Source of the DNA: Odiellus spinosus
Taxonomy: Eukaryota > Arthropoda > Arachnida > Opiliones > Phalangiidae
Assembly: GCA_963920705.1 (NCBI GenBank)
Contig: OY987237.1
Location: 15,406,601 to 15,470,600 of the forward strand
Length of the DNA stretch: 64,000 bases
Direction of reading: 5' to 3'
Shown here: one piece after another, positions 1 to 64,000 of the stretch
Layout of the letters: each line of letters starts with the position of its first letter
Numbering within the stretch: the first letter of the stretch is position 1
The notes under the pieces: model-generated
The model's database searches: none
What the model was told of the DNA's origin: nothing
Seen by the model: only the letters and a program-made list of their open reading frames with translations
Made by a program: the position numbers and the translations under genes

Positions 1-62
1 AAAGTTTATTAGAAAAAAATTGAATACAAAGTGGTAAAAATGTTGACATTTGGGTCCAAAAG

Positions 63-1445
63 TTATATTATCCAATTTTGTAACATAATTTCAGTTAAAC
101 ACCATAAATTATTTTGCATGGCTCTATTATAAGACAGTTTACTTGAGGGATAAATTTGGCATTCTTCGAGGTATTTTCCACTAATTCTTTCCATATCTGG
201 TGCCACAGCTGCGTAGACTACAGTCTCCGCACCTTCTTCGGGACTCTAAATTAGAAATAATCAATAAATAGATCATTGTATTCAAAATATTTTTGATTCA
301 GTACCTTAAACAAGTAAACTCCTATGTATTTGGCCCACCAAACATTCTTGTACAAATCAGTGTATACAACTCCGGGATGAAGGCAATTAACAGTTACGGA
401 AGCTTTAGATTCTGTCAATTCTCGTTGCAAAGAGTAAGAGTAAAGTACGATGGCTAATTTTGATTGTAAATAGGAAAAATACTTGGAATAGCATCTCCTT
501 GATTATTAGAAATTTTAATTATAATCATTTGGGATTAAGTAAAACTAACAAATTAATAAAACTTACTGGCTTTGGAGATCTTCAAAATTAATATCACCTA
601 CAAAATGAGTACTGGAAGATGTATTGATTATTCTAGCGTAAAGTTCGGGTGTCCCTGTTTCTTTCAATTTGGGCAAAAGTAACTTAGTTAGCAGACAGTG
701 TGACAAGTAGTTTACTTGAAAATGTTCTTCGTAACCATCTTGGGTGATGTTGTAAGGTACATACATGACTCCCGCTAATGAATTTAATACATTAAATTTG
801 TTTAACACTCCCCTGGGATTATTTATTTTACCATTATTGATTAATAAGTGCAAGGGTTTCCCTGATTCTATGAAGGTTTTGGCGAAACTCTTTACGGATT
901 CCATAGAAGTTAAATTTAAAGGCCAAATTTGAACTGTAACATTTTAAATGATTGGTATTTAGAATAGCAGAGGGGTGGTTATACTAGAAACAATTTAGTC
1001 ACCTTTACAGTCGAGCATTCTTGTTTGAAACATATTTTTGACATTTTTACATTCCTCTTCGGAAAGAGGAGCTCCAATAATAACGTACATGCCTAGTGAA
1101 AGTAGTGTTTCGGCAACTTTGAGACCTATACCCTTTGTACCCCCTGTTATCACTGCTACATGGTCTCTCTTGAAGGGTAAATCTGTCAAAGCAAAATCAG
1201 CCTTTGGGCCTTTGCATTTACACGCAATTTCGAGTTAATTAAATGTTGACAACCAATAATAGACATTTCTTACCGTTATGGGTCAAAACCTTAGCTTTTC
1301 CAGCGTATTTTCTATAATATTCTACTATTAAATAATAAACACCAAGGCTATAAGCTTTTAAAAAATATTTTGTTCTGAAAGAGAAGCAATATAACTTTCC
1401 CATCAGAGATCTGAAAATACCGGGCTTTTCGATCGCCGCCATCAT
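63..1445 (-). CDS. DHRSX: DHRSX-like short-chain dehydrogenase/reductase
   Basis: Six exons joined in phase: 1274-1445, 1003-1209, 832-933, 567-774, 305-497 and 63-245, giving about 354 residues. The Rossmann motif TGGTKGIG lies near residue 79. Splicing out a 57-bp in-frame intron (775-831) restores the canonical NNAGVM motif, which supports that intron. The active-site serine is in INTSSST and the Tyr/Lys pair is in YLQSKLA. The C-terminal stretch with PGVVYTDLYKNVWWAK and SPEEGAETVVYAA follows human DHRSX closely, which is why I choose that family over other SDRs. An N-terminal hydrophobic region (LGVYYLIVEYY) suggests membrane anchoring. Known of the family: human DHRSX acts as an NAD(P)-dependent polyprenol/dolichal enzyme in dolichol synthesis; that role here is inferred. 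The start is MM at 1440-1445, and AATAAA on this strand at 5-10 could be the poly(A) signal. Divergent from the EXD1-like gene. Confidence 0.9.
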
Positions 1446-1876
1446 AGTTTTTCGAAATAGCAGACGAATTTTATTATCTGGTGGTTAAAGAGCGTTCAGT
1501 TTCACAAGCGAGTTTCATTTATTATAGAATATAGTTGCTATTGGAACTCTATTTTTAGTTTCAACAATACTACCCTACTAATAGCTAATTATTTTATGGA
1601 GCTATCTTTTATGTTAAAGGTTTATTCTGTAGTTTGCGAACAATAAACATTCAATCTGCACTATGGTCCCACCGCGATCAAATAATTTATTTACAGCACG
1701 GAGCGACAGATATTTTTCCTTTCACATGAGTCGTCCGCTACTTTTTATGCTTAATATTCTTTGTCTTTCTTTCCTCATGTCGTGAGTGACTCGTTTGAAT
1801 AGTAACGCGCGAATGTTCTGAAGCTTCTGTTTAGTTAAGTTTGATTAAATCGGCTAATTATACATTTAAACGCGAG
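1446..1876. promoter_or_regulatory. divergent intergenic promoter region with heat-shock-element-like motif
   Basis: The 431 bp between two divergent starts must hold both promoters. At 1811-1827 two inverted GAA/TTC pairs (GAAtgTTC, GAAgcTTC) sit one base apart, resembling a heat-shock element, but the spacing between the pairs is one base short of the consensus. I see no clear TATA box. Functional meaning is uncertain. Confidence 0.3.
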
Positions 1877-4397
1877 ATGAGTCGCCAGAATGATTCCAGC
1901 TTAGTCGGGAGTAAAGTTCTCTTAAAAACGGACGATGGAGATTATGAAGGTGTAATAAGATCAGTTATAGGAGATTTGTCTAAAGTTTCATTGTTCAATG
2001 GTAAACTAGGCCTGAAGAATTGTTAATTTTCAGAGTAATAAATTTCAATTATTAATAATCATTATTTGCAGTTAAAGTTCTACCAGAGGGTAAACCATTA
2101 ATTGGTCTACAAACCTTTTTTGGACCCGAAATAAAGCATTTCCAGTTATTGGAGGCGAAACACAAGATTTTAAAGTTGGTTTCAGTCGTAGTAAGATTAT
2201 TAAATTAATTATTAACAATTTCGATTATCAGAGAAAAGAATACCAAGAAACGCAATATAGTTTTGGCTCCGTTGCCATTTGGCCTAGTTGAAACTGCAGA
2301 GGGAGAAGAAATGGCCGAGGCAAATAAGCCGCAGTATCGCAAACTGGTTCACAAAAAGGGCAAATTATGTAAGATTATTAAATAAGCTTAATTCTTATAG
2401 CTTTTAATCATTTTGTTTCAAATAGGGTTAGTTATGGGAACTGGTGAAGACAGTTCGGAAGATTGTGATTTGGAAATGGATAAACCTTTGGTAAATTTTG
2501 AGTTACCCGAACGATATGAAATAATTGACGCTATTGACGATGATTTTAAGAATGCAGTAAGTAATTTAATGAATCTTTCAAATTATAACTTTGTAATCAA
2601 TGAACCTTTTAGATTGATACTATTAGCAAGCAATCGTTTATTGGCGTTCATGTTGAAGGAGCTAATATGGGTCGACAAGGCGAAGTTTGCCTTCTAAGTG
2701 TAATATTTGAATACATTTTGAGCTATTAGTGCGAAGGTAACGTTAATAATTTCATTATATTTCCAGATATCGACAAAAAATTGCATTTATTTGTTTGATA
2801 TATTTGAAATTGGGAACGACGCTTTCGCTTTGGGTTTGAAGAAAATCTTAGAAGATATAAACGTAACTAAAGTTTTCCACGATTGTCGTTTACCTAGTGA
2901 TATTTTATTCCATCATCATAAAGTTACGTTGAAAAACGTTTCCAATACTCAAGTAATTTCGTTTTTAAACCCTTTAATCTTTAAATTTACCTTAGATCAA
3001 TAATTGTAATATTAATTATTCTTCGAAGGTTATTGACATTATGCAAAGACGGTATTTCGGCCGAAAACATCAATTACCCGAGTCTGTTCGCACTTTGTCC
3101 TCGCTTTGCGAAGAGTTCTTAAAATTGGATGAAGAATCAATCAGATATAATCTAAATCATCAGAACCAAATGCTCGTAAGATTAACGCTAGGTTTATTTT
3201 GTGGTTTTTACGCTTAATGACTGTTTTTGTGGTTAACTCTTACTTTTAGAATGACGTTATGTCGTGGCAAATTCGTCCATTACCTCAAAATCATAGAATT
3301 TGCGCCATTTCTCGCGTTATGTATTTGATAGAGTTACAAAAAGCTTTAATGGAAAAATTCCTACGAGATGTTACTAAAGGAAATGAAATTTATCTCGGGC
3401 TCGTTCGAGACTCGAATGACGATCATTTTGCTATGGAAATGGTAATGTTGATATTTTAAACATAAAAATTCTACCTAAATAACTCGCGTTTAACTTATTT
3501 TCTTCTTTAACCTAAAAATTCTAAGCAAGTCTTGATCGTTACGAGCTTAATTTGCGTTTATTTCGCTTCTTTTCTTTAAGGCAAATAGCGTCGCTCTCCC
3601 ACCAGCTATTGGCAACATGTTTGGTCAACAATTGAGTCTCAATAACAATTTGTTAAAACCTCGAGACACTCGCGGTGGATTATGCGTCTTTGACAAAATT
3701 GATACCTTAAAATCTGTCATGACGGGAAACGAAGCCGTGGATTTTTGTATGAAAGAGTTTAAAATATCCGATTTCAAAGAAGAAGAATCTGATCCTGAAG
3801 AAGCTCGAAACGTTAAATTACTTCAGGAATTAAAAGCTAAAAAGAAAGTGGCTGATAGGTTAAAGTACAAGTTCGAAAGCGTGAAACCTAAATCTACTGA
3901 AAATTACGGTATGGTTAGACCAAGCGAAGAAAGCTCGGATAAAAGTACTGGTACGTTTAATACCTTTTCTCGTAACTTTATTCTGACCAATAACTTATTG
4001 GTCAGAATAAAGTCCCCATTTTTTTTTTTTTTGCTATTCGAGTACCTTTCGAGTACTCGAAAAAGGCGAGTACTCGACGAGTAATTATCGAGTACTCGCA
4101 CAGGCCTATCAATAAGGTGTTTTCATTTTGAACAATAAGGAATGATCAATGAGTAACTTTTATTTTTCATCAACGAAGAAATTTCTCTTTCTGACCCATG
4201 GGGAAGGAATTTGCCGCTGTTTTTCTCAGCAAGTTTTAAATGTTTAAACTTTTCTAGGGTCAGTGTCCGATAGTTCTCCCGCTAGAACTATTACTCCTCT
4301 CCAAGCTCAACGGAATCTCACGCCGCCAACTTTAAGTTCGCAAAAGAAACTAAAATTCATTCCCGCAGGATCTGAAAGCCTTAATATTAGAAATTAA
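1877..4397 (+). CDS. EXD1: EXD1-like protein (LSm-like domain plus degenerate 3'-5' exonuclease domain)
   Basis: Ten exons join in phase: 1877-2000, 2072-2174, 2232-2368, 2426-2556, 2613-2699, 2767-2952, 3029-3175, 3250-3441, 3581-3950 and 4258-4397, giving about 538 residues. The N-terminus (LVGSKVLLKTDDG, EGVIRSV) looks like the LSm-type domain of EXD1. The middle matches its DEDD-type exonuclease fold: KNCIYLFDIFEIG, VTKVFHDCRLPSDILFHHH and NTQVIDIM. The first catalytic motif reads GVHVEGA, so the usual Asp of DxE is replaced by His, which suggests an inactive nuclease as in mammalian EXD1. Known of the family: EXD1 and fly Egalitarian-type proteins are RNA-binding factors; mouse EXD1 partners TDRD12 in piRNA biogenesis. 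The exon 2 donor (GTTGGT at 2175) is weak but is the one that keeps phase. ATG 1877 is the first in-frame ATG. The C-terminal ~160 residues are charged and poorly recognisable. Confidence 0.85.
3978..4095. repeat. palindrome plus GAGTACTCG repeats in an EXD1 intron
   Basis: Inside the last intron, a perfect 16-bp inverted repeat (TTATTCTGACCAATAA and its complement, about 3979-4012) is followed by a T-tract and then several copies of GAGTACTCG, itself palindromic, up to about 4095. It looks like the remains of a small foldback element. Unrelated to the coding sequence. Confidence 0.6.
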
Positions 4398-4623
4398 ATT
4401 ATCGCAGTTTCATCAACAAAATTTGAAGTAATGAACTAATATTTTTAGTTAAAAGTTTATGTAAGTCCATAAACATCAAACAAGTTCTTTCAAACATTTG
4501 CTTTTGTTTGAAAAAGCAACGTCCTATATTCGTGTTAATATTATTGCGTAATTTTTGTAAATCAAATAATATTTTTGATTAAATTAAGAGCACCGTATTT
4601 CGTATAAAGAAATTAGAATAGCT

Positions 4624-5206
4624 TTATTTGACTGGTTCGTGAAACCTCATACAATCGCTAACTATCTTCCATACAGTTCCTTCAGCCGTTAATACAAAGT
4701 TTTCCGTGAAATTGGTCGGTGGTTTTCCTTTAAGGTTCAATATGCCGCTTACGGTGACTATGATTGTCGTTTGCCCTTGGACGAAGCTATCTACAGTTGA
4801 ATATCACTCTTAAAACTAGTTTGCGAAGATTGTAACGGTTAATTTGTCTTACTAAGTACTGGTTGAGAGTCTAAGCATTGTAACGTAACATCGCCAGTTG
4901 GGAGAGATTCGTAAAATTTAGCAATTGCGTCTTTTCCTTGATAGCTGGCGCCATTCCAAATTAAACTTCCGTTAGTCAAGTATAAATTAGCGAGTAACTA
5001 AATGTATAAAACGTAAATCAAAATTAGGTAATATGGTTAAGTCATTCAACTTACATGTCGACTTTTGTCAAAGGTTTCGTAGAAAAGTTTCGCGAATTTT
5101 TCACTAGCTTGACACGACAAGTCTATCGCCGTTTTTTTCTCATCCTGAGATTTTAAAATTTGGTTAGTTAAATATTACTTAAAGTTGTAATAATTATATA
5201 TACCAT
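4624..5206 (-). CDS. NXT1: NTF2-related export protein 1 (NXT1/p15)
   Basis: Four exons: 5204-5206 (only the ATG), 5055-5144, 4853-4997 and 4624-4790, giving 134 residues; human NXT1 has 140. The whole NTF2-like fold is readable: CQASEKFAKLFYETFDKSR at the N-terminus, LYLTNGSLIWNGASYQG, then FTENFVLTAEGTVWKIVSD and CMRFHEP at the end. The pattern matches p15/NXT1 better than NTF2 itself (WNG, the NF/SQNF-like loop and the DCFRF-like end). Known of the family: NXT1 pairs with NXF1/TAP to carry mRNA through the nuclear pore. The first exon ends exactly after the initiator ATG, so the start codon stands alone on its exon. The stop lies 226 bp from the convergent EXD1-like stop, so the transcripts' 3' ends probably nearly meet or overlap. 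Confidence 0.93.
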
Positions 5207-5630
5207 TTTAATTGAAATAAGCTCAATTAATATTTTAATTTCGAATCTGGGGCAAGAAATGAGTCAATTATCAAAAGGGCGAAAATTCGTCTGCTTATAT
5301 ACAAAGACTATTAGCAATGCTACACAGCATCATCATCATGCACGTTCTAAGCATTGCTCAGAAATAAGACGATTCTAAAAGTTAAAAACCAGTTTATTAA
5401 TTGCTTGGCTCATATTTTTTAATTAAAAAACTGAGGGTCACTGGTTACACGGACTAGTTCATTAAATCTAATATTATAGAAATATCGGACCAGTTTAGTT
5501 ATTTAAAACAACAAGAGTCACTAGTCCAGATGACTAAAAAATACTTATTTCCAGACCTGAATACCAGCAATTGTTTAGGTGTGACCCTGATTGACCTCGT
5601 TGTTTCTCCAGGAAATTCGGAACAAAGAAG
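5207..5630. other. divergent spacer between NXT1 and RBX1
   Basis: No gene seen. It must contain the two divergent promoters. A CATCATCATCATG run lies near 5329-5341; no clear TATA box or repeat element. Confidence 0.5.
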
Positions 5631-7668
<2,038 letters not shown>

Positions 7669-7870
7669 ACTCCATCGAACTTCTGCTACATTTTTTCAGC
7701 TTACCTCTTGTAAAATATTTGAAAATAAGAGACTTTTTGGTTTGTTTATATTCAATTTTTTTTTTATTGAATTAAAGTGATAAACTGTGAAATCTTGAAT
7801 TTTAATTAAAACAAAAGTTCAACTCTTACAAGGAATTTTAAGATAAATGTAAAACGATTCAAGTTACTCG

Positions 7871-9708
7871 TCAATACAAAATGTTCGGTACTTGTTCGTA
7901 TAAATAATCTCTTTCAAGGGTTTCTAGCTTCATTTTAATGAAACCTTTCAGACCCATTTGCGGGTTATTTAACCATTGATTTAAAACATCATAATTTGGA
8001 GCATTTTTATCCAAATCACGAGTAAGTTGCTTCAAAAAGTTCCTAATAATGCTCTTACCATGTCCGTTATAATGCAAGCCCAAGGCTCGGACGAATCGAT
8101 ACAAATGGCATTGAATAAGGGTATGAAAAGCTACCAAATTAACCGCGTCTAAACTCTTTGCTTCGGCACAACCACCTTTTCTTATTGTTTCCATCCAAAG
8201 TCCTGTAGTTTTTTTAAGAGTCTCTTGATGACATTTGAAACCACCAAAATCTCTCGCAACAAATCCAGTTATAGCTTTCGTTTTGGAGTCAACTCTCAGT
8301 AACATATTTTGAGCATGGGCCTCAAACGTAAAACCGTATTCCACCAGTGGCGGTATCAAAACCTCTAGTATAACTCTAGCGTAGGATTGAAACCATTTAA
8401 TTTTAAGATCAACTGTATCTAAATTAAATATCTCGCAAACTCTGGGTATTCCTCGACTACTTAATTCGGTCAATGCCATACAAGGAATAATAATTTCGTC
8501 GCGGCCCTCGGTTAGAGATTCGATACTCTCTCTAAATATAGCTGCCATATGTTTGGCTACGTTGATATCTAGATGGTTTGACAAGGCGCTGGATGTTTCT
8601 TTGGCGACTATCAACTTTTCCTTGTCTTTGATGACCTCATTCAATATGGGTTCCAATCCAGGCCCGATAAAAGATGACCACGGTGTAATGGTACGCTTGC
8701 TGGATGTGGTGACCATGCCCAAAGCCAACTTTAAGCTAAATTCTGGGAAGTCATCGAGGTTCAGCGTTCTGAGAGAAGCTTGAGCCATTGATTTCGCCGT
8801 GAATGGTAGAAGTCGTACATCATCGTGGAAGTATAGGAAAATGTTAGGTAATTGAAGATGGTGTACGGGAAATACGACATATTCATCTTCATTGGGTAAA
8901 TCGGCCTTCTCTATGGATAATCTCTTCAGGAACGTTTTCATGGTCTCTTCGTAAGGTCCTCTGATTATCACGGAACTTCTCTTGACCGCGAGAAAGTTAA
9001 CGGTGACCTCGAAGACATCGTTTTGCGGTGATAAGCGTGCCATAGGTGGTTCGGTGTAACGAGAACGATGCATTGGATGCGTCGCGTGACCTTCGATCAA
9101 GCTCTGTTCCCATTCCAGAATAGTTGATTCCAAAGTTGGATCTTTGGGCGGGAATTGGTACGAGTGAACCTGACATTCAACCGAATTGGCTATCTCTTCG
9201 CAAACTGTTTTAATTTTTTCCTTGTCGGCGTTGTGCCAATGAAGTACGCGACGAGCTACTTGGACGGGATCTCTTAATTCGACCAGGACACCATCAAGGT
9301 CCTCTAAAACTGTTGGCCCACATTCGTCCGTATCCAAAAGAGTTACGATTCCAAGATTGGTATCAATGTACGGTGTTTCCAGAAGATTCATGTAATAAGT
9401 GAAAGTCTGGAAAAGTTTAAGCAGTCATTCTTGATTTGATTCGCTCTTTCAAGAGTAAATCAATGTCTTACCTTGGGTCCGTCTCCTTGAGGTTTGAGGG
9501 TTACCATTTTAGGTGTTTCCTGGTCTTCTCCTTGGAACAAGGATGTTTCGAGGAACCGTTCGTTAACCAAACAAGAAATTAATCTTTTCATCGACGCGTA
9601 TTGCGCCTTTCTGAAGAGGACATCTATTCTCTTAGGGTTCGTTTTGAGCGAAGCGTAGTAGCTTCGGTCATTCTCTGAAGACAATCTATATACTTCGTTC
9701 AAAGACAT
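7871..9708 (-). CDS. IucA/IucC family siderophore synthetase (NIS synthetase)
   Basis: Two exons, 9472-9708 and 7871-9406, split by a 65-bp GT-AG intron, give about 590 residues, the usual full length of the family. Recognisable NIS-synthetase motifs in order: EGHATHPMHRSR (the GHPxHPxxKxR-type motif), KLALGMVTTSSKRTI (the TSSxRT nucleotide-binding stretch), FEAHAQNMLLRVD (ExHxQN) and FVARDFGG (RDxxG). Known of the family: these enzymes use ATP to join citrate or related acids to amines or alcohols when making hydroxamate or citrate siderophores, in bacteria and some fungi. The substrate here cannot be read from sequence. Such a gene is unusual in animals; the intron, an upstream TATA box and flanking animal genes argue for an acquired, naturalised gene and not contamination. 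No other siderophore gene is nearby. No signal peptide or membrane segment is evident. Confidence 0.9.
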
Positions 9709-9750
9709 GATGGGAAAATAATCTTTTCAGACGCGGCGGTACGAAAAGAG

Positions 9751-9818
9751 TTTATAAACCACTCGTTGCTCTGTCTGAAGATTCAATTTTATTGTTAAAA
9801 GTAATATTCTTGACGTCA
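9751..9818 (-). promoter_or_regulatory. TATA box and CRE upstream of the siderophore synthetase
   Basis: Read on the minus strand, TTTATAAAC at 9750-9758 lies about 43 bp before the start codon at 9708, and a perfect TGACGTCA palindrome sits at 9811-9818. The positions suit a core promoter and a proximal activator site. Role inferred from position only. Confidence 0.5.
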
Positions 9819-9824
9819 GAAACC

Positions 9825-10460
9825 TTTATCAATCGAACGCGTGCTATCTTATGAATAGTTAAAGATGCGAGATTAAAAAACCCTTGATATTACGCATATT
9901 CTTCTATAAAATCATTACAATGCGAAGCAAATTTACGAACGCGGTCTTGTATAATTCATATAGAACACGGTTCCAGCTGCGTAGCTTGATAGCTGCCAAA
10001 CTTTTGGCCTACGTTAAGTACAGCCAGGGGTAAATTGATAAATTCATTAATACATCGTTGTAATAGTTGTATACTTAATTTACCGTAGTCGGCGAGATTT
10101 ATCTATCAGCTAAATGGGAATTAGGGCTAAAAGGATTGCCCCACTTAACATATTTTTGCTTACTCTCGCCAGCTGATAAGAAACAGCGCGAGAAATATAA
10201 TCGAGTTCGCGCGCCTTTATAAATAGCAGCGGAAGCGCGTGAAAACTAAAATCTTCATCAACTTCTGATAACAGCGGAACGAAACATGTAGCGATATCTA
10301 GGGGAGATCTATACGTTAGCAATGTTTAAGATTGTTATTTTCGAACCAACACTATTTAGTAGAAAATCTTACCAATTTATAAACAAAAGATTTTATTCCC
10401 CTAAACATTACGCAATAAATTCATACAAAATAGAAAATGAAAAAGTTATTTTTTATTAAA
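9825..10460. other. spacer between siderophore synthetase and chitinase 3' end
   Basis: No gene recognised. A second TATA-like string (TTTATAAATAG, 10216-10226) points toward the plus strand, but no plus-strand gene follows. AATAAA on the minus strand at 10452-10457 begins three bases after the chitinase stop, with another at about 10392-10397. Confidence 0.5.
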
Positions 10461-12463
10461 TCATTCGCAACCCATGTCATTTGGAGCAGGATATCCCCTC
10501 AGTTCTTTTGCCAAGGTCTTTAGTAAGGGATAAGGCTCTTTGCAACATATTCCACGGAAATCGTCCAAATCTAAGGCCCAAACCATAGCACCTCCTAACC
10601 CTAGTTCTTTGATAAATTCGGCTTTACGGGACACAGCGGGGATATCGTCGTAACCAACCCATTGATTGCCTAAATAAGCGTAGGGTCCAGCGAAAGGATC
10701 AACTTCCTTCGTCCATTTACCTTCTTTCACGTCACGACATATCTAAGAAGGTTTAATTGCTATTAGTGGTCAAAAATAAAACTTGAGAAAACTCCGCTTG
10801 AAATGATTACTTCGTAATAGGCCAAGAAACCTCCAGCGCCAGTATTTTTACCGGCTTCTCCTGGTCCAGCAGTTAGCGCGTTGATTCCGTGGTTTTTGGC
10901 GTCGGCCAAAGTAAACGATCGACCGTACAGTGGAATTCCAACTATAACCTTTTTAGGGTCGGCTCCTTTGTGCAACCAATAATTAATTGAATAGTTCTAA
11001 GAGAAAAGGTGATTATGATTAGCCAGTGAACTTGTCACTCTACGGAAGAATGTTCTGGACTTACGACATTGAATTCGGGAATGAAATCACCCGGTCGGTA
11101 ATACATAGGCGCGTTAGTCCCAGTCTGTTTATCCCAAGAACCTGTGCAATAATTAAGAGACACTTGGATTTGCGAAACGAGGAGGCCTAAGGTCCTAAAC
11201 TATCGAATATTACTTCAAAGGGGCAGAAGACATGGTACTAAAACCGTAAACGGAAAAAAACGGTTGGGTTCGTGAACTAAAAGGACACCTTATGACAGAA
11301 ATATTTCAAACCGTGCAAGTCGTAGGTCATGACGTTGATTAAGTCCAAAGATTTAGAAACGGATGGGACATCGTAGGCGTTGTCTATAGTGGCTTGTCCG
11401 GCGGACACGGCTGCTGTTAGGAGCAAACGAGGTGTCTGAGCGTCAAAAGCTACACGAAGTTCTTGAAGAAACAGCGCGTAGTTTTTCTTGTCGGTATGTG
11501 CGGATTGGTCGCAGTTTCCTTGCCAACATCCAGGGTATTCCCAATCCAAATCTAATCCGTCGAAGCCATACTTTTTTACAATTTCGACAGCTGCTGTAAC
11601 GAATCGACTTCGTTTTAGGGGATCGCTGACCAAAAGGGAGTACTTGTCCCCCGCACTATCGTTCCATCCGCCCAACGATAATAGTATCTTCAAAAGAGGA
11701 TTCTTTGACTTCAGTTTGACGATACGCTATGACAATAGGCACTATTAAGTTTTTTTTTAATGTTATTAATTAATAAGCATATACCTCGTAAAAATTGTTA
11801 TCTAAGTCTGCCCAAGAGTCGTATACTTTAGGCACGAAATTCTCATTATCTAAGGTGGCAAATCCATAATTTATGTGACTGCAGAGAAACGGGTCCACGT
11901 TTTCGGGCAAGTACTTTCCTTCGTTCTGCCGATACCAAGCCCAATTAGTGAAGTAACAAACCATGACGTATTCACCGGTTCGATTAGCATCAGGTGTATA
12001 AGGTTTAAATGTTATTGGAGATTCAGTTGTGGCTTTTGTGGGCTCCGTCCATCCTCTGGTAGGTTGATTCTGGTCCGAGCTACGAGTGACGTCTGTTGGG
12101 TTAGGTTCGGGTTCAACTGAATGGGAACCTCCCTGACAATCTTCAGTGTTTGCTGGCCAGTCACATCTGTTAACAATTTAGGGTATGATAAAACCATTTA
12201 AGAAATTTGAGCTGCAGAATTTACCCATTGCTTTTGGAATTGAACACTGTACCAAGGGAACATTGGAATCTGAACAGTGTTCCTTCGGAACAGATGTAAA
12301 AAACGGAACAGTCTGATGGAGAAGAAATAAAACCAGTTTTTCCGTATTTTGGGTCGCAAGTAACATTATCTACATTGGCTGAGAGCGACGGTAATTTCAA
12401 ACAATTCGCTTCTGCGTGGCTTACCACGACAATCGCTAGAAGAATTAATTCTAAAGTACTCAT
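10461..12463 (-). CDS. secreted GH18 chitinase with N-terminal CBM14 domain
   Basis: Six exons join in phase: 12225-12463, 11785-12166, 11312-11726, 11065-11141, 10811-10996 and 10461-10742; about 526 residues. A signal peptide (STLELILLAIVVVSHAEA) is followed by one peritrophin-type chitin-binding domain (CDPKYGKTGFISSPSDCSVF.. through NGCDWPANTEDC), a Thr/Pro/Glu-rich linker, then the GH18 barrel starting at YVMVCYFTNWAWYR. The catalytic motif GLDLDWEYPG is intact, with SLGGW before it and VMTYDLHG, GIPLYGRSF and GAMVWALDLDDF after it. Known role: hydrolysis of chitin in cuticle, peritrophic matrix or food. Most arthropod chitinases carry CBM14 after the catalytic domain; here it comes first. 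The exon 3 donor is GTTTGA (11311), which restores DLHGSWD. No transmembrane segment is seen, so secretion is expected. Confidence 0.95.
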
Positions 12464-12469
12464 GGTAGA

Positions 12470-12700
12470 ATCTTAGATAATTATTGTACTAGCTAGCCGT
12501 TTTTATACACCCCAATGTTTATATGTTGTGACTTAATTATTTATCGTTTGACATACATTCGTCAATTATGTTCTAAGGTCATGATTGAATCTGAGATAAT
12601 TAATATTCGAGTATCCGTTTTTATACAATCTTGTGTTTACTTGTCTTTATTATTTTTCATTCGACATATAAAATGTCAATTACGATATGTGTATCGTGTC
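12470..12700 (-). promoter_or_regulatory. chitinase promoter, tandemly duplicated
   Basis: On the minus strand a TATA box (GTATAAAAAC, about 12499-12508) lies some 40 bp upstream of the chitinase start. The stretch from about 12466 to 12570 is repeated, diverged, at about 12584-12690: each copy has GAATCTKAGATAATTA, CCGTTTTTATAC and TTATTTNTCRTTYGACATA in the same order. The second copy carries its own TATA-like string near 12622. Confidence 0.6.
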
Positions 12701-13010
12701 TAATTGATTGATCTCATTATTCATTGTTATGTAAGAGCAGGTGTTTTATAAAACTAAATATATAATGATGTCCACAAGAACAAAATCTCTTATGCTGGGT
12801 AGTGGGTACCCTATTTTGACGTATAACATAAAAGCTTTTTTTTATATCCAGCCCTGTTTTGAATCCAACTCTGTTCGGAAAAAATCGTCTGCTGTGTAGC
12901 CTGTGTTTGTTTTCTTTTCCCGCGCTTTTGACGACGATCGTTCGACAGCAGAATTTCTATAAAAGTTTTAATTATACTAACTATACTAATTAAATTGTAT
13001 TATAATTAAA

Positions 13011-14480
13011 ATGGGAAGCTTATGGGTAGATAAATATCGACCAAACACACTTGGAAAGTTGGATTACCACAAAAGTCAAGCCGGACAACTCAAAAAACTT
13101 GTGAGTAGATATTAATGGTGTAATTAAACAAAGATCTGCTATATAAGAGAGAATAAATTTAGGTTCAAGGGGGTGACTTTCCACATTTTTTGGTCTATGG
13201 CCCATCTGGCGCTGGTAAAAAGACCAGGATAATGTGCGTACTCCGGGAATTGTATGGGCCTGGTGTAGAAAAGCTTAGAATAGAACATCATAACTTTGTT
13301 ACCCCATCCAATCGTAAGATTGAAATTGTCGCTATTGCCAGCAATTATCACATAGAAGTTAACCCGAGGTAATATGTGCCATTAACCTCAATTATCAATC
13401 TTCGAAACCATTTTTTTTAAATGAAAAATAATTGCAGCGATGTAGGGATATATGACAGAGTAGTTGTTCAAGATGTTCTTAAAACTGTTGCCCAAACTCA
13501 GCAGTTGGATTCTAGTTCCCAAAGAGAATTTAAGGGTAAATTAGCCTAAGATATTTTTTGAAAGAGAATATTGGAAAGGTTAAAATTTTTTGCATCGTTT
13601 AGTCGTTGTCTTAATGGAAGTTGATAAATTAACGAAAGATGCCCAGCACGCGTTACGTCGAACGATGGAGAAATATTCTTCAACTTGTCGACTTATTTTA
13701 TGCTGCAACTCGTCGAGTAAAGTTATACCGGCAATTAGAAGCCGTTGTTTATCGATAAGAGTGGCTGCCCCAACTCACACTGAGGTATTTTCAATTAAAA
13801 CCAATGTTTTTACTCTGTGATTGATGAATTTAAATCAAAATTCAACCAATCTAGATCGCGACTATCTTACAAAACATTTGCAAGAAAGAAAATCTTGTAA
13901 TACCCCCTGAACTTGCGACTAGAATCGCTGAGGCGAGCAAACGTAATTTACGCAGGGCAATTTTAATGTGTGAAGCCTGCAAAGTTCAAAGGTTCGAAGA
14001 GTTTTTTTATCCTTTCCATTATGTTTAAGATTCTCAATTAGGCCTATTCAATTTTAAGATACCCTTTCGTACCCGATCAAGAAATCACCATCCCTGATTG
14101 GGAAGTATTTCTCGCTGAAACTGCTAGAATGATCGTACAAGAACAAAGTCCAAAAAGGTTTAAAAAATTTCTTAATTTATCAAATTTACCCAAATTGAAT
14201 ATGTTATTCAATATTTTAAAGACTTTTCCAAGTTCGTGGACGTCTCTACGAGCTCATATCTCACTTAATACCATGCGACATCATTTTCAAGGGTTTGTTA
14301 AGCGAAATGGTTACGAATTGCGATGGAGAACTTAAATGTAGGATTACCCAACTTGCGGCCGAATATGAACATAAGTTACAACTTGGCAGCAAAGCCATTT
14401 TCCATTTAGAAGCTTTTGTCGCTAAATTTATGGCTATTTATAAGGCTTTTTTGGAAGAAGCGATGGGTGGCATGTTTTAA
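13011..14480 (+). CDS. RFC3: replication factor C subunit 3 (clamp loader)
   Basis: Seven exons: 13011-13100, 13163-13368, 13438-13535, 13603-13784, 13855-13991, 14059-14157 and 14222-14480. They give 356 residues, the same length as human RFC3. It begins [20 protein letters not shown]; Walker A is GPSGAGKKT, followed by the Walker B-region stretch [19 protein letters not shown], the sensor region [17 protein letters not shown], and the SRC arginine-finger motif in IRSRCL. The C-terminal collar domain ends [19 protein letters not shown]. Known role: one of five AAA+ subunits that load PCNA onto primed DNA. Two donors are unusual (GTTCGA at 13992, GTTTAA at 14158) but give the expected sequence CKVQRYPF and [15 protein letters not shown] at 14535-14540 probably directs polyadenylation. 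Confidence 0.96.
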
Positions 14481-15003
14481 ATTAATGTAGAATTAGTTTA
14501 ACATTTAAATAACGAAGAGTTAAAAGATTTTTTCAATAAAAATATTTGTCGATGTATAGTTAATTAGTTGCGCTCAAATATTTCTAGCTGGCTGGTTAGA
14601 TTTTCAAGCCAAAGTCTAAAGCTCGATAAAGGCTCAAAACCAGAATTATACTCGAGTTCAGGCTCGAAGCTTGATTAGAAACTCAGAACTCAGCTCGAAA
14701 CGAAACCCAAAGTTGCGTCTCTTAGCTCAGTAAGGAAAATTTTCAGGGCTAGATCTGGAAACCTGAAAATTAGTTCTCGCAAACCCCTAAGTAATTATTA
14801 CAGTTTAATCAATGAAAAAAAAAAATCTGTAAATTCGTAAAAGATTTTATTTTTTAGCCGTATCATGATTTAACCAATACCAATATTTTAACAGATAAAT
14901 CAAAACATATCTACATATTATTTTCGGTTTTTAAATGACATTTTGATAGTTTTTGACGCGGAATTCAACTTAGAATATCAGTTTGCAAAGGCTTAATAAA
15001 AAC
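14481..15003. other. convergent 3' region between RFC3 and DELE1
   Basis: No gene. Contains the RFC3 poly(A) signal and, on the minus strand, AATAAA at 14846-14851 for DELE1. Around 14580-14760 there is a simple, AGCTCG/CTCAAA-rich degenerate stretch. Confidence 0.6.
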
Positions 15004-17099
15004 TTATTGAACAGTCACGAGATTATTAACTTTACTTAGTCGTAAATTCTTATCCGCAACTGATAAGAAATCCAGTTGATTTTCTACGGAAAAATCGTAA
15101 TCATTTACATATTCGTCGCCTATTTTAAAATTAATGACGGGATTGACATTCGTTAAGTTTGGTAGAATAATATCTAAGTAACGAGAAATTGCTATTTCAT
15201 GGACATTTTTATTACTATCGCGGCTATAATTGTACGGTGAAAGTTCAGGGCTCGATGATGATGAGTGTAAAGAGTTTGGTATATGAAGTTTATCCAGTTT
15301 GGGTGTCATCTTATCTTCTAATCGATCAAAATCTAACTCCTCTTCTAAATTGATAAAAATTGGGATCAGTTTATATGAAAAAAGGTCGAAGGTTAGGATC
15401 ATTACCTATGCATTGATCAAAACCAGATTTAGAAGCCATATTGAAGTATTTCTCCGCCATTTCAACATCGGGAGAGATTCCTAAACCATTTTTATAGCAG
15501 TAAGCGAGATAATATTGAGCTTCAGGGTCCTTTTAATTAATATGAATTAAAAAAATAAATTACAAGAAAAACAAAGTTTCAAATCTAACTCCTTCTTCCC
15601 TATTGGTTTTTTAACATCGTCTGCTTATTTGATCTTCCATTTCATTGGTTATTTTATGCCAATGACCTGACAAGAGTCACAAGAATGGAAAAACATTTAA
15701 TAAGCAGAAGACATTTACCCTCAGAAATGAAAGGCCCCTTTAAATTTTGCCTTTATAATATTAACTTGACCTTTGAACTAGCTTCTTTCAGAAGTGGAAA
15801 AGCTAAGTCCCACAGATTTTGCTCGAAATAATGAATTCCCATGTGTGCTATTGCCTAGTAATTAACAAAGTATAAGATAATTAGATTACATGATTAATTA
15901 ACTTTAAAGAAAGTTTAATGTGAAATTACTTGAGGAACTTTTAAATTAGCAGCCTTTTCAATCAGTTCTAAGCCTTTTTGGTAATCTTGGGGGAGATTGC
16001 CTCGACCCTCTATGAAGTAAACACCCAAATTGTAGATCGCCATTGGATGATTAGATTTCGAAGCTTGTTGAAAATGGTAAGCCGCCTTTAAAATACAAAA
16101 AATAACTTATTTTAAAAGTAATTCAAATATTCAATCAAAACATAAAAGGCCCAGTTTAAATATTCACTTTTTCTAAATCTATCTCAGTTCCTTGACCAGT
16201 TTCGTAACAAACTCCCAGATTAAAATGGGCTTTTGCATTTCCTAGTCTCGTTCCTTCTTTGAAATGTGCTAAACCTTTTCGACTGTCCGTATATATGGCC
16301 TTTAAACCAGCAATCGTTTCCAATTCTCCAAAGTATTCTTTTGAAATTTCTTCCAAATCCTTTTTGGATGCGTTAATACTTTCTAAGACCCGCTATGATA
16401 AAATATAAAGGTTGAGATCTTTATTTCGTGAATTATTTCTTATAGAATCCAACCTGTTGTTCAATTTGTAAGGGCGTAGCTTCAGGCACAGTTTCTTTAC
16501 TGATATCGGAAGACTGCTGTCTATGAGTTTTATTAGGTGAATCTGGTAATGCTCGTTTAGCGGCGATGTTTGATTTCCCAGGAAGAGCCGAAACTAACCC
16601 CCATAGTAAACCAGATAATTTTTGGCATAGGAAAGGTTGGGAACACTTGTCTTTCTCTAAAGTTGATTTTACTCTCGAACCACTACATAATCTGAAGTTT
16701 AATCCCAAAGCTAACGCTGTGCCCACCCAACCGACAGTTTCTAGCAAGGAACAGTCATGATGGGGGTAATATTCTCTCTGACCATCGCATGTTCTTCTAC
16801 GATGTTTTTTCCTTCCTTGGTCTTTATCATTAAAACTGTTCCCAAATTGAACACATTGGCTGCAATATAAATTAGGTTAGATTTAGCTTGTTGTGTCAAA
16901 TGTTTTGTAAGATTCGGCTACTTTGAGACTTTGGTTAGCTCTCCAAATGTTTTTGAGTTTCTTGAAAATGAGTTTTTGTCCTTCTGTTGGGTTCGAACCA
17001 ACGTTGTTACAACTGTAAAACATGAAATTTAATAATTTAGTTAATAATTTTACTTAAATCATGAAAATTCTGACCTCTATGCCGGAGGTAGCTCCACAT
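15004..17099 (-). CDS. DELE1: DELE1-like mitochondrial stress relay protein (Sel1 repeats)
   Basis: Eight exons: 17075-17099, 16922-17012, 16454-16859, 16168-16392, 15930-16085, 15771-15854, 15406-15529 and 15004-15344, about 483 residues. The N-terminus (MWSYLRHRVVTTLVRTQQK) is basic and amphipathic, as expected for mitochondrial import. A hydrophobic segment LLETVGWVGTALALGLNF follows near residue 75. Sel1-like repeats then run in series: AKAHFNLGVCYETGQGTEID, MAIYNLGVYFIEGRG, AIAHMGIHYFEQN and PEAQYYLAYCYKNGLGISPD. Order and spacing match DELE1. Known role: on mitochondrial stress DELE1 is cut by OMA1 or held outside, and activates the kinase HRI and the integrated stress response. The first two exons are tiny and were chosen because they keep phase and supply a targeting sequence; they are the least certain part. 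The Ser/Asn-rich C-terminal ~110 residues have no recognised domain. Confidence 0.85.
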
Positions 17100-17904
17100 T
17101 TGTAATTTGATGTTATTGGTTTTAAATATTAATTATATTTTAATTTTTATTGTTACATTTTCTAGAAATAAGAACATGCATGCCCTTGAAGCGGGCCATA
17201 CTTTTTATCTAAAGTTGTACATTCTTACAACTACATATAAATTCTTTGTTTTTCTGAACTATTAATAGTGCGTTAAGTCAGATTCGGTGCTCATATTCTG
17301 TAACCGTTTGAAATCTAGTTTTCGACCCTAGAGGCCCAGTTATAAAAATAGCCTTTGCTTTTTAATGATTGTTTATTTAAAAAAAAAGGTGTAAAAACGA
17401 GTCCTTGACAATAACAATTGAGATTGGCCGGAAACTAGTAACCAACGAGAAATCACATTCCTCTTACCAAGTCACCAGCCTTTGATAGTGGTATGAAGAT
17501 ACACTGATTATTATCCTAAAAACTAAGCAACAGTGTGGGTCATAATTCACACCTTCTCGCAAGCGGGCGCGACCCCAACGGCTGACGGGGTTCCCTAAAA
17601 AAATAATTTTACAATGGAACCAGTAGAAAAAATTAAGATAGGGGTTACTGGTCATAAGGACATTTTTGCGAACCATAGGAGTTAATCCTGAGGAGTAGTT
17701 TTAAAAAATTTCCAATTGTTAATCTTCAACCTTGATAAGCACCGCACTGAACGGTTCCCCCCCCCTTTTTTTTTTTTTTCTTCTCTCTACTTCATGATTC
17801 ATCCTCGCGTACGGCCGGTAAACTACGTAGTTTCAAACCTGTTCAGGCTTAAGCTCCATTGGCCGGATTTGGTCCCCACTTTGGCTTCGCATTTTTGAAA
17901 GAGA
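17100..17904. other. divergent spacer, DELE1 / HIP
   Basis: No gene recognised. A homopolymer run of C then T lies at about 17758-17779. The DELE1 promoter should lie in the left part; no clear core element seen. Confidence 0.5.
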
Positions 17905-17978
17905 GAGAGCGTTTTTATAAAAATTTTCGTGCCTTGGCTTTCACCATTGAGTTGATTCTGAAGTTGTGAAATTTGAAG
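17905..17978 (+). promoter_or_regulatory. proposed HIP core promoter and 5' UTR exon
   Basis: TTTTTATAAAAAT near 17911-17923 could be the TATA element. A non-coding exon would end with TTGAAG at 17978 before the donor GTAAAG, and splice to the acceptor TTTCAG at 18928-18933, fourteen bases before the HIP ATG. This is inferred from splice signals alone. Confidence 0.4.
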
Positions 17979-18424
17979 GTAAAGAAATGGTTATTATTTC
18001 AAGTAAAATATTAAGTGTCATTTAATTTTAGTTGGGCTGTTAGTTAAGCCTAACATTTCACCACGTTGAAAACCTGTTTGTATTAGTTATTGTGAATTTG
18101 GGTAATGTTATTAATCTGTGGCAAATAGGCCTAATCATGCCTTAATATCTGAATATGATGAATCATGATCTTAGTAAGGATTAATGCTCGTAATTAACGG
18201 CTTTGTTATGAAGTTTTCAGATTCGCTGCTTTGTAAATTGATAATAAGGACTTCAAGAACGCTTGCTTCAATCCTTTTCAATCGATGCCTCTGATTAAAA
18301 TAATCCTTTAAGGGCGCTCGTTCCAAGTTTGAATGCTTAGTAGAGTAACTAAAGTTAATATATTAGAGTTAATATATTACATTTAAACTCCAAATTGGGT
18401 TGAAATATTTGCACATTCAAACTT

Positions 18425-18874
18425 TTGCTCCTTACAGGTTTATTTTATGTCGTTTTTACAGATTTGACCTTCAAGATAAAAGCGGCTCCCACTGAGGGGC
18501 TAATCACTCTCATATTCCTGTATACCAATTATGGATTACGCGCAATCATTTTAGCACTGTCAAATGCAGTGGTTTTAAAGATTACTCTTAATCCTTTTAG
18601 TACAGTCAAATGTACAGCCTTTACGCCGATTACGTTGAGTGACTGGCCCCTCGCCTTCCACACCGAAGGAGTGCTGCGTCAGAAAAAATATAATAATAAT
18701 GAGACTAGAACTGTTGTAGCAATAATCTGGGATCAAATTAGGCGTTTAGTATTCATGAAACTGCTTTTCCCGAGTAATCGTAAATGTTTTCTAGGGTTGA
18801 ATTATACGACTTTAAGGAATCTTTTTATTCAAACCCTTTTGAAAACAGCGTACACTATACAATTTCTTCCATGA
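18425..18874 (+). other. open frame in the HIP 5' intron, probably non-coding
   Basis: A 149-codon stop-free stretch without an ATG at its left end. The translation is hydrophobic in places and matches no family I know. It lies inside the proposed 5' UTR intron. I list it only because a stop-free run of this length is somewhat long for such AT-rich DNA. Confidence 0.15.
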
Positions 18875-18947
18875 TTATCCGAAAGCTTTAGGTTTGAAAA
18901 GATGTTAATCTTCAAAATTATTTCTCATTTCAGACTACACCCTAAAA

Positions 18948-37489
<18,542 letters not shown>

Positions 37490-38388
37490 ATATCCCATAC
37501 TTTCCAACATCCACGGATTATTTCATGTAAAACATATATTTGCTCCGAATTTCCCTCGTCTTTTTTACATATACATTGTCAAGAAAAACCAGTCATATTA
37601 CAAAAAAAAAAAAAAAACTAAATTTTTTTTTTTTTTATCGCACCTCCGTTTGATGATTAATCGGAATTTAATTAATTCAGAAATTAATAAACCGTTTAAG
37701 GTACAACGTTTCCTACTTATATTAAAACGAAATGTAATTAGTATAGCCTTAATTTCAAGAGATATAAAAATTAACCTTTTGGAAATAAAGCTTTGCCAAC
37801 CAATTATAGTTTAAAGCATTTTTTTATTTTTTTTTATTTAAAAAAAAAAAAACGAAAACAAATTTTACATAAAATGATACGTTAAGCCTAACTTACATGG
37901 AACTAATAAAGATAAAGGCTTATTTTAATGTTGAAACATTACTATTTTAATAGGCTTTATATTTATTAGTTCTATCATAAGTAAATATTATTGAGAAAGG
38001 TTTGTTACGTCATACTTTGATTTTATAAAAATAACAAAAAACTTGAGAAATTCGACATATTTTAATATATAATTAATTTTAATTATATAATATATTTTAA
38101 TAGAGATAGTCCAGTCTTTAACGAGTATTTAGGTATGTCTTTCCAGTCGAGATTATTTCGTAATGTTTTAATTAAATCCTGTCTAGTTTTAATTATTATT
38201 TAAAATTAATTAAATTATTCACCATTTTAAACAACTTTCCTAAGTTCTGGTCACGTCAACGAAGATAAAAGCTTTCAAATATCTTGATGAAATTTGTACC
38301 ACGTGGTCATATGGCCCCGCAAATGTTGCTATTTGTAAATTATACCATAATCTTTATGGAATGTATGTTTGGGTTTGTTAATAGCCAT
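37490..38388. other. convergent 3' region between HIP and otopetrin
   Basis: No gene. Holds the HIP poly(A) signals, A- and T-tracts around 37601-37636 and 37818-37852, and palindromic AATTAA/ATATAATATAT-type AT-rich sequence near 38060-38105. Confidence 0.6.
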
Positions 38389-41257
38389 TTAACTATTCGG
38401 CAATTTGACCCGGTATGATCTTCTCCAAGCTTCCATGAGAACCACGGATGAATGAAATCTGTAAAATACCACGAGTGGTAACGCGATTCTCGTAAAAATG
38501 CCCCACGGAAGTTTGCCGTAAAAGTCCAATTGCATCGGGCTGAAGACGTGATTTTGAGCAGTGAACAGTTCCACCATCCATAACACGATGTTTGTAAAGA
38601 CCAGATACATAACCACTTGACGTCCCGGTCTGGTACGCCGCCCTTCTTGACCAGGAACGTAATTTCGTTCGATTACTTGTCGTATGAACAACGATTGTAA
38701 CGAAGCGTGAAATACCATCAAGGCACCGTCGATAAACAGTACCATCTTGTTGGTATCGAAAAGATCGGTTCCTCCTACGATCATACTGGATGTACCGTAC
38801 GCGAAGACTGACAACACCGCCGTCCCTTGTACCAAATCGCTCAACTTTCGGTTGCGACGGAAACGGAAGCGTAATCTCTGGATTTGACAAATTCCTAACA
38901 GAACGGCGAGAGACGATGTACCTAGTACGGCGGTGTGCATTGTGATCAAAGCGAAGAGAGTGTCGAAGTGGAAGTCGTGATCGTGATTTAGTACGAAGAA
39001 TAGTATCAAGATGATCAATCCGCAAACCAGTACCAATAGTCCCAGGAATAAGCCTTTGCTAGAACCTTTGCAATCCAATTTACGCGTATCTTTGTGGTTT
39101 TTGTGATTTCCTTTGTCTTGGTCGGTATCTATATTGGATGATCGCTGGCGTTTGCAACCCGGGTCCCAGTCCGCGTTTTTCCAAAAGATGAATATTATAG
39201 CCGCCGCGATTAGGTTGTATTGAACGGTGAAAGGTGACAAATACGGTTGAGCCATGTCCCATATCTCGCCGATAGTCGAGTTTTGCAGGCAGTATCTTAG
39301 GGTCAGTATGTCTTCCATGTTTTCGTCTAGAGGTTTCCACAGACAATTGGCAGTTACTGCGTTAAAAATTTCGAATTATGACTTGGTCAATCCAACAAGC
39401 TAAGGTTAAACCACAATACCGAAACTCCTATGGTGTCCGTCTTCACTCATGGCGTGCTGCGTAACGTTAAAGTTTTTTGGTGGCCATCTTTGACTGAAAT
39501 TGTGAGGGACGTGAATGTGACCTAGGTATTCCGACGTTGTCTCCCAAATTACCACTTTGATCCAAGCCGCTAAGTTAGCCGACATTAAATGCATTAGAGA
39601 CACGTGACGAAACCAACCCAATGATCTGACCGCTTCCTGAAAGTGTAGTTGAACATTTAATTTTAGTCTAGCGCTTCTGTTTTAGAGACAGAATCATTGG
39701 ATGAATGCGCAAGTACCTGCGAGTTGAGAAACAGGAAGTGCATTTGTAGAAACGTGAAAAGGCACGATAGGATAGGTTGAGCCATATTGATTTCGTCAGT
39801 GCAAGGCTTCGCTAGAGTGAAGATAGTGGCGATTTCCAGACCGCTAGTTATTAACGTACCCAGGCCGAACACTATAAAGTAATTATGTTAAATTTCCAAG
39901 TTATTCCATAGTTAATTAGCGCGAATTGTTAAAACTTACGTAGCACCCCCGTTCGAAGGAAGATACTTATGTCTGGGTTATGATAAATAGTTCTCCTGAC
40001 GATTTGACCGCCTCGTTCCAAGTCATCACCCGTTAACTTGGGACATCTGTCCACCATCAGACAGATGTAGATGCTCATCAGGCATATGACTCCACCACCC
40101 GTTAAAAACGTGTACAAGTAACCCTGCAAACATTTAGTAAATAAGAAATTTGAAAAGTTTTAGCGAGAATCTTCGTCTTTAAATACTTACGTGATAAAAT
40201 AATAGTGGAATAGGGTTATTTAAAACTTCTGTCGTCACAAGAACGGCCGTGGCGACCAGCAATAACTTGGCGTATAAACTGCTTAGGACGTGCATTGTCT
40301 CATTGCAAGCCCCTCGTTTCCTGAAATCCACAGGAAAAAAAATCATTTAGTAGTGTTTAGTTTAAACATAAGACCATATGTTATTCTGGATTAAGCTAGG
40401 ATTAGTTCAAGATTATCTCTTGGACAACTTCAAGCCACCTCTCTTGGCACCAAATTCTGTTTTTTGAAAATGCTGTTTTTAAGTAACGCCTATTTAACTA
40501 CTTAAGAGGCTGGTAAACCACCAGGATTCGTACACGACCTGGAAATGTCAGGGAATTTGTAAATTGATCCAAAGGTCAGGGAATTTGTAAATTGATCCAA
40601 AGGTCAGGGAATTTGTAAATTGACCCTAAAGGTCAGAGAAAGGTTAGGGAATTTGAAACTTAAAAGTGGGAATTGCCAAGAGTTCGCTCTTAAGAATAAA
40701 TTCGTGTAAAATTGGTCGGGAAAATTATTTAGAAATGGTCAGGGAAATCCTGGAGAAGTCGGGGAAATTAACTAACCCTGACAACGTTAAATTATCTTAG
40801 GTGACATTGACCGCGAGTATTTAAAACCTCGGTCTGGGTGAACTTACCTGTGTTGAATATATCCTTCATCGGACCCACCACTGTGTCTTTTCTTAACCAC
40901 GACGTTGGTCGTGTTGGGCAACGCTGGCGTATTCTCGCCAACCGGTTGTCCATTTTCGGCGGTGAAACTATTCGTCCGACTACCACCAGTTTGTCCGTTA
41001 TTACCGGACGTGACGCATTCCGGTGGCGGAGGTGGTAATGGCGGGGGTGCCGGTATACCATTCTCTTCAGGTTCTAGCGATTCCTGGGGAGGTGGTAAGG
41101 GCGGTGGTTCTGGGATACTGTTATTGCGTTGCATCTCGTATCTCGTCTTCACCAAGGTGATATCCTCTAGGTCGTCTTGAGGTGACCTCTTCGGTATCAT
41201 CTGTCGTTCCTGTGACGGAGCGATAAAAATATTCCAAGCTTTGTATAATGGGTCCAT
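38389..41257 (-). CDS. otopetrin family proton channel
   Basis: Six exons: 40848-41257, 40191-40320, 39940-40123, 39717-39871, 39420-39636 and 38389-39356, about 687 residues. The N-terminal ~135 residues are a cytosolic Pro-rich region with two polyproline runs (PEPPPLPPPQE, PAPPPLPPPPPE). Membrane segments follow, including KLLLVATAVLVTTEVL, FLTGGGVICLMSIYICLMV, LFGLGTLITSGLEIATIFTL and VSLMHLMSANLAAWIKVVIW. The last exon has FTVQYNLIAAAIIFIFWKNA, a hallmark of otopetrins, and several more helices up to PWGIFTRIALPLVVFYRFHS. Known role: otopetrins form proton-selective channels used for sour sensing and otolith/pH functions; insect members act in acid taste. Which member this is cannot be told. 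The start was taken as the only ATG giving a clean first exon; further 5' exons are possible. Intron 1 contains a GTCAGGG-family repeat. Confidence 0.92.
40524..40785 (+). repeat. GTCAGGG-family dispersed element, copy 4 (in otopetrin intron 1)
   Basis: Three or more tandem copies of a unit AAAGGTCAGGGAATTTGTAA, about 28 bp each, then diverged family sequence ending GGTCAGGGAAATCCTGGAGA and ACCCTGACAACG. The shared middle body is missing. Confidence 0.65.
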
Positions 41258-42059
41258 TAAACGGAATTTTAATATAAAGTGGGGGGTTATAGGGATACGT
41301 AAAGAAGTAACCGGGTAATACTTGAAAAATTTGTTTCTGATATATTTCTTAAGGGGAATAACACTTGTTTAAATATTTCCAAAGTCCCTTCTTGGGCAAA
41401 ATTGATCGATCAGAATAAGATAAATATTGTGACGTAAATTTAATTTCACGTGACGTAGTAGTTTATTTTAAAGCGAAGGTGACACAGGCTTCTGATTATT
41501 CTTTAATGTTTCCCGTGAATGTCTGTTAACGAAATTATTGGAACAACTTCACACGGACATTAAATATATTTGTTCATTGGTTACATTAATATTCGCGCGC
41601 GCAATTCTTTTAAAAACGTTTCTGACGTCATCGCGTAAAATTAAATCCATTTATTTTCGTACTCCAACACTTAATAAACATCACTTAAATCGCGTTTTCC
41701 GTTTTTGAAGTTTTGTTATATTCGTTTAAAAAAAGGATCTTTGAAATAACTATTAATTTTTGGCGGTGTTCTTGAGACTTTTAAATATAGTTTTAGGGTC
41801 CTATTTTGATTGGATACCCCGCTGGAGTTGTATACGATAGTGTTTTTTAGTTGTAGAAAAATGAGTCCAACCATTAACGAGACACTTCCTCATTTGAAAG
41901 TGGGGAGACTGTTACGTTTGCCTCCTAACCCTTTCTGTTTTTTGAGTCTCTCATAGATCTTTATTATTTTTGATGTTCCATATGTCTACATCTACTTTAA
42001 ACGACCCTTTCATTAAACTTAATCGTTTTTGTGTGTGTACTAACTTCTACAGCGTTTAT
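41258..42059 (-). promoter_or_regulatory. upstream region of the otopetrin gene
   Basis: No gene. A perfect TGACGTCA (CRE-type palindrome) at 41623-41630 follows a GCGCGCGC run at 41595-41602. Promoter function is inferred from position only. Confidence 0.35.
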
Positions 42060-42060
42060 A

Positions 42061-42775
42061 CAGGGTGTTTCGGAAATGATGGACCGAGCTATGGGTTCTA
42101 CCAGAAGCCGATGAAACCCTCCTTTGAAGTCTATTACTCCCGGGTCTTGTCTACCCCTCTCTGTATGGGTTATTCTCAAAAGGCGCGATTCGTACGCCTC
42201 CTAACGGTAGATATTTTCGGAGCTGGAGTTCGTCGAGCAAATATCTCTAGCAGCCTTGGAATTCGTTAAAAAACGTCGTCGTTTGTGGAGAGAGAGAATT
42301 TCCAATTTTCCGTAGACAGGGGGGATGAAGTAGGACCCCTTCTAACTCGTAAAATTGTGAATTTTACCCATACAGAGAGGAGCGCTATATGGAACATTGG
42401 AGTAGTAGACTTCAAAGGAGGGTTTCATCGGCTTCTGGTTCTACGGGTCATTTTAAGACGAAAATGAACTATGACGTTTTGTCCTACGGGGCACCGTTTA
42501 AGAGTTACGAAATGAATCATGTAAGGATGACCCCTTAACGTATACTCAATGATAAAATACGTTTAGTTATTTAACTAGTTTTTAAAAGAACGCGTTTGAA
42601 AAAAATTGATTTTCAGCATTGAGTATACGTTTATTAACGTACGTTAAGGGGTCATCCGTACATGATTCATTTCGTAACTCTTAAACGGCGCCCCGTACGA
42701 CAAAACGTTATAGACCATTTTCATCTTAAAATGACCCATAGTAGCTCGGTCCTACCACCATTTCGAAACACCCTG
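42061..42775. mobile_element. foldback element interrupted by a younger element
   Basis: Ends CAGGGTGTTTCG (42061) and its complement (42764-42775). The two arms pair over most of about 170 bp once the inserted CAGAAGCCG element (42102-42437) is removed: GGACCGAGCTA.., GGGTCATTTTAAGA, GTTTAAGAGTTACGAAATGA, GGATGACCCCTTAACGTA and TATACTCAATG occur in both arms. No open frame and no clear target duplication. Confidence 0.85.
42102..42437 (+). mobile_element. CAGAAGCCG element copy 2 (336 bp, 7-bp TSD)
   Basis: Target duplication GTTCTAC at 42095-42101 and 42438-42444. Inserted into the left arm of the foldback element at 42061-42775. Confidence 0.95.
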
Positions 42776-43885
42776 TTCAGTAATGGCGGTAGACAGTAGT
42801 ATAGTAATCAAGCGGATTGATATCTAATGTTAAACCCCGTATTAATTTTGTAGACTTGAACAATAATTTGTTAAAGGGAATGTGATATGATTTAAAATTA
42901 GATTATTTATAAACTGTTATAATATTCAAGGGAGAATGAACCAGACAACATATTCCATCGATTATTAAATTTTTATCTTAGTTAGGCTTAACAAGGATTC
43001 ATGGAGATTTAATATCTCAGCTTTTGAAGGCTACATTTATCAAACTTTAAATATATTTCCGAGAACTTAACTGCAGGAATAAGCAAATATAAATTACTAT
43101 GACAAAGAGTTTGGACGCGTGAGATGTGACGTCAACGAAATGACAGTAGGGGACTCGCTAAAATATTTAAAATTCCTTTAAAGTATCTCGCGAGACTTTC
43201 ACTTTGAAAAAATAAATCTTTTTCCGATGTCACTTAAAAGAATCAAACGATTTAATTACGACCTTGTTTGGAGATGCGAACGGAAGAGCCCTTCATTCAA
43301 TTTAAATACGTATTGACAGTTGAAATTACATTTATTTTGAGTTCAATCCACTTGCGCTGAGTAATATAACAGATGTTTACCGACTTCCATTAGAGTTAAG
43401 TTCTCTCAGCGTGTGTTTTTTGTAGGGTTAATAAACAATCAAGACTAAATTATTAAAGGGAAACTTGGAGCTAAAAATGTAACAGCTTTTGAATTTATTT
43501 TCGATAATTTCATATATTTCTTTTTAATTAGAAACATTAAAAATAGTTTATACTATTATTCATCCTATCTTTGAAAAGGTTTTAACAATTTTATGAAGCT
43601 TTCGTGGGTAGAAAAAATACATTTATTTATTTGGTGAAGACTTGACTCGCACTTGGTTTAATTTGTTCAGGTTTTATGGTAATTACCTTCATTGTACTTG
43701 ACTTAGTACTAATTTATAGAGGATAAAGTTCACTAACCTTTCAGACTTATTATAATTATTATTAATCTTAATTAATCCAAGGGAAATTTGGACCTAAAAA
43801 TTTACCATACTTTAAATTAATTCTAATTGTGGGAAAAATCTGGAGATTCCGAAAATAAATTTAAAAGCTGTTTCATTTCTAGCTT
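42776..43885. other. AT-rich stretch without recognised features
   Basis: No gene or repeat recognised apart from a TGACGTCA at 43127-43134. Confidence 0.5.
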
Positions 43886-44172
43886 AGGGTTGACCACAGG
43901 TCAGGGAAAAGTCAGGGAATTTGATATTTTGATATTTAAAGATCTTTCAAGAAGCCAGGAAATTACAATCATTATCTGCGAAAAAGATTCTCAGCTGGCC
44001 GTGTTTAGTTGTATAGATTAGAACAAAGATACGCCTGCAACAAAGTTTGGCGAACGTGATTGAAAAATAATATAAAAAATTAAAGGTTAAAAATCGGGTA
44101 GTATTAGCTGAAGCTGTCAGGGAAAATCGTTGCAAAAGGTCAGGGAAAAATGACAAAATTGTGGCAACCCTG
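43886..44172 (+). repeat. GTCAGGG-family dispersed element, copy 5
   Basis: Near full length: left end AGGGTTGACCACAGGTCAGG, body with GAACAAAGATACGCCTGCAA, right end GTGGCAACCCTG. The flanks share TAGCT on both sides, a possible remnant of a target duplication. Confidence 0.85.
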
Positions 44173-45893
44173 TAGCTCCAAGTTTTCCTTTAATGTAATT
44201 ATCTTCATCACAGAACCAAGTTAATTTTAACGCGGTAAATTCCGTCTGTATTTTGCACTAACTACTAAGCTAACCTCACCGTAATCTCAATGATTTCATT
44301 ACTTATAGAGATAAAGGGAACTCTAGTTTTGTACGTGTTATTAATTCAAGTTGAAATTTACTTTCTAAACTTTCTCCCTCGTATTTCAGACCTCCCAGTA
44401 AACTAAAAATTTCGTCAACTCAGGCTGTTATTCTAAAATTTACATTTGTGTAAGCCGATATTTTTCGTTATCTTTGTTTGGTAACCGGAGGATAGAAGTG
44501 TTCTAGACTTTCTATTGGATGAAATTTCAATTTAACTATAAACAATTCTATTCTGATAAAGTTTTAACGTGGGAACAAATGTAGAAGCAAGATTTTAATC
44601 GGCCGATTGTAAATGAAAATTCAGCGTAAAATCAATACGTTTTACGAGTTAATTAATATTTTGGAATTACGATTGGTTTGTAGGATTATAGCTTTGGGTT
44701 CTAGTAACCTTTATAATTGGTTATTGACTGCTTGAAATCAACTGTTATTTTTGTTTATATTATAAAATCTGTCTTGACCTAGAATCCAAAAAAATATATA
44801 TATATCTTAATAGTAGATTCAAATTTCTCATTTTTACTCAAGCGTAGACTATAATTTTTATTTATAAAGGGAGAGTGAACTGCGTTAATATTTGTTTTAT
44901 TAACTTTCGTTAATTTTTGTTTATTTGGATGTAGGCCTAATGTTTTTTAATTTTAGAGATTTGTCGAACTTAAAGTTCGGATTTTCTATTGAAATATCAA
45001 ATAATTTGATATTTTTGGAAAAATTGTTAAAGGTACTCTGATTCAGTGGGTTGCCTACTCTTTGGAGGGGGTCAAAATAAAGAGGTCTGTACGACAGATG
45101 TACCAAGTAATGATCCACACATACCCATGTTCTTGTATTTATTTTTAAAAATTCTAAAATAATCAAATTTTTCCAAAAACAAATATAGGCCTTGGCAAAT
45201 TTTAGTTTCACTGTCCCTTTGAGCTCATAGTTAACTTAATAACTTATGCGACGCAAATCATAATGACACTTCACTCTTTAGGTGTTTTAGAGTTTCTAAA
45301 CGGATAAGGCCATGAATAAAAGTAAAGTTCTTTTATAAATTATTATAATTTTCAAAAATTACAGTCTACCAATACTTTTTTCAAACGAAGTTACCCAGCC
45401 TTTTGAAATGATCTTTAGAAATTTCAGAAGGTCGTACGGTTTTATTATATCCAAGTTATTCTCGAAATAATAGCGTACGTTGCTTTTAATCCATATTTAA
45501 TTCGAGTCTTAATCTCAGTTAGTGTTTTTTATTTCCTCCATAGCTTCTTCCTATTTGATGATCTCAGAAACTGATCCCCAAGAGATTGTCACATCACGTG
45601 CTTGTTTGTTCTTAGAATGTTTTCGTAATAAATTAGCAACCATTAATTTGGATTTAAAGGGATAATCTCAGTCAGTTTAAATTTTGATTATCGATTAAAT
45701 ATTTTTTGAAAGTTAACCACTAAGAAATTAGGATCAGGATATCGTATATAAATAAATTTCATGGATAGAAATTCTAACTTCTAAGTAAACTTTTGTATTT
45801 AAAACGCTAAAATATGTAATTTTCCAGCGTGACGTCATCTTAACAATTTATTTTCCATAGTTTTATCAATTATATGGTGGGGTTTTAGGATTA
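44173..45893. other. gene-free AT-rich stretch
   Basis: No gene recognised. TGACGTCA at 45830-45837. A short (TA)n run at about 44800. Confidence 0.5.
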
Positions 45894-46140
45894 AGTACTT
45901 ATACGAAGAAGACCACGCGAAGTGACCTTATCACTCGTACCAGAACGCGCCAGAGTCAATTGTAGGCTCTAATAATAACCACGTGACCATATTGATGACG
46001 TAGATTGCGGGGAATTATCATTTTAAGTGTCGAAAATGGTGATTTCTTTCTATGACATGTGAGTATACATTTCAAATCGTTTTTTAACGATCTTTCCGAA
46101 AATGCTACTCAATTTTCATTTGGTGTTCGTGAAAAAGGCG
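45894..46140 (+). repeat. dispersed repeat of ~215-245 bp, copy 1
   Basis: Shares with 49826-50041 the ordered blocks ACCTTATCAC, CAGAACGCGC, TGTAGGCTCTA, GATGACGTAG and, near the right end, a 30-base match containing TTTTAACGATCTTTCCGAAA. No TIRs found. Confidence 0.7.
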
Positions 46141-46785
46141 TAATTTATAATTAATAACTTGCTTTTAAAATTTGAAGCGTTAGAATTTATGATCAGTCGT
46201 AAAATAAATATTTAAATTAGTTTTAGTTCATTTTCTCGTCGATCATGAGGAAACACTAAGATCAGATATTCAAAAACATCATCTACTATCACTTTAAACT
46301 TTATATACGCGTAAAAACAACTGTTACAATTAATTTCAAAAATAATGTTTTGTAGTTTTCGGTGCGTGCAATTCGTAAAATAATTAAGATTCCCCCTTTT
46401 GCAACAAAAGTTTAAAGCACGTTTGTTCGAGAAACATTTGTAAAAGATTTTTCAGATCTAAGTCACCCTTGTATCATAAATCATTATTTTAATGCCAAAA
46501 CTAATCCAGGCAGATGAGCCGAATTCGGTAGATTGCTAGATGTTTAATCAAGCCGTACTTATTTTAATCCCCTTTTTTTATAATATTATTTTATACGAGG
46601 TTAGTTCATTGAACGCTGGCCAGTCTAGTTTCTTTATAAAATCATTTTTGCGTGACATTATGGCTTCTTCATAACCCCCTTGACTTGACATGGATTTCTT
46701 TTAGTTTTGTTCCTAGAATTCTAGAATTTAAGTGCAAAACTCATATTTAAAAATGGTTTTAATGATGGATTTTGTCGGTGGTTTA
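46141..46785. other. gene-free stretch
   Basis: Nothing recognised. Confidence 0.5.
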
Positions 46786-46792
46786 ATAATAC

Positions 46793-47129
46793 CAGAAGCC
46801 GATGAAACCCTCCTTTGAAGTCTATTACTCCCGGGTCTTGTCTTCCCCTCTCTGTATGGGTTAGTTTCAAAAATCGCGATTCGTACGCCTCCTAACGGTA
46901 GATGTTTTCGGAGCGGGAGCTCGTCGAGCGAATATCTCTAGCAGCCTCGGAGTTCGTCCAAAAAACGTCGTCGTTTGTGGAGAAAGAGAATTTCCAATTT
47001 TCCGTAGAGAGGGGGGATGAAGTAGGACCCCTTCTAACTCGTAAAATTGGGAATTTTACCCATACAGAGAGGAGCGCTATATCGAACATTGGAGTAGTAG
47101 ACTTCAAAGGAGGGTTTCATCGGCTTCTG
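46793..47129 (+). mobile_element. CAGAAGCCG element copy 3 (337 bp, 7-bp TSD)
   Basis: Target duplication ATAATAC (46786-46792) and ATGATAC (47130-47136), one mismatch, suggesting an older insertion. It stands at the left edge of a tandem duplication. Confidence 0.9.
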
Positions 47130-47760
47130 ATGATACCGATACATCATGAGCCCCACTCGCTGGAATTTACAGGAGAATCAGTACAGGAGTCATTAAACAA
47201 TTTAGTTAATTGAACAGGGCTATGATTTCTTACCCATTAGATTAACGTATTATGAAATCTACCTGTAAATAATACCTATACATCATGAGAACCCCAACTT
47301 TCATGATATATCGCTGGAATTTACAGGGTAATCAGTACAGGAGTCATTAAACAATTTAGTTAATTGAACAGGGCAGAAGCCGATGAAACCCTCCTTTGAA
47401 GTCTACTACTCCAATGTTCGAAATAGCGCTCCTCTCTGTATGGGTAAAATTCCCAATTTTACGAGTTAGAAGGGGTCCTACTTCATCCCCCCCCTGTCTA
47501 CGGAAAATTGGAAATTCTCTCTCTCCACAAACGACGACGTTTTTTGGACGAACTCCGAGGCTGCTAGAGATATTCGCTCGACGAGCTCCCGCTCCGAAAA
47601 CATCTACCGTTAGGAGGCGTACGGATCGCGCCTTTTGAGAATAACCCATACAGAGAGGGGTAGACAAGACCCGGGAGTAATAGACTTCAAAGGAGGGTTT
47701 CATCGGCTTCTGAACAGGGCTATGATTTCTTACCCCTTAGATTAACGTGTTATAAATAAT
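47130..47760 (+). repeat. tandem duplication split by an inserted element
   Basis: A unit of about 137 bp beginning ATACCKATACATCATGAG and including CGCTGGAATTTACAGG and TTAGTTAATTGAACAGGG occurs at about 47131-47269 and again at about 47270-47373. The second copy continues after the inserted element at 47713-47760 (GCTATGATTTCTTACCCCTT). The first copy therefore shows the uninterrupted state. Confidence 0.85.
47374..47712 (-). mobile_element. CAGAAGCCG element copy 4 (339 bp, 7-bp TSD)
   Basis: Target duplication AACAGGG at 47367-47373 and 47713-47719, perfect. The neighbouring tandem copy carries a single AACAGGG at the same place. Confidence 0.95.
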
Positions 47761-48284
47761 CAGGGTTGGCAAAAGCTGGTTTTTTTTCTAAAAATTTAAA
47801 ATCCAGATGGTTTAAACCAGCGGTTGAAACCGGTTAAATTATAAGTAAATTTATATCGGTTCATTATTCGGTTCTCAGTTGAATTTGGGAATTCCTAGTA
47901 TAATTTCTAAATCATATTTTTGTTTATAGCTATTCATTTTCATATTTTTGAGGGGAAAAAATTATTGAAATATTATTTTTTGACACTATATTATCTAATT
48001 TAGCCTTCCATAACTTGATTTTTTTTGGGTGGAAAGTCGAAAATAACTTGAAATTTAGTGTACCTGATTTGAATTGCAAAATATATTCCTAATATATCGT
48101 AGGCTTGTGATATAAATATTGGTGAAATCAGTTTTATTTTACGTTTTTTTAGCACCTTGATTCTAGTAGTACCAGTTTTAATTTAAATTTAATGTAAATT
48201 AAATATTTTTCAATCTTAATTTACCCTCAAAAATTCATATACATTGAAAATTATAAATTATAAAAAAATTTAAATATTTTTTCC

Positions 48285-48322
<38 letters not shown>

Positions 48323-48839
48323 CCCGAATTATTACGTCATCAATATGGTTGCCTGACTATTGTAGAGCATGAACCTTTACCCCTCTGCTAATAAATTTAG
48401 AATTTCAAACAGTTACTAGACTAAACAATAATACTATACAGTTTCCTTACGTATTTAAATTTTCTGAAGTTGAGTTTTTAGTTGTAAAAACAATTAATAA
48501 ATCTGATAAGCTTCTTACTATACTTACAATTAGTTAAAACACCGTTCTGTTGAAAATAATTCCGAGTAAAATATAAGAAAATGACGAATTAAGACACGGT
48601 GGCGTCGGTCGAAATCGTGATTTCACGTTTTTTCTCTTTTTTTCTTTCGAAAATTCGAATCGTTGGGCCGTTTCAATATTGAGCGTAGGTTTTGTTTTAA
48701 AACGTGCCTGATACAGACATTGTTGGCGCCACCCCGCGTAACTCAACTCGCGGTTAATCCTAGTCTATTAAACTGACCAATCATTTTCATTTTTAAAAAG
48801 CGAGCAACTATCCACCGATCGTGAGCTCGTGGCACGCGA
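47761..48839. other. gene-free AT-rich stretch
   Basis: No gene. A 29-30 base A-tract at about 48291-48320. Near 47810-47840 a short run AAACCAGCGGTTGAAACCGG resembles simple repeats. Confidence 0.5.
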
Positions 48840-49490
48840 TAAAAAGCGCGAAAAATTGGTGAAAACGACTATACAATTTTATTTTTCCCGCCAAACTTAA
48901 AAAGCGCGCGAGCTTTCTAGTCACTAAACATTTTTTTCCCGCCAAACTTATAAAGCGCCGATCTTAAAAGCGCGCGAAATTTCTAGTAATAAAACCTTTT
49001 TTTCCCATCAAACTTAAAAAGCGCGCGAAATATCTAGTAATAAAACCTTTTTTTCCCGCCAAAATTAAAAAGCGCGCGAACTTTATCAGTACGGTACAAT
49101 GTTTTCCCGCCAATTTTGAAAGGTACAATAGTAATTTTTTTTCCTGCCAAACTTAAAAGCGCGCGAATTTTCTAGTCACTAAACATTTTTTTCCCGCCAA
49201 ACTTAAAAAGCGCGCGAACTTTATCGGTACGGTGCAATTTTTTCCCGCCAATTTTAAAAAGGTACAATAGTAAATTTTTTCCTGCCAAACTTAAAAGCGC
49301 GCGAATTTTCTAGTCACTAAACATTTTTTTCCCGCCAAACTTAAAAAGCGCGCGAACTTTCTCGGTACTGTGGAATTTTTTCCCGCCAATTTTAAAAAGT
49401 ACAATAGTAAATCTTTTCCCGCCAAACTTAAAATCGCGCGACACAAGCCAGCGTAAAAGCGCGCGAACTAGAAAACGCGCTAACTAGGAG
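48840..49490 (+). repeat. repeat cluster with nine TTTCCCGCC (E2F-like) sites
   Basis: Complex tandem repeat. Subunits pair a T-tract plus TTTCCCGCCAAACTTAAAAA with AGCGCGCGAA and either TTTCTAGTCACTAAACA or TATCGGTACGGTGCAA. A higher-order unit of about 130-150 bp is visible twice to three times (49145-49400). TTTCCCGCC occurs nine times and CCTGCC/CCCATC variants four times. TTTCCCGC is the classic E2F/DP consensus. No gene lies within 7 kb that I can recognise. Confidence 0.8.
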
Positions 49491-49825
49491 CGTTTGAAAA
49501 CACTAAATAAGCGCAAAGATAGCTTCGATGCTTCTCAAACTTCTATAAGCTTTCAATAGCATCTGCTTACGTTTTTTTTATCTGAACGACTCTTCGGTTC
49601 GTTTACATTTTTTTCCTCCCCCGCGAAGAGAGAATTAAAGCTTATAAGGAAGGATTCGTATTCATCTCATATTTATTAATTCGGGTTGTCACGCTGTATG
49701 ATATCATTGACGATAATTGTTGATACTTGGACCGGAGAAAGTGTGTTTGGGGTTAGTGAGGATATTATCGTGAATTATGTGGGTTTTAAATTGTCCTATA
49801 GAGTCATTTTAAATATTTCTAGATC

Positions 49826-50041
49826 AAGTACTTTTAAGAAAAAGACCGCGCGAAAGCTACCTTATCACTTGTAGCAGAACGCGCTAAAATCAAATGTAGG
49901 CTCTACAAAAGCCAGACGACCATAGTGATGACGTAGTGTTTTATTTTAAAATGAATTTTTACTGTCTCTGTAATTTTTCAATCGTTTTTTAACGATCTTT
50001 CCGAAAATGCTACTCAATTTCCATTTTAGTTCATGAAAAAT
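49826..50041 (+). repeat. dispersed repeat of ~215-245 bp, copy 2
   Basis: Partner of 45894-46140; see there. Confidence 0.7.
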
Positions 50042-52339
50042 CCTTTACAGAATCACTTTAGTGATATTATTATACTTATATTAACACTCGCGCTAGTTTT
50101 AGCAAAAATTATGTTAATTAAACATTCCGAAAATGCTTACAAAGTTACAACCCTTATAATCGATCCTCCTATTACGAATAGGGTAAGGCAAAGGTTACAC
50201 TATAAGACTTTAGAAATTTCGCGTCCTTGATTGGGTACAAAATAGGGTTAAGCTCCCATGTACATGAATTTAAAAAAAACCTTATAAATTCCAGTTATCG
50301 CTGAATAAGGCGATCCATTCAAACTCGAGTTCTGTTTATCAAAGTTAATAGAAATATTCTTCTTCTCGCGATGTTTTCAGTTTGTTATTTTAAGGAAGAG
50401 AAAATCTACTTTGATTATTTTTTCGACCCAATTCTTGAGAGTTGGGACGAACGAAGCGAAAATTCTATATACTTTGATTGGATTATTCAAGAAAAGTTGG
50501 CCATATAACCAAGACTAAGGCGGATTGATACGTATTGTTAAACCTCTATGGAATAAAATAGTCCTTGCCAACTATTTATCAAGAATTTTCGGAGAAGAAA
50601 GCTAAATCAGTTTAACTTACACAAATTACCGATCTACTTTTATTCCATTGAAATTTAATTGCGTATTCATTCGCCTTGGCGTTATATTTGGTGCAAACTA
50701 CAGCCGTAACACCATTCATGTTTGACCGTAAATGATTTGTTGCTAAGCCTTTGCGCAAAATGAAAAGAAAAACTATTAAAATTAAAGATTTAAAAGTTCA
50801 AAGGTCAGTTGTAAATCTTGAGGATCTCATTTCTAGCGAGGAATTTTTGCCTTTTTTTTTTCATATCCACAATTTAAAAATCTTCACAAATGATTGACTC
50901 GTGATTCACGGTATATCTAATACGTTTTTGGTGTCTTATGGAATTTAAACTTTCAAGTGAAAGTGAAATGATTCGTTCTTAAGCCTAAAATCTTTTGTTT
51001 TCAAGTGGGTTTCTCTTTAAAATAGGATTAAGTCTAAAACAAAACATGATTTTATAATTATTATTATTATTAGAAGGGCTAAGTTCCAGATTTTTTGGCT
51101 GACTATTGGCTTTAAAGACAATTACGTCAGAGATATACAGCCATTCAGCGAGCGCCGGAAACGGAACTGATTTCCCGAGCCTCTTCTATGTCTTGTTTAT
51201 TTTCTATTGTCTGTGAAAAATGCAAATTTCACGTTGCAAAATAATTAAGAATTTGGCTCTAGATTTTTAAATAACAAGAAAATAATTTGTTAGACTCGAG
51301 AGATGTACACTTTTCAATTCTCTAAAAAAATTATAATTTAAAATATTAAATGTGGTGGGTAGTATAGACGCAAAACTATTCGCTTGATTTAAAAAAAGTT
51401 TTGTTGAAATAAAAATAACTAATACGAAAAAAGGTTTAGATATTAGCATTAGCGTAACTAATGTCATACTCCTACGCCATTATTGAAGACATTTTGTTCA
51501 CCTTTAGATTGTACTTAACACTACTTGTAAATCATAATCCCTGCCTTTCCCTGTAGTATCTTTTTACCTCGAAAAATTCTCAGAACCTCCACGTATCTCT
51601 TTCTTTATCCCTCTCCTACCGTCTGCAGACCGCTGTTTCCCTCTAATATTACAATTTTTCCAATAAAATTCAACCTACAATGGGTGCGTCCTTGTTAAAA
51701 GGTTCTTTGCCTATAACTAAGACTGGATATAAATCTAAAGATTGATTGATTGAAAAAAATAACAGCAACATTTAAAATTAATATTTTACAATCGTCACTT
51801 TCGAAATTTTTAAATTGTTGGTCGTTTTCGCGCTGTCTTTTTTGTAAAAGTACTTAATCTATCACTTTAACAATTATTTATGAAGTTAATCGGTCTAGGG
51901 GTATATGTAGGTTTTGACTCGCTGCAAACTTATCATGACTCGATTATATTTGAAAATTTAAATTTCTTCAGTTTGAATTTTTGAAAGATTTATTTGCGGG
52001 CAGAGAGCCAAATGAATTTAATATAATAATACCCTGGGCCTCTCGTGTCGCTAAGATTCATTGTTAAATTTTTTAAGCTCTTAAGAAGTTAACCACGCGT
52101 AGCCGCGTTTTAACTTTTGTGCTTTATGGTTACTTCTCCACTCGGGTTTCCAAAACTGACTGTTTGGGAAAAAACTCGTTATGAATACGGTACAATTTTG
52201 TTTTATGGTTTCTTTATTCGTTTAGTTGTTTTAAATATATTGCAAGATGTGTGGCCAAGTTATAGCTAACTTTTAACGAAGCAGTATTTTATAATTACAA
52301 GGAGAAGTGATAATACGCTTTATAATTATCTCCTATTCC
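50042..52339. other. gene-free AT-rich stretch
   Basis: No gene recognised. Small open frames here (for example 50033-50230) show no family resemblance. Confidence 0.5.
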
Positions 52340-55300
52340 TCTCCAGGGTTTTTTTTTTTTGAAATGGTTTCTAAGTCTCCAGGGTTTTTTTTGAAATGGT
52401 TTCTAAGTCTCCAGGGTTTTTTTGAAATGGTTTCTAAGTCTCCAGGGTTTTTTTGAAATGGTTTCTAAGTCTCCAGGTTTTTTTTTGAAATGGTTTCTAA
52501 GTCTCCAGGGTTTTTTGAAATGGTTTCTAAGTCTCCAGGGTTTTTTGAAATGGTTTCTAAGTCTCCAGGGTTTTTTTTTTTTGAAATGGTTTCTAAGTCT
52601 CCAAGGTTTTTTTGAAATGGTTTCTAAGTCTCCAGGGTTTTTTTTTTTTGAAATGGTTTCTAAGTCTCCAAGGTTTTTTTGAAATGGTTTCTAAGTCTCC
52701 AGGGTTTTTTTGAAATGGTTTCTAAGTCTCCAGGGTTTTTTTGAAATGGTTTCTAAGTCTCCAGGGTTTTTTTGAAATGGTTTCTAAGTCTCCAGGGTTT
52801 TTTTGAAATGGTTTCTAGGTCTCCAGGGTTTTTTTTGAAATGGTTTCTAAGTCTCCAAGGTTTTTTTGAAATGGTTTCTAAGTCTCCAGGGTTTTTTTGA
52901 AATGGTTTCTAAGTCTCCAGGGTTTTTTTGAAATGGTTTCTAAGTCTCCAGGGTTTTTTTGAAATGGTTTCTAAGTCTCCAGGGTTTTTTTGAAATGGTT
53001 TCTAAGTCTCCAGGGTTTTTTTTGAAATGGTTTCTAGGTCTCCAGGGTTTTTTTTGAAATGGTTTCTAAGTCTCCAAGGTTTTTTTGAAATGGTTTCTAA
53101 GTCTCCAGGGTTTTTTTGAAATGGTTTCTAAGTCTCCAGGGTTTTTTTGAAATGGTTTCTAAGTCTCCAGGGTTTTTTTGAAATGGTTTCTAAGTCTCCA
53201 GGGTTTTTTTGAAATGGTTTCTAGGTCTCCAGGGTTTTTTTTGAAATGGTTTCTAAGTCTCCAAGGTTTTTTTGAAATGGTTTCTAAGTCTCCAGGGTTT
53301 TTTTGAAATGGTTTCTAAGTCTCCAGGGTTTTTTTGAAATGGTTTCTAAGTCTCCAGGGTTTTTTTGAAATGGTTTCTAAGTCTCCAGGGTTTTTTTGAA
53401 ATGGTTTCTAGGTCTCCAGGGTTTTTTTGAAATGGTTTCTAAGTCTCCAGGGTTTTTTTGAAATGGTTTCTAAGTCTCCAGGGTTTTTTTGAAATGGTTT
53501 CTAAGTCTCCAGGGTTTTTTTGAAATGGTTTCTAAGTCTCCAGGGTTTTTTTTGAAATGGTTTCTAAGTCTCCAGGGTTTTTTGAAATGGTTTCTAAGTC
53601 TCCAGGGTTTTTTTTTTTTGAAATGGTTTCTAAGTCTCCAAGGTTTTTTTGAAATGGTTTCTAAGTCTCCAGGGTTTTTTTTTTTTGAAATGGTTTCTAA
53701 GTCTCCAAGGTTTTTTTGAAATGGTTTCTAAGTCTCCAGGGTTTTTTTGAAATGGTTTCTAAGTCTCCAGGGTTTTTTTGAAATGGTTTCTAAGTCTCCA
53801 GGGTTTTTTTTGAAATGGTTTCTAAGTCTCCAAGGTTTTTTTGAAATGGTTTCTAAGTCTCCAGGGTTTTTTTGAAATGGTTTCTAAGTCTCCAGGGTTT
53901 TTTTGAAATGGTTTCTAAGTCTCCAGGGTTTTTTTGAAATGGTTTCTAGGTCTCCAGGGTTTTTTTGAAATGGTTTCTAAGTCTCCAGGGTTTTTTTTTG
54001 AAATGGTTTCTAAGTCTCCAAGGTTTTTTTGAAATGGTTTCTAAGTCTCCAGGGTTTTTTTGAAATGGTTTCTAAGTCTCCAGGGTTTTTTTGAAATGGT
54101 TTCTAAGTCTCCAGGGTTTTTTTGAAATGGTTTCTAAGTCTCCAGGGTTTTTTTGAAATGGTTTCTAAGTCTCCAGGGTTTTTTTGAAATGGTTTCTAAG
54201 TCTCCAGGGTTTTTTTGAAATGGTTTCTAAGTCTCCAGGGTTTTTTTGAAATGGTTTCTAAGTCTCCAGGGTTTTTTTTGAAATGGTTTCTAAGTCTCCA
54301 AGGTTTTTTTGAAATGGTTTCTAAGTCTCCAGGGTTTTTTTGAAATGGTTTCTAAGTCTCCAGGGTTTTTTTGAAATGGTTTCTAAGTCTCCAGGGTTTT
54401 TTTGAAATGGTTTCTAAGTCTCCAGGGTTTTTTTGAAATGGTTTCTAGGTCTCCAGGGTTTTTTTGAAATGGTTTCTAAGTCTCCAGGGTTTTTTTTGAA
54501 ATGGTTTCTAAGTCTCCAAGGTTTTTTTGAAATGGTTTCTAAGTCTCCAGGGTTTTTTTGAAATGGTTTCTAAGTCTCCAGGGTTTTTTGAAATGGTTTC
54601 TAAGTCTCCAGGGTTTTTTTGAAATGGTTTCTAAGTCTCCAAGGTTTTTTTGAAATGGTTTCTAAGTCTCCAGGGTTTTTTTGAAATGGTTTCTAAGTCT
54701 CCAGGGTTTTTTTGAAATGGTTTCTAAGTCTCCAGGGTTTTTTTGAAATGGTTTCTAAGTCTCCAGGGTTTTTTTGAAATGGTTTCTAAGTCTCCAGGGT
54801 TTTTTTGAAATGGTTTCTAAGTCTCCAGGGTTTTTTTGAAATGGTTTCTAAGTCTCCAGGGTTTTTTTTGAAATGGTTTCTAAGTCTCCAAGGTTTTTTT
54901 GAAATGGTTTCTAAGTCTCCAGGGTTTTTTTGAAATGGTTTCTAAGTCTCCAGGGTTTTTTTGAAATGGTTTCTAAGTCTCCAGGGTTTTTTTGAAATGG
55001 TTTCTAAGTCTCCAGGGTTTTTTTTGAAATGGTTTCTAAGTCTCCAGGGTTTTTTTTGAAATGGTTTCTAAGTCTCCAGGGTTTTTTGAAATGGTTTCTA
55101 AGTCTCCAGGGTTTTTTTGAAATGGTTTCTAAGTCTCCAGGGTTTTTTTGAAATGGTTTCTAAGTCTCCAGGGTTTTTTTTGAAATGGTTTCTAAGTCTC
55201 CAGGGTTTTTTTTGAAATGGTTTCTAAGTCTCCAGGGTTTTTTGAAATGGTTTCTAAGTCTCCAGGGTTTTTTTTTTTTGAAATGGTTTCTAAGTCTCCA

Positions 55301-56624
55301 AGGTTTTTTTGAAATGGTTTCTAAGTCTCCAGGGTTTTTTTTGAAATGGTTTCTAAGTCTCCAAGGTTTTTTTGAAATGGTTTCTAAGTCTCCAGGGTTT
55401 TTTTGAAATGGTTTCTAAGTCTCCAGGGTTTTTTTGAAATGGTTTCTAAGTCTCCAGGGTTTTTTTGAAATGGTTTCTAAGTCTCCAGGGTTTTTTTGAA
55501 ATGGTTTCTAGGTCTCCAGGGTTTTTTTGAAATGGTTTCTAAGTCTCCAGGGTTTTTTTTGAAATGGTTTCTAAGTCTCCAAGGTTTTTTTGAAATGGTT
55601 TCTAAGTCTCCAGGGTTTTTTTGAAATGGTTTCTAAGTCTCCAGGGTTTTTTGAAATGGTTTCTAAGTCTCCAGGGTTTTTTTGAAATGGTTTCTAAGTC
55701 TCCAAGGTTTTTTTGAAATGGTTTCTAAGTCTCCAGGGTTTTTTTGAAATGGTTTCTAAGTCTCCAGGGTTTTTTGAAATGGTTTCTAAGTCTCCAGGGT
55801 TTTTTTGAAATGGTTTCTAAGTCTCCAGGGTTTTTTTTGAAATGGTTTCTAAGTCTCCAGGGTTTTTTTTGAAATGGTTTCTAAGTCTCCAGGGTTTTTT
55901 TGAAATGGTTTCTAAGTCTCCAGGGTTTTTTTGAAATGGTTTCTAAGTCTCCAGGGTTTTTTTGAAATGGTTTCGAAGTCTCCAGGGTTTTTTTGAAATG
56001 GTTTCTAAGTCTCCAGGGTTTTTTTGAAATGGTTTCTAAGTCTCCAGGGTTTTTTTGAAATGGTTTCTAAGTCTCCAGGGTTTTTTTGAAATGGTTTCTA
56101 AGTCTCCAGGGTTTTTTTGAAATGGTTTCTAAGTCTCCAGGGTTTTTTTGAAATGGTTTCTAAGTCTCCAGGGTTTTTTGAAATGGTTTCTAAGTCTCCA
56201 GGGTTTTTTTTGAAATGGTTTCTAAGTCTCCAAGGTTTTTTTGAAATGGTTTCTAAGTCTCCAGGGTTTTTTTGAAATGGTTTCTAAGTCTCCAGGGTTT
56301 TTTTGAAATGGTTTCTAAGTCTCCAGGGTTTTTTTGAAATGGTTTCTAAGTCTCCAGGGTTTTTTTGAAATGGTTTCTAAGTCTCCAGGGTTTTTTTGAA
56401 ATGGTTTCTAGGTCTCCAGGGTTTTTTTGAAATGGTTTCTAGGTCTCCAGGGTTTTTTTGAAATGGTTTCTAGGTCTCCAGGGTTTTTTTGAAATGGTTT
56501 CTAAGTCTCCAGGGTTTTTTTGAAATGGTTTCTAAGTCTCCAGGGTTTTTTTGAAATGGTTTCTAGGTCTCCAGGGTTTTTTTGAAATGGTTTCTAAGTC
56601 TCCAGGGTTTTTTTGAAATGGTTT
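52340..56624. repeat. 31-bp satellite array, about 138 copies
   Basis: Unit TTGAAATGGTTTCTAAGTCT plus CCAGGG and a T-tract of 6-12 bases; period mostly 31 bp over 4.3 kb. Variants CCAAGG and CTAGGTCT recur at roughly regular distances (for example CTAGGTCT at 52817, 53034, 53224 and 53408), showing block duplications of six or seven units. Copies are almost identical, so the array is young or well homogenised. All long open frames over it are products of repetition, not genes. Confidence 0.98.
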
Positions 56625-57259
56625 ATCCTATTCTATTCGAAGCTTTTTTTTCTTCCCTTGTGGGACTTGCTCTTAACAATGTTTTAACTAAATCCAATGT
56701 CGTTTTACCGAGTCACAAGCGTCGAGTGTTATTTTTAGAGTGAAGAATTTTGCGTTTCTATACGAAGATGGTTGCGAAATAGAATGAAATTAGATTCAAT
56801 TGGTTAGATATTCACAATAAGTTATATTTAATTAAAATGATTTGAATATATTTCTTTTTCACAAAAGAAAAAGGACAAAGAATAGGAGGTGTGAGCGTTA
56901 ACAAAGCGCGCTTCCGTAAAATAATTAAAAGTAGATGTTTAAAGATGTCAACTAGTATAGCTCTGACCATGGGAACAATTTACTGTTTAGCTAGAGAAAC
57001 CATTGAGAGACGCTCGTCCAATGGTAGAACAGATATCAGGGCTTGTCTCTGACTCTTTTGAATCTGCCAGTAGTTTTAGAAAAGCAAATTAAAGTGTTTT
57101 CGAGTCCTTGACAAGTAATTGTATAACATCCTGACTAGATGCAAACCCTCTACACCGTGGGCTCGTAGATACGTACCCAACGATATTTACTATTTAAAGG
57201 GAGAATGCAACCAAAGAAGTTATTTTTCCTTATCGTTTAAATACGTCTAATCAACCAAT
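56625..57259. other. gene-free stretch right of the satellite
   Basis: Nothing recognised except the phrase AAAGGGAGAATGCAACC at 57197, which recurs at 61073 and 61429. Confidence 0.5.
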
Positions 57260-57504
57260 AAAAAGTTTACAAAACAAATTTAAAACTTACCTGGAAAATA
57301 GGCTTAGCGGGATTCATGAAGATCAGCTGAATAGCGACCAATAAGGCCCGTCGTTCACGCGAGATCTCCACGAGATTTACAATCACGTTCGATTGGTCGC
57401 TAGACCCTTATATGAGAGAATTTTTGCTGATCTCCATGAATCCCGCTAAGCCTATTTTGATGCTAAGTTTTAAATATATTTTTAGTTTAATATTTGTTCG
57501 TAAT
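57260..57504. mobile_element. foldback element, copy 1
   Basis: Left arm with AAAATAGGCTTAGCGGGATT and right arm with its complement pair over about 70 bp (left about 57263-57332, right about 57432-57504). The centre contains AGCGACCAATAAGG and its inverse. No coding. Confidence 0.8.
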
Positions 57505-58797
57505 TTTTTTTTACTAGTAGATTAGGCCTATTTAAACAATAATGAATCGATAAAAAATCACTTTTTATTAGGCTGCATACTCCCTCAAGATATGGTCTAT
57601 CACACCATATAGACATTGGGCCATTAAAAGAATAGGGGTCAATTTTTGAGCTCAATATTCAAATTTAATGATCGTTTGAGAGTTTACTCGTAGACTTGGG
57701 TATAGTTAGGGGGGCAACATTGATGGCTTAATTTATGTACCTCTCGCACACGACAACCAGTACAGAAGTAGTTAACCCTGGCTCGAATGGTTGGCGCAAC
57801 AATTTGTTCGAATTAGAGGATCACTATTATATCCTTCGACCCAATTTCGACGATAAGTAAACGAGACATCGTTCGAGAGTTTAACCGCACTTGGAAACTT
57901 GTTCGTGGGATTGTCACCGAACTTCTCACGGGTATTGGAGACACGCACACTAAGCTAATGGATTATATTCGCCCCTAAATTTAATTGTTTTCCTACTACA
58001 CCCCGTATTTATCTCCGTTTATAAGCCGCAAATCGTTAAGCCTAATTAAAATTGTGGAAGGCGAAGACCTTATTTGCAAACACATTCTGCCCGTTCTGGT
58101 TAACTTAAGTTAGTACAAGGTTTATCGCTATATAAGGGGGCTTTTAAATTATTGTTAAGTTAATTTTAATTTTTGATAAACACCGCAAGCCCGCAACTAT
58201 CTAAGATTCAAAATTGATTTAGGCTTAGCGAGTCTAGTTCGCGACTTTGATAATTAACTGTAAATTTACCTCGAAACCTTTGTTGAGTTTTAATTCGTTT
58301 TTTACTGGTATTTTAACTTGTTATAAGAGTCTAGTATCCCTTTAATAAATATTATTTTCTTGATTTCATAAAAAAAATAGTATTTTCTTTAACTCCGAAT
58401 TTTGTTGCTATTGAAACTACTTAATTTGAACGTGTTTTATGGCGTAATGCGTGTATTTTGGTGCGCGTACTCTTTGTTCGTGAGGTCCGTGGTGCGACCC
58501 ACGCTTTGATCTACTTGGGGATTAGATCGACCGATCGTGAGGAACGTGAATTATGAATTTAATCGAAATTTGCCACCGGTTTGTTGGGTGTAGAATCTTA
58601 ACCGTCTCACGATTTTATCGTAACATATATTTTTGACCATAGAGTAATTTTAAAGTGCTAATGCGAATAGTTAAAATTGTAGAACATATCTTGGACAACA
58701 CCCAAATATAATGATAAGATTAAATCAAGAACCCATTTAAATATAGATAAAATAGTGAGAGAAGTGAAAGACTAAATTTAAAGTCACTTGTCTATAA
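57505..58797. other. gene-free stretch
   Basis: Nothing recognised. Confidence 0.5.
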
Positions 58798-58804
58798 CTA
58801 CGGT

Positions 58805-59142
58805 CAGAAGCCGATGAAACCCTCCTTTGAAGTCTATTACTCCCGGGTCTTGTCTACCCCTCTCTGTATGGGTTATTCTCAAAAGGCGCGATTCGTACGC
58901 CTCCTAACGGTAGATATTTTCGGAGTGGGAGTTCGTCCAGCGAATATCTCAAGCAGCCTCGGAGTTAGTCCAAAAAAACGTCGTCGTTTGTGGAGAGAGA
59001 GAATTTCCAATTTTCCGTAGACAGGGGGGATGAAGTAGGACCCCTTCTAACTCGTAAAATTGAGAATTTTACCCATACAGAGAGGAGCGCTATATGGAAC
59101 ATTGGAGTAGTAGACTTCAAAGGAGGGTTTCATCGGCTTCTG
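58805..59142 (+). mobile_element. CAGAAGCCG element copy 5 (338 bp, 7-bp TSD)
   Basis: Target duplication CTACGGT at 58798-58804 and 59143-59149, perfect. Followed directly by the family at 59150-59665. Confidence 0.95.
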
Positions 59143-59149
59143 CTACGGT

Positions 59150-59665
59150 CACACTAGTATTTCTTAATCGATTTGAAACGGTAAAATCAAACCGATATTC
59201 GAATCTCCAGGAATCGTTTTAAACGTCATATGTTCACGCATTATCTTTATAAATCGATTTATCGTAGCTTCATCTATCGTTTCTTGAAACCGAATCTGTA
59301 AAATGAAACTGGTTCCCGAAGCAGTTTCGAGAAATCGAGAAAAGACGGATTCCCGTTCACACGACTCTCGCGAAATGTTTTAAACCGGTTTAAATCAATT
59401 CCAAGGCCTAATATGAACGCGACTATTATCTTTATAAATCGATTTATCGTAGCTTCATCTATCGGTTGTTGAAACTACCGAATTGGTACGAAACTGGTTC
59501 CCGAAGCAGTTTCGAGAAATCGAATCAAATCGATTCGAGAAAAGACGGATTCCCGTTCACACGACTCCAGCGAAATGTTTTAAACCGGCTTTAAATCGAA
59601 TCCAAGGCTTAGTATGAACGCGGCTTGTATGAAACTGGTTCCCGAAGCAGTTTTGAGAAATTTTT
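59150..59665 (+). repeat. tandem repeat, ~185-bp period (CGAAGCAGTTTCGAG family)
   Basis: ATTATCTTTATAAATCGATT at 59240 recurs at 59425; each copy includes GAAACTGGTTCCCGAAGCAG and GACGGATTCCCGTTCACACG. A third, partial copy starts near 59620. CCAAGGCNTARTATGAACGC closes each unit; the same family lies in inverse orientation at 62412-62937. Confidence 0.85.
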
Positions 59666-60194
59666 TATTACAAATGCCAGAATAAATTTCAAATTTTAAT
59701 TTTAATAGCGTGTAAATGATAAATTTGCATAAAAAGTAGTTTGAAATCAATCATATTGTAGTTATTAATAGTGACAAGTTTGAGAAACCAAGCGAATCTA
59801 TTTAAAAACACTTAAAGTTTTTGGTATATATTCTTTGACACAAGTCAGTGATTCCATCCCAATATAAAACACTCTTTTGGAAGTGAAATCAACAAATAAA
59901 TTCTCTCTAGTATTTTAGTATTTTTCGCTGACAAAATTTAGTTTCAAACCCAACGTTGCGACCATAAATTCTATTTTTTTTTTCTGTCATTTAGAAGAAA
60001 ATAAGTACATATATCAATATCTATTTTAGCATCATTATGAAACAGAGCGGAGAAATCTGGAATTTTATTTTAAACACGGAAAAATACCTTAGATTTTAAA
60101 TCATTTTGAGAATATGCTCTATATAGAAAGATAGATAAATTTCGCCTTCAGCTGTTTCTCAAAGATTAACTAACGATTTCAAGGGATAATGAAA

Positions 60195-60552
60195 CAGGGT
60201 TGCCACAGGTCTGTGAAAACATGGAAAATTAAGAAATTTGAAAATAAACCAAAAAAAAAAAAAAAATCGGGGAATTTTAAGATATTTTAAAAAGTCAGGG
60301 AATTTAAAGATCTTTCAAGAAGCCAGGAAATTGCAATCATTATCCGCGGAAAAGATTCTTAGCTGCAGTCCGTGTCAGTTGTATAGATTACAACAAAGAT
60401 ACGCCTGCAACAAAGTTTGGCGAACGCGATTATATAAAACAATAAAAGGTTAAATATTGGGTAGTATTAGCTGAAACGGTCAGGGAAAAATCGTTGGAAA
60501 AAGTCAGAGAAAAACCTGGGAATTTGAATCTGAAAAAGCTGTGGCAACCTTG
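60195..60552 (+). repeat. GTCAGGG-family dispersed element, copy 6
   Basis: Left end CAGGGTTGCCACAGGTC, body with AACAAAGATACGCCTGCAAC, right end CTGTGGCAACCTTG; the most complete copy. The ends are inverted repeats of each other (about 14 bp). No clear target duplication. Confidence 0.88.
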
Positions 60553-61139
60553 ATAATTTACAATAGTTTTATTAACATATATTAAAAATTAAAGGTAGGA
60601 TTTTTTTGGGTTAAATATTTTCACCATATTTCATTATACCTTCGTATGGAAAGTTATATAATTTGACATTTACTGTCGTTTTAACGACTGTTTGAGGATG
60701 ACTCTCTCACCCGTATTTGTAATCTAAACGGGAAAAAAACCAAAACTGTCTGCTATCCTAAATTACAGGAAGGTGAAAATTACGTTTTTTATTTAAAGGG
60801 TTTCGTTCCATAGCACACTTTTTTTTCTTCTAGTTATTTGGGCTAAGTTATTTGTAGGTGCTAAAGAAATTGTTACATTTAAGGAAACGAGTTATAATTG
60901 GCTTCCCGCCGGAGGGGAAAAACGTCTGCCACAACACTTAAACTTATTATTTTCAGCGTGAAATTAGAATTTCATTGAAATATAAAAATTAAATAATTAA
61001 CTTCACGCTTGAATGCTATCCGATCAATTATTTTAGTTAAAGGTTGAGTGAACTGTATAATTTATAATTTTAAAGGGAGAATGCAACCTAATGACAAGTG
61101 ATCGATTCCTTATCGTTTAAATAAACCTAACCCACCGAT
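60553..61139. other. gene-free stretch
   Basis: Nothing recognised apart from AAAGGGAGAATGCAACC at 61073. Confidence 0.5.
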
Positions 61140-61428
61140 AAAAAGTTTACGAAACAAATATTAAACTAGAAATAAATTTAAAACTTACCCATGAAAATAG
61201 GCTTAGCGGGATTCATCGAGGTTAGCTGAATTATCTCCGTGTAAGGTCTAGCGACCAATAAGCGAAGGCATATCGTTCACGCGAGATCTCCACGAGACTT
61301 ACAATCGCGTTCGATTGGTCGCTACGACCTTATACGCGAGGAAATCAGCTGATCTCCATGAATCCCGCTAAGCCTATTTTCCGGCTAAGTTTTAAATTTA
61401 TTTCTAGTTTAATATTTGTTCGTAAATT
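61140..61428. mobile_element. foldback element, copy 2
   Basis: Same family as 57260-57504 with longer arms of about 80 bp (left about 61149-61230, right about 61346-61426), sharing AAATTTAAAACTTA, AAAATAGGCTTAGCGGGATT and GTTAGCTGA/GATCAGCTGA. Confidence 0.85.
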
Positions 61429-62411
61429 AAAGGGAGAATGCAACCTAATGATTAGTGATTTTTTTTTTTATCGATTCGTTATCGTTTAAATAGGCCTAGT
61501 CCAACATTAAATATTTTTACCAACTAATGAGTGATTACTAAAATAAATTGATTGGGGCTGATTAATATAAACATATCCTGATACGTGGGACCTTAGATGA
61601 TAGTTTCTATGACGTCACGCCATTTAAAATTAAAGTTTTGAAGACCAACTAATTATATTATTCCAAGTAATTGTTATTTCCTGTTGCTTCACAATCTCTT
61701 TAAACGAATTTGTGAATTTAAACGGGGCCATATATATAATATGAATTTAATTTAAATATGAAATGAAACTAGAATTTAAAAAGCCTTATTTAAACCATTA
61801 AACCGGTATTTAAAATTCTTAAAAATCAGTTCTTAAAACTACTTTAATTTCCCATTAAGATTAACATTAAGTATTAATCCGCCAAACTTGTAACTTATTT
61901 TTAAAAACATAACACTATTATACCAATTTTTCTAAAGACCAGACAAGTTCTTATAAGAAAATCTGACGTAGGTTAAGTTCTTTTGTTAAGAAAATACGTA
62001 GTTTTTACTTTATTACAAAAGGTTTTATCTCCATTTTTAGTCGAAATTTAACATAAAATAAATATTATTTATTTTAATTATACTTTTTAAATGTTAGACT
62101 ATAACTAATTTACATATTCTTGAATAATGAGGTCCCGGAGTAATTTACGAGCTTGTTTTTAATTTTCTTACTTGATCTAATTAAATTAGATTCACCCAAT
62201 TAGAAGTTATTTCGGTTAATTAATAAATCGTGCTCTCTATCTTTCGCTTACTCTGGGATTAAAAATTTTATCTCTAATACGACTAAAGATACGCTAACTT
62301 TGTTATTAAGTGTACAAACTTAACTTAAACAAGCTGAAATAGATGCTATTGATTAAAAATACTGCTTTTTCACAAACTATTCTGTTAGTACTTGCTTGGA
62401 AATACCAGAGA
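61429..62411. other. gene-free AT-rich stretch
   Basis: No gene. TGACGTCA at 61610-61617. Confidence 0.5.
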
Positions 62412-62937
62412 CGCGTTCATACTAAGCCTTGGCGTCGATTCAAAACGGAACTGTTTCTCTCAAATCGATTTCTCGTAATTGCTTCGGGAACCAGTTTAAC
62501 CAGAAGCCGATGAAACCCTCCTATGAAGTCTACTACTCTAATGTTCGATATAGCGCTCCTCTCTGTATGGGTAAAATTCTCAATTTTTCGAGATCGGAGG
62601 GGTCCTACTTCATACCCCCCTGTCTACGGAAAATTGGAAATTCTCTCTCTCCACAAACGACGACGTTTTTTTGACGAACTCCGAGGCTGCTAGAGATATT
62701 CGCTCGACGAACTCCCGCTCCGAAAATATCTACCGTTAGGAGTCGCACGAATCGCGCTTTTTGAAACTAACCCATACAGAGAGGGGTAGACAAGACCCGG
62801 GAGTAATAGACTTCAAAGGAGGGTTTCGTTTACTTCTGGTTTAACCGATGTTAAAATCGCCAGGAATCGTTTTAATCGTCATGCTTCCACGCATTGTCTG
62901 TTTAAATCGATTCCAAGGCCTAAGTACGAACGGAGCT
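62412..62937 (-). mobile_element. CGAAGCAGTTTCGAG-family element interrupted by a CAGAAGCCG element
   Basis: Left end GCGTTCATACTAAGCCTTGG and right end with its diverged complement (CCAAGGCCTAAGTACGAACG) pair over about 34 bp. Removing the insertion leaves an element of about 180 bp related, inverted, to 59150-59665. Confidence 0.75.
62501..62838 (-). mobile_element. CAGAAGCCG element copy 6 (338 bp, 7-bp TSD)
   Basis: Target duplication GTTTAAC at 62494-62500 and 62839-62845, perfect. The right terminal repeat is slightly decayed (GTTTACTTCTG). Confidence 0.93.
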
Positions 62938-64000
62938 GATAATAAATCGGTTTATGAAGATGATTCCGAGTGATCAATTCATGGATTACGATCGATTGTG
63001 ATAGGTTACTGTGAACCTAGCTCTTGTAGTTCATTAGTTTTGTTTAAAGCTCCGTTGAACTCCATTCGTTTGGGTTCAAATGTCACGTCAAAAACTAATC
63101 ACTCACACGTACTCTAAGGGTATCCAACTTGCGAGGCTGGCTAATGTTTCAAACAAAACTGAATTTAAAACATAACATTGCGAGCTAGCGAACCACTATA
63201 ATAATTGTCAGCTTCCATCAAATGTGTTGAGTGATTCCGAAAATCTGGAAATTCCCTATAACATAAATTTCAAACAACCAAGTTTGAATATTTAGCACAC
63301 TGTAGAACATTTTAATTATAGATATTTCGGACTAAAAGTTAATTTTTAATAATTTAAAAATATTCCAATTTCCCCCCTTATGCGTTGTTTCGACATTTAC
63401 AGCTGTGATCTGAAATTTTGATCATTTTTATGTAGACTGGGTCAATTTACTTAGTGGCATGATGTTGATTTAATCCAATTAAATCAATTATCTTTGAAAT
63501 ATCAGTATTTTTAATCACTTTTTATCATTTAAAGGGTCATTTTTCATTTTTAGATTGAATCAGATTAAACCTGATTAAAAGTTACGAGTCTTAATTATAC
63601 TTATAACTCTGATAATTCTTCATCAGCTAAGGATAATTTAATTCCAAACTGGGTTTAATTTTATTTAAAATTAAAGGCATTTTCACTCTTAATTAGCTAC
63701 GCACTCATAATTTAAAATTTTGATTAATTAAAAGTACGTATATTGATTAAAGTTAGGGAGGGCAACATTTGAAATAATTTTAATCAAACTTAGGGCAATT
63801 TTTTTCCCACTCTTAATTAAAATCATGATTTAAGAAATTAAAATTAATTCAATAATCTGATTAAAAGTCGAAATTGCGCGATATGTTAATTAATAATTTA
63901 AATAACTAGAAAACTAATTAAAAAAATTAAAATTAAAATTACTTACATCCTGCTTAATTGAAAATGGTTTAAATTTTGGGTTTTTTTTTGTCCGAAACTC
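62938..64000. other. gene-free AT-rich end of the window
   Basis: No gene recognised; rich in TTAATTAA-like strings. Confidence 0.5.

What the first reader, a model, noticed from the sequence alone, without database searches (positions are those of the whole stretch)
7871..9708. A bacterial/fungal-type siderophore synthetase living as an intron-containing animal gene
The sequence shows a full-length IucA/IucC family enzyme with all signature motifs, interrupted by a 65-bp GT-AG intron, with a TATA box and CRE upstream and animal genes on both sides. Family knowledge: these enzymes make siderophores in bacteria and some fungi; animals are not normally thought to make them this way. Inference: horizontal transfer followed by naturalisation, perhaps for iron handling or for binding other metals. 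It stands next to a chitinase, but no other siderophore gene is near.
Basis: partly seen in the sequence, partly recalled or inferred. Interest (0 to 1): 0.8.

Follow-up and report, generated by a model that had tools for sequence, protein, structure and literature searches.

The report
Siderophore-type enzyme gene in a harvestman
A harvestman (daddy-long-legs) chromosome carries an intact, intron-containing gene for an enzyme type that bacteria and some fungi use to build iron-scavenging molecules, so the animal may make its own metal chelator; this is untested, and where the gene came from is unresolved.

Summary
Spliced across a 65-bp GT-AG intron, window 9708..7871 (minus) encodes a 590-aa IucA/IucC-family NRPS-independent siderophore (NIS) synthetase: PF04183 E 3.5e-25, PF06276 E 1.5e-14. 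The window lies at 15.41-15.47 Mb of a 17.21-Mb contig; 16 of 16 chromosome lengths match the Odiellus spinosus assembly (Opiliones; PMC11503004). It is chromosome 13 of a harvestman, not a stray microbial contig. One match was found genome-wide.

It keeps 14 of 15 residues invariant in 45 bacterial relatives; one Glu is Gln. Exon 1 fits FslA-like and pooled NIS profiles better than 2000 shuffles, but not two other profiles.

Long bacterial matches (180+ residues) reach at most 34% identity, the branch is about 3 changes per site, and tests do not choose between subfamilies. The CRE motif occurs seven times in the window. Lack of neighbouring siderophore genes is no objection: fungal rhizoferrin needs one NIS enzyme (PMC10700112). 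I favour a lone synthetase joining citrate to a diamine. Product, expression and distribution in other animals are untested; structure prediction failed.

The parts
9472..9708 (-). Exon 1 of the NIS synthetase gene, ATG at 9708, aa 1-79
   Evidence: frame; 0 of 2000 shuffles as good against FslA-like and pooled NIS HMMs; not so against two other HMMs
9407..9471 (-). 65-bp intron, GT-AG
   Evidence: a 68-bp GT-AG intron is seen in an ornithine-decarboxylase-family gene of the same genome (located, measured)
7871..9406 (-). Exon 2, aa 80-590 and stop
   Evidence: the only match found in the genome
8468..9121 (-). IucA_IucC domain PF04183 (aa 175-392)
   Evidence: E 3.5e-25
7922..8395 (-). FhuF-like C-terminal domain PF06276 (aa 417-574)
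   Evidence: E 1.5e-14
9074..9094 (-). EGHATHP motif (aa 184-190)
   Evidence: H189 and P190 invariant in 45 bacterial rows; G185 and H186 in at least 95%
8765..8776 (-). SLRT motif (aa 290-293); its role in the nucleotide site is recalled
   Evidence: R292 invariant in 45 and in 61 rows; S290 and T293 in at least 90%
8306..8323 (-). EAHAQN motif (aa 441-446)
   Evidence: E441, H443, Q445, N446 invariant in 45 rows; N446 also in all 61
8249..8251 (-). Asp465 of the RDFGG motif
   Evidence: invariant in 45 and in 61 rows
7763..7768 (-). AATAAA polyadenylation-type signal, 103 nt after the stop
   Evidence: the only AATAAA on this strand between 7400 and 7900
9751..9758 (-). TTTATAAA, possible TATA box about 45 nt before the ATG
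   Evidence: TATAAA occurs 58 and 59 times on the two strands of the window, so only suggestive
9811..9818 (.). TGACGTCA (CRE-like palindrome)
   Evidence: seven occurrences in the window, so weak
10461..12472 (-). Neighbour: chitinase (CBM14 + GH18 pieces), same strand, upstream; host context, exact exon borders not worked out

Best explanation
This is a nuclear gene of the harvestman Odiellus spinosus for an NIS synthetase of the IucA/IucC superfamily. It was probably acquired long ago from a microbe and naturalised (intron, host flanks), and probably still makes a working enzyme. The enzyme most likely uses ATP to adenylate one carboxylate of citrate and joins it to an amine. With no hydroxamate or catechol genes needed, the simplest product is a citrate-diamine chelator of the rhizoferrin kind, made from citrate and putrescine, both ordinary animal metabolites. 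Shown: gene structure in DNA, family, a single match in the genome, chromosomal setting, retained conserved residues. Inferred: transfer, splicing in the cell, catalytic activity, substrates, and iron or other metal binding as the use.
For: Both family domains. Conservation of 14 of 15 invariant residues despite 16-24% identity, which argues for selection on the enzyme. Chromosome-scale placement and a single match. Exon 1 resembles the N-terminus of FslA-like and pooled NIS. The best NCBIfam model is FslA, the rhizoferrin enzyme (52.5 bits, far below its 1000-bit cut-off), above SbnF 44.1 and SbnC 24.1. In a draw of 398 Pseudomonadota genomes the top three of 8 hits were FslA-like and a fourth FslA-like protein ranked sixth (the second hit, L128, was not scanned but is 96% identical to the first, so the top three are in effect two kinds). 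One FslA-like hit sits beside an FslB-like exporter gene. Ornithine-decarboxylase-family exons are present in the genome (17 matches). Rhizopus rhizoferrin needs only one NIS enzyme (PMC10700112, passages).
Against: No tree places it inside FslA-like enzymes; the 398-genome ranking and the NCBIfam order are scores only. With HMMs built here it scores higher with SbnF/AsbB-like (120 bits, 26 rows) and two actinobacterial sets (107 and 105 bits, 5 rows each) than with FslA-like (86 bits, 4 rows); with four rows each the SbnF/AsbB set falls to 67 and the actinobacterial sets score 95 and 101, still above FslA-like. By BLAST the best bacterial rows are not FslA-like. Gln207 replaces a Glu found in 61 of 61 bacterial rows. 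No expression, structure or chemistry was available.
Confidence: 0.5

Rival explanations
1. The gene is an active carboxylate-amine ligase, but its product is not a siderophore: it makes a citrate or dicarboxylate amide used in something else, such as a gland secretion, cuticle chemistry or pigment.
For: No transporter or other siderophore gene was seen among the window pieces that I scanned (17 pieces); very long branch (2.85-3.2 changes per site) and the E207Q change fit altered use. The plasmid relative L033 sits among an opine-dehydrogenase-family gene and a PLP enzyme, showing varied settings for the family.
Against: Conserved residues of the family are kept; amides of citrate commonly bind iron (general chemistry).
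Confidence: 0.3
2. The gene is an old eukaryotic gene inherited vertically in a few animal and fungal lineages and lost in most; no transfer into the harvestman line took place.
For: No close bacterial relative: 17 of 1575 genomes drawn from four phyla hit at E<=1e-6, or 13 of 1571 without the four centre genomes that were chosen for having a hit; a position outside each bacterial clade sampled fits a separate eukaryotic lineage.
Against: The family is known as bacterial with some fungi (PMC10700112, passages; general knowledge); a long branch also follows from fast evolution after transfer.
Confidence: 0.17
3. The gene is an unexpressed relic.
For: No transcript evidence was available here; promoter motifs are weak.
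Against: Frame intact over 590 aa, with splice sites, a poly(A)-type signal and kept conserved residues at 16-24% identity to bacterial relatives.
Confidence: 0.05
4. It is microbial DNA misassembled into the chromosome.
For: None found.
Against: Intron; 41% GC3, within the range of the neighbouring chitinase pieces (39-50%); no long prokaryotic match above 34% identity; interior position on a 17.21-Mb chromosome of a HiFi plus Hi-C assembly.
Confidence: 0.02

Closest known systems
FslA-like / type A' NIS synthetases (FslA; fungal Rfs), rhizoferrin
   Same: Same two domains; FslA is the best NCBIfam model; exon 1 matches their N-terminus best of the HMMs tried; a one-enzyme pathway is possible.
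   Different: About a quarter identical over matched parts; not placed in their clade, though not excluded from it (AU p 0.444); in an arachnid with an intron. No fungal sequence was compared.
SbnF / AsbB-like NIS synthetases
   Same: Best solved-structure match AsbB 3to3 (E 1e-10); highest subfamily HMM score (120 bits, 26 rows).
   Different: The three annotated plasmid members looked at lie in multi-gene clusters; the window gene stands alone. Clade membership unresolved (AU p 0.516).
Horizontally acquired microbial genes in arthropods, e.g. the 11 cases in myriapods (PMC9151784)
   Same: Microbial-type enzyme with an intron on an arthropod chromosome.
   Different: That paper's main text has 'siderophore' once, in describing NRPSs, and 'IucA' not at all (passages).

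Membership tests
IucA/IucC (NIS synthetase) superfamily | PF04183 and PF06276 domains in order | tested here: met
   both above Pfam cut-offs
IucA/IucC (NIS synthetase) superfamily | Residues invariant across bacterial members | tested here: met
   14 of 15 (45 rows) and 7 of 8 (61 rows); Glu to Gln at 207 is the exception in both
IucA/IucC (NIS synthetase) superfamily | Three-domain NIS fold | not tested
IucA/IucC (NIS synthetase) superfamily | ATP-dependent carboxylate-amine condensation | not testable with these tools
   Needs biochemistry
Type A' (FslA/Rfs) subgroup | Falls in the clade of FslA-like enzymes | tested here: inconclusive
   (p 0.444)
SbnF/AsbB-like subgroup | Falls in that clade | tested here: inconclusive
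   (p 0.516)
Horizontally acquired animal gene | Resides in the animal nuclear genome with eukaryotic gene structure | tested here: met
   splicing itself not seen in RNA
Horizontally acquired animal gene | Nested inside a donor clade | tested here: inconclusive
   no fungal or other animal rows available
Horizontally acquired animal gene | Patchy presence among related animals | not testable with these tools
   No animal genome except the window's own was on hand
Hydroxamate siderophore pathway | Lys/Orn N-monooxygenase in the genome | tested here: inconclusive
   7 partial matches, best 37.8 bits; the best reads as an FMO by eye, not scanned against Pfam
Hydroxamate siderophore pathway | Hydroxamate acyltransferase (PF13523) in the genome | not tested
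   One search did not complete

The most novel reading that the evidence does not exclude
A harvestman makes its own small-molecule siderophore with one long-resident NIS synthetase and its own diamines, a single-enzyme citrate-based chelator pathway in an animal, used for iron uptake from food, iron withholding from microbes, or metal handling.
Probability: 0.35. Interest if true: 0.85.

Novelty: new variant of a known kind. Interest (0 to 1): 0.62.

Why it matters
As far as I know (general knowledge), animals are described as users or targets of microbial siderophores and not as makers by the NIS route. One gene with one intron makes a direct test possible: express it, give it citrate and diamines, and look for the product in harvestmen. 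Eight literature searches on the topic over open-licence full text listed no report of an IucA/IucC gene in an animal. Those listings are partial: 25 of 143, 2 of 2, 7 of 7, 12 of 1,575, 20 of 69, 25 of 2,523, 14 of 14 and 1 of 1 papers were shown. Supplements and subscription papers were not searched, so an earlier report or a database entry may exist.

Tried and rejected
Rejected: microbial contamination (chromosome position, intron). CRE as special evidence. A hydroxamate pathway from PF13434 hits: partial matches, best reads as FMO by eye. Viral carriers: two scans of viral contigs confirmed no relative. Assigning the protein to one NIS type: trees and AU tests do not decide; the AU test against the 11-row clade did not finish.

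Rows dropped before counts. Making A3: blastp rows lacking an SxRT-type motif near the match were left out (117 kept), then thinned at 55% identity to 45. Of these 45, 44 were passed on (L097 was not) and L039, lost to the motif filter, was put back; ends of L040, L059, L064 and L065 were lengthened. One search left out two long outliers (L095_8339, L090_3056) and 7 of the 8 plasmid rows, and used 17 of the rows from L127-L157 (3 FslA-like, 14 others). One search left out 14 rows and added six new ones.

Literature seen: PMC3750580, PMC10700112, PMC9151784, PMC2231378, PMC2194727 and PMC11503004 as found passages only, with the abstract of PMC11503004 also in a listing; PMC13342648, PMC13320244 and PMC13389597 searched for terms in the main text with no occurrence; all others as search listings. 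Active-site roles of NIS residues in AcsD or DesD are recalled, not read.

Full report
What is there. On the minus strand, 9708..9472 and 9406..7871 join across a 65-bp GT-AG intron into one 590-aa frame; read through, the intron brings a stop four residues after exon 1. Pfam finds IucA_IucC (aa 175-392, E 3.5e-25) and FhuF (aa 417-574, E 1.5e-14), the two domains of NRPS-independent siderophore (NIS) synthetases. The closest solved chain by sequence is the petrobactin enzyme AsbB, 3to3, at E 1e-10; profiles that mix the window protein with bacterial relatives bring in AcsD, IucA, IucC, the alcaligin enzyme and DesD. Exon 1 lies outside the Pfam matches, but it scores 8.6 bits against FslA-like and 6.7 bits against pooled NIS profiles, beyond all 2000 shuffles in both; against the SbnF/AsbB profile and one actinobacterial profile it is ordinary. 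This is sequence evidence, modest in strength, that exon 1 and exon 2 belong to one protein and so that the intron is real. An AATAAA lies 103 nt beyond the stop. A 68-bp GT-AG intron in an ornithine-decarboxylase-family gene shows that introns of this size occur in the genome.

Where it is. The window is 15,406,601-15,470,600 of a 17.21-Mb contig in a 443-Mb genome. The lengths of 16 large contigs agree, 16 of 16, with Table 3 of the Odiellus spinosus genome note (PMC11503004, passages), and its mitochondrial genome is 16.07 kb as is contig 286. The paper gives 443.70 Mb in 310 scaffolds and G000 has 443.07 Mb in 286 contigs, so the held copy differs slightly; contigs C9 and C10 (2.3 and 1.4 Mb) are not among the listed chromosomes. 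The window is therefore on chromosome 13 of a harvestman. Independent signs agree: no tRNA-Leu between cox1 and cox2, unlike the usual insect and crustacean order (general knowledge), and a single 7tm_6 match, where insects have many (general knowledge). Neighbours are animal-type genes: pieces of a chitinase with CBM14 and GH18 immediately upstream, an EHD-like GTPase, a TPR protein, an otopetrin and a short-chain dehydrogenase. The gene is the only match found in the genome by protein and by Pfam model.

Is it still an enzyme? In an alignment with 45 bacterial NIS proteins it is 16-24% identical, yet it keeps 14 of the 15 columns invariant in all 45, and 7 of 8 invariant in a second set of 61; at the looser 90% rule it keeps 24 of 29 and 20 of 24. 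The 14 are H189 and P190 of EGHxxHP, H261, Q264, R292 of SxRT, K305, R317, R371, G437, E441, H443, Q445 and N446 of EAHxQN, and D465. That such residues hold ATP and citrate in AcsD is recalled, not read here. The one loss among invariant columns, in both sets, is Glu to Gln at 207; I do not know the role of that residue. At this divergence such retention points to selection for catalysis, but it is not a demonstration.

Which kind of NIS? Evidence is split and I report both sides. For type A' (rhizoferrin-like): FslA is the best NCBIfam model at 52.5 bits, though far under its 1000-bit cut-off. Of 8 hits in 398 Pseudomonadota genomes the first three are FslA-like and a fourth ranks sixth (the first two are 96% identical to each other). 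A search of 398 genomes of the same phylum with an FslA-like query found close FslA-like proteins (E <= 1e-80) in 4 genomes, the query's own included, so they are rare in the draw. For other types: BLAST ranks Glycomyces, Alteromonas and Methylorubrum proteins first, of which the Alteromonas one is SbnF-like and the Glycomyces one fits FslA (72.5 bits) better than SbnF (37 bits) though weakly. Profiles built here give SbnF/AsbB 120 bits (26 rows), two actinobacterial sets 107 and 105 (5 rows each), FslA-like 86 (4 rows), and three others 61, 38 and 20; with four rows each, SbnF/AsbB 67 and actinobacterial 95 and 101. Trees of 54, 62 and 54 proteins leave it on a branch of 2.85, 3.2 and 3.05 changes per site, joined weakly to a plasmid FslA-like protein (81/57), to an actinobacterial group (81/58), or to nothing. 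AU tests do not reject it with FslA-like (p 0.444) or with SbnF/AsbB proteins (p 0.516). It lies across a 100/100 branch from a group of 11 (later 7) rows; the AU test for that group did not finish.

Origin. No near bacterial relative turned up: 17 of 1575 genomes from four phyla matched at E <= 1e-6 (8 of 398, 3 of 396, 3 of 396, 3 of 385). Each draw includes one centre genome chosen for having a hit, so 13 of 1571 without them; the best match, 63.8 bits and 29% identity, is in a centre genome, and the best elsewhere is 54.1 bits and 27%. Over stretches of 180 residues or more the highest identities seen were 34% and 32%; only short pieces go higher. Plasmids gave 67 records, the 40 listed at 28% identity or less; viral contigs none. 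No fungal or other animal genomes could be searched. Transfer is therefore likely from what is known of the family, old if real, and of unknown donor; descent from an early eukaryote with many losses stays open.

How it would work. NIS enzymes adenylate a carboxylate, usually of citrate, and couple it to an amine (general knowledge). Rhizopus makes rhizoferrin with one NIS enzyme (PMC10700112, passages). The harvestman has ornithine-decarboxylase-family exons (17 matches at about eight places), as expected of an animal that makes putrescine. Genome hits to the hydroxylase family of hydroxamate pathways were partial and the best reads as an FMO by eye; the acyltransferase family was not tested. 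What the product does is open: uptake, withholding iron from microbes, other metals, or a different use of the same bond.

TGACGTCA occurs seven times and TATAAA 117 times (58 and 59 on the two strands) in the window, so the promoter elements carry little weight. Codon usage correlates moderately with five neighbouring coding pieces (r 0.57, 59 codons) and GC3 is 0.41 against 0.39-0.59.

Limits. Structure prediction was interrupted and then switched off. No expression data, no eukaryote genome collection and no supplements were available. The gene is real and unusual; the siderophore itself is inference.

Noticed in passing
52354-56624: A 31-bp tandem array of about 136 copies, 96% matches; a second 31-bp array with a different unit lies at 23013-23978 (31 copies).
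   Followed up: no
35654-35991, 42091-42444, 46790-47136, 47374-47712, 58802-59149, 62490-62849: Six copies, in both orientations, of a roughly 340-bp repeat (pairwise 84-99% over the listed pieces), with a partly open frame; may be a short non-autonomous element.
   Followed up: no
20589-60551, scattered: Dispersed and tandem 28-bp units around TCAGGGAATTT, four of them followed by a shared longer stretch (20812-20895 and relatives).
   Followed up: no
Own genome C17 (chromosome 15), several places between 1.1 and 4.4 Mb: Many nuclear copies of mitochondrial cox1: 9 of the 13 listed COX1 matches lie on this one chromosome.
   Followed up: no
Own genome C286 (L011, L012): Mitochondrial order with tRNA-Ile and tRNA-Gln next to tRNA-Leu(tag), by where rrnL should lie, and about 870 bp between the two tRNA-Leu genes with only one extra ARAGORN call in it.
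   Followed up: partly
Own genome C3:17.02 and 17.55 Mb, C16, C1, C5: Orn/Arg decarboxylase-family exons at about eight places, possibly a small expansion that could supply diamines.
   Followed up: partly
L033 1-5573: On the Sinorhizobium fredii NGR234 plasmid an FslA-like NIS gene stands among an opine-dehydrogenase-family gene, a PLP enzyme, a cysteine-synthase-family gene and an MFS transporter: an opine-like or siderophore cluster.
   Followed up: no
21500-22150 and 28123-30753: Two minus-strand EHD-like stretches; the second has GTPase and EHD_N matches and a long acidic, repeat-rich N-terminal part; the first had no Pfam match and is judged by eye.
   Followed up: no
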